Shown piece by piece: positions 1-64,000 of a DNA stretch of 64,000 nucleotides; position 1 is the first letter of the stretch, and every line of letters starts with the position of its first letter. The stretch is from Rhodohalobacter mucosus (GTDB lineage: Bacteria; Bacteroidota; Rhodothermia; Balneolales; Balneolaceae), in contig NZ_QGGB01000005.1 of the NCBI RefSeq assembly GCF_003150675.1, positions 372,001 to 436,000 on the forward strand. The letters are read 5' to 3'. The position numbers and the translations under genes were made by a program. The notes beneath the pieces are model-generated. The model had not been told where the DNA came from. It saw only the letters and a program-made list of their open reading frames with translations, and searched no databases.

Positions 1-2
1 TT

Positions 3-305
3 CCGGAGGGCACACGGTCACGATCGGGCAAACTGAACAGGTTTGCTCCTGGAGCATTCGATCTTGCAATTCGGGAAAATGTACCTGTTGTTCCCATAGT
101 TTTAGACGGTACCCGGGAATGCCTTCCCAAAAACACCTGGATATTCAAACCCGGTGTTGAAGTTCGGATGAAAATTCTGGACCCGGTACCGGTAGAGGGT
201 TTTGGTGAAAAAGACGGTAAAGAGCTGATGAATACGGTTCGCCAAATGATTGCGTCCCAGCTTGCTGAATGGCGCAATGAATCTGTAGAGAAGGTGCTGG
301 GTTAG
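3..305 (+). CDS. plsC: 1-acyl-sn-glycerol-3-phosphate acyltransferase, C-terminal part (5' end outside window)
   Basis: The reading frame is open from the window edge to a TAG at 303-305, giving about 100 residues. It begins inside the PlsC block III motif (PEGTRSRSG, preceded in the family by F) and continues into block IV (VPVVPIVLDG, about residues 30-40). These motifs bind the glycerol phosphate and acyl donor in the LPLAT family, which makes phosphatidic acid at the inner membrane. The catalytic HxxxxD motif would lie upstream of the window. The C-terminal tail is basic and soluble, as is usual. Family assignment is firm. The exact substrate (lyso-PA or another lysophospholipid) cannot be read from this fragment. 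Confidence 0.9.
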   Translation, partial: PEGTRSRSGKLNRFAPGAFDLAIRENVPVVPIVLDGTRECLPKNTWIFKPGVEVRMKILDPVPVEGFGEKDGKELMNTVRQMIASQLAEWRNESVEKVLG

Positions 306-340
306 TGTGTAGGGAAAAGGAGTCCTGAGTGTTGAGTGAA

Positions 341-375
341 AAGGCAGAGGGCAAAAGGCAAAAGGCAGAAGGCAA
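341..375. repeat. Heptanucleotide tandem array, unit AAGGCAA (5 copies)
   Basis: Five back-to-back 7-bp units (AAGGCAG, AGGGCAA, AAGGCAA, AAGGCAG, AAGGCAA) start 36 bp after the plsC-like stop codon. The same heptamer recurs as a longer array near 3454. It is noncoding on both strands as far as can be seen. Confidence 0.9.
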
Positions 376-462
376 AAGTGTGACGGGGAAATGATCTCAG
401 ACTGGTGATATGCGATTTATGATCTCAGAAAAATTACCCATCATACACCTCGCAGCGTGCTG

Positions 463-523
463 TTCACTTCGTGGGAATCGCCTTCGGCTCGGAGCGCAGT
501 TCCGAGACTTCGGGAAAGCCTGA
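463..523 (+). repeat. Dispersed ~61-bp intergenic repeat, copy 1
   Basis: A 61-bp sequence starting TTCACTTCGTGGGAATCGCC and ending CGGGAAAGCCTGA. It matches 15911-15971 with only two differences seen. It contains a self-complementary core (CTCGGA...TCCGAG) that could form a hairpin. It lies at the 3' end of the minus-strand membrane-protein gene and stops 3 bp before that gene's stop codon. Weaker copies are at 21786-21822 (inverted) and a core fragment at 3712-3731 (inverted). Confidence 0.85.
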
Positions 524-526
524 CTC

Positions 527-1033
527 TTACCTGTCAATGTCTGGTGAGCTGCCCGTATCCGGGCCTGAGCTGTCACTCTCCGGCGCATGGTAATGGGGCT
601 TTGACCCGGACGCATCAGCTGCAGATCCTTGTCCCGTTACCGTCCCGGCAGACGGTTTATCTTTTAACAGCTGCCATGCGAAAAATGCTCCGCCAAGCGA
701 GAGAATAAGAGCAGTGATGGGGTAGAACAGGGATTCTGTGGGAAGCAGCAAATGGATCTGCCCATAGCGTACCGCAATCAGCATCAGCACGTAGACGGAA
801 CCTGTCAGTCCTTTATGTGAGCGGCCATACGTTAATGCGAACATAGCGCCCAAAAAACTTGTAAGACCTGCAAAGATGGTGAGCATTACAGGCCACATTA
901 ATCCGCCGTATTCCGAGTAGGAAAACATAAGGATATCCGTTCCAGAATAGACGGCAACGATAACCCGGACAAATGAGTCGAGTGCAAAGAGAATGGCTAT
1001 TCCGGCAAAACTTCCAATAAGTGCTTGTTTCAT
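527..1033 (-). CDS. Small integral membrane protein of unknown function
   Basis: A 168-residue protein with four hydrophobic segments (about residues 5-28, 42-68, 76-92 and 100-122). It ends in a polar, Ser/Asp/Gly-rich tail of about 45 residues with no predicted structure. The start is supported by an AGGGG motif seven bases upstream of the ATG. I do not recognise a named family. The tail is encoded right next to a dispersed repeat, so its sequence may be recently acquired. The gene stands alone between two repeat-bearing spacers. Confidence 0.6.
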   Translation of the reverse strand: MKQALIGSFAGIAILFALDSFVRVIVAVYSGTDILMFSYSEYGGLMWPVMLTIFAGLTSFLGAMFALTYGRSHKGLTGSVYVLMLIAVRYGQIHLLLPTESLFYPITALILSLGGAFFAWQLLKDKPSAGTVTGQGSAADASGSKPHYHAPESDSSGPDTGSSPDIDR

Positions 1034-1122
1034 AATATTCCCCTGAACCTGATTATCCCTGTTTGAAGCATATGTTCATCCTTAATGGTAAAAAATATAT
1101 CTGATTATATTGTGAATTTTTG

Positions 1123-1223
1123 GAGTTTAGAGTATTGAGTATTGAGTATTGAGCAGGGAGTTGCCAGTTGTTGATGGTTGGTTGTTGTCTGCACCCTGCA
1201 CCATGAACCCCGCACTCTGAACA
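1123..1223. repeat. Composite heptanucleotide array (GAGTATT, then degenerate heptads)
   Basis: Units GAGTTTA, GAGTATT x3 and GAGCAGG (1123-1157) are followed, after a 3-bp phase shift, by nine further heptads: TTGCCAG, TTGTTGA, TGGTTGG, TTGTTGT, CTGCACC x2, ATGAACC, CCGCACT, CTGAACA. The composition changes along the array but the spacing stays 7 bp. The array fills most of the 307-bp spacer 1034-1340, in which I see no gene. Confidence 0.8.
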
Positions 1224-1340
1224 ACCCATCGGTTAAACCAATTTTTTCTTTATCTTCAGAGCCCTGAATCAGGAGTCGTATCCTGCACATTTTCAATAGA
1301 TATTTAAATCAAATTCTGAACCCCTAAGCAGTACCGGAAC

Positions 1341-1832
1341 ATGCCCGATAACGAATTTTTGGAACCGAGTGAAGTAACCTATACCGATAAGCAATTGATG
1401 GAATCCGAGGAGATCCAGAAAATTGCAGGAGAAGTGATTGAGATGCACAATATTGAATTGGGTCCTGCCCAAATTGGCTACCTGCTGGTCTACCCGAATA
1501 TATCCAAGCAACGTGCCGCAAAGTGCATGAAAGCCAGCAGAGAGGTAAAACATTATTCAGGCAATGATTACCTGATTGAGATCTCGGGAGAATTATGGGA
1601 TATGCTTGACGCTGACACGAAAAAAATGCTTCTCTACCACCAGCTACTGCACGTTGATCCTGTTTATAAAGCTAAAAATCAGGAGTGGAAGATGCAGATC
1701 CGTAAACCCGATTTTGCTGATTATTATGTAATCAACGACAAGTTTGGAAATACGTGGTACAAAACCATTCAGGCAACCGTATCATCACTCTACGACCTCG
1801 ATCCCAGACAGGAGAGTAAAGTGAGTGTTTGA
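1341..1832 (+). CDS. Putative phage-type metallopeptidase, stand-alone
   Basis: A 163-residue soluble protein resembling the 'putative phage metallopeptidase' family. It has an HxxxH zinc-binding motif, H100-QLL-H104, in the context LLYHQLLHVDPVY. The family usually has a third ligand further along (H or D/E), and D106 or residues of the RKPDF segment are candidates. The N-terminal half (residues 12-60) is helical. There is no signal peptide, so it should act in the cytoplasm. There are no phage structural genes nearby. It faces a degenerate AAA-like gene across a 58-bp gap. Substrate and peptidase activity are unproven. Confidence 0.65.
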   Translation: MPDNEFLEPSEVTYTDKQLMESEEIQKIAGEVIEMHNIELGPAQIGYLLVYPNISKQRAAKCMKASREVKHYSGNDYLIEISGELWDMLDADTKKMLLYHQLLHVDPVYKAKNQEWKMQIRKPDFADYYVINDKFGNTWYKTIQATVSSLYDLDPRQESKVSV

Positions 1833-1890
1833 TGTCTCACCCCCGGTCTCCTCTCTAAGTCGAAAAGCATGCCACAAAGAGGAGGGTGAG

Positions 1891-2442
1891 TCACCTTACA
1901 TCGGCAGGACGCTTGTTTTCAAATGTATGCCCATGCACTTTAAGCTGCTTCAGCTTGGAGAAAAATCCTGAGGGCAGGTCACATTCGATAGCGGTTTGAG
2001 CCGTGCGCTCAAGGGCTTTGGTGATATTTGCTTTATCAACCATTTCGAGGATTACAATACGCTCGGAACCCTTAATTTTCTGCAGAAGATATTTTTCCTG
2101 TGGCGTTGCGTAACGAACACTGGAGTAGGTAAATCCTGTGTACTCTCCGCTTAGAACGTCGGCGTGTTCAAGATAGAGATGTCGGGGAGATTCCGGCAGG
2201 TTTTTGAAAAGTTCATCGATATGACGATAAGTGTCCTCTTCTATGGTTGAGATAATCTCACGCAGGTCGACAGAATGAAACTCGACAGACTCTTTTTTGA
2301 ATTTGTCCACGATCTGTTTTTTTGCGGAACGGTTCTTCCCTGCCAGTACAAGCAGGTAGTAGGAAGTATCCAGGTTCAGGCCTGCCACTTTTCGAACGAG
2401 ACTGTCAACTTCTTTATCCTGATATGAAATTCTTTCAACCAT
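1891..2442 (-). CDS. Degenerate AAA-like (P-loop fold) protein
   Basis: This 183-residue protein follows the layout of a single AAA+ core. Residues 29-43 (LLVLAGKNRSAKKQ) sit where Walker A should be but lack the full GxxGxGK[ST] signature. Residues 87-95 (HLYLEHADVL) sit at Walker B with EH in place of DE. The segment around residues 130-160 (RIVILEMVDKANIT, then ALERTAQTAIECDLP) resembles the sensor-1 strand and arginine region of FtsH/Cdc48-type modules. I infer an ATPase-like scaffold that has probably lost hydrolysis. It is convergent with the metallopeptidase-like gene. The family assignment is my own reading and could be wrong. Confidence 0.45.
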   Translation of the reverse strand: MVERISYQDKEVDSLVRKVAGLNLDTSYYLLVLAGKNRSAKKQIVDKFKKESVEFHSVDLREIISTIEEDTYRHIDELFKNLPESPRHLYLEHADVLSGEYTGFTYSSVRYATPQEKYLLQKIKGSERIVILEMVDKANITKALERTAQTAIECDLPSGFFSKLKQLKVHGHTFENKRPADVR

Positions 2443-2614
2443 AAGGTTCCACTGCGTTTTATTCGTTAAAACTATTATCTGTTTCTTACCCGGATTGGTG
2501 TAATGCGCAAATATACGGATTTCATAATTGAATTAACGACTGAAAACCATACTGTAACGGGCTCTCCATGATTACAACGTTTTTTTTAAACCGGCAGTGC
2601 TGCAGGTTGCTTTC

Positions 2615-3325
2615 TCAGACTCCCAGGCTTAAGCGGGCACCCGTCTTAATCACATCCGATTCGAAGCCCTTTCGCAGCCTTTCATATTCCATGCGATTGC
2701 TTGCAGCGAGCAGTTTCTGTGCGTGATTCCAAACCTCCTCTCTCCAGCCGGTGATGAGCCGGGAAATAAGGTATTCATCAAGTCTTCCCATTCCTGCATC
2801 CAGCCAGCCCATGATCGGATCTTCCTTACACAGAATATCATCCTGAACTTTATCAATAGTTTCTGAGATGATGTCATTTACCCTGCAATGATCCTGGTAG
2901 CGTAACTCTTTCCTGCTGGAAGTCAGCTCCTGCCACTCGGGATGCAGCATGTCGTAAAGGGTAAGTACCAGGTCGTAGTTGATGTGTGCATTAACGCCCA
3001 TAAGCAGATATTGCAGGGAATGCAGCTTCTTGCTTCGGGTAGCTTCGTGTACCTGCAGCCATACCGCGGGAGCACGGTTTTTCCGCCTGTTACACTGAAG
3101 GCCCCTGAAATAGTAATCTGCAAAATGATGAAGCAGCCTTTCAACCCACTTTCGGTCCTGAAAATACCCATCCTCAATAGCTGCCATCATGTTGGCGGTC
3201 ATCATGCGATAGCAGCCCAGGAAAATACACCTGCGGTCTCCAAGCTGCTTCCAGCCGGTCAGGGTTTGATCCATTCGGGTAAGTACATCATGCTGCTGAA
3301 ATGTGTTTGGGTTTGATATATTCAA
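2615..3325 (-). CDS. DUF5995 family protein
   Basis: A 236-residue soluble protein with the DUF5995 hallmark stretches: a DRRCIFLGCYRMMT segment near residue 30, KWVERLLHHFADYYF near residue 60, and LLMGVNAHINYDLVL near residue 108. The family is widespread and helical, and its function is unknown. The conserved NAHINYDL motif suggests a buried active or metal site, but that is inference. The frame opens with TTG at 3325. An ATG at 3274 would remove a helix (QHDVLTRMDQ) that matches the family N-terminus, so the TTG start is preferred. No partner gene is apparent. Confidence 0.75.
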   Translation of the reverse strand: MNISNPNTFQQHDVLTRMDQTLTGWKQLGDRRCIFLGCYRMMTANMMAAIEDGYFQDRKWVERLLHHFADYYFRGLQCNRRKNRAPAVWLQVHEATRSKKLHSLQYLLMGVNAHINYDLVLTLYDMLHPEWQELTSSRKELRYQDHCRVNDIISETIDKVQDDILCKEDPIMGWLDAGMGRLDEYLISRLITGWREEVWNHAQKLLAASNRMEYERLRKGFESDVIKTGARLSLGV

Positions 3326-3453
3326 AGGTCACATTCTTCAATTGGCAAAAACACTCCGTTCTGTAATGAATATATGCGCAGAAAGTATCAAAACAACCTC
3401 ACGGTATGCGCGAATTTGCGGGCGGCGGGAGGAGGGAATCTTTGGTATTGTGT

Positions 3454-3790
3454 GGCAAAAGGCAAAGGGCAAAAGGCAAAAGGCAAAAGGCAAAAGGCAA
3501 AAGGCAAAAATGAGAAGGCAGTCTTGAGTATTGAGTATTGAGCATTAAGCATTAAAATTTTACCCTGCCTTTGTTGATTGTTGATTGTTGATTGTTGATT
3601 GTTGATTGCTGACTGCTGCCTATTAACCTCAGAAAGAATTTCTGAGCTGCCCGTTGTAGCCTGTAGCCTGTAGCCTGTAGCCTGTAGCCTGTAGCCAGAG
3701 AATCTCAGATTGGGCCCGAAGTCTCGGGAGCGAACTCTGATCTCTGAAATATTTTCTGCCACGTTCCTTGAACCTTCAACCTTGAACCCG
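3454..3790. repeat. Compound heptanucleotide repeat block with five different 7-bp units
   Basis: This block fills most of the 468-bp gap 3326-3793. In order it holds GGCAAAA in about 8 copies (3454-3510), GAGTATT/GAGCATT/AAGCATT (about 3525-3552), TTGATTG in five copies decaying to CTGACTG (3574-3618), and TTGTAGC plus CTGTAGC x5 (3654-3695). CCTTGAA/CCTTCAA/CCTTGAA (about 3768-3788) ends against the stop codon of the next gene. An inverted fragment of the dispersed repeat core (CCCGAAGTCTCGGGAGCG) lies at 3712-3731. No gene is seen here. Confidence 0.9.
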
Positions 3791-3793
3791 GCC

Positions 3794-5068
3794 TCAGTCT
3801 CCGTTACTAAACCGCTCCGCAGCTGCTTTTTCAAGCTCTTCGCGATTATCGGGATGTGCGATCTTGATCAGTTCTTTCGCGCGATCGGCCATTCCCTTGC
3901 CATATAGCGATGCGGTTCCATATTCCGTAACCACGTAGTGTACGTGGGCGCGCGTGGTTACCACACCTGCGCCCTGCTTCAGAAACGGAACAAGCCGGCT
4001 TTCTCCGCGCCTCGTGGCGGAAGGGAGGGCGATGATCGGCTTTCCGCCCTCCGAAAGGGATGCGCCCCGGATAAAGTCCATCTGCCCGCCCACGCCTGAG
4101 TACTGGTACGTTCCGATGGAGTCGGCGCACACCTGGCCCGTCAGGTCCACTTCGATGGCGCTGTTGATTGCGGTAACTTTCGGATTGCGGCGGATTACGG
4201 CGGTGTCGTTCACATACGCGCAGTCTAGCATCGCAACATTGGGATTGTCGTCCATGAAATCATAGAGCTTCCGTGTTCCTACGGTAAAGGAGGAGACGAT
4301 ACGGTTGGGATGCCTTCTTTTCTTGGAATTGTTGATTACACCCGATTCCACAAGATCAATAATACCATCGGAAAACATTTCGGTATGCAGGCCAAGATCT
4401 TTGTGATCGGTAAGCGATGCCAGAACCGCATCAGGAATGCTGCCGATACCAAGCTGCAGTGTGGCTCCATCTTCAATCAGCTCTGCGCAATGGCGGCCGA
4501 TTTTTAGTTCGGTATCCGTAAGCTCAGCCGGTTCGTGCTCCGGGATGGGGTCGTTAACCTCTACGCCGTAATCAATCTCGGAAACATGAATCATTCCGTC
4601 GCCGAGTGTGCGCGGCATGTTGGGGTTGATCTGAGCAATGACCAGTCTGGATTGATTCACGGCAGCACGTGATGCGTCAACCGATACTCCCATGGAGCAG
4701 TAACCGTGTTTGTCTGGCGGACTCACATGAACAAGGGCAGCATCAAGATGGATAATACCCCGATTAAAAAGCTGAGGTACCTCACTCAGAAAGATCGGAA
4801 CATAATCTGCCCGTCCGTCTCGTATGGCCTGGCGGACATTCTTCCCCACAAAAAAAGCGTGTACACGAAAAGCGTCACTGCATTCAGGGTTAGCGTAGGG
4901 TGCAGGGCCTTCTGTGTGCAGCTGATATATTTTAACATTTTTCAATTCTTTATAGCGCGCGGCCAGTGCCTGGACCAGCTGTATGGGAGCTGCCGCAGCG
5001 GTATGAACATAAATTGAAGTATCGGATTGAATGTGAGCGAGTGCTTCTGAAGCAGAGACGGTTTTCAT
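3794..5068 (-). CDS. Acetyl-CoA hydrolase/transferase family CoA-transferase (4-hydroxybutyrate CoA-transferase-like)
   Basis: A 424-residue class I CoA-transferase of the Cat1/AbfT type. The fold has two halves. The oxyanion and CoA-loop motif LGIGSIPDAV is at 206-215, and the presumed catalytic glutamate E230, which forms the glutamyl-CoA thioester, lies in LGLHTEMFSDG. A conserved GVGGQMDFIRGA motif lies near residue 325. It would move CoA between acetyl-CoA and a short-chain acid such as acetate, butyrate or 4-hydroxybutyrate in the cytoplasm. The length is normal for the family. It stands alone, so the physiological acid cannot be deduced. A heptad repeat abuts its 3' end. Confidence 0.88.
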   Translation of the reverse strand: MKTVSASEALAHIQSDTSIYVHTAAAAPIQLVQALAARYKELKNVKIYQLHTEGPAPYANPECSDAFRVHAFFVGKNVRQAIRDGRADYVPIFLSEVPQLFNRGIIHLDAALVHVSPPDKHGYCSMGVSVDASRAAVNQSRLVIAQINPNMPRTLGDGMIHVSEIDYGVEVNDPIPEHEPAELTDTELKIGRHCAELIEDGATLQLGIGSIPDAVLASLTDHKDLGLHTEMFSDGIIDLVESGVINNSKKRRHPNRIVSSFTVGTRKLYDFMDDNPNVAMLDCAYVNDTAVIRRNPKVTAINSAIEVDLTGQVCADSIGTYQYSGVGGQMDFIRGASLSEGGKPIIALPSATRRGESRLVPFLKQGAGVVTTRAHVHYVVTEYGTASLYGKGMADRAKELIKIAHPDNREELEKAAAERFSNGD

Positions 5069-5538
5069 CTTTTATGAATCGGAAATTGAACAGTTTAAAG
5101 TGGTTGAATCAAACTATAAAGATCATGAAATCAGCATGTTTTTGAAAACAGATCTTCAATTTATTTTTAGAATGAGCCACAGGTAAGAGAAAGGAGAAGG
5201 AGTGGATTGAATCAGTGCGTTTGGATGGGAAATACTCTAAAAAAAAGGCACATGCCGAAGCATGTGCCCTGTCATGGATCAAAACAACACGGTGATCCGC
5301 TTTAAAAGATCATGTTCTTCTTTTAGAATCTGCTGACCCCCGAAAAACCGGAATAAAGATCACATGAACGTTGATTCTCACACATGGAAACGTATGTCTT
5401 TGGAAAGACACCCGGGGGATATTTTTGTTACAAATGTCGGGAAGAAGTTTAAGATGCGATCTGCGTTAAATGAAAAGCAAGATGCGATGTGTCAGGGCTG
5501 AGGTACCGGCTCATAAATCCACTATCGGAAATCAGGTA
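5069..5538. other. 470-bp spacer: one minus-strand terminator, otherwise unassigned
   Basis: Between the CoA-transferase start and the DUF418 stop I see no convincing gene. The only clear structure is the minus-strand terminator at 5238-5268. It sits about 270 bp beyond the DUF418 stop, which leaves room for a long 3' UTR or a small RNA. Confidence 0.5.
5238..5268 (-). terminator. Intrinsic terminator with UUCG tetraloop (minus strand)
   Basis: On the minus strand a perfect 9-bp stem GGCACATGC / GCATGTGCC closes a TTCG loop (5247-5268) and is followed by a run of Ts (A-run at 5239-5246 on the plus strand). The C-UUCG-G loop is unusually stable. It would stop transcripts coming from the DUF418 gene side. 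Confidence 0.85.
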
Positions 5539-6780
5539 TCAATCTGACTGCGCGCGATCTTTTACTATCGGGAAAAGTTTCATGTACGTGCCTATTCGCC
5601 AGACCCATTCAAAGGGTCCGTACCTGAATTTCTGCAGCCACAGCCGGCTTATAACCATCTGAGCAATAATAACACCGAGAGCGATTGCAAATGTATGAAT
5701 ATTTCTGAGTTCACCCAGAAGCCCAAGTCCCCATCCATACAGAATGGCAGTGCCTGCTACAGACTGTAATACGTAGTTTGTAAGCGCTGTACGTCCATAT
5801 GGGATAAACCATCTGAAAAAACGGGCCCCTCTTGTTTTTTCCCAGGCCATTACAAAGAGGCAGAAAATGATAACGGTAAGCGACAAATTCAGCAGGTCGT
5901 AAAGTGTAAGTCCGAACATCACGATCCATGAATCGAGCCCTTCAATGGCTGACAGGTCCTGTGTCAATAAAAGAATCACGGCTGCCGCAATCACGCCGGC
6001 TAAAACGGCAAACGACCATTTAAGGGCTTTTTTCAGCTCTGTTGCGTAACGCGCTGTATCCTCAAAAAAGCGCAGACGACCCAGCATCATTCCGCCCAGG
6101 AAAAAGGCAAACGTAAGGTAACCGCGTGAAATGACCCCAACCTGAAAATCCGCTTTCAGGATCATCCCCTCGGTGGCATTCGTTGCAAAAACGCTCCAGA
6201 TGCTGCCGGAAGTAAGAGTTGCGAAATAGGTGGCCAGCTCCGGCGAATCGGGCATGAATCCGGCCTGCCCAAAGAGGCTTCCGGCACCGAATGTGCTGTA
6301 AATGATGTAGCGGGGAAGGCCCAGGAATATAAGCGCCATAATCCATATCAGCCATTTGTTCGATACGCGATGAAACAGAACCAACACCAGCCCCAGAACA
6401 GCGTAGATGGTTAAAATATCCCCCCTGTAAAACAGGTGGTGGAGATAACCGATCGCAAAAAGCAGCAGAAGCCGCCAGACAAAACGAACCCTGAAATCCA
6501 TTCCCTTTTGAGCAGCTCGATCCATTTGAATGAAAAAACTAAGCCCGAAAAGGATAGAAAAAAGTGCAAAGAACTTCCCCCGAAGGAACAGATTAACGAA
6601 TATATCAACACCCTGATCAAGAGGTCCCTGAACAATGGCTTCCATGGCTCCCTCCGGTGCAGGGCCTGCGATATACTGTTCCACAAAATGGACAATTAAT
6701 ATTCCGGCAAGCGCAAACCCCCGGAAAGCGTCAATGCTTTCAATCCGGTTTAGTACCGGTTTCAGAGCGGTAGAATTCAT
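5539..6780 (-). CDS. DUF418 (YeiB-type) multi-pass membrane protein
   Basis: This protein has about ten transmembrane helices. It carries the DUF418 features: an N-terminal RIESIDAFRGFALAGILIVH segment, related to acyltransferase-3/OPG-like proteins; FFALFSILFGLSFFIQM; LHHLFYRGDILTIYAVLGL; and a C-terminal GRTALTNYVLQS...GPFEWVWR block. The frame could start at 6852, but the ATG at 6780 (MNSTALKP) puts the first conserved helix at the usual distance and avoids overlap with an upstream gene remnant. The family is thought to be transport-related, but substrate and mechanism are unknown. It is monocistronic, with a terminator about 270 bp downstream. Confidence 0.85.
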   Translation of the reverse strand: MNSTALKPVLNRIESIDAFRGFALAGILIVHFVEQYIAGPAPEGAMEAIVQGPLDQGVDIFVNLFLRGKFFALFSILFGLSFFIQMDRAAQKGMDFRVRFVWRLLLLFAIGYLHHLFYRGDILTIYAVLGLVLVLFHRVSNKWLIWIMALIFLGLPRYIIYSTFGAGSLFGQAGFMPDSPELATYFATLTSGSIWSVFATNATEGMILKADFQVGVISRGYLTFAFFLGGMMLGRLRFFEDTARYATELKKALKWSFAVLAGVIAAAVILLLTQDLSAIEGLDSWIVMFGLTLYDLLNLSLTVIIFCLFVMAWEKTRGARFFRWFIPYGRTALTNYVLQSVAGTAILYGWGLGLLGELRNIHTFAIALGVIIAQMVISRLWLQKFRYGPFEWVWRIGTYMKLFPIVKDRAQSD

Positions 6781-6919
6781 TGGCTGACATGGTATTGAAA
6801 GACGATGGAGCTGCCTTGTGAAATGCTGTTGGGAGCTCTTTGGAGCCGTCAATATAGATATAAAAATCGAACATCAGTAAAACAAAGAGGCCGTGAAAGA
6901 GGCTGAGCCGATTCCTCTG

Positions 6920-7012
6920 CGGAGTGCAGGTACCCCATACGGGATAGTAATCCGGTACCAATGCTCTGCAGGTGACGAAATCAAAAGGCTCTGACTCATA
7001 CACCTCCAGCAT
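6920..7012 (-). pseudogene. Remnant of a DUF285/BspA-type gene (C-terminal end only)
   Basis: Read on the minus strand this gives ESEPFDFVTCRALVPDYYPVWGTCTP-like sequence (residues grouped here only to show the match). It corresponds to the C-terminus of the intact DUF285 lipoprotein at 10341-11360. At DNA level 6930-6998 and 10354-10422 differ at about 5 of 69 positions. Upstream there is no repeat region. Traces such as TCTTTCAAC followed by AATATCAGTAATG suggest frameshifted decay of one more repeat up to about 7060. It has lost the start, signal peptide and repeats, so it should be non-functional. Confidence 0.75.
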
Positions 7013-7059
7013 AACATTACTGATATTATGACTAATGCAGATGCGTTGAAAGATTTGCG

Positions 7060-7409
7060 AACCATAAACTTGACACAGATCAGGCCCTTAAATACCATGC
7101 TTTGGCTGAATCTATTATAAAATCAGGCGGTTTTAACATATCACAGACGTTCAGAATGAAATAAGTTGTCAGCCCGGTTTTTCCGCTGGTTCATTGAATT
7201 CATTCATCCTTCGTTGACGGTTTCACACTCAACGCCTTTTAGTATGCCGGTTTCGCCGACAGACACTGAAGCATTATGTTTATTCTCATGAATATATTTT
7301 TGGCAAGTTGAGAGTACTTAAAAATTTTTTGCAAGATTTCCGGACTTGATTTGTCTAATAGTATCAGCAGGCATATTCGATTGTAACGATCGGTCTCAAA
7401 ATTCAATTG
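7060..7409. other. Spacer upstream of the ECF sigma operon
   Basis: AT-rich noncoding DNA that must carry the promoter of the sigma/anti-sigma operon. I see no confident -35/-10 pair and no gene. Because ECF operons are commonly autoregulated, a promoter recognised by the operon's own sigma factor is expected here, but I cannot define it from one copy. Confidence 0.35.
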
Positions 7410-7985
7410 ATGATAGAAACCTCCGAAAAAAAAGTTCTGAATTTTGACAGGCTCTATGAGGAGTACGGAGAGCGTATTCTGAATACAGCCTATAAGATGA
7501 CAGGAGGAGAGGATGTGGCAAGGGATTTGACACAGGATATTTTCTTAAAAGTTTACGAGAATCTGGACTCCTTTAACCAAGAGTCTCGAGTCTACACCTG
7601 GATATACCGCATTGCTGTTAACCATATACTGAACTACCTGAAGAAAAGTAAACGGTACAATTGGCTGGACCTTCTGAACAGATCGATTTCAGAGGTGATT
7701 CATTCGGAAAAGCCAATATCTGAATATTGGAGCCGGGATAGTTTTGTGCCTCCTGATGAGAAAATGGAACGGCAGGAGAGTGAAGTCCTGATTTGGAATT
7801 TGATTCAAAAACTGCCCTCGAAATATAGGGTGCCGCTTATTTTACAACGATATGAAGAGATGAAAATACAGGATATAGCCGATGTGATGGAGCTCAGCGA
7901 AAGTGCCGTGGAATCACGGGTTCACCGCGCAAAAAAGAAATTGCTTGTGCTGATGAAACCTTATTCAGATGATTTGATGAATTAG
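7410..7985 (+). CDS. ECF-type RNA polymerase sigma factor
   Basis: A 191-residue sigma-70 family protein with only regions 2 and 4. Region 2 (about residues 10-80) contains the core-binding and -10 recognition helices (AYKMTGGEDVARDLTQDIFLKVY, split here by function; TWIYRIAVNHILNYLKK). Region 4 (about 130-180) has the -35 recognition helix-turn-helix (IQDIADVMELSESAVESRVHRAKKKL). The ATG at 7410 is chosen over the in-frame TTG three bases earlier. It is the first gene of an operon with a zinc-type anti-sigma and a CpxP-like periplasmic protein, which points to an envelope or metal stress response. Confidence 0.93.
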   Translation: MIETSEKKVLNFDRLYEEYGERILNTAYKMTGGEDVARDLTQDIFLKVYENLDSFNQESRVYTWIYRIAVNHILNYLKKSKRYNWLDLLNRSISEVIHSEKPISEYWSRDSFVPPDEKMERQESEVLIWNLIQKLPSKYRVPLILQRYEEMKIQDIADVMELSESAVESRVHRAKKKLLVLMKPYSDDLMN

Positions 7986-8008
7986 ACACTGAAAAATATC
8001 AAAAAGCC

Positions 8009-8485
8009 ATGAACACGCAGGAAGAACATGTTAAAAGTTTATTTTTGGATTGGTCTGAGAATAAACTCAGTGAAGCTGACAGTATGAAGGTAGATCACCA
8101 TCTAAACGAGTGTGAAAACTGCGCATCATACTTTAAGAATATGCAGTTTCTTTTTAACAACCCTCAAAAAGAGCAGCTGCCTGTTTTGGAGATGGATCCA
8201 TATCTGCCTGTAAGGATCAAATCAACAAAAGCGGATTCAGTACAGAGCCTGCAATCAAGCAGCGCAAGGCTTCGAAATACCTTTCTTGGTGCATTGATCG
8301 TCTCAGGTATTTTGATCGGTTTTCTTCTTGGACAGCAGTTGGTATATACGGCCTATTATTCCGATCGCTTAAGTTCTTATGAAAATGTACCGGTTGAATG
8401 GATGTACTATGAGGGTATCGCGCAGCCAGGACTAGGTTCTCGATATGAACATGTAATATCTGAAATAGAGGATGAAGAGCTATGA
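8009..8485 (+). CDS. Transmembrane zinc-type anti-sigma factor
   Basis: A 158-residue protein whose N-terminus carries the anti-sigma zinc-binding motif H31-x3-C35-x2-C38 (HLNECENC). A single membrane helix at about 91-113 (TFLGALIVSGILIGFLLGQQ) is followed by a roughly 45-residue periplasmic tail. The cytoplasmic domain should hold the ECF sigma encoded 23 bp upstream until an envelope signal releases it. Its 3' end overlaps the next gene by 4 bp (ATGA), indicating translational coupling. The partner assignment rests on gene order, which is the norm for this family. Confidence 0.88.
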   Translation: MNTQEEHVKSLFLDWSENKLSEADSMKVDHHLNECENCASYFKNMQFLFNNPQKEQLPVLEMDPYLPVRIKSTKADSVQSLQSSSARLRNTFLGALIVSGILIGFLLGQQLVYTAYYSDRLSSYENVPVEWMYYEGIAQPGLGSRYEHVISEIEDEEL

Positions 8486-9039
8486 AAGTTAAAACACTTG
8501 CGGGAGTATTGATTTTCCTTATCGTTCTGAACATCAGCGTGATTGGGACAATCGTATATCTTCATGTAACCAATGGCACACCTCCGGTAGCCAGGCTTAT
8601 GGATGGGAACCCGGGTTTCACACCTCCTTATGTTGAAAGTATTGAGCAGATGGAAAACATGACGCCAGGCCAGCGTCGTCAGCTATTTCAGTTGGTTGAG
8701 TCATTCAGGGAAAAAGTTCAGCCGATGCATGATGAGGTACAGATGATTGATAAAGAAATGCGCGATTTACTGATTACGAGTGATCAAATTCCGAATAAGA
8801 AAGTTGAGGAATTGATGCGCAAAAAAGCAGATCTGCAGTTTGAAATTGGCAAACACGTGCTGGATAATCTGCAGCGGTCAAAGTCATTTCTAACCCAAGA
8901 ACAACAACGAATGTTTATCGATCGTATCATGTCGGCCGGACCAAGATCTGGAATGGGTAGTCCGCCGGGCACATCGGTTCCTGGACCGGGTGCGGTTCCG
9001 GGTCCGGGAATGATGCGGGGGGAGTTCGATAATCGTTGA
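8482..9039 (+). CDS. CpxP/Spy/ZraP-like periplasmic stress or metal sensor protein
   Basis: A 185-residue protein with an N-terminal membrane anchor or uncleaved signal (about residues 4-25). A helical periplasmic domain (about 50-150) follows, rich in Met, Gln and charged residues (MENMTPGQRRQLFQLVESF, FLTQEQQRMFIDRIM), with spacing typical of the LTxxQ/heavy-metal-resistance family. The tail is Gly/Pro/Met-rich (GMGSPPG, PGPGAVPGPGMM) and might bind metal. It is coupled by a 4-bp overlap to the anti-sigma gene. In analogous systems (CnrX, ZraP) such a protein is the sensor that controls anti-sigma activity; that role is inferred here. Confidence 0.75.
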   Translation: MKVKTLAGVLIFLIVLNISVIGTIVYLHVTNGTPPVARLMDGNPGFTPPYVESIEQMENMTPGQRRQLFQLVESFREKVQPMHDEVQMIDKEMRDLLITSDQIPNKKVEELMRKKADLQFEIGKHVLDNLQRSKSFLTQEQQRMFIDRIMSAGPRSGMGSPPGTSVPGPGAVPGPGMMRGEFDNR

Positions 9040-9265
9040 TTAACTAATCGGTAAAAGATTATCCAGGAAATCCAGCATGGGTATCAAGCCGGCAATTGAC
9101 CGTTGATTCATTATTCTGAAGAGGTGATGATTTCAGGTTGCGAAACTCAAAGGGAAGGTGCAGTTCCATGTAGGTCCCAGGGATAATTTGCAAGGAAATA
9201 GTTTTTTGGTTGTCTAATTCAATAACCAATACAGATCAACCAAATAAATTACAGTGAGGTAAACC

Positions 9266-10144
9266 ATGTACACATTCATGAAATATTCTTTAATCATTCT
9301 TATAGCCGTTACCGGAAGTGCCTGTTCAGAAATGTTGAATTCTGAGACAGAAGAAACGGATAGCGATTTTATGGAACCCATGACGGCAGCATTAATCTCT
9401 GAGGAAGGAAAAGAGGTAAAAGGCAAGGGAATCTTCATGCTGACCTGGAGTAACTTTAATCCAGGGTTTTTAGATGGCGATGCAACCAGGGGCACAGCCA
9501 TGGCTATTGGATTTGAAGAGGAAACACTACTTCTTCCGCCCCATAAAAGTTCAACGGTGAATATGGGTGACGTCACCATTGAATTACCACAGCAGGAAAT
9601 CCTTCAGCTTGAAAAACAAAACTTCCGATTTCAGGATCACACAGTTTATTCCAGCAGATCCATAGGTCCGTTTCAGCAAAATAGATCCATCTCATTTGCA
9701 CCTGAGCAAGACTATACATTCAACGTAAGCGGATCAGAAATTTTCCCTGCTCTCATACTACAAGTTACGACACCGAAAGATATGGTTACTATAACTGCGC
9801 CTGATGATTCTGATGCGGCAGGCCACACAGGTGATCTTACCTTGAACTGGGATGCGAATCCGAAAAGACCTGTGGGGATCATGATCAGGCCGGCAATACA
9901 GTTCAGAAAAGGGCAAAAGCCGCAGGGTCTGAATCGTGAAAATAGTGAGATAATCATCCTGAAAGACCAGGACGGTACCTACACTCTTTCAAATGAAATC
10001 CTAAACAAAGTTGCTTCCTTTTCTGACAAAAATGCCGTGCATGTTTCAGTTGGTCAGCTTCACTTTGAGGACCAGGTAGTTGACGGGGCAAGTTATCGAA
10101 CCATCATACGGACAGATGACCATCTATATGTTCGGTTGAACTAA
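9266..10144 (+). CDS. Lipoprotein of unknown function
   Basis: A 292-residue protein with a clear lipoprotein signal: a hydrophobic stretch IILIAVTGSAC with the acylated cysteine at about residue 20, followed by an acidic, disordered linker (SETEETDSDF). The remainder is rich in beta strands, with short repeats of polar and aromatic residues, and resembles immunoglobulin- or carboxypeptidase-regulatory-like folds. I do not recognise a named family. It sits in the outer or inner membrane facing the periplasm or outside. It follows the stress operon after 226 bp and has its own terminator at 10173-10206, so it is probably a separate transcript. Confidence 0.7.
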   Translation: MYTFMKYSLIILIAVTGSACSEMLNSETEETDSDFMEPMTAALISEEGKEVKGKGIFMLTWSNFNPGFLDGDATRGTAMAIGFEEETLLLPPHKSSTVNMGDVTIELPQQEILQLEKQNFRFQDHTVYSSRSIGPFQQNRSISFAPEQDYTFNVSGSEIFPALILQVTTPKDMVTITAPDDSDAAGHTGDLTLNWDANPKRPVGIMIRPAIQFRKGQKPQGLNRENSEIIILKDQDGTYTLSNEILNKVASFSDKNAVHVSVGQLHFEDQVVDGASYRTIIRTDDHLYVRLN

Positions 10145-10172
10145 CAACCCATGCCATATTGAAACACCCGCA

Positions 10173-10206
10173 AAGGCAGAGCTTCATTAAGTTCTGCCTT
10201 TTTTAT
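10173..10206 (+). terminator. Intrinsic terminator downstream of lipoprotein gene
   Basis: An 8-bp stem AAGGCAGA / TCTGCCTT with a 12-nt loop is followed by a T-run, 29 bp after the lipoprotein stop codon. Confidence 0.85.
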
Positions 10207-10340
10207 GCTTGAGTGTTTTGAAAGGGTAGATGCAGTGTCAGTTTATTGTCGTGGAGTGTTATAAACATAACGCACAGACAATTTTTGGTGGGATGAACAC
10301 GCTGGTCTCAAAAAGTAAGCAGAAAGGTGTTTGATCGACA

Positions 10341-11360
10341 CTAACCGGGACAAGTTCCCCATACGGGATAGTGATCCGGTACCAATGCACTGCCGGTGGC
10401 GAAATCAAAAGGCTCTGACTCAATATTTTCTACACACCATCCGCTGATATCCTGATTGAAGAGTACTGCATCACGAAACATCCCGTCCATAATTCCGATG
10501 TTGCTCAAATCCCAGCCTCCGATATCCTGGTTAAAGGAGGATGCTCCGGAAAACATGAATGCCGCTGTGGATACGCTGCCCATGTTCCAGCTCCCGATGT
10601 CCTGGTTAAAAGAGGTTGCCCCCGCGAACATGAAGTTTGTGGTGGCTGCGCTTTCGGTATTCCAGCCTCCGATGTCCTGGTTAAAAGCGGCCGCATCTGC
10701 AAACATTCCGTTAAATTGAACCACATTGCTCACATCCCATTCACTGATATTCTGATCAAATGAGACTGCCCCGGTAAACATCCCGTTCATTTCCCGGACG
10801 TTCCCAACGTTCCAGGCTCCGATATCCTGATTGAATGAGGCTGCTCCGCCAAACATACCTCCCATGTTCAGGACATTACCCATATTCCATTGACCAATAT
10901 CCCGGTTGAATGCAGAAGCATTGAGAAACATATTATTCATGTACTCAACATTTCCAACATCCCAGTTTCCAATATCCTGGTTAAAGGTGGCTGCATCCTG
11001 AAACATCATCGCCATATTCGTGACGCTGCTTACATCCCAGTGACCGATATTCTGATTGAATGAAGAATCATCTTTAAACAGTTCACTCATGTCGGCAATG
11101 TTTGATGTGCACACCCTCGTCAGATCTGCCCCATCGGCAATACGCTGTTCCAATAGATCCCTGTTTACAGCCTCGTATTCGATTCCATCCACTACACCGG
11201 TGTCCCCCGGAGCTGCAGACGGACATTTAATGGTGACACCATTGTCGTCAAGAAAAAACGTCTCATCTGAATTTACCGAGGTAGAGCAAGACGTGAGAAT
11301 GAAAAGGAGAATCACCCAAAGTGGTGTTGGGAAGAAAGGCAGGGTTGATGAGTTCTTCAT
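10341..11360 (-). CDS. BspA-type DUF285 repeat lipoprotein (nine 25-residue repeats)
   Basis: A 339-residue protein. The lipobox FILTSC at about residues 18-23 indicates lipid anchoring. Residues 45-85 form a conserved cap (GDTGVVDGIEYEAVNRDLL...DLTRVCTSNI). Nine tandem 25-residue repeats of the pattern MxxMFxxAxxFNQDIgxWdxxnV follow (DUF285, mycoplasma/BspA leucine-rich-like). A conserved tail, ESEPFDFATGSALVPDHYP-VWGTCPG, closes the protein. Such proteins form surface solenoids and are often implicated in adhesion. The ATG at 11360 has an AAGGTG ribosome site. The 75-bp DNA repeats allow copy-number change. The tail is duplicated as a remnant at 6920-7012. Confidence 0.88.
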   Translation of the reverse strand: MKNSSTLPFFPTPLWVILLFILTSCSTSVNSDETFFLDDNGVTIKCPSAAPGDTGVVDGIEYEAVNRDLLEQRIADGADLTRVCTSNIADMSELFKDDSSFNQNIGHWDVSSVTNMAMMFQDAATFNQDIGNWDVGNVEYMNNMFLNASAFNRDIGQWNMGNVLNMGGMFGGAASFNQDIGAWNVGNVREMNGMFTGAVSFDQNISEWDVSNVVQFNGMFADAAAFNQDIGGWNTESAATTNFMFAGATSFNQDIGSWNMGSVSTAAFMFSGASSFNQDIGGWDLSNIGIMDGMFRDAVLFNQDISGWCVENIESEPFDFATGSALVPDHYPVWGTCPG

Positions 11361-11527
11361 AAGCACCTTCGCTTGATTATTATGGATATCCGGCTAATCA
11401 ATAATTCACAAATACAGTTAATTATGCAAGATGTTTCTTACAAATAACGATATTGAAGAGTTCTCAGCTGATTCCATCACAGAATATGGATTGTGATATC
11501 AGAGAATGTGTGACGAATCTGACTGAA

Positions 11528-13051
11528 TTAAAAACCCTCATTGATTTTATATAGATAACGCCGTTTGTCCTGCTCATCCTTTATCCGGATAATGATGTTG
11601 TCGCTCTTTTTGAAATGCTTTTTGAACTTCGAGTTTATCGCCCTGATCGTTTCATTTCTTAATTTTCTTCTGTAGTCGTAGCTATCGGTTTCGGGCCAGA
11701 CCCGTTCTTCAAGCTCTTCGGAATCAAGGCCTGATCTTTCATTCATCAGCTGCTCCAGAACCATCTTTTCTTTTGTTTTGAGCCAGGAGTACCTGTCAAG
11801 GTTGTGGAGATCGGGGTACGCCTCTTCCGGCGCCTGCTTTTTCCCGTTCTTCTTGCTGCGGAAAAGGAAAAACAGTAGAACTAAAAAGGCGGGAACTGTA
11901 ATGCCATAAATTAAGAGTGATCTGATATACGAATCTGAATGTGCTTTTTCAATCTCACTGAGCAGTGAATCTTCCGGAATTTTAACAATTCTGATGGGGA
12001 TGTCTGAAGGTTCTGCTACACGGTTAAGCCCTACTATGTAAATCATGGACTCATTTTGATCCATCAAAAAGTTTGTAGGAAGAATATTTCTGAGTAAATC
12101 AGACTCTAATTGAATCGCTGGATGTGTGTCCGAAGTCAGAGTATGTACGGGTAAAAAGAACATGCCTTCATTTAAATCTTCTTCAATTGCCGGTATGTAC
12201 CATATATTGCTTTTCGAACTGTAGAATGATCCGGTAATTTTATTTTGAGTAAAAATAGACCGGTAGAATGGGTTCGGGTAATGTTCAAGGTCTGAATCAA
12301 TCACGCCTTCCTTATGCCACTCTTTCTCTTCAAAGGAAAACTTCCAGATATCTCTTAAGGTTTCCATTTCTGTAGACGGATCATCAGCCCGAAGTTCATT
12401 CTCAGGTGCCCATCCACCGAACGTAAAAAGCTCCTGTTGCTGCGGTATGTAGATGCCGGTATTAACTACCCTGGCACTTGGGATTGTTGAGTTTGGAGCT
12501 ACCTCTTGAATACTCCACTCTTTCAAATATGTATTAAAGTATGTGATGTAGCTCTTCCATGACCAGTAACCATACCCGCCAAATGCGTGAACGGTGCCGT
12601 CCTTAAAAAAAGGATAATGGGTGTACTGATTTCTGTGCGGATGTGAGTTGTCTATTCTATTGAAGCTGCCATCATCTAAATCCAGTTCATAGACGGATCC
12701 TACTCCTGTATCCCAGAAATAAAATGTATCACTCGCAGAATCAAAGCCTGACTCTAAATCCCGAAGAGGTTTTGGAAGCTGACTGAGACCGGACAGATAA
12801 TCCCAATTATTTTCAGGGATGGAGTATGACCAGAGTCCCTGCTCATTGATCAAATAAATAATGCCATTCTCACTGTCGATCCCGGTATGAATGCTGCCGC
12901 CTGGTTGCAGCACAGGTTCAATGAACGCTTGCAGTGACTCAGAGCCATCCTGAGCTGATAATGATACTGAATTAGCAAGCAGTGAAACGCAAAGCAATAA
13001 AAAACCAAATCTATAACGGACCTCAGGCAACGGGTTTACGAACCGGTTCAT
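11528..13051 (-). CDS. Transmembrane regulator: periplasmic kelch-type propeller, one TM helix, cytoplasmic winged helix
   Basis: A roughly 507-residue protein. A signal segment (GFLLLCVSLLANSVSLSA) precedes a domain of about 340 residues. Its repeated WSY/FGGWAPE/FGGYGYW-type motifs look like a kelch or galactose-oxidase beta-propeller. One membrane helix (about 375-400, LLIYGITVPAFLVLLFFLF) follows. The C-terminal 85 residues (WLKTKEKMVLEQLMNERSG, LEERVWPETDSYDYRRKLRN, NIIIRIKDEQDKRRYLYKI) look like a winged helix-turn-helix. This suggests a one-component membrane regulator with the sensor outside and the DNA-binding domain inside, reversed relative to CadC/ToxR. The ATG at 13051 is preferred to the TTG at 13063. 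Ligand and targets are unknown. Confidence 0.65.
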   Translation of the reverse strand: MNRFVNPLPEVRYRFGFLLLCVSLLANSVSLSAQDGSESLQAFIEPVLQPGGSIHTGIDSENGIIYLINEQGLWSYSIPENNWDYLSGLSQLPKPLRDLESGFDSASDTFYFWDTGVGSVYELDLDDGSFNRIDNSHPHRNQYTHYPFFKDGTVHAFGGYGYWSWKSYITYFNTYLKEWSIQEVAPNSTIPSARVVNTGIYIPQQQELFTFGGWAPENELRADDPSTEMETLRDIWKFSFEEKEWHKEGVIDSDLEHYPNPFYRSIFTQNKITGSFYSSKSNIWYIPAIEEDLNEGMFFLPVHTLTSDTHPAIQLESDLLRNILPTNFLMDQNESMIYIVGLNRVAEPSDIPIRIVKIPEDSLLSEIEKAHSDSYIRSLLIYGITVPAFLVLLFFLFRSKKNGKKQAPEEAYPDLHNLDRYSWLKTKEKMVLEQLMNERSGLDSEELEERVWPETDSYDYRRKLRNETIRAINSKFKKHFKKSDNIIIRIKDEQDKRRYLYKINEGF

Positions 13052-13423
13052 AATTTTTTTCAAGGTTCAGAAAAATTTGCAGTAAAATTCTACAGAGATA
13101 TTAAGCCGTTAGAATTCAATTAAGTGAGAACACGATAGATACAGAGAACACAGAAGATTCAAGAGTAATGATGAGAAATGCATGAGCACATTTCTCTATG
13201 TCCAAATGGGTAATTTGACTGACCTCACATTACCCATTTTTTTTAAATTCAGACAAGGGGTGATGTAACTGCAATAACTCCCACATCTAAAATCTAAGAC
13301 AAATTTGCCAAAAAGAAGAAAATCATTCCCCGGATAGGTTCTGCAGTTTCTGCTTTCACCGTTTCTAAATATGGCTGAAATTCGGTTCATTGATAGATAA
13401 CCCTGAACCAATTCAATGCTGAT
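13052..13423. other. Divergent spacer with an orphan terminator-like hairpin
   Basis: The gap lies between two divergently transcribed genes and must hold both promoters. I see no gene longer than a few codons. The only clear structure is the plus-strand hairpin with T-run at 13205-13243, which belongs to neither flanking gene. Confidence 0.5.
13205..13243 (+). terminator. Terminator-like hairpin with no upstream gene
   Basis: A perfect 9-bp stem AATGGGTAA / TTACCCATT (13205-13213 and 13230-13238) is followed by eight Ts on the plus strand. It lies upstream of the S9 peptidase gene and behind the start of the divergent regulator gene. It would end a short plus-strand transcript, or act as an attenuator for the peptidase gene. 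Confidence 0.6.
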
Positions 13424-15481
13424 ATGAAACCTATTTTTTGGGTATTTGGACTATTTTACTTTATTCCTTCGCTGGCCTTCTCTCAAAACACAGCTGAAAA
13501 GACTGAACCTGTATTCGAACAGGTGCTTTCTTTAAAAAACCCGGGTTCGGTACAGATATCTCCGGACGGTCGACACGTATTGTACTCCGTCTCATCAGCG
13601 GAATGGTCTGAGAACCGCTATGATTCGGAATTATGGTTATCTAAAAACGGCGGAGAGCCATTTCCCCTGACGCATAACAGCAGCGGCTCAAGCAGCAGCG
13701 GCACCTGGTCGGATGATGGCAAGTGGATCCTCTTTATCCGGAATGTGGACGGAAAGAACACGATGTTTGTGATCTCTCCGGATGGGGGAGAGGCGTTCCC
13801 ACTGTCATATATTGATAAGAGCATTCAGAGCTTCGACCTCTCTCCAGACGGGAAAACCCTTGCCTTTTTATCTCAGCAGGAGCAGCCTGAAGCGCGGAAA
13901 ACCATGGAGGAACGCTTTGGTAAATTTGCAGAGGATGATACCGACTATCTGCTCAACCGGCTCTATACCGTGGCATTCAATCCCCATTTTACCCGGTCGC
14001 ATCAGCAACCGTGTGAACAGGACTCAACCTATACCATGTGTCCGGAAGCCCCGGAAGTAGTGCCTCATCTCGAAGAAGCTGAATTTACCATAACAGGCAT
14101 AGAATGGTCACCTGCAGGTGACAGGATTGCAGTTGATCATCAGCCCAATCCGATCATCACCAGCTTTTTGGAATCCGACATTGCCATCTACGATCCTGAG
14201 ACAGGGCAGCTGGACAAGGTTGTCCAAAATGCTTCATCGGATGGATTCAGTGTATGGTCGCCCGATGGCAGCAGATTTGCCTACACCAGTAGTGTGGATA
14301 ACGACAGCAGTAATTTCTACGCCAACAACAGATATTTTATTTATGATTTGGGCAGCGGCGAATCGAGGGAAGTTGCCCGACAATTTGATGAAAACCTGAA
14401 TATTGCGGCCTGGAGCAACGACGGCATCTATGCTACAGCCTGGCAAAAAACCAGGCGGCCTGTCTATCGCCTTGATCCTCAAACCGGGTCTGTTGAAATG
14501 TTTTCCGGTTCAAAGAGGCTCGTGTATGGCCTGTCCTTCTCCAAAGATGGTTCAAAGTACGCTATGAGCGCACGTGACGGGGATGAAATAAATGAAGTTT
14601 ATCTGACGGACTTGGAAGGTACGAACAGCCGCAAGCTGACGGATTTTAATGATCAGATTACGGGCTGGAAAACTGTGGACAGTGAAGTGATCAGCTGGAA
14701 CAGCCGTGATGGTGTTGAAATCGAAGGGATCTTACATAAACCTCTTGATTATAATCCGGATCAGAAATATCCATTGCTGGTTGTTATCCATGGCGGGCCG
14801 ACCGGCATTTCATTGCCCTCGCCTGTGCCCGGCTACGTTTATCCCATTGTGCAGTGGGTAAATAAAGGAGCCCTGGTACTTGAACCGAATTACAGGGGAT
14901 CGGCAGGATATGGGGAAGAGTTTCGCTCACTGAATGTCAGGAACCTTGGGGTCGGGGATGCATGGGATGTACTTTCCGGGGTGGATCACCTGATAGAGCA
15001 GGGCGTTGCGGATTCTACAAAACTGGGATCCATGGGATGGAGCCAGGGCGGCTACATATCCGCTTTTCTGACGACATGGTCGAACCGGTTTGAGGCGGTA
15101 AGCGTGGGGGCGGGGATCTCCAACTGGATGACCTATTACGTAAATACGGACATTCATCCGTTCACCCGTCAGTATCTGAAAGCGACACCCTGGGAAGATC
15201 TGGAGATCTATGAACGGACGTCACCCATGACCTACATCAACAACGCATCCACGCCTACGCTTATTCAGCACGGAGAGTTCGACCGCAGGGTTCCCACTCC
15301 GAATGCCTATGAGTTGTACCAGGGCCTTCAGGATGTGGGTGTGGAGTCACAGCTTATTATATACGAAGGGTTTGGGCACGGCATCAACAAGCCCAGGGAA
15401 AGGCTGGCCGCCACCTGGCATAACTGGATCTGGTTCAACAAATACATCTGGGGCGAGGAAATAGAAATGCCGCTGGAATGA
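13424..15481 (+). CDS. S9 family prolyl oligopeptidase-type serine peptidase (secreted)
   Basis: A 685-residue protein with a signal peptide (about residues 1-20, ending SLAFSQ). It has a seven-bladed WD40/TolB-like propeller (about 30-420, with many SPDGxxL/WSPDG repeats) and a C-terminal alpha/beta-hydrolase domain. The catalytic Ser lies in GWSQGGY (about 540), the Asp in HGEFDRRVP (about 619) and the His in EGFGHG (about 651). It belongs to the S9C dipeptidyl/acylaminoacyl peptidase group, which trims peptides in the periplasm for nutrition. Length and layout are normal. It is monocistronic, with the tRNA-Leu gene on the opposite strand downstream. Confidence 0.93.
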   Translation: MKPIFWVFGLFYFIPSLAFSQNTAEKTEPVFEQVLSLKNPGSVQISPDGRHVLYSVSSAEWSENRYDSELWLSKNGGEPFPLTHNSSGSSSSGTWSDDGKWILFIRNVDGKNTMFVISPDGGEAFPLSYIDKSIQSFDLSPDGKTLAFLSQQEQPEARKTMEERFGKFAEDDTDYLLNRLYTVAFNPHFTRSHQQPCEQDSTYTMCPEAPEVVPHLEEAEFTITGIEWSPAGDRIAVDHQPNPIITSFLESDIAIYDPETGQLDKVVQNASSDGFSVWSPDGSRFAYTSSVDNDSSNFYANNRYFIYDLGSGESREVARQFDENLNIAAWSNDGIYATAWQKTRRPVYRLDPQTGSVEMFSGSKRLVYGLSFSKDGSKYAMSARDGDEINEVYLTDLEGTNSRKLTDFNDQITGWKTVDSEVISWNSRDGVEIEGILHKPLDYNPDQKYPLLVVIHGGPTGISLPSPVPGYVYPIVQWVNKGALVLEPNYRGSAGYGEEFRSLNVRNLGVGDAWDVLSGVDHLIEQGVADSTKLGSMGWSQGGYISAFLTTWSNRFEAVSVGAGISNWMTYYVNTDIHPFTRQYLKATPWEDLEIYERTSPMTYINNASTPTLIQHGEFDRRVPTPNAYELYQGLQDVGVESQLIIYEGFGHGINKPRERLAATWHNWIWFNKYIWGEEIEMPLE

Positions 15482-15553
15482 TCTGAATCAGCTGGCCCCG
15501 GGCTATTTCGGCTTCTCGTGCCGCTGATCATGAGATGGGCATTTTAAATCGAC

Positions 15554-15581
15554 AATTATCAATCAACAATCATCAATAAAA
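15554..15581. repeat. Short degenerate heptad array (CAATNAN type)
   Basis: Four 7-bp units (CAATTAT, CAATCAA, CAATCAT, CAATAAA) lie between the S9 peptidase stop and the 3' end of the tRNA. Confidence 0.55.
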
Positions 15582-15584
15582 AAG

Positions 15585-15668
15585 TACCCGGGAAGGGACT
15601 CGAACCCTTACGACATCGCTGCCATCGGATTTTGAATCCGACGCGTCTACCAATTCCGCCACCCGGGC
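15585..15668 (-). tRNA. tRNA-Leu(CAA)
   Basis: An 84-nt class II tRNA read on the minus strand. The acceptor stem is GCCCGGG / CCCGGGT with a G-U end pair. The D-loop has GGTAGACG. The anticodon stem TCGGA / TCCGA holds the loop TTCAAAA, giving anticodon CAA. A long variable arm and GGTTCGAGTCC in the T arm follow. CCA is not encoded, and the discriminator base is A. A T-run follows directly. It reads UUG codons. Confidence 0.95.
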
Positions 15669-15910
15669 ATGGTTTGTACTAATGATGGCAATCTCAAATA
15701 TACGGAGCAGGTTGTTTAATAGAAATGGTTGTATTGATCTTGAGTCTTGAGAAGTGAGAAGGCAAAAGGGAGAAGTGAGACGTCAAACGTCAGACGTGAG
15801 ATGGGAAACTGAGACTGGCGACTGGCGATTGAAAATGTGCGACTTGTGATTGTGGACCTCAGTATTGTTGTCAATATTGCCCGCTGAAGCCTGTAGACTG
15901 CTGCGAGCAG

Positions 15911-15971
15911 TTCACTTCGTGGGAATCGCCTGCGGCTCGGAGCGCAGTCCCGAGACTTCGGGAAAGCCTGA
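15911..15971 (+). repeat. Dispersed ~61-bp intergenic repeat, copy 2
   Basis: Nearly identical to 463-523 (two differences seen: TGCGG for TTCGG, and CAGTCCC for CAGTTCC). The second change makes the CTCGGAGCGCAGTCCCGAG core no worse as a hairpin. It is followed by CG-rich inverted stretches (CCACGGGGAATACCCCG, then ATCCCCATGGGAAATTCCCC) that look like more palindromic units. It lies in the 540-bp spacer between the tRNA and the LolC-like gene, which also carries degenerate heptads (GACGTCA type at about 15778-15798, GACTGGC x2 at about 15814-15827) and no gene that I can support. Confidence 0.85.
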
Positions 15972-16105
15972 AGCCCTGTCCACGGGGAATACCCCGAAGG
16001 GATCCCCATGGGAAATTCCCCGCTCGGCTGTGTCGACCTTTGGACTAGGATTGCGACAATAAAAAGACTGTTTGCAATAAGGATAAAAATTCTAGCAGCT
16101 TTTAG

Positions 16106-16203
16106 TTGAACCTTAAACCTTAAACCTTAAACCTTAAACCTTAAACCTTAAACCTTAAACCTTGAACCTTGAACCTTGAACCTTGAACCTTGAACCTTGA
16201 ATC
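16106..16203. repeat. Telomere-like heptanucleotide array TTAAACC/TTGAACC (about 14 copies)
   Basis: Fourteen uninterrupted 7-bp units: one TTGAACC, seven TTAAACC, five TTGAACC and a partial TTGAATC. They end 5 bp before the stop codon of the LolC/E-like gene. The clean switch from TTAAACC to TTGAACC suggests spread of a point variant by slippage or unequal exchange. Confidence 0.97.
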
Positions 16204-16208
16204 CCACC

Positions 16209-17435
16209 TCACTTTCCGAACGACAACACGGCAACAGGATCCGTTTTGGCCGCAATGCGGGCCGGAAGCCAGGAAGCGAGTGTACAGAGAAGAATGGTGA
16301 CTGCACTGACAATCACAAAGTCGAGCAGATGCGGCTCAACGGGTACGGTGCTCATGTAGTAGTTTTCCTCAGAAAGCGGAATAATCTGGTAGTTGATCTG
16401 CAGCCAGAAAAATACCATTGCAATTCCGGTACCCATCAGAAGTCCCGATACGGCGACATAAAGTCCCTCCAAAAGAAAAACCTGTCGTATAGAACGGCTT
16501 CTGGCCCCGATTGTCTTCAAAATACCAATGTCCTTGACCCGCTCGAGTACCATCATCAGCACCGTGCCAATCAGGTTGAAAGCGGCAACGACAATCATAA
16601 CCGCGATCACAAAAGGGATCGTCTCTTCCTGCAGATCCACCCATGCGAAAATATTGCGGTATCGCTGGTATACATTTTCAGTTACAAAAGGGAAGCGTGT
16701 ATCATCACGAACCGATGCATATACGGAGCGTATATTATCCATATTCACCGCATTGATATCGATCATGCTCGCTTCAAGCGTTCCAAGCTCAAACAGGCGT
16801 CGAACCGGCTGAATATGCGTCAATGCAAAATTGTCATCAAATCGTGCGATTCCGGTCTGATAGACGCCTGTGAGCCGGAACTGGCTGATCTCGGGACTAT
16901 TGAGGGGGGAGGGGAGTCCGTCCAGCGCATAAACGGTGATGCGGTCTCCGATCTCTGCGCCAAGAGTTTGGGTGAGTGAGCTGCCGAGTATGATGCCGTG
17001 CAGCCCGTCCTGCTGCTTACTGATGTCGTAGGTTCCTTCCGATATGTAGTCCCGGAGCCGGGTTACATCGCCTTCGCCGGGTACTCCCTTGATCCCTGTA
17101 CCGCTCACTTCGCCTGGCCCCTGGATCATAACCTGACCCAAAATTACCGGCTGTGCTACATCCACTCCCGGCATGTCGCCTATATGAACACTGAGCGTAT
17201 CCGACCGGAATATGGGATCATTCATAAACGAATGCACCGTCACATGCGGCGCAAATCCCAGTATTTTCTCATTGATGGTGGATTTAAACCCGTGCACGAT
17301 CGACAGTGAAATAAGCAGTCCCGCCGAGCCGATGGCAACCCCCCCGATGGCCATCAGCTTGATGAACGATAAAAAACGGGATTCACGCTTCGATCCCCAG
17401 AAATAGCGTCGCGCAATGTAGGCGGTGAAATTCAT
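16209..17435 (-). CDS. ABC transporter permease of the LolC/LolE (FtsX-MacB) family
   Basis: A 408-residue protein with the family layout. One N-terminal membrane helix (about residues 25-50, following RYFWGSKRESRFLSFIKL) precedes a large periplasmic domain (about 55-265). Three C-terminal helices follow (about 272-298, 320-348 and 372-394), with the coupling-helix motif LMMVLERVKDIGILKTIGA. Such permeases move lipoproteins from the inner membrane to the LolA carrier, powered by a LolD ATPase. No LolD is adjacent, so the ATPase must be encoded elsewhere. Which of LolC or LolE it corresponds to cannot be told; many Bacteroidota have a single LolC/E-type protein. Confidence 0.88.
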   Translation of the reverse strand: MNFTAYIARRYFWGSKRESRFLSFIKLMAIGGVAIGSAGLLISLSIVHGFKSTINEKILGFAPHVTVHSFMNDPIFRSDTLSVHIGDMPGVDVAQPVILGQVMIQGPGEVSGTGIKGVPGEGDVTRLRDYISEGTYDISKQQDGLHGIILGSSLTQTLGAEIGDRITVYALDGLPSPLNSPEISQFRLTGVYQTGIARFDDNFALTHIQPVRRLFELGTLEASMIDINAVNMDNIRSVYASVRDDTRFPFVTENVYQRYRNIFAWVDLQEETIPFVIAVMIVVAAFNLIGTVLMMVLERVKDIGILKTIGARSRSIRQVFLLEGLYVAVSGLLMGTGIAMVFFWLQINYQIIPLSEENYYMSTVPVEPHLLDFVIVSAVTILLCTLASWLPARIAAKTDPVAVLSFGK

Positions 17436-17478
17436 ATCAGGTGCGGGGTGCAGGATTCCCCGATAATTCGGGATTTTT

Positions 17479-17513
17479 CAGGTTGCAAGTTGCAGGTTTC
17501 AGGTTTAAAGTTC
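17479..17513. repeat. Degenerate heptad array (CAGGTTT type)
   Basis: Five 7-bp units (CAGGTTG, CAAGTTG, CAGGTTT, CAGGTTT, AAAGTTC) lie just upstream of the LolC/E-like start codon. The 315-bp spacer 17436-17750 holds this and the next array and no gene. Confidence 0.65.
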
Positions 17514-17700
17514 TACACGAGAATATCAGGATTGGATTGGAAATAGACATCTTCAAAAAAAGCACTTCTTACAGGAGACGCTCTGGACCCGGTTTTAGTA
17601 CATCAGGAAATGTGAAAACATGTATTGCAAAACCACAACACTCGGACTTATCCAAAGCACTCGTGATCCTCAAGCTTAACCTCAGCCTCAAATTTCAACA

Positions 17701-17735
17701 TGTAACCTGAAACCTTAACCGTCAAACCTGTAACG
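17701..17735. repeat. Degenerate heptad array (TGTAACC type)
   Basis: Units TGTAACC, TGAAACC, TTAACCG, TCAAACC, TGTAACG end 15 bp before the lysS stop codon. The sequence is related to the complement of the array at 17479-17513. Confidence 0.65.
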
Positions 17736-17750
17736 CCAAAGCGCTCTGCG

Positions 17751-19280
17751 CTACCCCTCCGGTTTCATTTGCGGAAAGAAGAGCACATCGCGTATGGAGT
17801 CTGAATCGGTCATAATCATCGCAAGGCGGTCGATACCGATACCGATACCGGCGGTTGGCGGCATGCCGTATTCTATGGCTCGCAGGAAGTCTTCATCCAC
17901 GGTCATCGCTTCCTCGTCGCCGCCGGCTCTAAGGCGGGCCTGTTCTTCGAATCGCTCGCGTTGGTCTACCGGATCGTTGAGCTCTGTAAAGGCGTTTGCG
18001 ATCTCCTTACCGTTGCAGATCGCTTCAAAACGCTCAACAAGCCCTTCCTTGCTGCGGTGTTTCTTGGCCAGCGGACTCATCTCAACGGGGTAGTCTGTGA
18101 TGAATGTGGGCTGAATCAATTTGGGTTCAACGGTTTCACCAAAAATTTCATCTATCAGCTTTCCTTTGCCCATGCTTTTATCCACTTCAATGTGGAGATC
18201 CTTTGCGATGTTGCGAATCTCACTTTCCGATTTGCCGGAAAGATCGTGGCCGGTCTCTTTCTCAATGGCTTCGTACATGGGGATTCGGGGCCAGGGTGCC
18301 TTGAAATCAATTTCATGTTCACCCACGGTTACGCTGGTTGAACCGTGCAGCTTCAGGGCAACATGCTCGATCATGTTCTCCATGAAGCTCATCATCCAGT
18401 TGTAGTCTTTCCACGCCACATAGAGTTCCACCTGCGTGAACTCCGGATTGTGAAAGCGGGAAAGTCCTTCATTCCGGAAGTCTTTTGAAAACTCATATAC
18501 CCCGTCAAAACCGCCTACGATCAATCGTTTCAGATAGAGCTCATTGGCAATACGAAGGTAAAGGTCGATATCAAGAGCGTTGAGGTGTGTTTTAAAAGGC
18601 CTTGCCGAGGCTCCCCCGTAAATTGGCTGCAGGATGGGAGTTTCCACCTCCAGGTATCCGCGCTCATTCATAAACTCCCGCATTGACTGTACCATGTGCG
18701 TGCGTTTGATGAAGGCATCCTTGACATCCGGATTGACGATCAGATCCACATATCGCTGCCGGTACCGCATCTCCTTATCCGAGAATGCGTCAAAGGTCTT
18801 TGTTTCACCCTCTTCGGTCTCCACTTCCTTGGGGGTTGGAATCGGGCGAAGGGTTTTGCCTAAAAATTCGAACTCTTCAGCGTGAATGGTGGTCTCGCCG
18901 GTTCGCGTTTTAAAAACAAATCCGCGGATGCCGATAAAGTCGCCGATGTCGGTGAGCTTCTTGAATACGGTATTGTACTCCTCGGTGCCCACGTCGTCGC
19001 GGCGAATGTAGATCTGGATGATGCCGCCGGAATCCTGAAGCGTAAAAAAAGAGGCCTTTCCCATGATACGCCGCGTCATTACACGGCCTGCAACGGATAC
19101 ACGCTCTGCGCCTTCCGGTTCCCCGGCGATCAGCGTCTCTTCATTCTCCAGAATATCCTTTGAAGTATGGGTGACATCATATTCATAAGGGTAGGGGTTG
19201 ATGTCAAGTTCCCTGAGCTGCTCAAGTTTGGATTTTCGGATCTGTTGTTGTTCACTTAGCGAGGGTTCAGCCTTCGTCAT
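17751..19280 (-). CDS. lysS: Lysyl-tRNA synthetase, class II
   Basis: A 509-residue enzyme that charges tRNA-Lys. The N-terminal OB-fold anticodon-binding domain (about 60-150) contains [21 protein letters not shown]. The class II catalytic core has motif 2 ([19 protein letters not shown], about 265) and motif 3 ([13 protein letters not shown], near residue 485). Length matches bacterial LysS. It is transcribed alone, divergent from the phosphopantetheinyl transferase operon. Confidence 0.98.
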
Positions 19281-19440
19281 TTAAATAGTTGGATTATTAA
19301 CGTATTTTATAGTTCTATAGAAACGCCTAAAATAACAAAAAAACGTAGCAACAGATACTTCCTTTTTACTATGTTCACAGGAGTGAAAGGCACGAATCGA
19401 ATGCCTGAATGCTTTGAAATGAAACAGGGAGGGGGGTGAG

Positions 19441-20097
19441 TTGAGCTACGTTATCGATACCATACCGGAAGTTTTGTTTGAACAAATTCAACATCACGGT
19501 CTGCCGGAGGAGATCCTTTCGGGGTACGAACCTCTGAGGGTTGAAACATCCGGGGGCGACATAGACACATCACAGAGCATCACAGGCACACTGCTTATCA
19601 AAAAAATTGCCGACCGCTGTATGGATGTTTCCAGAATCGACGTCTATACGGAAAAGTACGAGAAACCAAAAGCATTCATCGGAAGCCGTGAGGTATCGGT
19701 CAGCTTCTCACATACTACGGATGCACTGGCCGCGGCGGTATCCGAAAAGTATAATGTGGGTCTCGATATGGAGAGCATGGGACGCCCGGTTCACAAGCGT
19801 CTTGCAGAAAGAATGAAACATTTCGAAGAGTCGCCACTCCTTTATGAACAAAATGAATGGATCCGCATTTGGACGCTCAAGGAAGCGGCCTTAAAAATGA
19901 TCGGAACCGGACTCAGAAAACCGATGAATAGCGTAAGCATTATTCAGATGGATAAATATGGGTTCAGTGTACAATTTGACGATGGAATGCGTGCAAAAAT
20001 TTGTAGCTTCCCGAATCACGGTCATTGGATCTCCATTTGCTACAGACAACTACCCAAAAAACATATCATCGATAGTAAAAGACTTCACATTATTTAG
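19441..20097 (+). CDS. 4'-phosphopantetheinyl transferase superfamily protein
   Basis: A 218-residue Sfp-like protein that attaches the phosphopantetheine arm of CoA to carrier proteins. Visible motifs are SFSH (88-91), the Mg-binding G-L-D109-M-E111 and W144-xx-K147-E148-A. The frame has no in-frame ATG or GTG near the 5' end, and a stop lies at 19420-19422. Translation must therefore start at the TTG at 19441, which follows a strong AGGGAGGGGGG ribosome site. It is followed after 21 bp by the MEMO-like gene, so they are probably one operon. Whether it serves fatty-acid ACP or another carrier is unclear. Confidence 0.88.
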   Translation: MSYVIDTIPEVLFEQIQHHGLPEEILSGYEPLRVETSGGDIDTSQSITGTLLIKKIADRCMDVSRIDVYTEKYEKPKAFIGSREVSVSFSHTTDALAAAVSEKYNVGLDMESMGRPVHKRLAERMKHFEESPLLYEQNEWIRIWTLKEAALKMIGTGLRKPMNSVSIIQMDKYGFSVQFDDGMRAKICSFPNHGHWISICYRQLPKKHIIDSKRLHII

Positions 20098-20118
20098 GTC
20101 ATCGAAGGAGCTAATCTT

Positions 20119-20898
20119 ATGAATATATCATCATATAGTCGCGAAGAGCTAACCCAGGGTCTGGAACGCGCACGGTCGAAACGAAATTCGGGTCAGCAAT
20201 CATCAGACGATGCAGTCCGCGTCATGTTTGCACCGGGTTCCATTACAAGCGAAAACATAGATGAAGTGTACGAGCTATACTCCCGCATTTCAGAGGAACA
20301 GTTCGACACCGTAGTCGTTGTGGAATCCCATCCGGGCAGTGCAGAGAAGAAACTTCCGCTTCCCTCTTTTAAATCCGTTACCACCCCGCTGGGCGAAGTG
20401 ATGGCTAATGACCGCCTCAGAAATGACTTCTGCGACGAGGACGACGATTTCTTCATTAATGACGAAGCGTTTGACTCGTCATCGGTATGCCTTTACGATC
20501 AGCTGATGATGCTGCAGTGTTCGCTCAAGAACTTCTCTGTTGTAAGCATACAGATTACGGATGAAAACCCGTACATCGTAAAAGAACTTGCCTACGCTCT
20601 GGAAGAGATTCTCGCATCAAAGAATGCGCTGGTTGTGTTTTGCTGCGACCTGGACGGATCGCACAGTGATGAATTCGAGATGCTAATGAGCCACTACAAG
20701 GATGAGAATTTCAACAGTATGATGAACTACCTCTCATCGGCCGATTTATCCATGCGCGGAGCCGGAACCTTTCTGGCCGGCCTGATCGTATCCAGAAGAT
20801 GGGGTTTGTCCCTCAATTTCAATCATACCACCCATTCTGATACCCGAAATCTGCTTCTCGGTTTTGCAGAAATGCAGCATCAGCCTATCTTTGGCTAA
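20119..20898 (+). CDS. Divergent MEMO1/AmmeMemoRadiSam-B-like protein
   Basis: A 259-residue soluble protein that I read as a divergent MEMO-like fold. VVVVESHPGS (about residues 70-79) matches the first histidine block (GPxH). VTTPLGEVMANDRL (about 90) matches TPLGxVxVD. LYDQLMMLQ (about 128) replaces HSLEvqLPFL. VVFCCDLDGSH (about 174-184) replaces VASSDLSHY. Two of the three active-site blocks are altered, so any metal site is likely modified or lost. It sits in an operon with the phosphopantetheinyl transferase and overlaps the DUF2520 gene by one base (TAATG). Function is unknown. Confidence 0.55.
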   Translation: MNISSYSREELTQGLERARSKRNSGQQSSDDAVRVMFAPGSITSENIDEVYELYSRISEEQFDTVVVVESHPGSAEKKLPLPSFKSVTTPLGEVMANDRLRNDFCDEDDDFFINDEAFDSSSVCLYDQLMMLQCSLKNFSVVSIQITDENPYIVKELAYALEEILASKNALVVFCCDLDGSHSDEFEMLMSHYKDENFNSMMNYLSSADLSMRGAGTFLAGLIVSRRWGLSLNFNHTTHSDTRNLLLGFAEMQHQPIFG

Positions 20899-21719
20899 TG
20901 ACCTATGAACAACAGTTTTCGGTAACTATTATCGGAACCGGCGCCGTGGGTTCGGCGCTGCAGGATTTTTTTCTATCGAACGGATACACCGTTATATCCG
21001 CCGTAAATCAAACATCCGGACTGCCGGAAGAGAGTCATCGGTACGGTGATGTGATTTTTATTACAACTCCTGATGATGCGATCAAATCCGTCTCTGAAAG
21101 CCTTGCTGCGAAAGAGATCAAATGGGCCGGAAAGACAGCAGTACACTGCTCCGGAGGCCTCTCATCCGACCAGCTTTCTGCCTTGGCGTCCAAAGGTGCC
21201 GGCACCGCATCGATGCATCCCATTCAAACATTCCGGAAAGGAGATAATGCCGGCCGTTTCCAAGGAATTACGATCTCCCTGGAAGGAGATTTTGAAGCCA
21301 AAGCCCTTCTGAAACCACTCGTAAAACAAATGCGGGCAAAGCACATTGATGTAACTCCGGGCCAGAAACAAGCTCTGCACATTGGTGCCGTATTCACCTC
21401 CAACTACCTTGTTTCCCTTTTTCGAACCGTTGAAGAGTATCTTGAAGCAGAAGAGATTGAGGACGGTATCACAATCATGCGTCCCCTTGTTGAGCAGACA
21501 ATGCGAAACATTTTTGAAAAAGGCACTTCTGAAGCGTTAACGGGCCCTGTGAGCCGCGGTGATGTTCAAACGGTTGAATCGCATCTTAGCCGCCTCATTT
21601 TTTACCCCGAACATCAGGCGCTTTATCGCCGGCTCGGCAAAACCGCACTGGATATTGCCAGGGAATCGGGCAGCCTTACCGAAGAGGAAGCGGATAAACT
21701 GATGCAGCTTTTTGAGTAG
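20898..21719 (+). CDS. Rossmann-like and DUF2520 domain oxidoreductase-like protein
   Basis: A 273-residue protein. The N-terminal NAD(P)-binding Rossmann motif is VTIIGTGAVGSAL (about residues 9-21), with a conserved VHCSGGLSSDQL block (about 82). SMHPIQTFRKG lies at about 104, and the helical DUF2520 half begins at QALHIGAVFTSNYL (about 157). The family resembles ketopantoate/pyrroline-carboxylate reductases, but its substrate is unknown. Its start overlaps the stop of the MEMO-like gene, so the two are translationally coupled. It is last in the phosphopantetheinyl transferase operon, which makes a CoA or pantothenate link tempting but unproven. Confidence 0.85.
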   Translation: MTYEQQFSVTIIGTGAVGSALQDFFLSNGYTVISAVNQTSGLPEESHRYGDVIFITTPDDAIKSVSESLAAKEIKWAGKTAVHCSGGLSSDQLSALASKGAGTASMHPIQTFRKGDNAGRFQGITISLEGDFEAKALLKPLVKQMRAKHIDVTPGQKQALHIGAVFTSNYLVSLFRTVEEYLEAEEIEDGITIMRPLVEQTMRNIFEKGTSEALTGPVSRGDVQTVESHLSRLIFYPEHQALYRRLGKTALDIARESGSLTEEEADKLMQLFE

Positions 21720-21785
21720 TGGATTTCAGACATAAGCCGGAAAAACATCATTTCAACCAGACAAGCCTTTGAGGTAATGAAACCG

Positions 21786-21822
21786 ACCTCCGGGCCGAAG
21801 GCGATTCCCGCGATGTGATGCA
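21786..21822 (-). repeat. Dispersed intergenic repeat, degenerate copy 3 (inverted)
   Basis: On the minus strand this reads TCACATCGCGGGAATCGCC followed by TTCGGCCCGGAGG, matching the first 35 bases of the 61-bp element with several changes. Degenerate heptads (ACTGACC, ACTGACT, ACTAACA, then ACCTTAA, AACCTTA) follow at about 21864-21910. Confidence 0.55.
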
Positions 21823-21946
21823 GATAAACAGATGAATACCGAACCGGTGAAGTGGACTATAAAGGAACCAACAACACGCAACTGACCACTGACTACTAAC
21901 AAAAGCACCTTAAAACCTTAACACATTAATACTTTTATTACCCCGT

Positions 21947-22345
21947 TCAGGGTTTCCAGATGTTGCAGGCTCCGGAATCTGCTATCCGGGTGTCGTGAGT
22001 AGCCAGGGGATATCCTGAAAGAATGGATGTAGCAACTATCAGACGATCGGCGGGGTCGGTGTGAAAAGAGTCGGGAAGCTCTCGTTGTGCAATGACAACA
22101 TCCGTATCGGCAATGAGAAGAGTTGCGGCACGGGTTGCAAGGGCAGCGCGGATCCATTCTGAAAAACCGGGATTAAGAGTGATCCGTCCTTTTCGTTCCA
22201 GCATTTCCGCTTCCCAGACGGACACCCATGATATGGCCAGTTCACCGGTTGATGCTTTCTGATCGATGACTTTGCGCTCTTTTTCTGAAAGGTTTACGTC
22301 ACCAAGCAGCCACCAGAGCCAGATATGGGTATCGAGAAGAATCAC
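21947..22345 (-). CDS. vapC: VapC-type PIN-domain ribonuclease toxin
   Basis: A 132-residue PIN-domain protein. The acidic metal-binding set is visible: D5 in LLDTHIWLW, E45 in WVSVWEAEML, D97/D100 in TDPADRLIVATS and D118 in THDTRI. VapC toxins cleave tRNA or rRNA when their antitoxin is degraded. It overlaps the antitoxin gene by 4 bp, the usual arrangement. All catalytic residues are kept, so it should be active. Confidence 0.93.
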   Translation of the reverse strand: MILLDTHIWLWWLLGDVNLSEKERKVIDQKASTGELAISWVSVWEAEMLERKGRITLNPGFSEWIRAALATRAATLLIADTDVVIAQRELPDSFHTDPADRLIVATSILSGYPLATHDTRIADSGACNIWKP

Positions 22346-22611
22346 TTACTTTCGGGCTCATTGACGGATATCGAGTGATTCCAGTCCGGTCCGGAATATC
22401 CTTCAAAACCTGACTCTTCAGGGGAGAGGGATGAAGCGGATCCGCTTCCCTTCAGCTTTTTCCAGGGCGCATTTTCGGTTGACATGGTTTTGGCCTTTAG
22501 TTCATTTTCAAGGCTCCGCGTGAACAACTGTTTCAGGGATATACCCTCCTCAATGGCTTTCTTTTTCGCCTCTTTCATCAGGGCATCGGGTAAATCTATT
22601 GTTGTTCGCAT
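22342..22611 (-). CDS. vapB: VapB-type ribbon-helix-helix antitoxin
   Basis: An 89-residue protein. The N-terminal ribbon-helix-helix DNA-binding segment is MRTTIDLPDALMKEAKKKAI followed by EEGISLKQLFTRSL. A polar, Ser/Pro/Glu-rich C-terminal tail probably binds the VapC active site. It precedes vapC in the same transcript. Antitoxins of this type repress their own promoter, and a candidate operator lies directly upstream. Confidence 0.88.
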   Translation of the reverse strand: MRTTIDLPDALMKEAKKKAIEEGISLKQLFTRSLENELKAKTMSTENAPWKKLKGSGSASSLSPEESGFEGYSGPDWNHSISVNEPESK

Positions 22612-22910
22612 AAAAACATATTAACATATTGCATCAAATTTTCAAACAGACTCATTAAGAAATCAATTACATCCAAAGGTTCGTGAATCTGCCTGTAAAT
22701 TTGCATAATGCCTGCCGGTAGGGTTACATTCATCGCACAAAACTGATCATTTCAGCCTGTATCTGTATCGTATTCCAGGGCATTCGGATCAACGGCATAA
22801 AATTTCGGTTCAAACGTCCTGACCGCATCACAATGCTTTTTATTTAACACAGGTTTTTTGATTTTTTCAATCTGCGAACATTGAACCCAAGGCAACGAAT
22901 ACCACGAATT
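22612..22910. promoter_or_regulatory. vapBC promoter region with ACATATT direct repeats; otherwise empty spacer
   Basis: Two ACATATT repeats 8 bp apart (about 22616-22631) directly precede the vapB start codon and are candidate VapB operator half-sites. The rest of the 299-bp spacer, shared with the plus-strand gene at 22911, shows no gene. Confidence 0.35.
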
Positions 22911-23189
22911 ATGAGCTCAAGCAAAACATTTACACTCGTCAAAGGTTCTTATTCACCGGATGATGCGAAGGAAATATTGATGAACCTGATCCAAAGCAAG
23001 ATTCAGTTTCACAACATCCGAAAACTGAGCTCTTTTGAAAAAAGCGGGTCCAGGGATGAAAAATCGGAGGACAGAATTTCGGATCTAAAGGAGACGCGCA
23101 AAGAGATTCTTGATATGCTGAAATCCGTTGACGAGAAGGGGATAAGCAACGTGATAATCAACTCGACGATCCATATCACCCTTGAATGA
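22911..23189 (+). CDS. Conserved small protein of Bacteroidota, unknown function
   Basis: A 92-residue charged, soluble protein (starts MSSSKTFTLVKGSYSPDDA, then KEILMNLIQSKIQFHNI; ends INSTIHITLE). I have a recollection of similar short proteins in other Bacteroidota with a GxxSxxDAKEILxxLxxxKIxFH core and a helix-rich middle, but no named function. The ATG at 22911 is chosen because the family start lies there; an upstream TTG would add ten unrelated residues. It stands alone between vapBC and the SbtA gene. Confidence 0.7.
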   Translation: MSSSKTFTLVKGSYSPDDAKEILMNLIQSKIQFHNIRKLSSFEKSGSRDEKSEDRISDLKETRKEILDMLKSVDEKGISNVIINSTIHITLE

Positions 23190-23329
23190 TGTGCCGGGGA
23201 TGTTCACTATCCCTGTAGTCCGGTATGTACTGAAACACTATTTATTTGCATGTTGCAGGCCCGTTTCAGATTAAGCTCTCTTCGGTTCTGCTTACCACTT
23301 AAAAAATCCAACTAACCTCATTCTACGTT

Positions 23330-24292
23330 ATGGAGCATATTGGCGTTCTGGCTTCAAACCTGCTTTCCCCGATAATTCTTCTTTTTGTTCTGGGTATACT
23401 GGCGTCGCTGCTGAAAAGCGACCTTAAACTTCCGTCACCTCTCTACAATGGACTTACAATCTATTTGCTTCTGGCCATCGGCCTGAAAGGAGGGGTGGAG
23501 CTGCATAAGACACCGGTCAGCGAGTTTATATGGCCTGCCCTTATCACCCTGCTTCTGGGTATCATTACACCGATAACCGCATACAATGTGCTGCGACGAT
23601 TAGGCAGGTTCGACAGGATCAATGCATCGGCTATTGCAGCACATTACGGATCCGTTTCGGCCGTTACATTTATTGTTGCGGTCAGTTTTGGTACCATGAA
23701 CGGGCTCACATCCGAAGGGTTTATGCCCGCCATGGTAGCCATTCTGGAGGTGCCCGCCATCGTGGTAGCTCTGATGATTGCATTTACCCGTGAAAAGCGG
23801 GCCGGTTCTTGGCAGGAAGCGCTTCACGAAGTGTTGGCCGGACGCAGCGTAATGCTGCTGCTGGGTGGACTGATTATCGGCTGGATTTCGGGTCCCGATG
23901 GATTTGAACCGATATCTCCGTTTTTTGAAACGGGATTCAAGGGCGCTCTTGCGCTGTTTCTGCTCGAAATGGGCGTAATTACGGCCAAAAGGCTGGAAGG
24001 CCTGAAGGAGGTTGGAGGTTTCCTGATCGCATTTGGTATTATTGTTCCCATCCTGCATGGTATCCTGGCTATATGGCTGGGCAATATGGCAGGGTTATCC
24101 GTCGCAGGGTCGGCGGTTTTGGGTGCCATGGTGTCGAGCGCTTCCTATATTGCAGCTCCGGCGGCCGTACGGATTGCGCTTCCCGAAGCCAATCCAACGC
24201 TTTACCTGACGGCTTCGCTCGGTATAACCTTCCCGTTTAACATTACAATCGGAATACCGATTTATTATGCCTTTGCGGAGTGGCTACTTTGA
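23330..24292 (+). CDS. sbtA: SbtA-type sodium-dependent bicarbonate transporter
   Basis: A 320-residue membrane protein with about ten helices in two inverted halves, the SbtA (formerly DUF897) fold. Family landmarks are LKLPSPLYNGLTIYLLLAIGLKGG (positions about 31-54), AIAAHYGSVSAVTF (about 100-113), FLLEMGVITAKRL and GAMVSSASYIAAPAAVRIALPEANP (about 265-289). It should import HCO3- with Na+ across the inner membrane. It is followed after 60 bp by a PII-like gene, the partner that gates SbtA in cyanobacteria. In this apparently heterotrophic setting the bicarbonate probably feeds carboxylases. Confidence 0.9.
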   Translation: MEHIGVLASNLLSPIILLFVLGILASLLKSDLKLPSPLYNGLTIYLLLAIGLKGGVELHKTPVSEFIWPALITLLLGIITPITAYNVLRRLGRFDRINASAIAAHYGSVSAVTFIVAVSFGTMNGLTSEGFMPAMVAILEVPAIVVALMIAFTREKRAGSWQEALHEVLAGRSVMLLLGGLIIGWISGPDGFEPISPFFETGFKGALALFLLEMGVITAKRLEGLKEVGGFLIAFGIIVPILHGILAIWLGNMAGLSVAGSAVLGAMVSSASYIAAPAAVRIALPEANPTLYLTASLGITFPFNITIGIPIYYAFAEWLL

Positions 24293-24352
24293 GTCATTAT
24301 GAGTGATTCATACATACAATTTTCTGACAATGATTATCAAACGGATTAGCTT

Positions 24353-24655
24353 ATGAAAACCACTACACTGAAGCTTGTGACCATCGTAACGGAAAGAATA
24401 CTGGAAGAACGCGTTCTTCGTAAGATTACCGAGATTGGAGCCAGGGGGTACACGCTTACAAAGGCGACCGGAAAAGGCTCCAGGGGCGTTCGTGCCAGTG
24501 AATGGGAGGGGCCCGATACACGAATTGAAACACTGGTGAGCAGTGATGTGGCAGACGGGATTATAGAGTACATTTCGGATAACCTTTTTGAACACTACGC
24601 CGTTATCGTATACGTTCAGGAAGCCCATGTTGTACGGGGTGATAAATATATCTGA
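24353..24655 (+). CDS. sbtB: SbtB-like PII-family regulator of the bicarbonate transporter
   Basis: A 100-residue PII-like protein with the alternating beta-alpha pattern TTTLKLVTIVTERILEE, ARGYTLTKATGKGSRG (T-loop start, about 30-45), RIETLVSSDVADGIIEYI and HYAVIVYVQEAHVV. It matches SbtB in position next to sbtA and in length. The C-terminal CGPxGC redox loop seen in some cyanobacterial SbtB proteins is absent; the chain ends GDKYI. SbtB senses adenine nucleotides such as AMP/cAMP and closes SbtA; that role is inferred here from family and context. Confidence 0.85.
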   Translation: MKTTTLKLVTIVTERILEERVLRKITEIGARGYTLTKATGKGSRGVRASEWEGPDTRIETLVSSDVADGIIEYISDNLFEHYAVIVYVQEAHVVRGDKYI

Positions 24656-24806
24656 TCAGGTTATCGTTGAACCGCTCTTTTCTGAATCATCTTTTCCGGT
24701 CGATTGCACAGAGGCCGAAAAGGTCCGAATGCGCGTTTCAGCTGTGGTTCCATTAATTGAATAGTTATGGACCGCAAGGAGGTCAATCAAGAAGCAAATC
24801 AGCGTT

Positions 24807-25136
24807 ATGTCCAGCGATTTTTACAGGAATGTGTACCGTGTGGTTGCTGAAATTCCGGAAGGTAAAGTAACTACCTACGGTGCCATTGCAACTTGCCTTG
24901 GTGTTGCTTCCGGTGCGCGCATGGTGGGCTACGCGTTGAATCAGCTTATTCACGAAAAATCGGATGAACCTCTTCCCGCACATCGCGTGGTAAACCGCCT
25001 GGGCCAGCTCACGGGGCGTGCGTGGTTTCCGGGTGACACCATGCGCGAACGTCTTGAACAGGAGGGGGTTCGGTTTACAGAGGAGTATACGGTCGACATT
25101 GACAAACACTTTTGGGATCCGGGTCTGAATATCTGA
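24807..25136 (+). CDS. Alkyltransferase-like (ATL) DNA-repair protein with Ala in place of the catalytic Cys
   Basis: A 109-residue protein matching the DNA-binding domain of O6-alkylguanine-DNA alkyltransferases (VYRVVAEIPEGKVTTYGAIA, GARMVGYALNQL). The active-site PCHR is PAHR here (residues 57-60), so it cannot take the alkyl group. ATL proteins normally have PWHR, bind O6-alkylguanine, flip it and recruit nucleotide-excision repair. The Tyr/Arg flipping residues (Y24, R38) appear conserved. It lies between sbtB and queD without close coupling to either. Confidence 0.88.
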   Translation: MSSDFYRNVYRVVAEIPEGKVTTYGAIATCLGVASGARMVGYALNQLIHEKSDEPLPAHRVVNRLGQLTGRAWFPGDTMRERLEQEGVRFTEEYTVDIDKHFWDPGLNI

Positions 25137-25238
25137 TCCCTGAGGATTATTGGTGTTGCCTTCCTATGCCTGATTTGGACATTAATTTTCCGTATCTTTT
25201 AAAGCTATTTCAAATGCTATTTACCTGATAATTATTAC

Positions 25239-25628
25239 ATGGCAACCTGGACGCTACATACTGAATTTAAATTTGACGCTGCCCATTTTATCGAAGGTTA
25301 CGACGGGAAGTGCGGCCGTATGCACGGACATACGTACAAAGTTCACATTGCGGCGAAATCGCACAAGCTTAATCCCTCAAAATACCTGAAATCACCCGAT
25401 ATGGTGTGTGATTTTAAGGAGCTTAAATGGGCTGCTGCCGACGGAAAAAAAGGAGGTTTCGATCACGCGGTGCTCAATGAAACCATTCCCGTTGCGACTA
25501 CGGCTGAACGCATAGCAGAATACATTCACAAAGAAACCAAAAAGAGAATACCGGCTGACATCGACCTGCGTGTAACCGTATGGGAAACGGAGAGCAGCTG
25601 GGTAGAATATACGGATCAGGATGTATAG
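25239..25628 (+). CDS. queD: 6-carboxy-5,6,7,8-tetrahydropterin synthase
   Basis: A 129-residue T-fold enzyme. The zinc ligands are visible: H16 in FDAAHF, then H29 and H31 in RMHGHTYK. The catalytic cysteine region is GKCGRMHGH (C25), with the conserved WETE and the H of FDHAVLNE. It makes 6-carboxytetrahydropterin from dihydroneopterin triphosphate in queuosine synthesis. It overlaps queE by 8 bp, so the two steps are made together. No queC or queF is present in the window. Confidence 0.93.
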   Translation: MATWTLHTEFKFDAAHFIEGYDGKCGRMHGHTYKVHIAAKSHKLNPSKYLKSPDMVCDFKELKWAAADGKKGGFDHAVLNETIPVATTAERIAEYIHKETKKRIPADIDLRVTVWETESSWVEYTDQDV

Positions 25629-26274
25629 CACGGAAGAACAAACCACCAGAACCACCGGTGAAGTGACTGAACTTGATCAGGTGGAATATCCGCTGATGGA
25701 AGACTTTTATACCATCCAGGGGGAAGGCGCCCATACGGGAAGTGCCGCCTATTTTATACGTCTGGCAGGGTGTGACGTAAAGTGCTGGTGGTGTGACGTA
25801 AAAGACAGCTGGGACGAATCGAAACATCCCCGTGTTAAAACGGGCGATATCGTTAAACGCGCCAAAGAGAGCGGCACCCGGCTTGCCGTAATCACGGGTG
25901 GCGAACCGCTTCTTCACAATCTGGAGCCTCTTACAATCCGCCTGCGTCAGGAAGGATTCAGCGTGCATATTGAAACCAGCGGCTCGTCACCGCTTTCAGG
26001 GCATCTCGACTGGATTACGCTTTCACCCAAGCGATTCAAAGAGCCTCTGGATGAAGTCTTTCCGTATGTTGACGAGCTAAAGGTCGTAGTGCTCAAAAAG
26101 AAGGACCTGGAGTGGGCCGAAAAGAATGCGGTAAAATGCCCGAAAGGAACCCGATTGCTTTTACAGCCTGAATGGGAAACGCCGGAGTCGGTAAATTTGA
26201 TTGTAGAGTACGTTAAAAAAAATCCGCGGTGGGGAATCAGCCTGCAGACGCACAAGTTTATGAATGTGCCGTAG
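25621..26274 (+). CDS. queE: 7-carboxy-7-deazaguanine synthase (radical SAM)
   Basis: A 217-residue minimal radical SAM protein. The iron-sulfur cluster motif is C51-x3-C55-x2-C58 (LAGCDVKCWWCDVK), the SAM-binding GGEP is near residue 92, and MEDFYTIQGEGAHTG lies at the N-terminus, as in all QueE enzymes. It converts 6-carboxytetrahydropterin to 7-carboxy-7-deazaguanine. The start codon lies inside queD (8-bp overlap). The queuosine pathway modifies GUN-reading tRNAs. Confidence 0.94.
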   Translation: MYSTEEQTTRTTGEVTELDQVEYPLMEDFYTIQGEGAHTGSAAYFIRLAGCDVKCWWCDVKDSWDESKHPRVKTGDIVKRAKESGTRLAVITGGEPLLHNLEPLTIRLRQEGFSVHIETSGSSPLSGHLDWITLSPKRFKEPLDEVFPYVDELKVVVLKKKDLEWAEKNAVKCPKGTRLLLQPEWETPESVNLIVEYVKKNPRWGISLQTHKFMNVP

Positions 26275-26324
26275 GTACCTGCTGCGGAAAGACCGCATTA
26301 ACCACAGAACATCCTACAGACTTC

Positions 26325-27044
26325 ATGACGTACGAACACTCTTCTGTTTTAATAACCGGTGCCAGCCAGGGCATCGGCCGAAGCATTGCACTTTCATTTG
26401 CAGCTTCAACAGACCGCCCTCTTATACTGCTGGCCCGCAATAAGGAAAATCTTGAAGAGACGGCCGAACTTTGCCGCAAGGCCGGATCCGCCTATACCCA
26501 CATTATTTGCTGTGATGCAACAGACAGGCCATCGGTAATGAGTCTAGACCTCCCGGAAGAGGTTCCGTCTCCCGGACTTATTATCAACAATGCAGGCAGT
26601 TTTCTTTATAAAACCCTGACTCAGACAACCAACGAGGAGTTTCAGCATCAGATCGATGTGAATCTTTTTACGGCCGTCAATACCGTAAACCGCTTCCTGT
26701 CCGAACTTATGGAGCTGGACAGGGCACTTATCATAAACATCTGTTCGGTGGGTTCACTCACGGGGCTGGCCGACAGCGGCGCGTATTCGGCAGCGAAGCA
26801 CGCGGTATTGGGGTACACCCGCTCGCTGCGTGATGAGCTGAAAAATACAAACATCGGGGTAACCGCGATCAACCTGGGTCAAACGCACTCCCCATCCTGG
26901 GATGAATCAACGATGCCGCCAGAAAAGCTGATAAATCCAACCGATGTGGCACAGATCCTGGTTACACTGTCGCACCTCTCACCGCGCACACTGGTCGAAG
27001 AGATCATCATACAGCCGCAACACGGACGTGTTCCTGCAATGTAA
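26325..27044 (+). CDS. Short-chain dehydrogenase/reductase
   Basis: A 239-residue classical SDR. The NAD(P)-binding motif is TGASQGIG (about 11-18), NNAG lies near residue 88, and the catalytic Ser and Y-x-x-x-K (AYSAAKHAVLGYTRSL) are near residue 150. The frame extends upstream to 26229 inside queE, but the ATG at 26325 gives the family's normal N-terminus and a 50-bp gap to queE. The basic, short R-type positions after beta-2 (LLARNKENLEE) suggest NADPH preference. Substrate cannot be told from sequence. It is probably the end of the queDE transcript or a nearby independent one. Confidence 0.88.
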   Translation: MTYEHSSVLITGASQGIGRSIALSFAASTDRPLILLARNKENLEETAELCRKAGSAYTHIICCDATDRPSVMSLDLPEEVPSPGLIINNAGSFLYKTLTQTTNEEFQHQIDVNLFTAVNTVNRFLSELMELDRALIINICSVGSLTGLADSGAYSAAKHAVLGYTRSLRDELKNTNIGVTAINLGQTHSPSWDESTMPPEKLINPTDVAQILVTLSHLSPRTLVEEIIIQPQHGRVPAM

Positions 27045-27191
27045 AACGCTCGCGTCATGTTTAATGGCACATGCTGCAAGCGGCAGGCACCAGGCTTCAC
27101 TCAGGCGCTTATAATTGCAAAATCGCCATTGCATCAGTGCCCGCTCAAACGGTGAATAACTTTTACAAAATCCCGGGGAACAAAGGTGGTG

Positions 27192-27275
27192 ATGAGCCGT
27201 TATAGTGACTGTAATATCTACCCGGATATTACAATGTACCCCGAAAAAGCCAACGTAGAAGAGGAGCCTGGTTGA
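27192..27275 (+). CDS. Candidate 27-residue microprotein ending inside a terminator
   Basis: An ATG preceded by AAAGGTGGTG opens a 27-codon frame (begins MSRYSDCNIYPDITMYPEK, ends EEEPG) with its TGA in the loop of the terminator at 27260-27297. The peptide has one Cys, two YP motifs (IYPDI, MYPEK) and an acidic tail, so it is not low complexity. A good ribosome site, balanced codons and placement right before a terminator all argue for a real short gene. I cannot name a family. It might be a small metal- or protein-binding peptide, or chance. Confidence 0.45.
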   Translation: MSRYSDCNIYPDITMYPEKANVEEEPG

Positions 27276-27297
27276 AAGCCGGGCTTCTCTTTTTTTA
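27260..27297 (+). terminator. Intrinsic terminator
   Basis: A 12-bp stem with G-U pairs (AGAGGAGCCTGG / CCGGGCTTCTCT), a short loop and seven Ts. It ends the SDR/microprotein-side transcript about 215 bp after the SDR stop. In the spacer 27045-27410 the only other candidate is the microprotein frame. Confidence 0.85.
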
Positions 27298-27410
27298 TTT
27301 ACCCTTCTTTCGATAAAAAATCATGACTTAATTGAAGAGTTTTTTCTTCAAACGGGGGTATTCTTAATAGACCTTTATATCCCCACGCAGTAACACCCGG
27401 GGACCCAGCG

Positions 27411-28088
27411 TCAAATCACCTTGATTTCGTGCAGCTGCCCGTCTTTGATCTGCACGGTACGAAAAGGGTGCCGCCTAACCATTTCATAGTCGTGTGTAAC
27501 CATCAGAACGGCCATCCCGCGGTTGTTGATCTGCTTCAGCAGGTCCATAATGGAGCTGCTTGCTTCGGGATCCAGGTTGCCGGTAGGTTCATCGGCCAGA
27601 AGAATCCGCGGTTCGTTTGCCAGGGCCCTGGCAATTACCACGCGCTGCTGTTCACCGCCCGATAGGTCAGCCGGCATCGCATTGCGTTTATGACTGAGAC
27701 CTACCAGCCCCAGAACTTCCATAACGCGGTTTTTGATAAATTTTGGCTTGTGATCGGTTACGCGCAGGGCGAAAGCGACATTTTCATAGACATTCCGATC
27801 GGGGAGAAGCTGAAAGTCCTGGAAAACGATGCCCAGGCGACGGCGAAGATGTGGGATTTTTCTGTCTGATATATTGCTAACCTCAAAATCAGCGACGCGA
27901 ATCATGCCGTTATCGGGTTTTATATCGCTATAAAGAAGTTTCAGGAAAGAGCTTTTCCCCGCTCCGGTTTTACCTATTACATAGCAAAACTCACCAATCT
28001 CGAGTGAAAAATTAATACGGTCGAGCACATGTCTCTGATCATATATCACACTCACATTGTTCAGTTCAATCACAGTATTTTCACTCAT
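27411..28088 (-). CDS. ftsE: FtsE-type ABC transporter ATPase
   Basis: A 225-residue ATPase with Walker [10 protein letters not shown] (about 38-46), Q-loop [18 protein letters not shown], signature LSGGEQQR (about 143) and Walker [14 protein letters not shown] (about 163). The H-loop is MVTHDYE. The pattern [12 protein letters not shown] is typical of FtsE, which works with FtsX at the divisome to activate cell-wall hydrolases. It overlaps the methyltransferase gene by 4 bp. FtsX is not adjacent, as often in Bacteroidota. Confidence 0.88.
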
Positions 28089-28858
28089 TTCAGCACCATG
28101 GTTATTCGCAAACTGCGGGAATGCGCGGGTTTCAGCTCGAAGCCGTCGTAGGCCATCACTATTTTAAAATCCGTTTTTTTGATCATTGTTTCAATTTCGC
28201 GCTGTGTATAGATTTTTTGACGGTGCTCTTCCTGAAAAGTTTGCAGGGTTTTTTTGGTGTGAGGATCGGTTTGCTCTATGATGAAGCAATTGGTGTGGAT
28301 GCCGGCATCTTCGTCGTACCTGCTTGTGCGGCGGTATCGATAATTCCGGTTTACCACTTTCTCCTCATGGTTCAGAAAGTGAATGGCTTTGCGTGAATTT
28401 CGCGGAGTGGTAAAATCATAGATGAAGATTCCGTCCGGTTTGAGCACATCCCTGACCTGCCGGTGAAGTTCTAGGATCTCCTCTTCGGTATGCAGATAGT
28501 TGAGGCTGTCGAAAACCATATACACCACATCGAACGTCTTCTCAAACTGCAGGTCCAGAAAATTCATGGTTCTGAACTCGATATCCGATTTCATTCTCTC
28601 TGCTTTCTGCTGAGCCACTCGGATCATTTCCGGAGAGGCATCGGTGGCAGTGATGGTGTAGCAGTCGAGCTCTTCGAGCGACAACGCCATGGTACCCGTA
28701 CCACAGGCCAGCTCCAGAATATCAACCGATTCCGGATTGTGTTCTACAATGATGTCGTCGATGTAGTCCGTCCAGGTTTCATAATCCACATCACCCATAA
28801 CATCATCGTAGATCTCCGCAAGTACGGAGTAATTTTCTTCTTGCGGAGATTTATCCAT
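28085..28858 (-). CDS. Class I SAM-dependent methyltransferase
   Basis: A roughly 257-residue Rossmann-fold methyltransferase. Motif I is VDILELACGTGTMAL (about 44-58), followed by ITATDASPEMI, FDVVYMVFDSLNYL and a C-terminal small-molecule type beta-sheet. The N-terminus YSVLAEIYDDVMGDVDYETW is shared with many small-molecule methyltransferases. The acceptor is unknown. It overlaps pdxA upstream by 8-11 bp and ftsE downstream by 4 bp, so it is the middle of a tightly coupled operon. Two adjacent ATGs exist; the second (28858) is used here. Confidence 0.88.
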   Translation of the reverse strand: MDKSPQEENYSVLAEIYDDVMGDVDYETWTDYIDDIIVEHNPESVDILELACGTGTMALSLEELDCYTITATDASPEMIRVAQQKAERMKSDIEFRTMNFLDLQFEKTFDVVYMVFDSLNYLHTEEEILELHRQVRDVLKPDGIFIYDFTTPRNSRKAIHFLNHEEKVVNRNYRYRRTSRYDEDAGIHTNCFIIEQTDPHTKKTLQTFQEEHRQKIYTQREIETMIKKTDFKIVMAYDGFELKPAHSRSLRITMVLK

Positions 28859-29861
28859 CATTCGTTTTCACCGCTTTTTTTCTGTTGCGAACCATATCTG
28901 AGGCCAGGCGGAATGCTTCACTGAACGATCGCGCATCGGCACGATTTTCCCCCGCCAGTCCGAAAGCTGTGCCGTGATCGGGTGAGGTTCGTATAAAGGG
29001 AAGGCCTGCGGTAAAATTCACCCCGCTCCCGAAACTCAGGGCTTTGAAGGGCACCAGGCCCTGATCATGGTACATCGCAAGAATTCCGTCATATTTTTTC
29101 TGCAGACCGCTTCCGAAGAAACCGTCGGCGGGAAGTGGTCCGTCCGCTTCAATTCCTGACTCTTCAGCCCGTGCCAGGGCCGGGGTTATGATTTCGATCT
29201 CTTCGGTTCCCAGCACGCCGCCGTCGCCCGCATGCGGATTCAGGCCGAATACTGCAATCCGGGGTTTGTTAATCCCAAAATCCCGCATCAGGCTCAGATG
29301 AAGAGTCTCCAGTTTGTTGAGAATCAGTTCGGGAGTGATCTCTGCGGATACATTTTGAAGGGGTATGTGCCCGGTAACCAGGCCCACTCGCAGGTTTCCG
29401 GATGCCAGGATCATCATAAACTGCCGGGTGTCCGCTTTTTCCGCCAGAAACTCTGTATGGCCGGGAACCGTGTAGCCTGCCTTGTGAATGGCCTCTTTGG
29501 ATATCGGAGCCGTTACGAGTGCATCCGCATCGCCTGAAAGACATGCATCAATTCCGTATTCCACTGCTTTCATGGCGGCACGCCCGGCACTTTCTGAAAT
29601 GGTTCCGGGCGACAGCGTAATATCACCGTCATCACAGCACTGCAGAAGATTCAGCGAACCATGTTGTGCCCGGTCGAGTGAATCTATAACATTCAGGCCG
29701 GGTGCCATATCAAGTGTATTGGCATAGTAGCTGAATACATCCGGATGCCCCAATATCACAACCGCTTCACCGGAAGGGAATGAAGATGAAAATGATTTTA
29801 ATATCACTTCAGGGCCTATTCCGTTATAATCGCCCATGCTGATCACAATTTTCTCACTCAT
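28851..29861 (-). CDS. pdxA: 4-hydroxythreonine-4-phosphate dehydrogenase
   Basis: A 336-residue PdxA. Landmarks are the N-terminal GDYNGIGPEVILK, metal-site histidines in PGHTEFLAE (about 137), GLNPHAGDGGVLG (about 205) and YHDQGLVPFKAL (about 264), and the C-terminal TSPDHGTAFGLAG. It oxidises 4-phosphohydroxy-L-threonine with NAD in the DXP-independent-of-salvage route to pyridoxal phosphate. It overlaps the methyltransferase gene and lies 76 bp downstream of the GWxTD gene. Confidence 0.95.
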   Translation of the reverse strand: MSEKIVISMGDYNGIGPEVILKSFSSSFPSGEAVVILGHPDVFSYYANTLDMAPGLNVIDSLDRAQHGSLNLLQCCDDGDITLSPGTISESAGRAAMKAVEYGIDACLSGDADALVTAPISKEAIHKAGYTVPGHTEFLAEKADTRQFMMILASGNLRVGLVTGHIPLQNVSAEITPELILNKLETLHLSLMRDFGINKPRIAVFGLNPHAGDGGVLGTEEIEIITPALARAEESGIEADGPLPADGFFGSGLQKKYDGILAMYHDQGLVPFKALSFGSGVNFTAGLPFIRTSPDHGTAFGLAGENRADARSFSEAFRLASDMVRNRKKAVKTNDG

Positions 29862-29937
29862 GGGCTGAAAATAGGAAACTGACCGGGACCCTGAAAGATT
29901 TTATCGGCTTGTGAGAGATCTGGTTTGGGCATAGAAG

Positions 29938-31341
29938 TTATGACTCGGAAATGAGTTTGAAGTCACCAAATCCGCTGGTTGCTTCGAAGATAAGTGTACG
30001 GTTGGGATAGGTCCAGATCTCCCGGGCAGGGCTGTCGGTTGGCAGCCTGCGCTCGATGTTATCCGGTGGACCCAGAAGGATGTATGCTCTTCCCTGATCC
30101 GTTTCATAACCCGGGGTTTGCATGGATGAGAAGTTACGATATGCATAATCAATTCGGCTGTAATACTCTGTCATCAGCTCATTGAATTCGGTATCGGGCG
30201 TGGGATCGCGCTGTTCCCAGAACTCCCGGAATTTCTGCTCCCGTTCCGCTGTTGAGCCGGTGTTTAGCGATTGGATGGTACTTTCGTCCGCGATGTAGCT
30301 TAGCTGATCAATAGCGACATCCAGATTATAGAGGCTTACAGGCATATCAATCCATCTTGATGAGATGTCACGCTGAGCTAACGGTTCATCCTGTCCGTCA
30401 GCGACCAGCTGCACACGGTAGGCTGCGTTTTCAAATTCAGAATTGGGAACGGATATCGCCGCATAGGCAAAGCCATTTTCACTCTCCGTTTTTTTAAGCG
30501 TAAAACCGACCGGACCTTCCTTGCCGGGTGTGGCAGATTCAAATACGGCATGAAACATATTGTCAGCGGTTACGGAGAATTCGAACACAGGATCTTCTTC
30601 AGTCCGATCCTCATTGCCGGGCAGTCTTTTTAAAATCTGAAGGGTGTAGCTGCCATCCGTTACATCTGCTGACGAAGGAAAACGGATCAACAGTTCATAA
30701 TCCTGCCCGTAGAGTACGTTGTTCCCATAATTCATCAGTGTACCGGTAAATGACTCCTCATCTGCCGTTGTTGAGGATGCCAGAATAATCGATCCCTTTT
30801 CTGTTTCAGCCTTTGCAGGCACATTCAGATTGCGGCGCCTCGACGGTAAGTCTCTGTTCGAATCGCCTCTGCCCAATTGAAGCTCATAGTGGTACTTTCC
30901 TTCCTTCATCTCATGCCACATCAGCCCTTCCACATGATCGAACCTCGATGTAGTTTCCTCAAATGAATTTACCCACACGGTATCACTCCAGAAGTCACGG
31001 AATACGGAGACCGCTGTACGGTTTTGACGTCCCGATTCAGACACATTGCCCTCGAAAAACTCAATTCCCATTCGAACCGGAGAGTAGTACTCTGTTTCTT
31101 CAGACGGTGTTTCCATGTCCGAATCTGTCCGTAGAAACGGCAGGAAATCGTAATCCAGCCGGAAAAAAACCAGTGCTGCCGAGGTAGAGTCAGAGATGGG
31201 TATTAGAGCCTCATCAATGTAGGTGGACGGCTGTTCCGATCGCTGGAGAAGAGACTCGTAGGTGGTTCTGCGCTGTGCATCAGCATCAGACAGAGAAAGA
31301 ACAATGGAAAAAAGTATAAGAAATGGGATAGTTTTCAGCAT
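29938..31341 (-). CDS. GWxTD domain-containing secreted protein
   Basis: A 467-residue exported protein (signal peptide about residues 1-22, ending SDADAQ). A large beta-rich region is followed by the C-terminal GWxTD-type domain (about 380-467), with FREFWEQRDPTPDTEFNEL, YRIDYAYRNF-like and GRAYILLGPPDNIERR stretches. The GW of the name is not visible in its usual position. The domain is restricted to Bacteroidota and related phyla, and its function is unknown. It is usually periplasmic or outer-membrane associated. It probably heads the operon with pdxA, the methyltransferase and ftsE. Confidence 0.85.
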   Translation of the reverse strand: MLKTIPFLILFSIVLSLSDADAQRRTTYESLLQRSEQPSTYIDEALIPISDSTSAALVFFRLDYDFLPFLRTDSDMETPSEETEYYSPVRMGIEFFEGNVSESGRQNRTAVSVFRDFWSDTVWVNSFEETTSRFDHVEGLMWHEMKEGKYHYELQLGRGDSNRDLPSRRRNLNVPAKAETEKGSIILASSTTADEESFTGTLMNYGNNVLYGQDYELLIRFPSSADVTDGSYTLQILKRLPGNEDRTEEDPVFEFSVTADNMFHAVFESATPGKEGPVGFTLKKTESENGFAYAAISVPNSEFENAAYRVQLVADGQDEPLAQRDISSRWIDMPVSLYNLDVAIDQLSYIADESTIQSLNTGSTAEREQKFREFWEQRDPTPDTEFNELMTEYYSRIDYAYRNFSSMQTPGYETDQGRAYILLGPPDNIERRLPTDSPAREIWTYPNRTLIFEATSGFGDFKLISES

Positions 31342-31462
31342 GTTGTTGGGCTTGTGCAGAGCCGGTTTGCCGCTGCAATTGGTTATTATTCACTCATGGA
31401 ACGTGAACGATACAATCGGTATTATCAGTCCAGATAAATTTACCTCAAATTAAACAGATGTC

Positions 31463-33073
31463 ATGAAAGATAATTCGTTGAACGATTTTATGGAGCAATT
31501 GAGGATCGGAGAGCAGAAAATCAGGAAAGGCGGGGGTGAAAAACGTATTGAGAAGGAGCATAAAAAAGGGAAAATGACCGCCCGTGAGCGAATCAACTTT
31601 TTGATCGACGAGGATTCTGATTTTCTGGAGCTTGGCCTCTGGGCCGCACACGGCATGTACGAACAGGAGGGCGGGTGTCCGTCAGCCGGGGTTGTGATCG
31701 GCACCGCAAAGGTGAGCGGACGCACCTGTATGCTGGTTGCAAACGATGCCACCGTGAAAGCGGGAGCGTGGTTTCCGATGACCGCCAAGAAGAACCTGAG
31801 AGCGCAGGAAATTGCCATTGAAAATCATCTCCCCATTATATACCTGGTTGATTCGGCAGGTGTCTATCTGCCGATGCAGGACGAAATCTTTCCCGATAAA
31901 GAGCATTTCGGGCGCATTTTCCGCAACAATGCGGTGATCAGCGCCAAGGGCATACCACAGATCGCGGCCATTATGGGCAGCTGCGTGGCCGGGGGAGCCT
32001 ATCTTCCTATTATGAGTGATGAAGCCCTGATTGTGGACGGGACGGGCAGCGTATTCCTTGCAGGCAGCTATCTCGTAAAAGCAGCCATCGGAGAAAATGT
32101 GGACAATGAAACCCTGGGTGGTGCCACCACGCATACGGAGATCAGCGGCGTCACGGACTACAAAATGAAAGACGATACGGAGTGCCTGCTCACAATTCGT
32201 GACCTGGTGGGCAAGCTGGGGCCGTACAAAAAAGCCGGTTTCAATCGCACGGAGCCTGTTCAGCCTGAATTTTCGACTGATGAAATGATGAATGAGATGC
32301 CTGCGGACCGTACCAAGCCTTACGACATGATGCAGGTGCTGAAAGGGATCATCGATGCGGAATCATTTACGGAGTTCAAGAAAGGGTACGGGCAGACGCT
32401 GATCACAGGCTATGCACGTATTGACGGATGGAGTATTGGCATTGTAGCCAATCAGAGGAAAATTGTGAAGAGCAAGTCGGGCGAGATGCAGATCGGCGGG
32501 GTGATCTACTCCGACAGCGCCGACAAGGCAGCCCGCTTCATTATGAACTGCAATCAGAAAAAGATTCCAATTTTGTTTCTGCAGGATGTAACGGGTTTTA
32601 TGATAGGCAAGCGAAGCGAGCACGGCGGTATCATAAAAGATGGTGCCAAAATGGTGAATGCGGTGGCCAATTCCACAGTACCAAAGATCACGGTGATTGT
32701 CGGGAACAGCTACGGGGCCGGAAACTATGCGATGTGCGGGAAGGCATATGATCCGCGGTTTATCTATGCATGGCCCACCGCACAGATTGCCGTAATGGGT
32801 GGAACGCAGGCGGCAAAGGTGCTTACGCAGATACAGGTTTCGGCCATGGAGAAGAAAGGCAAAGAGCTGAGCGATGATGACAAGGCGGCCATACTGGAAA
32901 AGATCAAATCACGCTATGACCGGCAAACCGACGTTCGCTATGCTGCCGCGCGGCTCTGGGTGGATGAAATCATACATCCGGGTCATACCCGAAAGCGAAT
33001 CTCGGAGGCTATTCACGCAGCAAACCACAATCCCGAGATCCCTGAATTCAAAACCGGCGTGATCCAGGTATAA
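31463..33073 (+). CDS. Acyl-CoA carboxylase carboxyltransferase (beta) subunit
   Basis: A 536-residue carboxyltransferase of the propionyl-/methylcrotonyl-CoA carboxylase type. It has two crotonase-like halves. Oxyanion-hole glycines lie in AAIMGSCVAGGAYLPIMSD (N half, about 170) and IVGNSYGAGNYAMCG (C half, about 415). The latter accepts carboxybiotin; PEHGG-like GKRSEHGGIIKDG lies near residue 385. The GGCPSAGVVIG and GTGSVFLAGSYLVKAA patterns favour the methylcrotonyl-CoA type used in leucine breakdown, but I cannot exclude another acyl-CoA. The biotin-bearing alpha subunit is not in the window. Confidence 0.9.
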   Translation: MKDNSLNDFMEQLRIGEQKIRKGGGEKRIEKEHKKGKMTARERINFLIDEDSDFLELGLWAAHGMYEQEGGCPSAGVVIGTAKVSGRTCMLVANDATVKAGAWFPMTAKKNLRAQEIAIENHLPIIYLVDSAGVYLPMQDEIFPDKEHFGRIFRNNAVISAKGIPQIAAIMGSCVAGGAYLPIMSDEALIVDGTGSVFLAGSYLVKAAIGENVDNETLGGATTHTEISGVTDYKMKDDTECLLTIRDLVGKLGPYKKAGFNRTEPVQPEFSTDEMMNEMPADRTKPYDMMQVLKGIIDAESFTEFKKGYGQTLITGYARIDGWSIGIVANQRKIVKSKSGEMQIGGVIYSDSADKAARFIMNCNQKKIPILFLQDVTGFMIGKRSEHGGIIKDGAKMVNAVANSTVPKITVIVGNSYGAGNYAMCGKAYDPRFIYAWPTAQIAVMGGTQAAKVLTQIQVSAMEKKGKELSDDDKAAILEKIKSRYDRQTDVRYAAARLWVDEIIHPGHTRKRISEAIHAANHNPEIPEFKTGVIQV

Positions 33074-33075
33074 TG

Positions 33076-33104
33076 TTTTACCGCTGAGACGCTAAGGCCG
33101 CGGA
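33076..33104. repeat. Inverted repeat, left arm (ACCGCTGAGACGC type)
   Basis: The sequence ACCGCTGAGACGCTAAGG continuing to CCGCGGAG is the left arm of an imperfect inverted repeat. Its right arm is 33261-33292, about 155 bp away. It starts 3 bp after the carboxylase stop codon. The same CCTCTGCGGTGA word recurs in the tandem array at 34130-34606. Confidence 0.75.
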
Positions 33105-33260
33105 GTGTTTATTAGGGTCACAATATCCGGTTTTGGGGACCTTTAACGTGTTCCGTGCCTCCGTTGCAAAACTGTTCCGCCCTCAACTGTATTAAGGATC
33201 TCCAAAGCCTCGGAATATTCAAATGAGTCTCTATGTTCGTTTAAGGTGGAATATAAATAA

Positions 33261-33292
33261 CTCCGCGGCCTTTGCGCCTCTGCGGTGAACCC
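33261..33292. repeat. Inverted repeat, right arm (CCTCTGCGGTGA type)
   Basis: Reads CTCCGCGGCCTTTGCGCCTC, then TGCGGTGAA. Reverse-complemented it matches the left arm at most positions. The 336-bp spacer 33074-33409 between the carboxylase and the response regulator holds this inverted pair and no gene. Confidence 0.75.
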
Positions 33293-33409
33293 CTTTCTAT
33301 AAAAACAGATAGTTGAAATTCATTTTTGTTTCTTTACTTTATAGATGCAGCGGAATTTGTGTGACTCCGCTCTCTAATTCTCAGTTCCTCAAATCAAACA
33401 GATGGACCC

Positions 33410-34051
33410 ATGGACCGAAGGCTGATCAAAGTTAGCACTGTTGAAGACAATGAGTTTATGCGTGAAGGATGGGAGGAGATTATCAACTCCCAGGACGATT
33501 TTCTGCTTATTGGCAGTTATGAGTCGTGCGAAGATGCTTTTGCCGACGATGAGTTCAAGTTCACCAATATCGCCCTCATGGACATTGAGCTTCCCGGCAT
33601 GAACGGCATTGAAGGCGTAAAATACATACGGGAGAATTACCCCGACATGATTGTGGTTATGGCCACGGTATTTGATGACAATGAGCATGTATTTGAAGCC
33701 ATTCGAAACGGGGCGATCGGGTACATGCTGAAAAAAACCAACCCGGAAACGTTCAGCAATGCCATTCGCACAGCCATGGACGGCGGTTCTCCGATGACGC
33801 CCGAAATTGCACGCAAAGTGATTCAGTTCATGCAGCCCCAGAAATCCGACGATCCGGAGGTTCAGCTTACGGAACGAGAGCAGGAGATTCTGAAAGAGCT
33901 GGCCACAGGCAAATCATACAAGGATATCGGAGACTCCATCTTCCTTTCCGAAGACGGTGTACGCTATCATATTCGAAATATTTATCAGAAACTTCATGTA
34001 AACAGCCGCTCACAGGCCGTTGCAAAGGGCATGAAGCAGAAGCTGATTTAA
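33410..34051 (+). CDS. NarL/FixJ-type response regulator
   Basis: A 213-residue two-domain regulator. In the receiver domain (about 5-125) the phospho-acceptor is D58 in ALMDIELPGMNG, with acidic residues E12/D13, switch T86 in VMATVFDD and K108/K109 in GYMLKKT. The LuxR-type helix-turn-helix (about 150-210) has LTEREQEILKELATGKSYKD, then IGDSIFLSEDGVRYHIRNIYQKL. It should activate transcription when phosphorylated. No histidine kinase is nearby, so it is an orphan in this window. Confidence 0.94.
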   Translation: MDRRLIKVSTVEDNEFMREGWEEIINSQDDFLLIGSYESCEDAFADDEFKFTNIALMDIELPGMNGIEGVKYIRENYPDMIVVMATVFDDNEHVFEAIRNGAIGYMLKKTNPETFSNAIRTAMDGGSPMTPEIARKVIQFMQPQKSDDPEVQLTEREQEILKELATGKSYKDIGDSIFLSEDGVRYHIRNIYQKLHVNSRSQAVAKGMKQKLI

Positions 34052-34129
34052 CGAGATTCCACCTGGGGAGAATCTGTTGTGTTATTTGAGGAAATGAACT
34101 GATAAACTCCGTCTTATTTTCCGGGTCTC

Positions 34130-34606
34130 CACTCACTCTTCGCGCCTCTGTGGTGAGTCATGCATTTTCATCGTCTTCCCCTCCATTTCTCTGTGCTTCC
34201 GTGGCCACCATCACATCCAATCATTTGTTGAGAAACCTTCCACAGACACCCCCTCATTTCTCTGCGCCCTCCGTGCCTCTGCGGTGAGTCATGCATTCTC
34301 ATCGTCTTCCCCTCCATTTCTCTGTGCTTCCGTGGCTATCATCACATCCAATAATTTGTAAAGAAACCTTCCACAGGCACCCCCTCATTTCTCGGCGCCC
34401 TCCGCGCCACTGCAGTGAGTCATGCATTCTCATCGTCTTCTCCTCCCTTTCTCCGTGCCTCTGCGGTGAACGCCCTCGTCATCTTTCGTCTTTTTCTCCG
34501 TGCTTCCGTGGCCACCATCAAATCCATTTAATTGTACTGACACCTTCCACAGACACCCTCTCATTTCTCTGCGCCCTCCGCGCCTCTGCGGTGAACTCTT
34601 CTTTTA
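34130..34606. repeat. Noncoding tandem array, 131-bp unit, about 3.5 copies
   Basis: The landmark GTGAGTCATGCATT begins at 34153, 34284 and 34415, a spacing of exactly 131 bp. Partial copies extend to about 34606, where the unit ends in GTGAAC. Each unit contains two relatives of CTCCGTGCCTCTGCGGTGA or TCTGTGCTTCCGTGGCCACC about 60 bp apart. It is C+T-rich on the plus strand. Short frames cross it but show repeat-driven, unlikely protein sequences. Confidence 0.9.
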
Positions 34607-34741
34607 CCCCCGTTTTCCCCATGAAAACCACATGGTTATGCGGTGTTTAGAGGGGTGGGAGTGTGTAGATTAAACCCAGAGAGAAATCTACGCTGCCTGA
34701 GCGCACTGAGAACTGAGAACACACAAGATCAAAGAGACGTT

Positions 34742-34778
34742 GAGTCTGCAGGAATGAATCCCTGCAGACTCTTTTTTT
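34742..34778 (+). terminator. Strong intrinsic terminator with no assigned gene upstream
   Basis: A perfect 11-bp stem GAGTCTGCAGG / CCTGCAGACTC with an 8-nt loop is followed by seven Ts. The nearest plus-strand gene (response regulator) ends about 690 bp upstream, beyond the tandem array. It may therefore end a transcript that includes the array or one that starts within it. Confidence 0.88.
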
Positions 34779-34897
34779 ATTCTTCACCCAATCAAACAGC
34801 CAGGTTCAGACCTGAAACCAATCAGTTTTTAAAGCTGTTATCTATCCGTTCAATACAGGTAAAAAAGTCTGTATAGCACAGTTGACAGATTTACCGC

Positions 34898-34942
34898 ATG
34901 TGCATGCAGTGCGGATGCGGGAAAACCATCGTATCATTTTAG
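34898..34942 (+). CDS. Very short Cys-rich frame (14 codons)
   Basis: The frame ATG...TAG encodes MCMQCGCGKTIVSF. The MCxxCGCG pattern resembles metal-binding N-termini such as that of HypB. No ribosome site is visible, and the frame may be chance within a small RNA. Confidence 0.2.
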   Translation: MCMQCGCGKTIVSF

Positions 34943-35023
34943 CAGAAAGAGAGAGCGGAACCCTGGTTCCGGATACAGTCAAGAGAGAAAAAAACCTGAC
35001 TATTCATTAAGAGAAAAGAAGAG

Positions 35024-35054
35024 CCTGCCGGGCGGTTGTCCGGCAGGTTTTTTT
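35024..35054 (+). terminator. Strong intrinsic terminator (candidate small-RNA end)
   Basis: An 8-bp GC-rich stem CCTGCCGG / CCGGCAGG, an 8-nt loop and seven Ts. Confidence 0.88.
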
Positions 35055-35260
35055 ATGTCCCTGCTGGACTGCCGGTCAAGACGTCCGTTAAGCAACGGTT
35101 TGCCGCAAACACTTGTCTGTTGAGTTGTTAAGGTACGAATCCCGGCGCGGTGCAACCCATCGGACGACGGGGAGTCGGGCACCCTTAACTGATCTTTCAT
35201 GAAGTCGTTAGACGAGGCATCCCCACCGGATCAGAGCAATGATTAAACACTCTGAACAAA

Positions 35261-35296
35261 AAAAGGCCTTTCGATTTGCAGATCGAAAGGCCTTTT
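35261..35296. terminator. Bidirectional intrinsic terminator
   Basis: A perfect 15-bp stem AAAAGGCCTTTCGAT / ATCGAAAGGCCTTTT with a 6-nt loop. A and T flanks on both sides let it work on both strands. It lies 33 bp after the minus-strand DUF6588 stop and also faces plus-strand transcripts from the noncoding zone. The spacer 34052-35328 otherwise holds the array, two more terminators and the small-RNA candidate. Confidence 0.92.
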
Positions 35297-35328
35297 ATGA
35301 ATTACTTATTTACAGGATCGGTACCTGT

Positions 35329-36462
35329 CTATCTGAAACTGATACCCACGCCGGCGTTCAGTGTCGGGTACTTCGACTGCGTATAGGTTGCGGAGAGTGC
35401 AATGAAGCCCAGGCGGAGGCGGAAACCGGCAAATGCATGCACGCTGTTTTCGCCGTCATAGCTCAGGGTGATCGGATCGTCGATTCTTTCAACTATACGC
35501 TGACGGGTCTCTTCACTTCCGTCAAGCGGATTAAAGTCCGGGTTAAAGCTGGTGATCGGGTAGGCACCGGGAGAGGAGAGATCCACCGTGGATGTCTGGA
35601 ACCCAAGGCCGCCGAAAAGCGAAATAACCGGCAGGTTTTTCCCTACGATTACGTTGCCTGTGAACCCGCTCGCTTCAAGCTGAATGCTTTGGTCCTCCCA
35701 GACACCGGGAGTAGCGCTGAAGGGATTGTAGACATCAGTTCCCTGCTCGGGATTCACATCCAGATCAAAGCTGGAATTGAGCCGGGTGAGGCCGGCCTGC
35801 ACGGAAATGTCGACCGGCAGAGCGGCGCCGCCCGGGAGCCACTGGTTGATTCCGTGACGCACCCCGAATCCGAACAGGTCCATGCTGAACTCATCCACGG
35901 AGATGGATGGCGCGTAGCGCAGGCTCACATCGGTATCTTTAACGGCGCCCACGGTGAGCTGTACCATGGGAGCGGGAACATAGGGATATCCGGATCCCTG
36001 CGGCATGGCAAAACGTGTAATCTCTTCACGGAAACCGCTGAACGGATTATCTCCGAAAACTCCCATAACGGCGCCGGGTGTGTCATCGCCGAATGCTGTT
36101 TGTGTTTCGGAGGAACCTCCAACGCGCTCCAGGTTCTGAAACTGCAGCTCATCAACAAGAAAGCTGCGGTCGCCTGAAGGCACTAGCGATACGGCGGCGC
36201 TGACTCTCAGATCGAACCCAAATTTTTTGTAGGGCCGACCGGAGTTGATCCAGCCGGAATTCAGGTCTGCACCAAACCCGTTGCCGAATGGCCTCAGATA
36301 CTCTTCCATCAGCAGGTTGGCGTCTTCTACACCGGACTTGAGGATTTCACCGGCGTCTCCGAACTGCGCATGTGCGCTTTTCGGAAGTGCGCTCGTTAGC
36401 AGCAAAGCCAAAACTGCGGAACATAAAAACAGTGTTTTTTTAATAGAGGTATAGTGATCCAT
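35329..36462 (-). CDS. DUF6588 family outer-membrane protein
   Basis: A 377-residue exported protein with a signal peptide (about 1-32, ending SAHAQF), a short helical plug-like segment (GEILKSGVEDANLLMEEYLRPFG) and then about a dozen alternating beta strands. The C-terminus ends in a GVGISFR barrel signature. It fits DUF6588, a Bacteroidota/Balneolota beta-barrel family of unknown function. It is monocistronic with a bidirectional terminator and lies 170 bp downstream of rsgA. Confidence 0.8.
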   Translation of the reverse strand: MDHYTSIKKTLFLCSAVLALLLTSALPKSAHAQFGDAGEILKSGVEDANLLMEEYLRPFGNGFGADLNSGWINSGRPYKKFGFDLRVSAAVSLVPSGDRSFLVDELQFQNLERVGGSSETQTAFGDDTPGAVMGVFGDNPFSGFREEITRFAMPQGSGYPYVPAPMVQLTVGAVKDTDVSLRYAPSISVDEFSMDLFGFGVRHGINQWLPGGAALPVDISVQAGLTRLNSSFDLDVNPEQGTDVYNPFSATPGVWEDQSIQLEASGFTGNVIVGKNLPVISLFGGLGFQTSTVDLSSPGAYPITSFNPDFNPLDGSEETRQRIVERIDDPITLSYDGENSVHAFAGFRLRLGFIALSATYTQSKYPTLNAGVGISFR

Positions 36463-36632
36463 GATGATAATATAGATTGTGTGAATTAATTAAATAAGCG
36501 CTGCAGATGATTTTTGTGCCGGGAAAGCGGATTGCCAGTTGTAATCCTTCACTGTGCAGGTTTCCGTATCCCTGTTTGAAACAGCATACAGGAAAGATAA
36601 TCCGGGAAGCACTCTGTTACAAAACAGTACAA

Positions 36633-37550
36633 CTAATCGAGCGATTGAAGGATATTGATATAGGAGTTATAACGGTCGGGGTCGATACGTCCCTCTTCAA
36701 AGGCTTTTACCACACCGCATCCGGGCTCGTGGGTGTGGGTGCAGTTGTAGTATTTGCAGTGCTCCCTGGGTTCCAGCATTTCGGGAAAAAAGAGGGACAG
36801 CTCACTCTTTTCGATGTTAACAAGACCCAGTTCGCGTATACCCGGTGTGTCGACAATATAGCCCCTCTCGCTGACCGGGATCAGTGTTGCAAAGGTGGTT
36901 GTATGCTTCCCCTTGTTTGAATAGCCGGATACTTCTCCCGTTCTGAGGCCGAGGTTTGGCTGTACCGCGTTCAGCAGGCTGGTTTTGCCCGTTCCTGATG
37001 GGCCGATAAATACGGAGGTTTTGGCTTTCAGCTCCTTCTCAAGGCGTGAGATGCTCTCTTCATTGTGAATACTGGTTGTGAGGAAGGAATATCCAAGCCC
37101 GATGTAGAGCTCCCGGATATCCTCCACAAACGCTTCGTCGCCTTTTTTGGCAAGGTCCATCTTGTTCACGATAATGCCTGCGGGTATTTCATACGCTTCG
37201 CAGGTTACCAGGAACCGGTCGATAAACCCCAGGTTGAGCTTTGGCTGGCGGACCGACTGCACCACCCAGGCGCGATCGATATTGGCCGCCAGGATCTGCT
37301 CGCCGCGACGGCCATGGGTAGCCTGACGCGGGATATAGTTCTCCCGCTCATGGATCTCGGTGATAGTGCCTGCGCCGTCGCTCTCAACGGTAAACGTTAC
37401 GTTGTCGCCCACCGCAACGGGGTTGGTAACCTCCTTTTTATCCAGACGGAAACGCCCCGGCAGGCGGCAGTCATAAATGGTGTCGCCGTCCTTTTCGGCT
37501 ACCTTGTACCATTTACCCGTGGATTGTATAACGCGTCCCTGTTTACTCAT
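36633..37550 (-). CDS. rsgA: Ribosome small-subunit-dependent GTPase A
   Basis: A 305-residue circularly permuted GTPase. It has an N-terminal OB fold (about 1-65), then G4 (IIVNKMDLAKKG), G1 (GPSGTGKTSLLNAV) and G3 (DTPGIRELG) in that permuted order. The C-terminal zinc knuckle is CKYYNCTHTHEPGC. It helps mature the 30S subunit and releases RbfA. Length and motifs are normal. Confidence 0.96.
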   Translation of the reverse strand: MSKQGRVIQSTGKWYKVAEKDGDTIYDCRLPGRFRLDKKEVTNPVAVGDNVTFTVESDGAGTITEIHERENYIPRQATHGRRGEQILAANIDRAWVVQSVRQPKLNLGFIDRFLVTCEAYEIPAGIIVNKMDLAKKGDEAFVEDIRELYIGLGYSFLTTSIHNEESISRLEKELKAKTSVFIGPSGTGKTSLLNAVQPNLGLRTGEVSGYSNKGKHTTTFATLIPVSERGYIVDTPGIRELGLVNIEKSELSLFFPEMLEPREHCKYYNCTHTHEPGCGVVKAFEEGRIDPDRYNSYINILQSLD

Positions 37551-37660
37551 AAACTGTAATGTACGTGATTTTCAGGGGAGGAGGGAAAAAGTTGTGAGTC
37601 CATACCCGGCGTGGGCTGAACTGCAAATTACTCTGTATAAGCCGCTTGTTAACCGAAAAC

Positions 37661-38032
37661 TTAATCTGATGTAGTATTCTGTTTTGTAAGCATTTTTTGA
37701 AACAATGCCATTGAACTACTGATTATAAAATACTGCCTGGAAAACCAGAATAAGGAACCTGCACCCATAACCATCCAAAAAAGTGCATTTATAACGTGAA
37801 CAATTTCAGAAGTTTCAAAATAAAACCAAAAGTAGGTCAGGGCTAAAATGAAACCGGCGAATGAACTTACAATACCAAAGATGAATCTTCTGCGTGATTT
37901 AATTAATTGCCGTTCAATAAATTCCTGAAACTTGTTTTCTTTTAGAAGTTGATGATCTTTATAGAGAAAAAAAGGACTTATATCTTCAAACTGCTCTTCA
38001 AAGAAATTTTTTATTAAATCGTTAGAGATCAT
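37661..38032 (-). CDS. Small two-helix membrane protein, unknown
   Basis: A 123-residue protein with a soluble, charged N-terminus (about 1-48, ending in an RQLIKSRRRF motif). Two membrane helices follow at about 51-70 and 78-98, then a short tail. I do not recognise a family. The AT-rich coding and the location next to a CPBP protease suggest accessory DNA, but no attC-like site was seen around it. Confidence 0.6.
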   Translation of the reverse strand: MISNDLIKNFFEEQFEDISPFFLYKDHQLLKENKFQEFIERQLIKSRRRFIFGIVSSFAGFILALTYFWFYFETSEIVHVINALFWMVMGAGSLFWFSRQYFIISSSMALFQKMLTKQNTTSD

Positions 38033-38167
38033 CGAAAATGGTTTTTTCGGTTGCCGGCCCGCGGATTAATATTTTTATTTAAGCAGTAAAATCATTTTCT
38101 GCAAACAAATTTTCATCAGCACTGGTCCTCGTTCCACTTAACATGGTTTGCCATACCGCGTATATGT

Positions 38168-38899
38168 TTAGCCATAAAAAGACCATACCATTCCAATTGC
38201 AGTCAGGAAAAAATTGGCAAAGTTGTGAGCAAGAATAGGGGTAAATAAAGATTTCGTTTGGTCAAAGGCTATTGCGTAGAAAATACCAAGAACAAATGCC
38301 TGAATTAATTGAACTGGAGAAATCCAGGAAATCTGCAGTGTAAAAGGGACTAACCCGATGTGTGCAACTGTAAATAGAAGGGTTGCCGCGGCCCCTGCAT
38401 GTGAAATTTCCAAACCAGAGTAGCTCCGGCTCCCGGGAATCGCTTGATAAAGAATCACCATTACCAATCCCCTGAACAGAGGCTCTTCAGCGGTTCCTGA
38501 AAGAAGAGCCTTGAAGGCTAGCTCACCGGCTATGTTGGCAGCTGTTAAGGGTGAGGTCCACTCAGGTGCAGGAGAGATCCAAATAAGAATAAGGTGGCCG
38601 AAAATTATAAAACCGCTGAAATAGGCCAGAAATGATTTGAGCAGAGCTACACTTTTTTCACGCTTTTTCATATTAAAACCAAGCTCCCGGAAACCTATGG
38701 AGAGAAAGAAAGCACAGAGAAGGGTCAGAACCAGTTGAAGAGAGTGGTGTATAATTGGCCACAGGAAAGCACTATGCGGCCCTAAATGACTAAAGCGGGC
38801 GAATAAGTGATCTGTACCCAGGGTTGAAAGCTGGGGAATCAAATATACCAGGGCAATACATACGCCAACACCTGATAGAGGATGTTTTATTTTTATCAT
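38168..38899 (-). CDS. CPBP family intramembrane glutamic endopeptidase
   Basis: A 243-residue protein with about seven to eight membrane helices. The CPBP (Abi/Rce1-like) motifs are present: E-E-x3-R in GTAEEPLFRGLVMV (about 137-150), a histidine in LLFTVAHIGLVP (about 183), and H-N-x-x-N in ILAHNFANFFL (about 226). These residues form the in-membrane active site. Functions in bacteria range from bacteriocin immunity to membrane-protein processing; the role here is unknown. It is followed by the small membrane protein gene 135 bp downstream. Confidence 0.85.
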   Translation of the reverse strand: MIKIKHPLSGVGVCIALVYLIPQLSTLGTDHLFARFSHLGPHSAFLWPIIHHSLQLVLTLLCAFFLSIGFRELGFNMKKREKSVALLKSFLAYFSGFIIFGHLILIWISPAPEWTSPLTAANIAGELAFKALLSGTAEEPLFRGLVMVILYQAIPGSRSYSGLEISHAGAAATLLFTVAHIGLVPFTLQISWISPVQLIQAFVLGIFYAIAFDQTKSLFTPILAHNFANFFLTAIGMVWSFYG

Positions 38900-39189
38900 C
38901 GGCCAGAACGTTTAACGACATTCCGCATATGCTGCATGCAGGTCAATGTTGATTTAAAACATAATGTACTACAGAAATTAAAAAACCAACATACAGCAGG
39001 GTAGGGCGGGGTACGTTCCGCTCAATATGCTGGTGGGACATGATTACTGAGACACTTGCAATTTATCCGTTAATATCGACCTGATTAAAAATCATATACA
39101 ATATTGCACTACAGGGTGAAACTCTCCGATCAAATAGAACGTTTTTTGAGACGATGTTACTGACTCAAACATAAAAAAAAGAGGTAGAT

Positions 39190-40023
39190 ATGAGATTAAA
39201 AAGGAGCAAAATAGCTGGATTGGGAATAAGCATTTTAATGATGCTGATTGCGATGTCGTCTGAAAGTCGTGCCCAGTCCATCAATGAAGTCATTGAGCAG
39301 TTCGATCTATCGCCTCAGATGATTAGCTACCACCCGGAAGGAGAGTGGATAATGTCAACACGATCAGATGGTGATAATCCCTATTTGCTTCTCAGGATCG
39401 AAGGTGAAGAGGCGTCTGCAACAGAGATTGACACACTGGACTATGGCTATTACCTGAATGTTTCCAGGCTATCCAACGATGGTGATCAGCTTTTGTACGG
39501 TTTCCTGGATACATTGGGAACGGATTCCCAAAGGAGAACCTATCTGCGGACATATGAGAATGGTACATTTGGTGAGCCGGTGGACTTTCGCGAGAAAACC
39601 GGGCTGAACGCGCTCACATACTTTATGATTGATGAACCCGGCAATGTTTATTTTTACACGTATGCCATGGACCCCAAAGGAATCTACAAAATCGAAAAAG
39701 ATGCAGAGGGCTATGGCGAACCGGAGTTGCTCATTGCAAACAGGCCGAACTTTGTACCTTTTTCCCCGCTATTGATCGATGAGAATACCATGTTGCTGGC
39801 TCAGCATGGTCAGGGGGATAATAGCGTAAATGGTATTTATGTGAGCAAAAAAGAGGATAATCATTGGTCAACACCAAAAAAACTTGAAGGCTTGCCCTAT
39901 GGATGGAGCCTTGGATTTGGCAAGGATGACAACGTCATTTATCTGATTGCAGAAACGAGGAAGGTGAAGCAAATTCCTCTGGCAGAGATAAGGGAACGAG
40001 TGAACATGGTTCTGGATGAATAA
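39190..40023 (+). CDS. Secreted TolB/WD40-like propeller protein, unknown function
   Basis: A 277-residue protein with a signal peptide (about 1-28, ending SRAQS) followed by repeated four-strand units (MISYHPEGEWIMSTRSDGDN, NVSRLSNDGDQLLYGFLDT, FMIDEPGNVYFYTYAMDPKG, GWSLGFGKDDNVIYLIAE). These look like PD40/TolB blades. There are too few blades for a full seven-bladed propeller, so it may be a four- to five-bladed form or a truncated one. It is probably periplasmic. No partner is apparent. Confidence 0.6.
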   Translation: MRLKRSKIAGLGISILMMLIAMSSESRAQSINEVIEQFDLSPQMISYHPEGEWIMSTRSDGDNPYLLLRIEGEEASATEIDTLDYGYYLNVSRLSNDGDQLLYGFLDTLGTDSQRRTYLRTYENGTFGEPVDFREKTGLNALTYFMIDEPGNVYFYTYAMDPKGIYKIEKDAEGYGEPELLIANRPNFVPFSPLLIDENTMLLAQHGQGDNSVNGIYVSKKEDNHWSTPKKLEGLPYGWSLGFGKDDNVIYLIAETRKVKQIPLAEIRERVNMVLDE

Positions 40024-40131
40024 TTTGGAGAAACGGCCTTGCGGTTAACGGGCGGGACGGACCATCTTAACAGATTATTCCCCAACGCATCACCAACCCG
40101 CTGAAACGCATGTTAGCAGGCTGAACACCTT

Positions 40132-40323
40132 TTACGCGCCCAGATGTTTCAGCAGCTCGTAAACCAAAAATGCGGGCCACACCAAAGACTTTAAAAATCC
40201 CAAAACACCTCCCCAAAAACCGGCAGCATGACTTATGTAATATACCAATGCTCCGATCCATCCCAGCCCATAGATACCGCCCGATACACCCTGGTTCGAT
40301 TTATTCTTCTTTTTATCTTCCAT
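40132..40323 (-). CDS. Conserved small membrane protein
   Basis: A 63-residue protein. After a Lys/Asn-rich head comes GGIYGLGWIGALVYYISHA followed by FWGGVLGFLKSLVWPAFLVYELLKHLG. The pattern (G-x-IGA-x-VYY, FLK-x-LVWPAFLVYE) recurs in short inner-membrane proteins of many bacteria. Function is unknown. The ATG at 40323 fits those relatives better than the one at 40341. Confidence 0.7.
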   Translation of the reverse strand: MEDKKKNKSNQGVSGGIYGLGWIGALVYYISHAAGFWGGVLGFLKSLVWPAFLVYELLKHLGA

Positions 40324-40462
40324 TGCGGTTATACCCTCCATTCTGTTTAGTTGATAAGTCGATTAACAGTTTCGCATTAAAAGCGGATTTGCCATTTACC
40401 GCAAATAAAGTCAAGAAAACTCCGGATTACTACAAGTATTGAAGTATGTGATGAGGGAAAGC

Positions 40463-40511
40463 CGGTAAAATCCGTATGATACTCTTAGCTAAGAGTAATG
40501 CTTGTTATACG
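40463..40511 (-). other. Degenerate attC-like site closing the CPBP cassette
   Basis: A core-like GTTATACGG (40504-40512, plus strand) pairs with CCGTAT at 40472-40477. Between them lies a perfect 18-bp palindrome TACTCTTAGCTAAGAGTA. It occupies the place where an attC should follow the minus-strand CPBP gene. The distal core lacks the GTT needed for recombination, so the site is decayed or of unusual form. Confidence 0.4.
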
Positions 40512-40533
40512 GCGTCCCTTCTGTAGAAGTCAG

Positions 40534-41286
40534 TTAGTGTATTCCAGCAATCCTGCCTACTATCGCAAGGAGATCAATTATGAAATGGGCAAGAATTAAA
40601 AGCGTAAGGTTTCTGGACTTATAATAGTACCAAGTGAATATCCATCCAACGAAGAAGAGCATAACGGCATTTTCAAAGCCGTCCTTCAAATGGTAAAGAG
40701 AGAAAGCCGTATGGGGGAGCACGAGCGCGAACAACGGATTCTTGAAGTGGGTAAGCAATCGTTCCATTGCGTATCCGCGGTATATTATTTCCTCAGCAAA
40801 GCTGGCGGTTATGAGTGCAAAAGGGGCAAACCAAAGGAAAAAATGCTCTGGCAATTCGCCAGTTGCCGCCTGCCCGGCCGGAAGCGAGATATTGGGAAAC
40901 CATGGGCTTACAACAAGTCGCCAAGCGATCATCCCGATAAAGAAAAAGCCAACGAGCCCAAACGCTGTGTACAGCGTCTCAAATGAAAATGGCTTGAAGC
41001 CCATTGACGCAATGTGTTTGCGTTCCCCGAACAGGACAACGATGATCAAGGAGATTGCAAATCCCCAATCGACCAACTGAGAGGCAACGTTCCTCGCGAC
41101 GATATTGCTTGGCAGCAAATTGCCGGCAATCGATGGAATCCAAAATAGGGTGGTCAGGGCAAGCGAGATGGTCAGCCCTATGGCAAGCGGAACCCATGGC
41201 TCCTTTGTAGTGCTTGGGGATTGTTCGGCTTCGTCGCTCGTTTTCACCTGATTATCCAATGGCCTTCCTGATATGAGTCTGGTCAA
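40534..41286 (-). CDS. CPBP family intramembrane protease carried by a putative integron cassette
   Basis: A roughly 250-residue protein with about seven membrane helices. The CPBP residues are SFAEEIIYRGYAMERLL (about 155-171), LPHTAFSLYHL (about 189) and LAHFIIDLLA (about 236). There is no ATG near the 5' end. Translation may begin at TTG 41286 or, better placed behind an AGGAAGG ribosome site, at TTG 41259. The gene is flanked by the attC-like site 41306-41397 and a degenerate one at 40463-40511, so it looks like a one-gene cassette. It is only distantly similar to the other CPBP protein at 38168-38899. Confidence 0.82.
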   Translation of the reverse strand: MTRLISGRPLDNQVKTSDEAEQSPSTTKEPWVPLAIGLTISLALTTLFWIPSIAGNLLPSNIVARNVASQLVDWGFAISLIIVVLFGERKHIASMGFKPFSFETLYTAFGLVGFFFIGMIAWRLVVSPWFPNISLPAGQAATGELPEHFFLWFAPFALITASFAEEIIYRGYAMERLLTHFKNPLFALVLPHTAFSLYHLKDGFENAVMLFFVGWIFTWYYYKSRNLTLLILAHFIIDLLAIVGRIAGIH

Positions 41287-41305
41287 CAGTACTACCGTGC
41301 AAGGG

Positions 41306-41397
41306 GGTATAACGTCTCTTGGCTTGTGCTGCCAGCCTGAAAATTTTAAAGTCTACTTCGAAGCTTTAACTGGTCAGTACGAAGCCATTGTTATACC
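41306..41397 (-). other. Integron attC recombination site (folded strand = plus strand)
   Basis: The ends are the inverted cores GGTATAAC and GTTATACC. Next come unpaired spacers, then imperfect arms GGCTTGTGCTGCCAG (41321-41335) and CTGGTCAGTACGAAGCC (41370-41386). They pair fully apart from one G-U pair and two extra bases, T and G, on the right arm. A variable stem-loop (TTAAAG...CTTTAA) closes the end. The extra bases lie on the plus strand. That makes plus the recombining bottom strand and agrees with the flanking cassette genes being on the minus strand. Core consensus GTTRRRY is broken at one position (GTTATAC). Confidence 0.75.
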
Positions 41398-41402
41398 GTA
41401 AG

Positions 41403-41693
41403 CTATTTTCTCGACTTCCAATACTTTGGCCTTCTACTCAAATGCATCACAGCATTAATTGTGATCATTTTATTTGAGAACTCATAGATGAGGCCATATG
41501 GAAATCTGTTTAATAAAATCCTTCGGTCCTCTTTCGTAATTAATGAACCTGTTTTTGGGTGAGTAAGTATAAGTGAAATAGCAGCTTCGACTTCATCAAG
41601 AAATTCTCCGCCTAGCCCCTCAGACTTATCTTCATAATATTCAATAGAACTGGTTAACTCTTTGGCCGCTTCCGGGTGATATTGAAAAGTCAC
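41403..41693 (-). CDS. ParE/RelE-type toxin
   Basis: A 96-residue plasmid-stabilisation-family protein: FQYHPEAAKELTSSIEYYED, GGEFLDEVEAAISLI, then RRILLNRFPYGLIYEF and the C-terminal SRRPKYWKSR. This is the ParE/RelE layout with the RFPYGLIY beta-strand core. Such toxins poison gyrase or cleave mRNA; which applies here is not clear. It overlaps its antitoxin by 4 bp and lies 5 bp from the attC-like site, as expected for the last gene in a cassette. Confidence 0.9.
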   Translation of the reverse strand: MTFQYHPEAAKELTSSIEYYEDKSEGLGGEFLDEVEAAISLILTHPKTGSLITKEDRRILLNRFPYGLIYEFSNKMITINAVMHLSRRPKYWKSRK

Positions 41694-41923
41694 TTTTTAA
41701 GGATTTTTCTGGCCTCTTTATGAACTTCCTCTCCCAACAGAGGAGATACCTTGCCTGATTTGATTTCTTCTTTTCTGCGAGTTACTTCATCAATCCATGA
41801 CTGCTCAATATCTGAATCGATCTCTTCATCCAAACTCTTGATAAGCCTCTTGGCAAGTTCCGCCCGTCGCTTTTTGTCCAGTTCGAGCGCTGAATGCTCT
41901 ATCTCTTTAAAATCAGTGATCAT
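41690..41923 (-). CDS. Addiction-module antitoxin
   Basis: A 77-residue protein of the 'addiction module component' type: a helical DIEQSWIDEVTRRKEEI segment after LDKKRRAELAKRLIKSLDEE, with a basic tail. This family is the usual partner of ParE/RelE toxins. The ATG at 41923 is preferred over the TTG at 41932. It is co-transcribed with the toxin (4-bp overlap). Toxin-antitoxin pairs are common in sedentary integron arrays, where they stabilise the array. Confidence 0.88.
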   Translation of the reverse strand: MITDFKEIEHSALELDKKRRAELAKRLIKSLDEEIDSDIEQSWIDEVTRRKEEIKSGKVSPLLGEEVHKEARKILKK

Positions 41924-42014
41924 AACTTTCAAAATTGAGTTTATATGCCAATCTATTGAAAAACAAATTAATCTGATAATTATTAATCAGCCACTATTAG
42001 CCTTTTAAGATAAA

Positions 42015-42302
42015 TCACCAAAATTTCCAGTTTCCAATCTCTTCTTTAAGCCAAACGATAAAGTTGTCTCCGACAATCCAACCAAGAATTGAACATACAC
42101 CCAAGAAAGCGAGAAAGAATGCATTGTTAAACAAAAGGATGACAGATCCTGATCCGGTAAAAAAATAGAACACCTGAACAAGCACAGTTCCTAGAAGGAT
42201 TGCATATAGTGCATTCAAAAATCTCGAAAAGATCGAAGTTTCAGCAACCAAGGAGTTTTCATCAATTTTTAGTTCTGAATGATTTCCTTTTCTAGAGGCC
42301 AT
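42015..42302 (-). CDS. Small two-helix membrane protein in putative cassette
   Basis: A 95-residue protein with a polar head (about 1-26), two membrane helices (about 28-48 and 52-78, FLNALYAILLGTVLVQVFYFF and VILLFNNAFFLAFLGVCSIL, each split here) and the tail WLKEEIGNWKFW. It resembles no family that I know. It is the first gene after the upstream core site at 42332 and shares the cassette with the toxin-antitoxin pair 92 bp downstream. Unknown short proteins are typical integron cargo. Confidence 0.65.
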   Translation of the reverse strand: MASRKGNHSELKIDENSLVAETSIFSRFLNALYAILLGTVLVQVFYFFTGSGSVILLFNNAFFLAFLGVCSILGWIVGDNFIVWLKEEIGNWKFW

Positions 42303-42330
42303 AGTTGTAGATGATTAAATAGGTTATTAC

Positions 42331-42338
42331 GGTATAAC
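42331..42338 (-). other. Integron core-like site at the upstream end of the toxin-antitoxin cassette
   Basis: GGTATAAC here is embedded in TTACGGTATAACA (42327-42339), the exact reverse complement of TGTTATACCGTAA at 41389-41401. On the minus strand it reads GTTATACCGTAA, the position where a cassette junction is expected just before the first cassette gene. No full attC or attI arm was found on its far side. Confidence 0.5.
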
Positions 42339-42623
42339 ATATAGTTCTACAATTCTGAATAATAGTATAAACTGGTTAAATAAAATACCTGTTGGTTAGA
42401 TAAAAGGGTCAAATAAAAGGGTTAGATATACTTTTTATGTTGTCCTGAGCAGAAGCGGGTGCATGAGGATTCGTTCAAGGTCAGCCAAACAATACTCCTG
42501 ATCGACAGGGGACAGGTGAGAGGGAAGTGCCATCAGGAATTTCGATGTAATTCAGAGGCTTGCTCCTCAATCGTACGGTTTTGAGCAAAAAATAATCGAC
42601 TAAAAATGTCTCTCTGATGCAAT
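42339..42623. other. Spacer between cassette edge and VPS10-gene terminator
   Basis: AT-rich DNA with loosely repeated GGTTARATAAAAGGG words (about 42374-42425), then unremarkable sequence. I see no gene here. Confidence 0.4.
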
Positions 42624-42666
42624 CACAAAAAAAAGGAGAAGCACGTAATAGTTCATGCTTCTCCTT
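42624..42666 (-). terminator. Intrinsic terminator of the VPS10/BNR gene
   Basis: On the minus strand an 11-bp stem AAGGAGAAGCA / TGCTTCTCCTT is followed by a run of Ts (A-run at 42627-42634 on plus). It sits 25 bp after the stop codon of the large minus-strand gene. Confidence 0.9.
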
Positions 42667-42690
42667 GCTGATTAAAGTAAGTATAACCGA

Positions 42691-45600
42691 TTAGTTATCA
42701 ATCGGCGGAGCACTGGCGGCTTCGAGTGCCCGCTCAAGGGCCGGCATTTCGGAGGACAGGTAGTCGTCCAGCTCACGGCGGATGGCCTCCAGTTCGGATA
42801 TTCCCGCTTCAAGGGTTCGCTCGTGCGTAGCGGTTGGGCCGTAGGTTGTGCCCAGTGCACGGAATCCGACAAACATGCGCGAACGCGGTGTCGGCGGCTC
42901 TTTTTCACCGATCTGGCCTTTGGCATCGCTGCCGTTCATCGCCTTGTCAAATTCCAGAAGCCTCATCCGGGTATTATTGAGACGCTCCATTAATTCCGGA
43001 TCTTCATTATCTGCTCTGAGTAAAGCGGCACGCATGGCACCTATTCTTTCCTGCGCATCCTCCAGACGGTTCGAAACGGCCGAAAGGTCCCGCTGAAACG
43101 CAATCAGGTTCTCCATGAAATCTTCCCGCACCTCATCCGGTTTACGATCGAGTGCACCTTCACGCAGCGGCACCACATCGAATGAAATCTCCTCGGAGAG
43201 CTCCTGAACCTCCCCGTCTTTTACCAGCGACATGCTTGCATAGTAGGTACCCGGTGCTGCGGGAAATGAATTGCTGAAACCATCATCGGCATCCGTTGTT
43301 TCCGGATCGATCAGGCCTTTGTTGGCGTGACGAAGTTCCCAGTTTACGCGGTGGAACCCTTCACGTGCAGGCCCTTTCACACGGTTCACTACGCTGTACC
43401 CTTCATCCTTTATTGTGATCATGATGTAGGGAGCCTCTTCGGCGATTTCCGCATCCAGAGCATCCCAGCCGGGGAAGGGTACGTCTTCATCGGCTTCCAG
43501 TTCACGTTCGCGCCGCTGCCGTTCCTGCTCCTGCGTCAGATGGCTCTCCTTCAGGTAATATGTGAAAACGGCTCCAAAGGGCGGGTTATCGGCCACGTAC
43601 TGGTCATCGCCCTGGGAGTCCACCTCATTACGTGGCACATACCAGAACGCATCGCGGGTTGGGAAAAGCACGCCGTCCTCATTGAGTGTTTCCTCGCTGA
43701 CTTCCCGTAGCGGGGAGTAATCGTCGAGGATAAAAAAGCCGCGCCCGAACGAAGCGGCAACCAAATCTTCATGTTCCCTCTGAATGGTGATATCCCGGAA
43801 GGAGATCGTCGGGGCACCGCCTTTCAGCTGAATCCACTCCTCGCCGCCGTCCACTGTAAAAAAGACGCCGAATTCGGTGGCTGCAAACATCAGCTCCGGT
43901 TTAACGTGATCCTGAACCACTCTCCAGACCAGGTGCCGTTCCGGCAGGTCTTCTGAGATGAGCTCCCATGATTCTCCGCGGTCGGTGCTCTTGATGATGT
44001 ACGGCTTATAGTCACCGTATTTGTGGTTGTCGAGGGCCACATATACGGTATTCGGGTCAAACAGGTCGGCCTTGATGTCGTTTACAAAGGGCATGGAGGG
44101 GAGGCCGCGGATCTCGCCCAGCTCTATTCGCCGCCAGTTTTCGCCGCCGTCTTCGGTTACCTGCAGCAGCCCATCATCGGTACCGGCGTAGATCAGCCCT
44201 TCCTGCAGCGGCGATTCGGCCAGTGACGTAATGGTGTTGTAGGTCGACATGGCGCTGATATCCCAGGGGTTGTCCCAGCTTTGCTGCTTGCCCATGATGG
44301 GAAGCGTGATACGCTCCTGGTTGCGTGTCAGGTCGCCCGATACCGGTGTCCAGCTGTTGCCTCGATCGTCGGTTCTCCATACGCGGTAAGAGGCAAAATA
44401 GATACGGGTGGGGCTGTGGGGGCTCACTTCGATCGGTGCGTCCCAGTTGAACCGTTCATGGCCTTCGCCTTCAGCCGGCTGCGGCTGAATGAAAACAGAT
44501 TCCCCGGTGATGCGGTCTACGCGATGGAGAGCGCCCTGCTGAAACTCACCGTAAACAATATTGGGGTTCCCCGGTTCGGTGGCTGAATCGTGGCCGTCCG
44601 CTCCCAGTATTTTAAAGAAGTCGCGGTTGCGGATGCCGTCGCTGTCGGTACGTGACGGACCGCCGTTGGACCCGTTATCCTGGGTTCCGCCATATACGTT
44701 ATAGAACGGTTTGGCGTCATCCACAGAAAGCTTGTAGTACTGCATGAGGGGCATGTTGCTGATGAAATCCCACGTCTCCATAAAGTCGAAGCTTTGGTAT
44801 ATCCCCCCGTCGGATCCGATCATGATGTAATCGGGATCGCTCTCCTTGAAGGCAATGGCGTGGTCGTCAACGTGCTTGTTGGTGTTGTTGATAAATCTGA
44901 AATTGGCACCATGGTCGTCGGAGATCAGGGTGTAGTTGCTCACCAGGATGATCTGGCCAAAATTGTGTGGGGAGGCGTAGAGCTCCTGGTAGTAGTGGGG
45001 GCCGGTTCCGCCGGAGACGGCGTCCGACATCTTTCTCCACGACTCGCCCCGGTCAGCCGACATATAGACGCCTCCGGTTCGCCGGTCGAGCTCAATGGCC
45101 GCATAGACAATGTCCGGATTCTGAGGGGAGATGGCGAGGCCGATCTTGCCCATATTGGAGGAGGGGAGGCCTCGTTTGAGCTCGGTCCAGGTTTCCCCGC
45201 CGTCGGTGCTCTTGTGGATTCCGGTGCCCGGTCCGCCGCCCATATAGGCCGCTACGGTACGGTGACGCTGCCAGGTGGCCGCATAGAGCACGTCGGGATT
45301 GCGGGGGTCGATCAGAATATCGGTCACCCCGGTCCATTCGTTCACGCTCAGTTTGTTTTCCCAGGTAGCGCCGCCGTCGGTGGTTTTGTAGAGGCCGCGC
45401 TGTCCGCCGCTGCTCCAGAGCGGGCCCTCAGCCGCCACCCACACCACGTCGGAGTTTTCAGGGTGGACAATGATGGTGGAGAGATGCTCGGAGTTTTCGA
45501 GCCCCATGTTGGACCAGCTTCTGCCTCCATCGGTGCTCTTGTAGATCCCGTCGCCGTAGCCAACATGGCGTCCGCCGATATCTTCGCCCGTTCCCACCCA

Positions 45601-45924
45601 GATGGTGTTCGGGTTGTTGGGGTCGATGGTTATGGACCCGATGGAGTAGGAGCCCTGGTTGTCGAAGATGGGGTCCCAGGTGGTCCCGGCGTTCACGGTT
45701 TTCCAGACGTTACCGGAGCCGACGGCCACATACCAGACGCTCTCGTCATCGGGATGGATGTCGATATCGGCGATGCGTCCGCCATTAAAAGCGGGACCGA
45801 TATTTCGCAGTTCGAGCGCGTTGTAGCTGACGTCCGACACAGACACCTGCCCGAAAAGGCCGGCCGGAAGCCACAGGATAAAGCTTAGAAAAATGAAAAA
45901 GAGATGTTTCGGTTTTAAGATCAT
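42691..45924 (-). CDS. VPS10/sortilin-like BNR-repeat secreted protein
   Basis: A 1077-residue exported protein with a signal peptide (about 1-25, ending LFGQ). Two large propellers are built from BNR/Asp-box repeats (many GIYKSTDGGRSW, GLYKTTDGGATW, GVYMSADRGESW-type motifs) over about residues 35-720. A beta-sandwich-like region follows (about 780-930), then a helical C-terminus (about 950-1060). It resembles the 'VPS10 domain / WD40-YVTN-BNR glycosyl hydrolase-like' proteins common in Bacteroidota and Balneolota. Substrate and catalytic role are unknown. The gene is long, isolated and has its own terminator. Confidence 0.85.
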   Translation of the reverse strand: MILKPKHLFFIFLSFILWLPAGLFGQVSVSDVSYNALELRNIGPAFNGGRIADIDIHPDDESVWYVAVGSGNVWKTVNAGTTWDPIFDNQGSYSIGSITIDPNNPNTIWVGTGEDIGGRHVGYGDGIYKSTDGGRSWSNMGLENSEHLSTIIVHPENSDVVWVAAEGPLWSSGGQRGLYKTTDGGATWENKLSVNEWTGVTDILIDPRNPDVLYAATWQRHRTVAAYMGGGPGTGIHKSTDGGETWTELKRGLPSSNMGKIGLAISPQNPDIVYAAIELDRRTGGVYMSADRGESWRKMSDAVSGGTGPHYYQELYASPHNFGQIILVSNYTLISDDHGANFRFINNTNKHVDDHAIAFKESDPDYIMIGSDGGIYQSFDFMETWDFISNMPLMQYYKLSVDDAKPFYNVYGGTQDNGSNGGPSRTDSDGIRNRDFFKILGADGHDSATEPGNPNIVYGEFQQGALHRVDRITGESVFIQPQPAEGEGHERFNWDAPIEVSPHSPTRIYFASYRVWRTDDRGNSWTPVSGDLTRNQERITLPIMGKQQSWDNPWDISAMSTYNTITSLAESPLQEGLIYAGTDDGLLQVTEDGGENWRRIELGEIRGLPSMPFVNDIKADLFDPNTVYVALDNHKYGDYKPYIIKSTDRGESWELISEDLPERHLVWRVVQDHVKPELMFAATEFGVFFTVDGGEEWIQLKGGAPTISFRDITIQREHEDLVAASFGRGFFILDDYSPLREVSEETLNEDGVLFPTRDAFWYVPRNEVDSQGDDQYVADNPPFGAVFTYYLKESHLTQEQERQRRERELEADEDVPFPGWDALDAEIAEEAPYIMITIKDEGYSVVNRVKGPAREGFHRVNWELRHANKGLIDPETTDADDGFSNSFPAAPGTYYASMSLVKDGEVQELSEEISFDVVPLREGALDRKPDEVREDFMENLIAFQRDLSAVSNRLEDAQERIGAMRAALLRADNEDPELMERLNNTRMRLLEFDKAMNGSDAKGQIGEKEPPTPRSRMFVGFRALGTTYGPTATHERTLEAGISELEAIRRELDDYLSSEMPALERALEAASAPPIDN

Positions 45925-46177
45925 GAGAATGAGATTTGGTTAAGGGTCGATGGCAGTCATCGTATAAACCGCAATAGAGAGTCGATGTCTCCGGATTCGT
46001 CTGATCCTGAATCACGGGGAATCATTATATAGTAAAGATCCGAAAGAAGAGATGAAAAAGTAATTTTTTGAATAGCACCTCTGCCATGGGATGTTTACTG
46101 CAGATCATAGGGTATGCAGCAGTTGGTTACCGAATGCCAGGCGAGATTATCGGGGCAGAGAAAAAAGAGAAGAGGGG

Positions 46178-47326
46178 TTAAATGTCGCTGAGGGAGATAC
46201 GGTAGGCTCTGAACGTGATATCTCCAAAATCGTTACTCTCTTCTGTAAACAGGTGGCCATTATGGATGGAAATAACGCTTTCATCCGGAAGGGGATCCAG
46301 GATTCCTTTTATCCTGCCTGAATCAGAAAATAATGTCCAGGTGGATTCATTTTGTTCATTCAAAAGCGCCATCCATATGCCGTCAGGCAGATCACAAACT
46401 ACTTTATTGACCAATGGTTTGATTTCCGGCATATCTGCAATAAGTTGATCCCTGTCAATGGAGTTGAAAAGATCATTTGTATCACCGATAAAATCATCGA
46501 CTTCACTCTCTTTCTCTTCCCTTGTAAGCAGAATGGCAGGGACATCCATGTTGTAATTGGCCAGTTGAGCACCGCTGTTTAAATCGTGTACTTTAAAGCC
46601 TACGCTATCGGTTCTGTTATAATAAATGGTGCCCCTGAAGGCGCATATATTATTTCTTGTGTGATATTTGGATGAATAATTAAACATCAAATTTAAAGAT
46701 CCTTCAGAAGTACTGACACTTAAATCTTGATGTTTTGGAATTTGGAGAACTTTTTTTTCTGTCAATGGTTCGTCAGTAGTGAAAAGAGTCACAGATTCAT
46801 GTTGACTTTCACTCATTCGTGATGTAGATCTGTGAAGAATAAGTTGATTTGGTGAGTAATAATAGTAATTATCCACTGACATACTAGGCTCCAGAATAAA
46901 ATCTTGAACATAATTAAACAGATTTTCAGCATAGACGTACAAGGAAAATTTAGCCATTAAATAGTCGTAAAGAGCAACTCTATTACCATCAAGAAGACCA
47001 AGATTACTACTCAAGTTCTCTACTTCACCAGGTCCCCTTCCTTCAAGTGACGTAGAACTAAAAAGAGATCCATCAGAATTTACAATATGAAGGGAAATAC
47101 TTCTTGTATCCAATATGGCGATACGGCCGTCTGCAAGCACCCTGGCATTGGCAAAATTTCCCGCCACCAATTCGTGGTCAGGTCCGATTTCAAACAGTAA
47201 CTCCTTATCGATAGCCTCTCCATTGATATAGCTGAAATCGTTCACACCTGTACCGGTTTTGTTTGAACCCATATTGCAGGAGATCAGTATCATACTGAAC
47301 ACACATATGATGTGAAATTGTCTCAT
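46178..47326 (-). CDS. Six-bladed beta-propeller lipoprotein
   Basis: A 382-residue protein. The lipobox MILISC lies at about residues 12-17. Blade-like repeats of the 6-bladed propeller family follow (VLADGRIAILDTRSISLHIV, NSDGSLFSSTSLEGRGPGE, LLDGNRVALYDYLMAKFSLY). The GxGPGE motif is typical of Bacteroidota BF3164/DUF5128-like lipoproteins. It sits 30 bp after the GLPGLI gene in the same direction, so they are probably co-transcribed. Such lipoproteins are surface exposed; the ligand is unknown. Confidence 0.75.
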   Translation of the reverse strand: MRQFHIICVFSMILISCNMGSNKTGTGVNDFSYINGEAIDKELLFEIGPDHELVAGNFANARVLADGRIAILDTRSISLHIVNSDGSLFSSTSLEGRGPGEVENLSSNLGLLDGNRVALYDYLMAKFSLYVYAENLFNYVQDFILEPSMSVDNYYYYSPNQLILHRSTSRMSESQHESVTLFTTDEPLTEKKVLQIPKHQDLSVSTSEGSLNLMFNYSSKYHTRNNICAFRGTIYYNRTDSVGFKVHDLNSGAQLANYNMDVPAILLTREEKESEVDDFIGDTNDLFNSIDRDQLIADMPEIKPLVNKVVCDLPDGIWMALLNEQNESTWTLFSDSGRIKGILDPLPDESVISIHNGHLFTEESNDFGDITFRAYRISLSDI

Positions 47327-47356
47327 GCGTTTATTGATTGGTTGAGTGGAATTGAT

Positions 47357-48178
47357 TTAGAACATACGTTCGATCCCTTTTACATTTTTTTTAAAAGATA
47401 TAGAAGGAGATGAAGATATTTTGCTTCCTTGGGGAAGTTTTGAGTTAATCAGATCAAGGAACTCATTGGCGATCGTTTCGGGATCGTTTAAATCGATATA
47501 CTCTTCAAAGGTTAATACCATATCTTCAGAAGGAGGAAGCAATTCCCCTTCTGTTTCATATGGGATCTCCAGTGATGATAAAAGGAACTGAACGCCGCCC
47601 TCAGAATCCGTGACTTCCAGAATTAATCCAGGCAGGCCATTGAACTTCCAGGGCCCTGCATTGATATTGATTTCCGGTGTATACCACGCTGTATAGGATC
47701 TTCCCCTGAATGCTGTCTCGGCCTTGTATGCTTTATAGTCCATTATGATCTTGCTTTCATCTGTCAGGGACCAATTAAATATGTCTATTTCTTCCAAGAC
47801 TATACATTTTTGATAGCGCCCGTTTCTAAAAATATTTCTCCTTGATTTAATTTGTTTTGTTGTCCTGTCAATATGTACAAAATAAGAGAGTGAATCCTTT
47901 GGTGGTTGAAAATCAAATCCAAAATTAATCGAAGGGGTTAATTCACTATTACGCATTGATAAACTGTCAGAATTTAACTGCACGCGATTTTCATTTCTAA
48001 TTGCGTAAAAAACTGAATGATTTTTGGCATCAAAGAAAAGATAACCTTCCATTTCTTGATGATCTTCAGCCTCTAAAATTGTTACATAAGTAACTTTACC
48101 ATTTTCTTGAGAGTATGAAGTGTTATTAAAAACTATAATAAATAAAAGTGCGACAATGCATATTTTTAATGATTCCAT
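47357..48178 (-). CDS. GLPGLI family protein
   Basis: A 273-residue exported protein with a signal peptide (about 1-23, ending TSYSQ). It has the family's GKVTY start, an AxxYTPEININ and the name motif GPWKFNGLPGLILEV (about 171-185). The family is confined to Bacteroidota-like phyla and often lies next to TonB-dependent receptors. Its function is unknown. Here it lies between two small secreted proteins and a propeller lipoprotein in an AT-rich stretch. Confidence 0.88.
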   Translation of the reverse strand: MESLKICIVALLFIIVFNNTSYSQENGKVTYVTILEAEDHQEMEGYLFFDAKNHSVFYAIRNENRVQLNSDSLSMRNSELTPSINFGFDFQPPKDSLSYFVHIDRTTKQIKSRRNIFRNGRYQKCIVLEEIDIFNWSLTDESKIIMDYKAYKAETAFRGRSYTAWYTPEININAGPWKFNGLPGLILEVTDSEGGVQFLLSSLEIPYETEGELLPPSEDMVLTFEEYIDLNDPETIANEFLDLINSKLPQGSKISSSPSISFKKNVKGIERMF

Positions 48179-48275
48179 TTTGTATAATATTGTATTTTAA
48201 TAAATAAATAGAGCAATTCTTAAAAGAATTGCTCTTGAAAGCACTTGATTAAATAAATATTGAATTGTGTACTTC

Positions 48276-48587
48276 TTAGAATCCAAATTCCCAAAGTGCT
48301 TTTAACTTTAGCTTTGTACAATCCCACCAACCTACGTCATGTAATGTCAATTCTATATCCATGTCATCTGTTTTAACCCTAATCACACAATCACGGGCTT
48401 CAGATAAGTAAATAGAACTTGCATTGCACAAAGCTGAAGTGCTTTGCTGAACTTCCAAAAAAGAAACGTTGCTAGCTAATGTGATTTTTAGATCCTCACC
48501 TGATGTTGGTTTAATTGTGAATCCTGATAGAATCAGAAATAAAAATGATATAACTACCAGAAATCGATATTTACATATTTGATTCAT
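48276..48587 (-). CDS. Small secreted protein, unknown (locus partner A)
   Basis: A 103-residue protein with a signal peptide (about 1-25, LFLILSGFTIK) and three cysteines in the mature part (ALCNAS, ARDCVIR, WWDCTK). It is beta-rich with a LTLHDVGWWDC motif. It overlaps the preceding small gene by 4 bp. It resembles that neighbour only in size, export and cysteine content. No known family is recognised. The base composition is lower in G+C than most of the window. Confidence 0.6.
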   Translation of the reverse strand: MNQICKYRFLVVISFLFLILSGFTIKPTSGEDLKITLASNVSFLEVQQSTSALCNASSIYLSEARDCVIRVKTDDMDIELTLHDVGWWDCTKLKLKALWEFGF

Positions 48588-48961
48588 GATTCTTTTGGTT
48601 CAGTTTGTTTGTCAGTTATACTTTTAAGAATAGCAATTGCTGTTTCTACACAATCCTCGCCCTTTATTTTAAACTTGAAGTCCTTAAAGGTGACTGTTCC
48701 TATATCAGTTTCTATGGTTCCATTTAATGTGACTTCACAATGCTCTTCTCCGTCGTACTCAAATTCAAATTTGAAATCAATAAATTTTATATCATTAATT
48801 TTTCTTTCTGAAAAAGTCTCACTTGGTAAAACTTGTGAAGCACAACTCGTTATATCTATTTGAACTGTTGTATGTACTGTACTGTTTACTTTTGCGAAAA
48901 CAGTCGAAATCGATGTTAGAATAAACATTAAAAGTATAAATATACATGCTATCTTTTTCAT
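48584..48961 (-). CDS. Small secreted protein, unknown (locus partner B)
   Basis: A 125-residue protein with a signal peptide (about 1-23, ending TVFAK) and a beta-rich mature domain with three cysteines (ITSCASQ, EHCEVTL, GEDCVET). Alternating DIKFIDFKFEFEYDGEE and TVTFKDFKFKIKGED strands suggest a small beta-sandwich. It is translationally coupled to partner A (4-bp overlap). It is preceded after 65 bp by an AraC-type regulator gene on the same strand. No family is recognised. Confidence 0.6.
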   Translation of the reverse strand: MKKIACIFILLMFILTSISTVFAKVNSTVHTTVQIDITSCASQVLPSETFSERKINDIKFIDFKFEFEYDGEEHCEVTLNGTIETDIGTVTFKDFKFKIKGEDCVETAIAILKSITDKQTEPKES

Positions 48962-49026
48962 CTTTATACCTCTCTTTATTATTTATTTTAGGTTATAACA
49001 GATACTCTCGATTATTTAAATACCTG

Positions 49027-49518
49027 TCAGTCTGCCATCAATAAATAGGATTTAAAAATATTTGACAAGTATAAGCTATCGTCAATTTCAGTATATATGT
49101 CGCCATATTCGGTAAACACTGTATACTTTTGCAGCTCATTGAGCCTGATAGTATCATGGATATGCTTCTCCTTGAGGAGTTTTTCTTTTAACTCCGTAAA
49201 TGTGATTCCATAATAGCGTTTCAGGAATTTATACAGTGAATCGCTTGTAGTGCCCACACCGGAGTCTATGGCTACCTCAATACTTGAGATATCAATGCCT
49301 TTTTCCATAATGAGTGCTACAATGGTTTTGTATCGTACATCACGGATGATTCTGCTCGGCGACTTGCTGTAGATCTGGTTCATTTTTTTCCTGAGCCATT
49401 CCGGTGACACACAGGCCGCTTCTGCCCAGTCAGAAACATATCGTATCCCCGAGATATCGTGAATCAGGATATGAAGAGTCTCAGAGGATTTATGCAGGTC
49501 CAGTTCCCGGTTCTTCAT
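49027..49518 (-). CDS. AraC-family helix-turn-helix regulator (compact)
   Basis: A 163-residue protein whose central 90 residues form the two-helix-turn-helix AraC DNA-binding domain (YVSDWAEAACVSPEWLRKKM, SRIIRDVRYKTIVALIMEKG, SSIEVAIDSGVG, YKFLKRYYGITFTELK). There is no N-terminal sugar-binding domain, only a short leader and a 40-residue tail. It is the first gene of the AT-rich locus and may control the secreted-protein genes downstream. The ligand, if any, is unknown. Confidence 0.78.
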   Translation of the reverse strand: MKNRELDLHKSSETLHILIHDISGIRYVSDWAEAACVSPEWLRKKMNQIYSKSPSRIIRDVRYKTIVALIMEKGIDISSIEVAIDSGVGTTSDSLYKFLKRYYGITFTELKEKLLKEKHIHDTIRLNELQKYTVFTEYGDIYTEIDDSLYLSNIFKSYLLMAD

Positions 49519-49821
49519 TCTATTTCATCGTTTTATACTTCCTGTATATCTGTAAGAACTGGGAAATGGCATTTCCTTACAGACTTTTTTCAGATTTGAT
49601 AATTATTCCAGGTATATAGATTGTGAAAGATTTTCATAATGAATAGACAGGAATGCATAACAGTCATCTGAACGACATATGAATCTGTTTTCCTGATACC
49701 TCTGAACGTTACTGCATCCGCTTCAGCTGATAACCGGATTTCGGCGGAAAGGTCACCTGATACTGATCAGGGCAGGAAGGTATTCAAATTGAACCTGATT
49801 GTCATTTGAACAGGAAAGGGC
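49519..49821. other. Spacer with no recognised gene
   Basis: About 300 bp upstream of the AraC-type gene. I see no supported frame, repeat or RNA gene; it presumably holds that gene's promoter. Confidence 0.4.
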
Positions 49822-49858
49822 AAAAAAAACCGCTTCATCCTTTGGGACAAAGCGGTTT
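49822..49858 (-). terminator. Intrinsic terminator of the PQQ dehydrogenase gene
   Basis: On the minus strand the stem AAACCGCTT / AAGCGGTTT is followed by Ts (A-run 49822-49829 on plus). It lies about 105 bp after the PQQ gene stop, beyond the lon-derived fragment. Confidence 0.88.
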
Positions 49859-49890
49859 GTGAATAGTCTGAACTAAAAAAGAAGCTCTAA

Positions 49891-49951
49891 GCCAAATTCT
49901 CCAGCACGTTTATCTTCTTTCTTTACACTAGAGGGCACTTTGTTCTGCCGG
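49891..49951 (-). pseudogene. Fragment of the 3' end of lon
   Basis: On the minus strand this reads as the last 16 or so codons of lon. CAGAACAAAGTGCCCTCTAG matches CAGAATAAAGTGCCCTCCAA, and CGTGCTGGAGAATT matches the end of the intact gene at 52377. A 1-bp insertion breaks the frame (KVPSSVKKED... against Lon KVPSNVQKEMN). It lies just after the PQQ gene stop. The intact lon 3' end lies just before the PQQ gene start, so the PQQ gene is bracketed by two copies. Confidence 0.72.
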
Positions 49952-49963
49952 TGCGTCTGCTGA

Positions 49964-52117
49964 TTATTCCAGACTCTGAACAATCGCACGGTGCCGGATA
50001 TAGTGCCTCAGTGCGAGCAGGTCGTCATCGCTCAGTTCCCTGAACGCGGGCATGCCCATCGTTACATTGCCTCCGTCTTTTACAATGAGATCAAAAGCGG
50101 CTTCACTCATGGTAATGGGCGACTCACGTAAATCCGGCGCCATGCCGCCCGAATAGGCATCCGGCCCGTGGCATCCGTCGCATTTTGCATAGAGGATTTC
50201 GCCCTTCGCGGCCAGGTCAAAATCGACCACAAATTCAGGCGCTGCGATCGGCTGAACCACGCGCGGCGGCGGCTGAGGGGGCATGTTGGCCGTACCGTTC
50301 ATGGAGAAAGTGATCAGCCTGCGGGTGTGCTCGCGGTAGGCCCAGCCCAGTCCTGCAGCCTCGAGTCCGCCGAGGCCCGCATACCCGCCTCCCCAGCCCA
50401 CCAGCAGGGAGATATACTGCGTGCCGTCTATTTTGTAGGTGATGGGAGGGGCCGAGATGCCCAGCCCCGCATTGTACTCCCAGACGATATCGCCAGTGGC
50501 CGCATCGTAGGCGAGCAGCATACCGTCCGAACGCCCCTGGAACACCAGGTTGCCGGCGGTGGTCAGGGTACCCGCATTCCAGAAATGCTCCTGCGGCACT
50601 TCCCAGGCTTTCTCCTGCGTAACGGGATCCCATGCGATCAGGGAAGCCGGATAATCACGCAATTCATCGTTACGCGTGAAATTCACACCGATTCCGCCTT
50701 CAAACTCTTCCGCCTGCCAGTTCTCCAGATCGATCCCTTCGGCACTGAACTCCGTTCCCATATGCAGGGCCGGGATGTAGACCAGGCCTGTATTCTGATT
50801 GTACGACATTGCGTGCCAGCTGTGTGCGCCCCAGGGTGCCGGCATAATCAGAGCCGCATTCTCTTCATAGCGTGAACCGGGCACCTCTACCGGGCGACCG
50901 GTTTCGAGGTCGATTTCAGACGCCCAGGTGGTTTTGGCAAAGGGTTCGGCGGAAATGAGCTCACCCGTCACCCGGTTGATTACGTAGAAAAATCCGTTTT
51001 TCGGGGCGTGGAGAATAGCTTTCACCTCTTCGCCGTCGATTTTCAGGTCGGCCAGTACAATATCCATATTAGAGTTGTAGTCCCACGTATCCCCGGGTAC
51101 GGTCTGATAGTGCCAGAGATATTCGCCGGTATCCGGATCCAGGGCCACGATGGAGCAGAGAAAGAGATTGTCACCGCCCTCGGGGCTGCGGATCTCCCGG
51201 TTCCAGGGCGAGCCGTTTCCGGTTCCGATATACAACACATCCAGGTCGGGATCATAGGTAAAGCCGTGCCATGCATTGCCGCCGCCGCCGTGCTTCCACC
51301 ACTCGCCGGTCCACGTCTCCGCAGCCATCGCCATCGCCTCGCTTTCAAAACCGTCATCCGGGTTGCCGGGTACGATATAAAATTTCCAGGCCTCTTCGCC
51401 GGTCTCCGCATCGTAGGCGGTTACGAAACCGCGGGAGGGACCATTTTCTGTCCCTCCGTTGCCGATCAGCACCTTACCTTTGAATGCTTTGGGAGCCCCG
51501 GTGATATAGAGAGCACGGTCTTCATCAAAGGTTCGTACCATCCACACGAGTTCGCCCGTTTCGGCATCCAGGGCAAACAGGCGTCCGTCCCAGGTTGCGG
51601 CGAAGACTTTGCCCATGTAGAAAGAGATGCCCCGGTTGTGCACCCAGCCGATCTGCCGTTTGCCGGCCACCGCTTCGCCCACCTTCGGATTGTATTCCCA
51701 GAGAAGCTCGCCGGTTACCGCATCCACTGCCCGTATAATGTTCATGGTGCCGGTGAAGTACATCACGCCGTTCACAACCAGGGGAGTGGATACCAGGCCC
51801 ACGTCATTCGGCAGATCCAGCCACCAGTCCACCTTTAGTTCGCTAACATTTTCCGTGGTCACGTCTTCAAGCGGGCTGAAGCGCTGTTCATAATGTGTGC
51901 CCCCATAGGCCAGCCATTCGGAAACCAGGCTCTGATCCGCCAGGGTTTGATCGTCAACTACAATCTTTTCGTCGTTTGAACTGCAGCTAACCAGGAAAAG
52001 CGCAGCGAAGAGAGAAGGTAATATGCTATTGGACAGCCAAAATCCGGAAGAGTTCTTTTTGGCTTTTGAAATAGTCAGAGAACACCCATTTTTTATCGTT
52101 TCATCCACGAGATCCAC
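49964..52117 (-). CDS. PQQ-dependent alcohol dehydrogenase with cytochrome c domain (lipoprotein)
   Basis: A 717-residue quinohemoprotein. A lipobox-like LFLVSC (about residues 41-46) follows an unusually long polar leader. The eight-bladed PQQ propeller covers about 60-590, with tryptophan-docking motifs (AVDAVTGELLWEY, ALDAETGELVWM, AYDAATGDIVWEY) and TWDYNSNMDIV near the usual catalytic Asp. The C-terminal class I cytochrome c has CDGCHG and the axial Met in TMGMPAF. It should oxidise an alcohol or sugar in the periplasm and pass electrons through heme. The vicinal Cys-Cys pair of most family members (xxCCDxxNRG) is replaced by IGWVHNRG. Confidence 0.88.
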   Translation of the reverse strand: MDLVDETIKNGCSLTISKAKKNSSGFWLSNSILPSLFAALFLVSCSSNDEKIVVDDQTLADQSLVSEWLAYGGTHYEQRFSPLEDVTTENVSELKVDWWLDLPNDVGLVSTPLVVNGVMYFTGTMNIIRAVDAVTGELLWEYNPKVGEAVAGKRQIGWVHNRGISFYMGKVFAATWDGRLFALDAETGELVWMVRTFDEDRALYITGAPKAFKGKVLIGNGGTENGPSRGFVTAYDAETGEEAWKFYIVPGNPDDGFESEAMAMAAETWTGEWWKHGGGGNAWHGFTYDPDLDVLYIGTGNGSPWNREIRSPEGGDNLFLCSIVALDPDTGEYLWHYQTVPGDTWDYNSNMDIVLADLKIDGEEVKAILHAPKNGFFYVINRVTGELISAEPFAKTTWASEIDLETGRPVEVPGSRYEENAALIMPAPWGAHSWHAMSYNQNTGLVYIPALHMGTEFSAEGIDLENWQAEEFEGGIGVNFTRNDELRDYPASLIAWDPVTQEKAWEVPQEHFWNAGTLTTAGNLVFQGRSDGMLLAYDAATGDIVWEYNAGLGISAPPITYKIDGTQYISLLVGWGGGYAGLGGLEAAGLGWAYREHTRRLITFSMNGTANMPPQPPPRVVQPIAAPEFVVDFDLAAKGEILYAKCDGCHGPDAYSGGMAPDLRESPITMSEAAFDLIVKDGGNVTMGMPAFRELSDDDLLALRHYIRHRAIVQSLE

Positions 52118-52269
52118 CCCTATTTTTTTGTTTTCCGTTGAACGGTAAGCAGCGGTCTGTCGCAGATGAATTTCAGATAAATGCAGCTCTCTTGAAATTG
52201 ATTCTACTGATCAAATGGGATTTTTCCTAATAAAATGTCCAAAAAGCGGGTAGATGGTACCAGAGCGGC

Positions 52270-52342
52270 AAAAAAAAAGCTGTCCGGAATGAAGTCGGAT
52301 TACGGGGTGACCGTAATTACCATGACTTCAGTCCAGACAGCT
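52270..52342 (-). terminator. Long-stem intrinsic terminator of lon
   Basis: On the minus strand a near-complete palindrome of about 65 nt (outer arms AGCTGTC / GACAGCT, then CTGAAGTC / GACTTCAT, then TTACGG / CCGTAA) is followed by eight Ts. It lies about 35 bp beyond the lon stop. Confidence 0.88.
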
Positions 52343-52376
52343 ACCTTGTTCAGATCGTGCTTGAAGCGGAATCAGC

Positions 52377-54923
52377 CTAATTCTCCAGCACGTTCATCTC
52401 TTTCTGTACATTGGAGGGCACTTTATTCTGTCCGTCCGTCTGCAGTTTGTGGGATTCGGGCACCTCGAAGAAGTTGGCCGGATCTTCCACCGGCTCGTCT
52501 TCCAGGATGAGGTCCAGGATCGGCTCCATGCGCTCCAGGTACTGCACCTGCAGATTGCCGATTACATCTTCCTCGATCTCGTCCACGTCCTTCTCGTTTT
52601 TCTTGGGAAGGAACACTTTCTCAATGCCCGCACGCTTGGCGGCCAGCACTTTCTCCTTGATGCCGCCCACCGGCAGCACCAGTCCGCGAAGGGTGATTTC
52701 GCCGGTCATTGCCAGCGTTCCCTTCACCTTGCGCTGGGTGAAGATGGAGGCTACCGCACTCAGCAGCGCCACACCGGCCGACGGGCCGTCTTTCGGCACC
52801 GCGCCCTGCGGTACGTGAATGTGAAGATCCCAGTACTTGAACGCCTCTTCGGGGATATTCAGCTCCTTGTAGCGTGCGCGCAGGTAGCTTATCGCCAGCA
52901 TGGCCGACTCTTTCATCACATCACCCAGCTGTCCGGTAATGTGCAGCTTGCCCGTACCGCGCGATACGCTCGCCTCGATAAAGAGGATGTCGCCGCCGTA
53001 GGGGGTCCACGCCAGTCCGGTGGCCACGCCCGGCACCGTAGTGCGTTCGGCCACATCGGAGAAGAATTTGCGCTTGCCGAGGATGTCGGCCACGTCGTTC
53101 ACGCCCACGCTCATGTCATCGATGTCGCCGCTGGCGATCTGTGCGGCCACGTTGCGGCACACGGCGCCGATCTGGCGCTCCAGGTTCCGCACGCCGCTTT
53201 CGCGGGTGTACTCGTCCACAATCTTCTCGATGGCGGCTTTTGAAATCTTGATCTGCTTGTTCGAAAGACCGTTCTCCTCAATCTGCTTCGGAATGAGATA
53301 CTTCCGCGCGATCTCCGATTTCTCCTCCAGCGTGTAGCCGCTGATGTTGATAATCTCCATCCGGTCGCGCAGCGGCGCAGGGATGGTATCGAGCGAGTTC
53401 GCCGTGGCAATAAACATCACCTTCGACAGGTCGTACTCCAGCTCCAGGTAGTTGTCGGTGAAGGAGTCGTTCTGCTCGGGATCGAGCACCTCGAGCAGGG
53501 CGGAGGTCGGGTCGCCCCGGAAATCGGAGCCTACCTTGTCGATCTCATCCAGCATGATAACCGGATTGCCCTTGCCGGCTTTCTTCATCGAACGCAGGAT
53601 CCTGCCGGGCAGCGCGCCGATATAGGTACGGCGGTGTCCGCGTATTTCGGCCTCGTCGTGGATGCCGCCCAGGCTGAACCTCTCAAACTCCCGGTTCAGC
53701 GATCGCGCGATCGATTTACCGAGCGAGGTTTTACCCACACCCGGAGGCCCGTAGAAGCAGAGGATGGGCGCCTTCATGTCTTTTTTCAGCTTCAGGACAG
53801 CCAGATACTCAATAATTCGTTTTTTCACCTTCTCCAGGCCGTAGTGGTCCTCATCCAGCACCTTGCGGGCCCGTTTCAGGTCAAGTTTGTCTTTGGAGTA
53901 CTCGCCCCAGGGCAGGTCCAGGATCCACTCGATGTAGCTGTGGATGATGCCGTAGTTGGGGGAGGAGCTGGGAGTCATCTCCAGCCTCTGGAGCTCCTTC
54001 TCGGCGGTCTCCATGACATTCTCCGGCAGGCCTTTCTTCTCCTTGAGCTGCTGCCGCAGTTTCTCCACGGTCTGCTGCTCGCCGTCTTCGCCCAGCGCTT
54101 CCTGAATTGCTTTCATCTGCTGACGCAGGTAGAAATCGCGCTGCTGGTCGTCGATATCGGTTTTCACCTTCGAGCGGATCTCCTCGCTCAGGTTCAGCAC
54201 CTGCAGCTCCTTGTTGAGATACTCCATCACTTTGTCGAGCCGCTTCGAGAATGTGCGGATCTCCAGAATCTGCTGCTTCTCGGCAATTGAGACCTGCAGG
54301 TTCGAGGAGATAAAGTTGAGCAGAAACGACGGACTCGAAATATTGTTGATGGCGATCGACGCTTCCGATGGGATGTTCGGCGAGAGATTCACAATTTTGC
54401 TTGCGGTCTCTTTGATGGAGCGTATGGAGGCATCCAGCTCGATGCCGCTGATATCCATATCCTGTTTTACGGGGAACACCCTGGCTTTGAAAAAGGGCTC
54501 TTCCTCCAGCATCTCCTCAATGCCGAATACGCTTTTGCCCTGAATTACCACGCTCTTGCTGCCGTCGGGCATCTTGATCAGTTTCAGGATCTGCGCAACG
54601 GTACCGAACTGGTAGAGGTCGCCCGGTTCGGGGTCTTCCACCGACTCATCTTTCTGCGTTACCACGCCGATCGTTTTATCGCTTTCGTAGGCCTGTTTTA
54701 CAAGGGCAAGCGAGCGGTCGCGTCCCACCGTGATGGGAACCACCACGCCCGGAAAAAGAACCGTGTTTTTGAGGGGCAGAATGGGAAGTTCATCGGGAAT
54801 GGCCGATTCCGTGAGCTTTTTCTCCTCTTCTTCGCTCATCAGGGGAATGGCCTGCTCAAAATCGTCAAACCCTTCATTTTGATCGTCGAATGCCGTCGTT
54901 ATTTTAAATCGTGAATCAAGCAT
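52377..54923 (-). CDS. lon: ATP-dependent serine protease Lon
   Basis: An 848-residue Lon (from the ATG at 54923). The N-terminal substrate domain (about 40-250) starts at ELPILPLKNTVLFPGVVVPI. A coiled coil follows, then the AAA+ module with Walker A GPPGVGKTSLGKS (about 390) and Walker B MLDEIDKVG (about 460). The protease domain has the Ser-Lys dyad (Ser in KDGPSAGVAL, about 712; Lys in GGIKEKVLAAKRAG, about 755). It degrades misfolded and regulatory proteins in the cytoplasm. The frame runs upstream to 55004, but MLDSRFK at 54923 fits relatives. The gene ends in a long-stem terminator. Confidence 0.97.
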   Translation of the reverse strand: MLDSRFKITTAFDDQNEGFDDFEQAIPLMSEEEEKKLTESAIPDELPILPLKNTVLFPGVVVPITVGRDRSLALVKQAYESDKTIGVVTQKDESVEDPEPGDLYQFGTVAQILKLIKMPDGSKSVVIQGKSVFGIEEMLEEEPFFKARVFPVKQDMDISGIELDASIRSIKETASKIVNLSPNIPSEASIAINNISSPSFLLNFISSNLQVSIAEKQQILEIRTFSKRLDKVMEYLNKELQVLNLSEEIRSKVKTDIDDQQRDFYLRQQMKAIQEALGEDGEQQTVEKLRQQLKEKKGLPENVMETAEKELQRLEMTPSSSPNYGIIHSYIEWILDLPWGEYSKDKLDLKRARKVLDEDHYGLEKVKKRIIEYLAVLKLKKDMKAPILCFYGPPGVGKTSLGKSIARSLNREFERFSLGGIHDEAEIRGHRRTYIGALPGRILRSMKKAGKGNPVIMLDEIDKVGSDFRGDPTSALLEVLDPEQNDSFTDNYLELEYDLSKVMFIATANSLDTIPAPLRDRMEIINISGYTLEEKSEIARKYLIPKQIEENGLSNKQIKISKAAIEKIVDEYTRESGVRNLERQIGAVCRNVAAQIASGDIDDMSVGVNDVADILGKRKFFSDVAERTTVPGVATGLAWTPYGGDILFIEASVSRGTGKLHITGQLGDVMKESAMLAISYLRARYKELNIPEEAFKYWDLHIHVPQGAVPKDGPSAGVALLSAVASIFTQRKVKGTLAMTGEITLRGLVLPVGGIKEKVLAAKRAGIEKVFLPKKNEKDVDEIEEDVIGNLQVQYLERMEPILDLILEDEPVEDPANFFEVPESHKLQTDGQNKVPSNVQKEMNVLEN

Positions 54924-55087
54924 GTAAATAGGATCTATTGATAATTTTTTTCTCTTTGACTGTTTCCGTGGCAAATAAAACGCCAATGTGCCCGCTGCTA
55001 CCATAACGTCAGAACTTTGTTCACGGTTCTGCCAATATGAGAAAAGTTCTCTCTGTACTGACAGTTGGTCAGGCTTCCGTTTCCCTC

Positions 55088-56599
55088 TTATTGCAAATAA
55101 AACTTGATTCCCACCAGTGACGCCCCCAGTATTTCCGTGGTGGGCCCAATACTGCTGCTTCTGAGCTGAATGGCTGCCGTAATGTCAAAGTACGTGGTTT
55201 CAACCCCACCGCCAAAACTGTAATATCCCGGCATTCTGGGCGCTAGGCGGGTGCCTGCGCGGATGGGAATAAAGGGAAGGGGGCGAATTTCAAGGCCCAG
55301 GTAGGCAACCGGGAAATTGGCCGCAAAGGCGGTTTTTGCAATGGAGTAGCTGATATCTCCCATCAGCTTTAGCCGGTCGATCTGAAATAATGCGCCCAGG
55401 TTAAGGGTGGCCGGAAGGGAAGTTGCAAAAGCGTTGTTACTCGAGCGGTTGATGTTTTCGAATGGTGTTTCTGCAAACTGGCTGAGGAATGAAAGATGCT
55501 CGCCGGGCGCTCCCAAAAATGAAAGTTCCGAGAGTTCTCCGGTTTCCGATGTCTCCTCTTCACCGTCGGGAGCGGTATCTTTGCGGGTTGACCGGTAGTG
55601 ATAAACGGCTCCCAGGTCGGTAACAGAAAAGCTGAATCGCAGTGATTTCTCCGTTGGCACATCTTCACGCCTCAGTGTTGAAAGATCGCTTCCGAATGTG
55701 ATGAGATAGGTGATGCCGATGTCGAGCCCCGCACCGAACGCGGATGGACGAAAAATGTCGGTCAGGTTTCCGTCCGAAAGTCCGCTGAAGGGGCCGCCCG
55801 CACCGCCCGAGAAGTACCCGCTGCTGAGCTGCGAAAAACGGGTTTCGCGCTGCCACAGACCGTCCGATTCACCGATGGAGTAGCGGTCTCTGTACCTCAC
55901 ATCCAGGTACGATCCACCCATCACCAGCTTGGGTGCAATGCCGATAATGAACTCCGCCAGCCTTGGATTCTGCCCGTTCAGAAAAGTAAACGATTCGGCA
56001 TAGCCGAACGACAGCTCGTGCAGCGACTGAAACTGGTGACGGAACGACCGGTTTACCTGCAGGCGGTCACCCCGTTCGGTAGGTTCATCGGTAAAAAAAC
56101 CGCGCCCCAGTTCATAAAAACTGACCGACCGGGTACGCAGTGCAACGGCATAGGAACGGTCTTCCAGGTTCCATTTGAGCCCGAACCAATAGAGGTCTGT
56201 AAGCGACTGCATGGAGCTTACCTGCTGACGGGTGCCGGGGAAAATTCTGTCGACAAGCCGCTCGCGGTCTGTTTCGTTAATTATACGGCTTTGCTCAGAC
56301 GAGCCGTAAGGCATCAGTGTTGACCTGAACTGGCTGAAGCGGTCACCGTTATTCGGGATGGGAAGGGCTGAATCGAAGTATGCACCGCCCTTCAGCAGCG
56401 ATATTTGCAGCTTATAGTTCTTTTCACGGATGTAGAGGTTGGCCGGGTTCAGGAAGAGCGATTCAAAGCCGGTGAGGTAGGATGCACCTCCGCCGCCCAG
56501 GGCCATATTTTCAGCAGTAAGCACATTCTGGGAACTCACGCTCGTGCACAGGAGCTGAATCAGAAAGCCGGTAATCAGCAGACGTTTTAGTGGTTTCAA
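55088..56599 (-). CDS. FadL/PorV-like outer-membrane beta-barrel protein, uncharacterised
   Basis: A 503-residue exported protein with a signal peptide (about 1-24, ending SVSSQ). An N-terminal NMALGGGGASYLTGFESLFLNPANLY motif resembles the LGGAxxAxxxxxxxxxxNPA hatch of FadL/PorV-type barrels. Many beta strands follow, and the C-terminus ends LVGIKFYLQ. It may carry hydrophobic ligands or serve in export; neither is proven. It starts 12 bp downstream of the uvrD/pcrA gene, so the two are probably co-transcribed. Confidence 0.7.
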   Translation of the reverse strand: MKPLKRLLITGFLIQLLCTSVSSQNVLTAENMALGGGGASYLTGFESLFLNPANLYIREKNYKLQISLLKGGAYFDSALPIPNNGDRFSQFRSTLMPYGSSEQSRIINETDRERLVDRIFPGTRQQVSSMQSLTDLYWFGLKWNLEDRSYAVALRTRSVSFYELGRGFFTDEPTERGDRLQVNRSFRHQFQSLHELSFGYAESFTFLNGQNPRLAEFIIGIAPKLVMGGSYLDVRYRDRYSIGESDGLWQRETRFSQLSSGYFSGGAGGPFSGLSDGNLTDIFRPSAFGAGLDIGITYLITFGSDLSTLRREDVPTEKSLRFSFSVTDLGAVYHYRSTRKDTAPDGEEETSETGELSELSFLGAPGEHLSFLSQFAETPFENINRSSNNAFATSLPATLNLGALFQIDRLKLMGDISYSIAKTAFAANFPVAYLGLEIRPLPFIPIRAGTRLAPRMPGYYSFGGGVETTYFDITAAIQLRSSSIGPTTEILGASLVGIKFYLQ

Positions 56600-56611
56600 T
56601 GTGCTTTGAAT

Positions 56612-58927
56612 TTATTGTATCACCTGAAGCCGGGCGGCTCTCAGCATGAGTGTTTTTTGTCCCCTGTTTTTAAAATAGACCACAACCCGCGCGTCGCGGC
56701 CCGCTCCGCTCCGCTGTACAATCTTGCCCGCCCCGAAAGAGGGGTGAAGCACGTGTGCCCCGGTTCGAAACGGGTCATCATCATACTCATATTCATAGTC
56801 ACTGTTTCCTGATGAACGGGGTTTTTTGGAGTTAACGGGTGATTTCCAGTCATAGTCTATTTCGGTATCCGTCCGTTTAGCGGAATCGGAGCTGTCATCT
56901 CTCTCCACGGAAAAAGAGGAGGAATCCGTCCGGTTCTGACGTATTGTGGCACCGGTTTCCGTTCGCACCACGCCGGGATCCACCTCATTCAAAAACCGCG
57001 AACGCGCCTGACGCTGCTCTTCCCCGTATTTAAACCGCATTTTACTGTAGCTGAAAAAGAGGTGTTTCTGGGCTCTTGTGATGGCAACGTAGAAAAGCCT
57101 CCTTTCCTCTTCGGTATTGGGCTCTTCACCTTCTCGGGGACCCATGGGGAACAGGTTCTCTTCCAGGCCCACAATAAACACCACGGGAAACTCCAGCCCC
57201 TTGGATGCGTGGACGGTCATCAGCGTAACGGCGGGCTTGTTTTCATCATACTTGTCGGTATCGGTGATGAGCGTAATCTCCTGCAGAAAGTTGGAAAGTT
57301 TTGCATTCCCCGTGTTCTGCTGATAGTACGCGATCGCATTTTGAAGTTCCAGAACGTTGTCGCGGCGCGTAAGCGACTGAGCGCTGTTTTCCTCAACAAG
57401 CGCTTTGAGGTAACCGCTTTTTTCAAGCACTTTTTTGGTTACATCGAGAATGGGTGTGCCGCTTTCGAGCAGTTCGCGCAGGTTCTCGATCATCTGTACA
57501 AACTCCTTCACGCGCGCCTCGGCGGGTTTGTAGAGGTCGGCTGTCTCCACATTTTTCAGGATCTTCCATACCGAAGAGCCCGTGCTTCGCGCTTTCTTCA
57601 GCAGATCGTTCAGCGATTTGTTGCCGATGCCCCGGCTGGGCTCATTGATGATGCGCAGAAGGGCCTGCTCATCCTCGGGGTTCACCAAGAGGGTGAGATA
57701 AGCCAGTACGTCTTTGATCTCTTTGCGCTGATAGAACGACAGCCCGCCCACCAGCTGATAGGCAATATTTTTTCTGCGCAACGCCTCCTCAAAAATCCTG
57801 CTCTGGTAGTTTGTGCGGTAGAGTATGGCAAAATCGTTGTTCTGATAACCGTGCCGCAGCTTCAGGTCGTTGATGTAGTTTACGATCCGGTTCGCTTCAT
57901 CCCGCTCGTCAAAATTTTCGAGCAGCGTGATGGGTTCACCATCAATATTCTCCGTCCATAGTGTTTTTTCAAGCTGCTTGCGGTTCTGTTTGATTACCGA
58001 ATCGGCACACTGGAGAATGTGTTTGGTTGACCGGTAATTCTGTTCCAGGGGCACCTCGGTTGCTTTCTGATAGTCCTCCTTGAAATTCAGAATGTTGGAT
58101 ATATCGGCTCCCCGGAACGAGTAGATGCTCTGCGCGTCATCGCCGACCACGCAGATATTTTCATATTTGTCTGCCAGCAGCCGGGTCACCTTGTACTGTG
58201 CGTGATTGGTGTCCTGGTACTCATCGATGAGTATGTATCGGAACTTATCCTGATATTTCTCCAGTACGTCAGGATGCTCTTCGAAGAGTTCAATGGGCCG
58301 GATCAGAAGGTCGTCAAAGTCCATGGCGTTCGCTTCCTTGAGGCGCCTGGTATAGAGCTGGTACACCCTTGCGGTGATATCGTCGAGCGTGCTCTGCACA
58401 AACCGGTTCTGGTAGGTGTCCGGACCTACCAGTTGGTTCTTGGCGTCGCTGATTTTGTACTGGATGGTACGCGGCCGTATTTCACGCGGATCATAGTTGA
58501 GCTCTTTCAGGATCAGTTTGATGGCGTTTTCGGAATCGGCGGAGTCGTAAATGGAGAATGAGCTGCTGTATCCTATTCGTTCAGCCTCGAACCGCAAAAT
58601 CTTGGAAAAAATGGAGTGGAATGTACCCATCCAAAGGCCCGATGCGCGCTCGCCGATCAGGTCTTGAATACGGCTCTGCATCTCACGCGCCGCTTTATTT
58701 GTAAATGTAAGAGCCAGAATATTATGCGGCAGTGCGTGTTGCTTTTGAAGAAGGTGCGCAATGCGGTAGGTGAGTACCCGGGTCTTGCCGCTGCCGGCGC
58801 CTGCAATGATTAAAAGCGGGCCCTGTACGTGTGAAGCGGCACGGCGCTGTTGCTCATTGAGTTTGGAGAGTAAATCGGCTGGGTCGGGGGTGCTGGAAGA
58901 GTCGGACCGGAGGGTGAACTGCTGCAT
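56612..58927 (-). CDS. pcrA: UvrD/PcrA-type superfamily 1 DNA helicase
   Basis: A 771-residue helicase with Q motif NEQQRRAASH, Walker A AGAGSGKTRVL (about 42-52), motif Ia TFTNKAAREM, Walker B LIDEYQDTNHAQY (about 228), motif III VVGDDAQSIYSFRGA, motif IV EQNYRST, motif V LMTVHASKGLEFPVVF (about 570) and motif VI YVAITRAQ. The C-terminal tail with HPSFGAGKIVQ-type motif binds RNA polymerase in PcrA. It unwinds DNA in repair and replication restart. Confidence 0.95.
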   Translation of the reverse strand: MQQFTLRSDSSSTPDPADLLSKLNEQQRRAASHVQGPLLIIAGAGSGKTRVLTYRIAHLLQKQHALPHNILALTFTNKAAREMQSRIQDLIGERASGLWMGTFHSIFSKILRFEAERIGYSSSFSIYDSADSENAIKLILKELNYDPREIRPRTIQYKISDAKNQLVGPDTYQNRFVQSTLDDITARVYQLYTRRLKEANAMDFDDLLIRPIELFEEHPDVLEKYQDKFRYILIDEYQDTNHAQYKVTRLLADKYENICVVGDDAQSIYSFRGADISNILNFKEDYQKATEVPLEQNYRSTKHILQCADSVIKQNRKQLEKTLWTENIDGEPITLLENFDERDEANRIVNYINDLKLRHGYQNNDFAILYRTNYQSRIFEEALRRKNIAYQLVGGLSFYQRKEIKDVLAYLTLLVNPEDEQALLRIINEPSRGIGNKSLNDLLKKARSTGSSVWKILKNVETADLYKPAEARVKEFVQMIENLRELLESGTPILDVTKKVLEKSGYLKALVEENSAQSLTRRDNVLELQNAIAYYQQNTGNAKLSNFLQEITLITDTDKYDENKPAVTLMTVHASKGLEFPVVFIVGLEENLFPMGPREGEEPNTEEERRLFYVAITRAQKHLFFSYSKMRFKYGEEQRQARSRFLNEVDPGVVRTETGATIRQNRTDSSSFSVERDDSSDSAKRTDTEIDYDWKSPVNSKKPRSSGNSDYEYEYDDDPFRTGAHVLHPSFGAGKIVQRSGAGRDARVVVYFKNRGQKTLMLRAARLQVIQ

Positions 58928-59018
58928 TAATACGGTTTCGGGTCGGGTTAATTCAAAAAAATGACGATTTTAAAATTACGAATAATATTCGAAGGGGATG
59001 AACCCTGATCCGGTTTTT

Positions 59019-60338
59019 TTATGGAAGCATCAGGATCTGAATATCCATTACATTATTGCCGGTTGGACCCGTTTTGATATGCCACGGTGTGTCATTGAAA
59101 AAGTTGTAGCTGTCGTTATCGGCCAGTGCGCCGGCCGGATCAGCGTTCCGTTTTTCCCCACTCCGCCAGGTTGTTTCATCGACGATGGCGCCCGCGGCAT
59201 CGGTGGATCCGTCAATGCCGTCCGTGCCGGCGCTTAGAAAAAGGATTTTACGGTCGAAGCTGCTCAGGTGCTGTGCCATTCTAAGCGCCAGTTCCTGGTT
59301 TCGCCCCCCTTTTCCCTCACCTGTTACCTTAAGGGTGCATTCGCCATAGAAAACGTGGGCGGCTGGGCGATTATTACTGTTTAGCATCGTATCCAGCCTC
59401 TTGCGTATCAGCTTCTCAAAATCATTGATACTGCCCGACCACGGCTCCGGCTCACGGCTGGCTTCAAAACCATGCTCTTCAAGCAGCCTGCAGGCTTCGG
59501 ATGAAACAATGCGGGCAGAGGATAGGATAAACTGGGGGTGATGGCCTGATTCGGCTGTTTTTTCTTGATTGCTGAGGCTCTCTGCCTCCGACCGGCTTTG
59601 AATATGGTTTCGTACGGAGTCCGGTATTTTATTCCAGAGTGACCTGCCGGTAAGAATCGTTTTCGCTTCGCGGGTTGAAATGTTCTGCGGGGTGGTGGGA
59701 CCGCTGCCGATATCCTCAACATTGTCATCCGGCACGTCTGAGATGATCAGATCGATTACGTTGAGATGCTTCATGAATTGAAGCATTCTTCCGCCCTTCA
59801 CGGACGATACAGCTTTTCTGACTGTGTTGATCTGCCCGATTTCTGCTCCGGAAGTAACCAGCTGCCGGTAAAGCTGCTGGATATCCTCTTCAGGGATCGG
59901 GGCGGCCGGCCTGCAGAGAAGGGAGGATGTGCCACCCGAAATCAGATTGATCAGTGTGGATCCGGAGGGTAACTCCCTGATGTAGCGTATAAGCTGTTGG
60001 GTTGCCTGAAACGATGCACGGTCGGGATAGGGGTGGGAACCGATCAGAACCCGTGTTTTCTGCGGTTGGTGAAAGGGGTTGGGCGTTGAGATAACCAGTC
60101 CGTCTTTAAGATGTTCATTCAGCGCGTTCTCGGCGCCCAGTGCCATGCCTGCTGACGCTTTGCCTGCGCCTGCAAGGTAGATCGCTGAATGGTCCGGCAT
60201 GGGGATGCTTTCAGACTGTACCCGGAGCCCGTTGCTATCGGGCTGTAGGCTGATACTCTCAAAAAGCACCTCTGAAGGGTCCACTTTTCGAATGATTTCA
60301 CGCCAAATATTAAAGGATTCTAATAAATATTCCGCCAT
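59019..60338 (-). CDS. Glycerate 2-kinase (MOFRL/DUF4147 family)
   Basis: A 439-residue kinase. The N-terminal DUF4147 domain has LAGAGKASAGMA (about 54-65), LINLISGGTSSLLCRP (about 133-148), INTVRKAVSSVKGGRML and DLIISDVPDD. The C-terminal MOFRL domain carries GEGKGGRNQELAL (about 350-362) and SAGTDGIDGSTDAAGAIVD (about 383-400). It phosphorylates D-glycerate to 2-phosphoglycerate, feeding glycolysis, serine or hydroxypyruvate routes. It stands alone on the minus strand, divergent from the ECF sigma gene. Confidence 0.92.
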   Translation of the reverse strand: MAEYLLESFNIWREIIRKVDPSEVLFESISLQPDSNGLRVQSESIPMPDHSAIYLAGAGKASAGMALGAENALNEHLKDGLVISTPNPFHQPQKTRVLIGSHPYPDRASFQATQQLIRYIRELPSGSTLINLISGGTSSLLCRPAAPIPEEDIQQLYRQLVTSGAEIGQINTVRKAVSSVKGGRMLQFMKHLNVIDLIISDVPDDNVEDIGSGPTTPQNISTREAKTILTGRSLWNKIPDSVRNHIQSRSEAESLSNQEKTAESGHHPQFILSSARIVSSEACRLLEEHGFEASREPEPWSGSINDFEKLIRKRLDTMLNSNNRPAAHVFYGECTLKVTGEGKGGRNQELALRMAQHLSSFDRKILFLSAGTDGIDGSTDAAGAIVDETTWRSGEKRNADPAGALADNDSYNFFNDTPWHIKTGPTGNNVMDIQILMLP

Positions 60339-60569
60339 AAACTCAATTCTAATATTAATTACAAATTATTGTTAATGAATATGTTAAAGAATATTAAGAA
60401 CCCCTTAGCGGAAAGGGGTGCGGAAAAATTTTCCTCATAGCATTTGAATATTAGAAAAAATTAATATTTTGATCACAGTTCCATGCGTCAAAGTTGAATT
60501 GCTAAACAAACAACTGTGTATCCGGTAGCGCCTTCAGGTATGGAAGGCGATAAAATAAGGAGTCGAATT

Positions 60570-61148
60570 ATGAGTGTTTCAGTTAAAAACAACAGGGTTG
60601 ATTATTCTGTGTTGGTAAATTATCTGCAGGTTCAGGAAACACGCAAAGCCAATGAACTTCTGGCTGAAGTGCTTCCCAAGCTGGTGCAATATCTTCAGAT
60701 TACGGTAGGGGCAAACCCCGAAACCGCTGAAGAGTGCGTGCAGCAGGCATTTCTGAATGTATATGAGAGAATTTTGCAGGATAAGATCCGGGACCCGAAA
60801 TCCATTCTGAGTTATCTCATGCAAGCTTCAAGAAATGAATATTTCTCTCACTGTCAAAAAAACAAGCGCTACACCGAATTGCCTGAAACTGAAAAAGGCA
60901 TGAGTGAGCCGGCCGAGCAGATCAGCAGGCTGGTTGACGACGAGAGAATGGAAGCACTCAGTGAGTGTATCTCCAGGCTTGACGATGAGTCGAGGGAGTT
61001 TATCACCTACTTTATGGATAACCCCGGAGTACGGTCGCGTCAGGTGGCAACGGAGTTCGGCATCAGTGAAGCGAATGTGCGGATTAAAAAACATCGTATC
61101 GTCCATCAGCTTCAGGATATGTACAAGAAAATGACGGCCGACGTCTGA
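60570..61148 (+). CDS. ECF-type RNA polymerase sigma factor (second)
   Basis: A 192-residue protein with sigma region 2 (about 25-95, ETAEECVQQAFLNVYERIL) and region 4 (about 130-185, SRQVATEFGISEANVRIKKHRIVHQL). The ATG at 60570 has an AAGGAG ribosome site six bases upstream. No anti-sigma gene follows, so it may be controlled at the level of expression, unlike the sigma operon at 7.4 kb. A 7-bp hairpin ACCCCTT / AAGGGGT lies 150 bp upstream. Confidence 0.88.
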   Translation: MSVSVKNNRVDYSVLVNYLQVQETRKANELLAEVLPKLVQYLQITVGANPETAEECVQQAFLNVYERILQDKIRDPKSILSYLMQASRNEYFSHCQKNKRYTELPETEKGMSEPAEQISRLVDDERMEALSECISRLDDESREFITYFMDNPGVRSRQVATEFGISEANVRIKKHRIVHQLQDMYKKMTADV

Positions 61149-61257
61149 AAGGAGACCTACCTTTAGGGAGTTATCCTGAGCGGAATTTACGGTTCTATAT
61201 TCAGCGGGGCTTTTTGTATATTCATTCTTTCTGAAAACGTAGAATGAACCGAACCCA

Positions 61258-62229
61258 TTGGAGTTTTTAAAGCCCTACACGGCTCTTATCGAAAACCGTC
61301 TGCAGTCGCTTCCTCTTCCCCAAAAACCTTCCGGCCTGTACGACCCCCAGAGGTATATTCTGGGTATGGGCGGCAAGAGGATCCGTCCCATGCTATCCCT
61401 TGTCAGCTGCGGTCTTTGCGGGGTGGATATGGAACGAGCTGTTCCCGCTGCACTTTCCGTAGAGCTCATTCACAACTTTACGCTTCTGCATGATGATATT
61501 ATGGACCAGGCAGATAGCAGAAGGGGCCATGAAACGGTTCACCGGCGCTGGGATGTTGCATCCGCCATCCTGGCCGGCGACGGCATGTTTGTGCAGGCCC
61601 TGTTGATGCTTCAGGACGTGCCGCCCGGCTGCGATCATAAACAAATGATGAATGAGCTTCTCACGGGAGTCAATACTGTGTGTGAAGGACAGGCTCTCGA
61701 TATGGAGTTCGAAAACAGGCAGGATGTCTCACTTGGTGAATACCTCACTATGATAGAAGGCAAAACGGGTGCGCTGCTCAGCACATCGATGAAGCTGGGC
61801 GGCTATTCGGCGGGTGCGGATGAAGATCAGATCCGGCTGTTGGATCAGATAGGCCGTTCGCTCGGGCTTGCATTTCAGATTCAGGACGACCTGCTTGATG
61901 TAATCGCGGACCCGTCACAGTTCGGAAAGATTCCCGCAGGGGATATTCGGGAGGGTAAGAAAACATTTTTAATGCTCACTGCGTTAGAGCACTGCTCGGT
62001 TGAGCAAAAAAAATCCATATTGGGATATTTTCAGAAACGGCCGCTTACGGTTAATCAAATTGATGAGATAATTTCCATCTACAGAAGTACCGGTACGATT
62101 GAGGAAGCCGAGAAGCAAATCGGCAGCTACTATAAACGCGCCGAGTCGGCCCTGGATAAGTTTGTTGATTCAAACTATAAACAAGATCTTTCTAACCTTA
62201 TAAATTACCTGAAAAACCGTGAAATTTAG
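61258..62229 (+). CDS. Polyprenyl (trans-isoprenyl) diphosphate synthase
   Basis: A 323-residue prenyltransferase with the first aspartate-rich motif LLHDDIMDQADSRRG (about 76-90), the second motif FQIQDDLLDVIAD (about 205-217), and GGKRIRPML at about 38. It chains isopentenyl diphosphate units into all-trans products for quinones or cell-wall carriers. The chain-length residues before the first motif (LIHNFTLLHDD) suggest a medium to long product. It starts with TTG at 61258 because no in-frame ATG lies upstream. It overlaps the BamD gene by up to 11 bp, so the two are coupled. Confidence 0.93.
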   Translation: MEFLKPYTALIENRLQSLPLPQKPSGLYDPQRYILGMGGKRIRPMLSLVSCGLCGVDMERAVPAALSVELIHNFTLLHDDIMDQADSRRGHETVHRRWDVASAILAGDGMFVQALLMLQDVPPGCDHKQMMNELLTGVNTVCEGQALDMEFENRQDVSLGEYLTMIEGKTGALLSTSMKLGGYSAGADEDQIRLLDQIGRSLGLAFQIQDDLLDVIADPSQFGKIPAGDIREGKKTFLMLTALEHCSVEQKKSILGYFQKRPLTVNQIDEIISIYRSTGTIEEAEKQIGSYYKRAESALDKFVDSNYKQDLSNLINYLKNREI

Positions 62230-62233
62230 TTTA

Positions 62234-63058
62234 ATGCGTACGTTATCCTTTCTGTTGTTGATGTCGGTACTTTTTATTTCATGCCGCAGTAACGATCTGA
62301 TCAGGCCCGGAGATACAATAGAAGTGGCTTTCGAAAAAGCAATGAACCAGTACAGGGAAGGAGATTACCCGGAGGCTGCACAAGCTTTTGAAACCGTCGT
62401 TTCGATCGGCAGGGGCACGGATATTGGTCAGGAAGCGCAGTATTACCTGGCAGAAAGCTATTATAATGACAGGCGATACCTTCTGGCCGCTTCCGAATAT
62501 GAGCGGTATGCGCAGTTTTATCCCAACTCCTTTCGCCGGGAGGTCGTAGATTTTAAGCGGGCTGAGTGCTACTACTTCCTGAGCCCGCGTTACCGGCTCG
62601 ATCAAAGCTACACCCGCCGGGCCATTGAGAATCTGAGGCTGTTCAATTCCCGTTTTCCTGATTCCGAATACGCCGAAAAATCAGCTCAGTACATCATAGA
62701 ACTGCGGGAAAAGCTCGCGCGTAAGAAATATGAAGCCGCCAACTTCTATAAAAGAACCAGCCGCTATGAAGCGGCCGCGATCTACTACGACCTGGTGATT
62801 GATGACTATCCTGAAACGGAATGGGCCGAACGCTCACTCGCAGAACAAATGGAAGCGTATATTCTTTACGCGGAAAACAGCGTTCCAGAGCGTCAGGAGG
62901 AGCGGTTCAGACTGGCACTGGAATCGTATAATACATACATGCAGCTCTTTCCCAGGGGCGAATACCGCAGCAGAATGGAAGAGCTTTTTGATAGGGCACA
63001 GGATGGCCTCGATGGTATTGCAGGCAATATCCGGCCCAGTACTTCCTCTACCCAATGA
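62234..63058 (+). CDS. bamD: Outer-membrane protein assembly lipoprotein BamD
   Basis: A roughly 274-residue lipoprotein. The signal sequence MRTLSFLLLMSVLFISC has the lipobox FISC, and five TPR-like helical pairs follow (AMNQYREGDYPEAAQAFETV, AQYYLAESYYNDRRYLLAA, FKRAECYYF, AAIYYDLVIDDYPETEWAE). It matches the BamD/YfiO superfamily. It works with BamA to insert beta-barrel proteins into the outer membrane. A GTG at 62219 is an alternative start that would overlap the prenyl synthase stop. It is followed by nadD after 10 bp. Confidence 0.92.
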   Translation: MRTLSFLLLMSVLFISCRSNDLIRPGDTIEVAFEKAMNQYREGDYPEAAQAFETVVSIGRGTDIGQEAQYYLAESYYNDRRYLLAASEYERYAQFYPNSFRREVVDFKRAECYYFLSPRYRLDQSYTRRAIENLRLFNSRFPDSEYAEKSAQYIIELREKLARKKYEAANFYKRTSRYEAAAIYYDLVIDDYPETEWAERSLAEQMEAYILYAENSVPERQEERFRLALESYNTYMQLFPRGEYRSRMEELFDRAQDGLDGIAGNIRPSTSSTQ

Positions 63059-63068
63059 GTCCGCTGAA

Positions 63069-63650
63069 ATGATGAAAAGGAGGGTCGGCATATTTGGCGG
63101 AACGTTCGACCCGGTTCATTCCGGACATATCGAAGCTGTACACTCATTTCTGGAGAGTGGTCTGATCGATGAAGTATGGGTGATGTTGACTCCTGACCCG
63201 CCACACAAGCGCCACAGAAGCAAACATACTCCGTATAAACATCGTCTCAGGATGCTGGAACTTGCATTCAGTGAGACGGAGCGCGTAAAAATATGTACTC
63301 TTGAAAGGGAACTGCCACAGCCTTCATATACCCTGCAAACGCTTCAGCATCTCACAACAACCTACCCGGATACCCGTTTTTTTCTATGCCTCGGTGAAGA
63401 TTCGGTCAGCTCATTTCATACCTGGCACCGCTACAGGGACATATTGAGTGATTTTTCACTTATGGCGGTGAAAAGGCCGGGATCAGACGCGGTAGAGGCA
63501 GAGGATGAAGTGCTGGAAAAAACAATTTTTCTGGAACATAAACCGGTTGACATATCTTCAACGGCTATAAGGCAAAATGGATCGGACATGGAGCAGATGG
63601 TGCCTGACACCGTGGCTGCGTATATGGAAGAACATGAACTTTATACCTAA
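63069..63650 (+). CDS. nadD: Nicotinate-nucleotide adenylyltransferase
   Basis: A 193-residue nucleotidyltransferase: GIFGGTFDPVHSGHIEA (about 7-23) with the HxGH motif, PPHKRH, then RMLELAFSE and DTRFFLCLGEDSV. The ISSTAIRQ motif near the C-terminus (about 170) completes the active site. It converts nicotinate mononucleotide to deamido-NAD. Two adjacent ATGs exist (63069 and 63072). It is in an operon with the polyprenyl synthase and bamD. Confidence 0.95.
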   Translation: MMKRRVGIFGGTFDPVHSGHIEAVHSFLESGLIDEVWVMLTPDPPHKRHRSKHTPYKHRLRMLELAFSETERVKICTLERELPQPSYTLQTLQHLTTTYPDTRFFLCLGEDSVSSFHTWHRYRDILSDFSLMAVKRPGSDAVEAEDEVLEKTIFLEHKPVDISSTAIRQNGSDMEQMVPDTVAAYMEEHELYT

Positions 63651-63659
63651 TTTTACCTT

Positions 63660-64000
63660 ATGAAGAGAGGTGAATTTTTAAAAACAGCACTAACCGGAGC
63701 TGTATCCCTGCCCGCGCTTGGAAGGCTTGCCATTGGGAACGGAACTCTGACTAAGCCCCGTGTATTGCGTGAAGGGGATACTGTGGCTTTGACCGCTCCT
63801 GCAGGCATTGTGTATGATGAAAATGAGTTTATTAGAATGCAGGGTGTTCTGGAGTCGATTGGCTTAAGGGTGATCTTCGGGGAGCATGTTCGTAAGCGAA
63901 ACGGTTATCTGGCGGGCACCGACCGTGAGAGGGCAGAGGATATAAATCGTTTTTTTGCAGATCCCGGCGTGAGCGCAATCGTTGCTGTGAGGGGAGGGTG
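63660..64000 (+). CDS. LD-carboxypeptidase (peptidase S66), N-terminal part (3' end outside window)
   Basis: About 113 residues are visible. A signal-like start (MKRGEFLKTALTGAVSLPAL, possibly Tat-like though lacking twin Arg) leads into the S66 domain: REGDTVALTAPAGIVYDENE (about 38-57), then a VLESIGLRVIFGEH block, GYLAGTDRERAEDINRFFAD and AIVAVRGG, the strand before the nucleophile region. The family cuts D-Ala from cell-wall tetrapeptides. It starts 9 bp after nadD. The catalytic Ser-Glu-His lie beyond the window end. Confidence 0.88.
   Translation, partial: MKRGEFLKTALTGAVSLPALGRLAIGNGTLTKPRVLREGDTVALTAPAGIVYDENEFIRMQGVLESIGLRVIFGEHVRKRNGYLAGTDRERAEDINRFFADPGVSAIVAVRGG

Follow-up and report, generated by a model that had tools for sequence, protein, structure and literature searches.

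Heterocystous cyanobacteria carry dispersed heptad arrays between their genes, known as STRR heptads. Heptads are also prominent among the LSSRs, for which, according to passages in two later papers, the 7-bp unit is the most abundant, the location intergenic, and the distribution patchy among close species (Mrazek 2007, via PMC4679880 and PMC4692102). In the excerpted text of Rehm et al. 2015 (PMC4692102), G-quadruplex heptads of the GGGNATC type from two Xanthomonas genomes and one Nostoc genome lie closer to the 5' ORF on the G-rich strand, whatever the direction of that ORF, and coding-strand GGGNATC heptads are reported within 50 bp past stop codons. Excerpts of MacGregor 2015 (PMC4679880) describe TAACTGA heptads as intergenic direct repeats in Beggiatoaceae, Cyanobacteria, and Bacteroidetes, mixed with other heptads in some of the Bacteroidetes. 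Finally, repeat synthesis by DRT10 and telomerase is portrayed, in part of a further source, as tandem-repeat DNA being made outward from an end (PMC12632851).

The heptad array analyzed here, which lies in a 64,000-nucleotide stretch of DNA from a Balneolaceae genome (the window), is an ordinary heptameric SSR with a stop-codon bias. Within the scope of our literature search, the strand rule that it follows has no precedent for these words: within the open-licence literature on heptads in Bacteroidetes, in Balneolaceae, and on the G-rich strand, no polarity statement for other words was found.

A heptad array next to the stop codon of a lolC/E-like gene

The array and its neighborhood comprise the following features:

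16106 to 16203, plus strand: heptad array, C-rich strand as given; its G-rich GGTTCAA/GGTTTAA strand leaves the lolC stop
16209 to 17435, minus strand: lolC/E-like ABC permease with Pfam FtsX and MacB_PCD domains and full-length relatives
13424 to 15481, plus strand: S9 peptidase gene, facing lolC in convergent orientation; RNA reading through from it would span the array in C-rich form
15585 to 15668, minus strand: tRNA-Leu in the intergenic region of the array (Rfam RF00005, 59.5 bits; aragorn)
15547 to 15577, plus strand: short degenerate heptads AATCAAC/AATCATC, directly before the tRNA-Leu (TRF)
15748 to 15828, plus strand: degenerate G-rich heptads GAGAAGT, GAGACGT, and GACTGGC, beyond the tRNA-Leu (TRF)

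Fourteen heptads make up the array (TRF score 145, 98% matches), in the order one TTGAACC, seven TTAAACC (16113 to 16161), five TTGAACC (16162 to 16196), and one TTGAATC (16197 to 16203), and a gap of 5 bases (16204 to 16208) separates them from the lolC/E-like stop codon (16209 to 16211, minus strand). A preliminary description of the sequence had given the same count and distance but spoke of two homogeneous runs; these runs are in fact flanked by the first TTGAACC unit and the last TTGAATC variant. It is plausible that the TTAAACC run arose when a variant differing by one base expanded within the array. A chance origin of the array is excluded, since a three-heptad pattern (at most 2 mismatches) has 13 matches in the window and 0 in each of 100 dinucleotide shuffles. 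Furthermore, Rfam at the gathering threshold identified the tRNA as the sole RNA family match of the whole window, and an RNA family in the intergenic region of the array was therefore rejected.

The intergenic region of the array also contains a 72-bp GC-rich hairpin element (15900 to 15971, MFE -31.5) with a copy at 452 to 523; it has 28 genome matches, of which 10, itself included, are at least 60 bp long at 81% identity or more, and is a REP- or MITE-like dispersed repeat. A second hairpin element, made of small palindromes (15977 to 16046), has 15 whole or partial genome matches and is 93% identical to positions 17938 to 18007 of the sampled stretch L054.

Located right past the stop codon, the array could be taken for a terminator of lolC's own transcript, in line with the effect on transcript ends that the preliminary description considered. 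This is very unlikely, as the lolC strand folds no better than expected (z -0.97 versus shuffles) and its RNA is rich in G, contrary to a rut-like composition. The stable hairpin with a U-run that defines an intrinsic terminator was not found on the lolC strand. Across the array set, the frequency of terminator-like hairpins up to 80 bp from a stop is not raised by a neighboring array (codirectional, 16% versus 16%; convergent, 12% versus 18%). If the array ends any transcript, that of the convergent peptidase gene is likelier than that of lolC itself. A repeat-length switch causing phase variation of lolC or its neighbors is highly unlikely: a long homogeneous array could indeed change in length, but this one lies outside the ORF, past its stop, and housekeeping genes, lysS among them, have heptads beside them as well.

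Heptads crowd at stop codons in the genome sample

Further heptad arrays were found in the window:

3766 to 3788, plus strand: CCTTGAA array, 3.3 copies, 5 bases from the CoA-transferase stop (3794); TRF 39
17710 to 17740, plus strand: degenerate heptads, 10 bases from the lysS stop (17751); TRF 39, 83% matches
3454 to 3696, plus strand: island of four heptad words, GGCAAAA, TTGAGTA, TTGTTGA, and TGTAGCC (TRF)
339 to 378, plus strand: GGCAAAA array approximately 37 bp past a plus-strand stop (TRF)
1118 to 1153, plus strand: GAGTATT array (TRF)

The heptads at the CoA-transferase and lysS stops, to which the preliminary description had drawn attention, are thus present but weaker. A tandem repeat of another kind, with a 131-bp unit in 2.4 copies (91% matches, TRF), occupies positions 34141 to 34458.

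The host genome (3.91 Mb, 17 contigs), assigned to the Balneolaceae by the nearest relatives of its lolC/E-like protein, was sampled in the form of the window and 58 further stretches, each of 20 kb, together 1.224 Mb or 31% of the genome, with genes called by our own hexamer model instead of being taken from curated annotation. Two stretches, L050 and L052, had been picked for the repeat, while 57 stretches (1.18 Mb) had not. In these 57, 104 period-7 arrays reached a score of at least 10 (95 intergenic, 5 edge, 4 coding), and at a score of at least 12 there were 72 period-7 arrays, while none of the other periods between 3 and 13 exceeded 10. Being tandem 7-bp units longer than chance and mostly intergenic, they qualify as LSSRs, which they resemble in unit, site, and patchiness; beyond what the cited passages say of LSSRs, there are tens of words in this genome, together with a measured crowding at stops and a polarity.

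Including L050 and L052, the full sample holds 104 intergenic arrays across 55 intergenic regions, and the independence of these arrays is incomplete, as some islands are copies of one another. The 104 arrays comprise 47 distinct words (up to rotation and strand) versus 97.3 expected from random intergenic 7-mers (lowest of 500 draws, 89), indicating that words are reused between sites. After masking, a residual 7-base lattice persists near arrays (lag-7 match 0.301 versus a base of 0.262, z 9.3), which was found neither in array-free regions (z 1.6) nor in relatives (z 0.2). Among individual arrays, a GATGGAC array with approximately 18 perfect heptads at L050 8667 to 8795 lies 17 bp from a start codon.

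When only the strongest array of each region was considered, 20 of 55 were located less than 15 bp from a stop codon, as compared to 5.4 under uniform placement; the observed count was reached in 0 of 2,000 simulations. This mapping of distances in the genome sample bears out the earlier proposal that heptads prefer gene 3' ends. Start codons showed no excess, with 4 regions under 15 bp versus 2.5 expected (n = 55). In this respect the arrays differ from the TAACTGA heptads of Guaymas Beggiatoaceae, which, according to the excerpts of MacGregor 2015, lie mainly just upstream of starts; both are intergenic direct heptads shared among distant lineages, and the unit at lolC is TTGAACC/TTAAACC instead of TAACTGA.

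Orientation of the arrays relative to the nearest ORF

The point that the preliminary description missed is polarity: the G-rich strand of the arrays leads away from the nearest ORF. On the outward strand, which runs 5' to 3' away from the nearest ORF border, G outnumbers C in 50 of 53 regions (with 2 ties); counted by array, it does so in 84 of 99 (with 5 ties). This is independent of gene direction, and the overall composition of the outward strand is G 0.326, C 0.146, A 0.272, and T 0.256. With one array per region, polarity holds in 14/14 codirectional regions near a stop, 11/13 codirectional regions near a start, 15/16 convergent regions, and 10/10 divergent regions; under 60 bp from a stop, the counts are 12/12 for codirectional and 15/16 for convergent regions. 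It is seen across score thresholds (67/77 at 8, 44/47 at 12, 33/36 at 16, and 19/22 at 24), without the window, L050, and L052 (41/44), and when the nearest ORF is required to have at least 200 amino acids (29/31). Moreover, in the 27 regions with at least 2 unbalanced arrays, neighboring arrays switch from G to C on the plus strand 21 times and from C to G once. Intergenic period-8 arrays, the sole other tested period with more than 10, did not show the polarity (5/13).

As far as the excerpted text of Rehm et al. goes, the same polarity was reported there for GGGNATC heptads, while the GGG unit itself is absent from the lolC array, in which GGTTCAA/GGTTTAA has only GG runs. Since the words of this genome (GGTTCAA, GAGTATT, GGCAAAA) are mostly devoid of GGG runs, the same polarity arises without a classical G-quadruplex motif.

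Two general causes were considered and rejected. A general intergenic skew is present in the 348 array-free regions of the host in a weak form only (+0.034/-0.030), and in low-heptad relatives it is confined to the start side, where divergent regions (+0.032/-0.038) have G-poor leaders. An R-loop or purely transcription-coupled bias predicts one sign across codirectional regions, but the sign flips between the stop side and the start side. The crowding at stops together with the near-uniform orientation suggests that the arrays act on, or are shaped by, RNA that crosses gene borders.

RNA entering ORFs over the arrays would resemble Rho-utilisation sites

Because the outward strand is G-rich, RNA that enters an ORF over an array would be rich in C, poor in G, and without structure, which are loosely the features of a Rho-utilisation site. 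In 78-nt windows, the inward strand contains 24.8 C and 10.3 G (controls, 16.2 and 15.5), and its MFE of -6.6 compares with -13.7 for the outward strand and -13.3 for controls, the inward fold being weaker in 52 of 55 cases; its low G content and lack of structure partly follow from the G/C skew, and these values are not independent evidence. YC dinucleotides amount to 0.170 per nt on the inward and 0.048 on the outward strand, and it is only the inward strand that combines the YC-rich, G-poor, and unstructured character of a rut site. For the lolC array, whose plus strand has 27 C and 7 G per 98 bases and, with 16 flanking bases, an RNA MFE of -2.7, the rut-like RNA would be the one entering lolC from the convergent gene, given the outward direction of the G-rich strand. 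The affected transcript would therefore be that of the S9 peptidase gene and not that of lolC.

Rho is encoded by the host (594 bits, above the cut-off), and matches to Rho were identified in 28 of 28 genomes of the genus, 26 of them above the cut-off. A second, shorter Rho-like protein of the host (G000 C9:98421-99503) scores 418 bits, under the Rho cut-off, and similar second matches occur in most genomes of the genus. In Bacillus subtilis, as described in part of a recent source, rut sites are YC-rich and unstructured, and approximately 80% are antisense to genes (PMC12350095).

Our tentative explanation, which we consider somewhat short of an even chance, is that intergenic heptads spread recently in this Balneolaceae lineage and that, most probably, the arrays enable Rho to halt antisense or read-through transcription at ORF borders, or are kept merely in a harmless orientation. 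Slippage would duplicate 7-base units, and words would be copied between sites; growth may be tolerated up to the stop codon and less so near promoters and leaders; and it would then be through the RNA that orientation is sorted, Rho insulation being the likeliest agent. The dependence on distance argues against Rho insulation on the stop side: polarity holds for 40 of 44 arrays within 60 bp of a stop but is lost beyond (8/16). On the start side, it persists at any distance (26/29 beyond 60 bp). Likewise, low-heptad relatives possess Rho, yet the 22 regions analyzed showed no C-rich inward skew at their convergent stops, so that no general need for such a skew is visible.

Heptads in relatives and other lineages

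No array was found within 30 bp of the lolC stop in 25 relatives, and a conserved function at this locus was therefore rejected. In 18 of 19 relatives, the next gene past the CoA-transferase stop is a homolog of the window gene at 1891 to 2442, 36 to 434 bp away, whereas in the host the two are separated by an island region of 519 bp together with a DUF5995 gene (2615 to 3274). Different heptad words were detected 22 bp past the CoA-transferase stop in one relative (L137) and heptads 7 bp past the stop of the gene following the CoA-transferase in another (L127). These non-orthologous positions indicate that the islands are recent, recurrent additions at gene ends.

The relatives, sampled over a total of 740,494 bases, are also poorer in heptads: nine genomes not chosen for the word yielded 9 arrays in 660 kb, compared to the 104 in 1.18 Mb here, and the pieces of G046 and G047, which were chosen for it, yielded 15. 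This very uneven abundance among close species and the species-specific sites are what would be expected if slippage made heptads, in many bacteria the most frequent unit of long SSRs according to the excerpts citing Mrazek 2007 (PMC4679880, PMC4692102), and selection only purged them from ORFs, promoters, and leaders, leaving functionless arrays whose polarity would reflect mutation bias or an avoidance of G in leaders. Leaders are indeed G-poor in low-heptad relatives as well. We regard this neutral origin as possible, though not probable. G-rich polarity at stops does not follow from neutrality alone, and the relatives lack a skew there; the shared words are left unexplained; and a transcription-coupled bias alone would require one sign throughout a codirectional region, where the sign in fact flips. 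Given that relatives with Rho and few heptads lack the convergent-stop skew, neutral sorting is nonetheless nearly as likely as Rho insulation.

The outward orientation of the G-rich strand from both borders, with its single G-to-C switch, and the long insertions in place of the short spacers of most relatives, for instance at the CoA-transferase stop, would also fit DNA ends at gene borders being extended 3' by G-rich heptads and then joined, as in telomere addition. Such growth is quite unlikely. The RVT_1 reverse transcriptase has 0 matches in the host genome and in the heptad-rich G046, and Ku is absent (0 of 28 genomes), and a telomerase- or DRT-like generator and Ku-type end joining, respectively, were rejected on these grounds; the many different words also argue against a single template. 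Compared with DRT10 and telomerase, as characterized in the part of the source cited above, the host has no RVT_1 enzyme and offers no evidence of templated addition. The label "telomere-like" in the preliminary description therefore reflects a resemblance only.

Polarity itself recurred weakly in other Bacteroidota, which counts against the Rho explanation. It was recovered in 13 of 17 regions of the genus relatives, including 6 of 6 arrays at less than 30 bp. The sequence (CCTTGAA)x4 was found in 4 of 394 sampled genomes, this host included; the other three, Bacteroidota from other families, followed the polarity in 8 of 10 cases (5/5, 2/4, and 1/1). A separate Bernardetia region contradicts it. 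In a small sample of cyanobacterial plasmids, polarity was not reproduced (4/8, 3 ties), and 5 of 11 cases were located less than 15 bp from a stop versus 2.5 expected; the words studied here also differ from the STRR heptads. A Calditerrivibrio plasmid with nearly balanced words showed polarity in 5 of 8 cases, counted by eye. On this plasmid (L222), near-identical GAACGTTGAACGTA-type heptads precede several called ORF starts by 49 to 73 bp, a spacing that is suggestive of regulation or of duplication. Plasmid records with the TTGAACC word (6) or TTGAGTA (5) were of little use, and a plasmid search with GGGGATT returned 0 records. Polarity is thus well documented for one genome, with support from a few others; on present evidence, it is not a general rule.

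Significance of the strand rule

A far-reaching possibility, speculative and improbable in our judgment, is that a single polarity law, with the G-rich strand leading away from every gene border, applies in heptad-rich bacteria because a directional process resembling telomere addition, not RVT_1-based in this host, would write their intergenic DNA outward from the ends of genes; this DNA would then be kept as a strand-specific transcription insulator. Heptad repeats are the most frequent long tandem repeat of many bacterial genomes and, to our knowledge, lack an accepted function. With a strand rule that applies to many unrelated words and in all gene arrangements, this "junk" becomes a testable question: RNA entering genes may select the heptads, as in Rho insulation, or intergenic DNA may grow directionally from gene ends.
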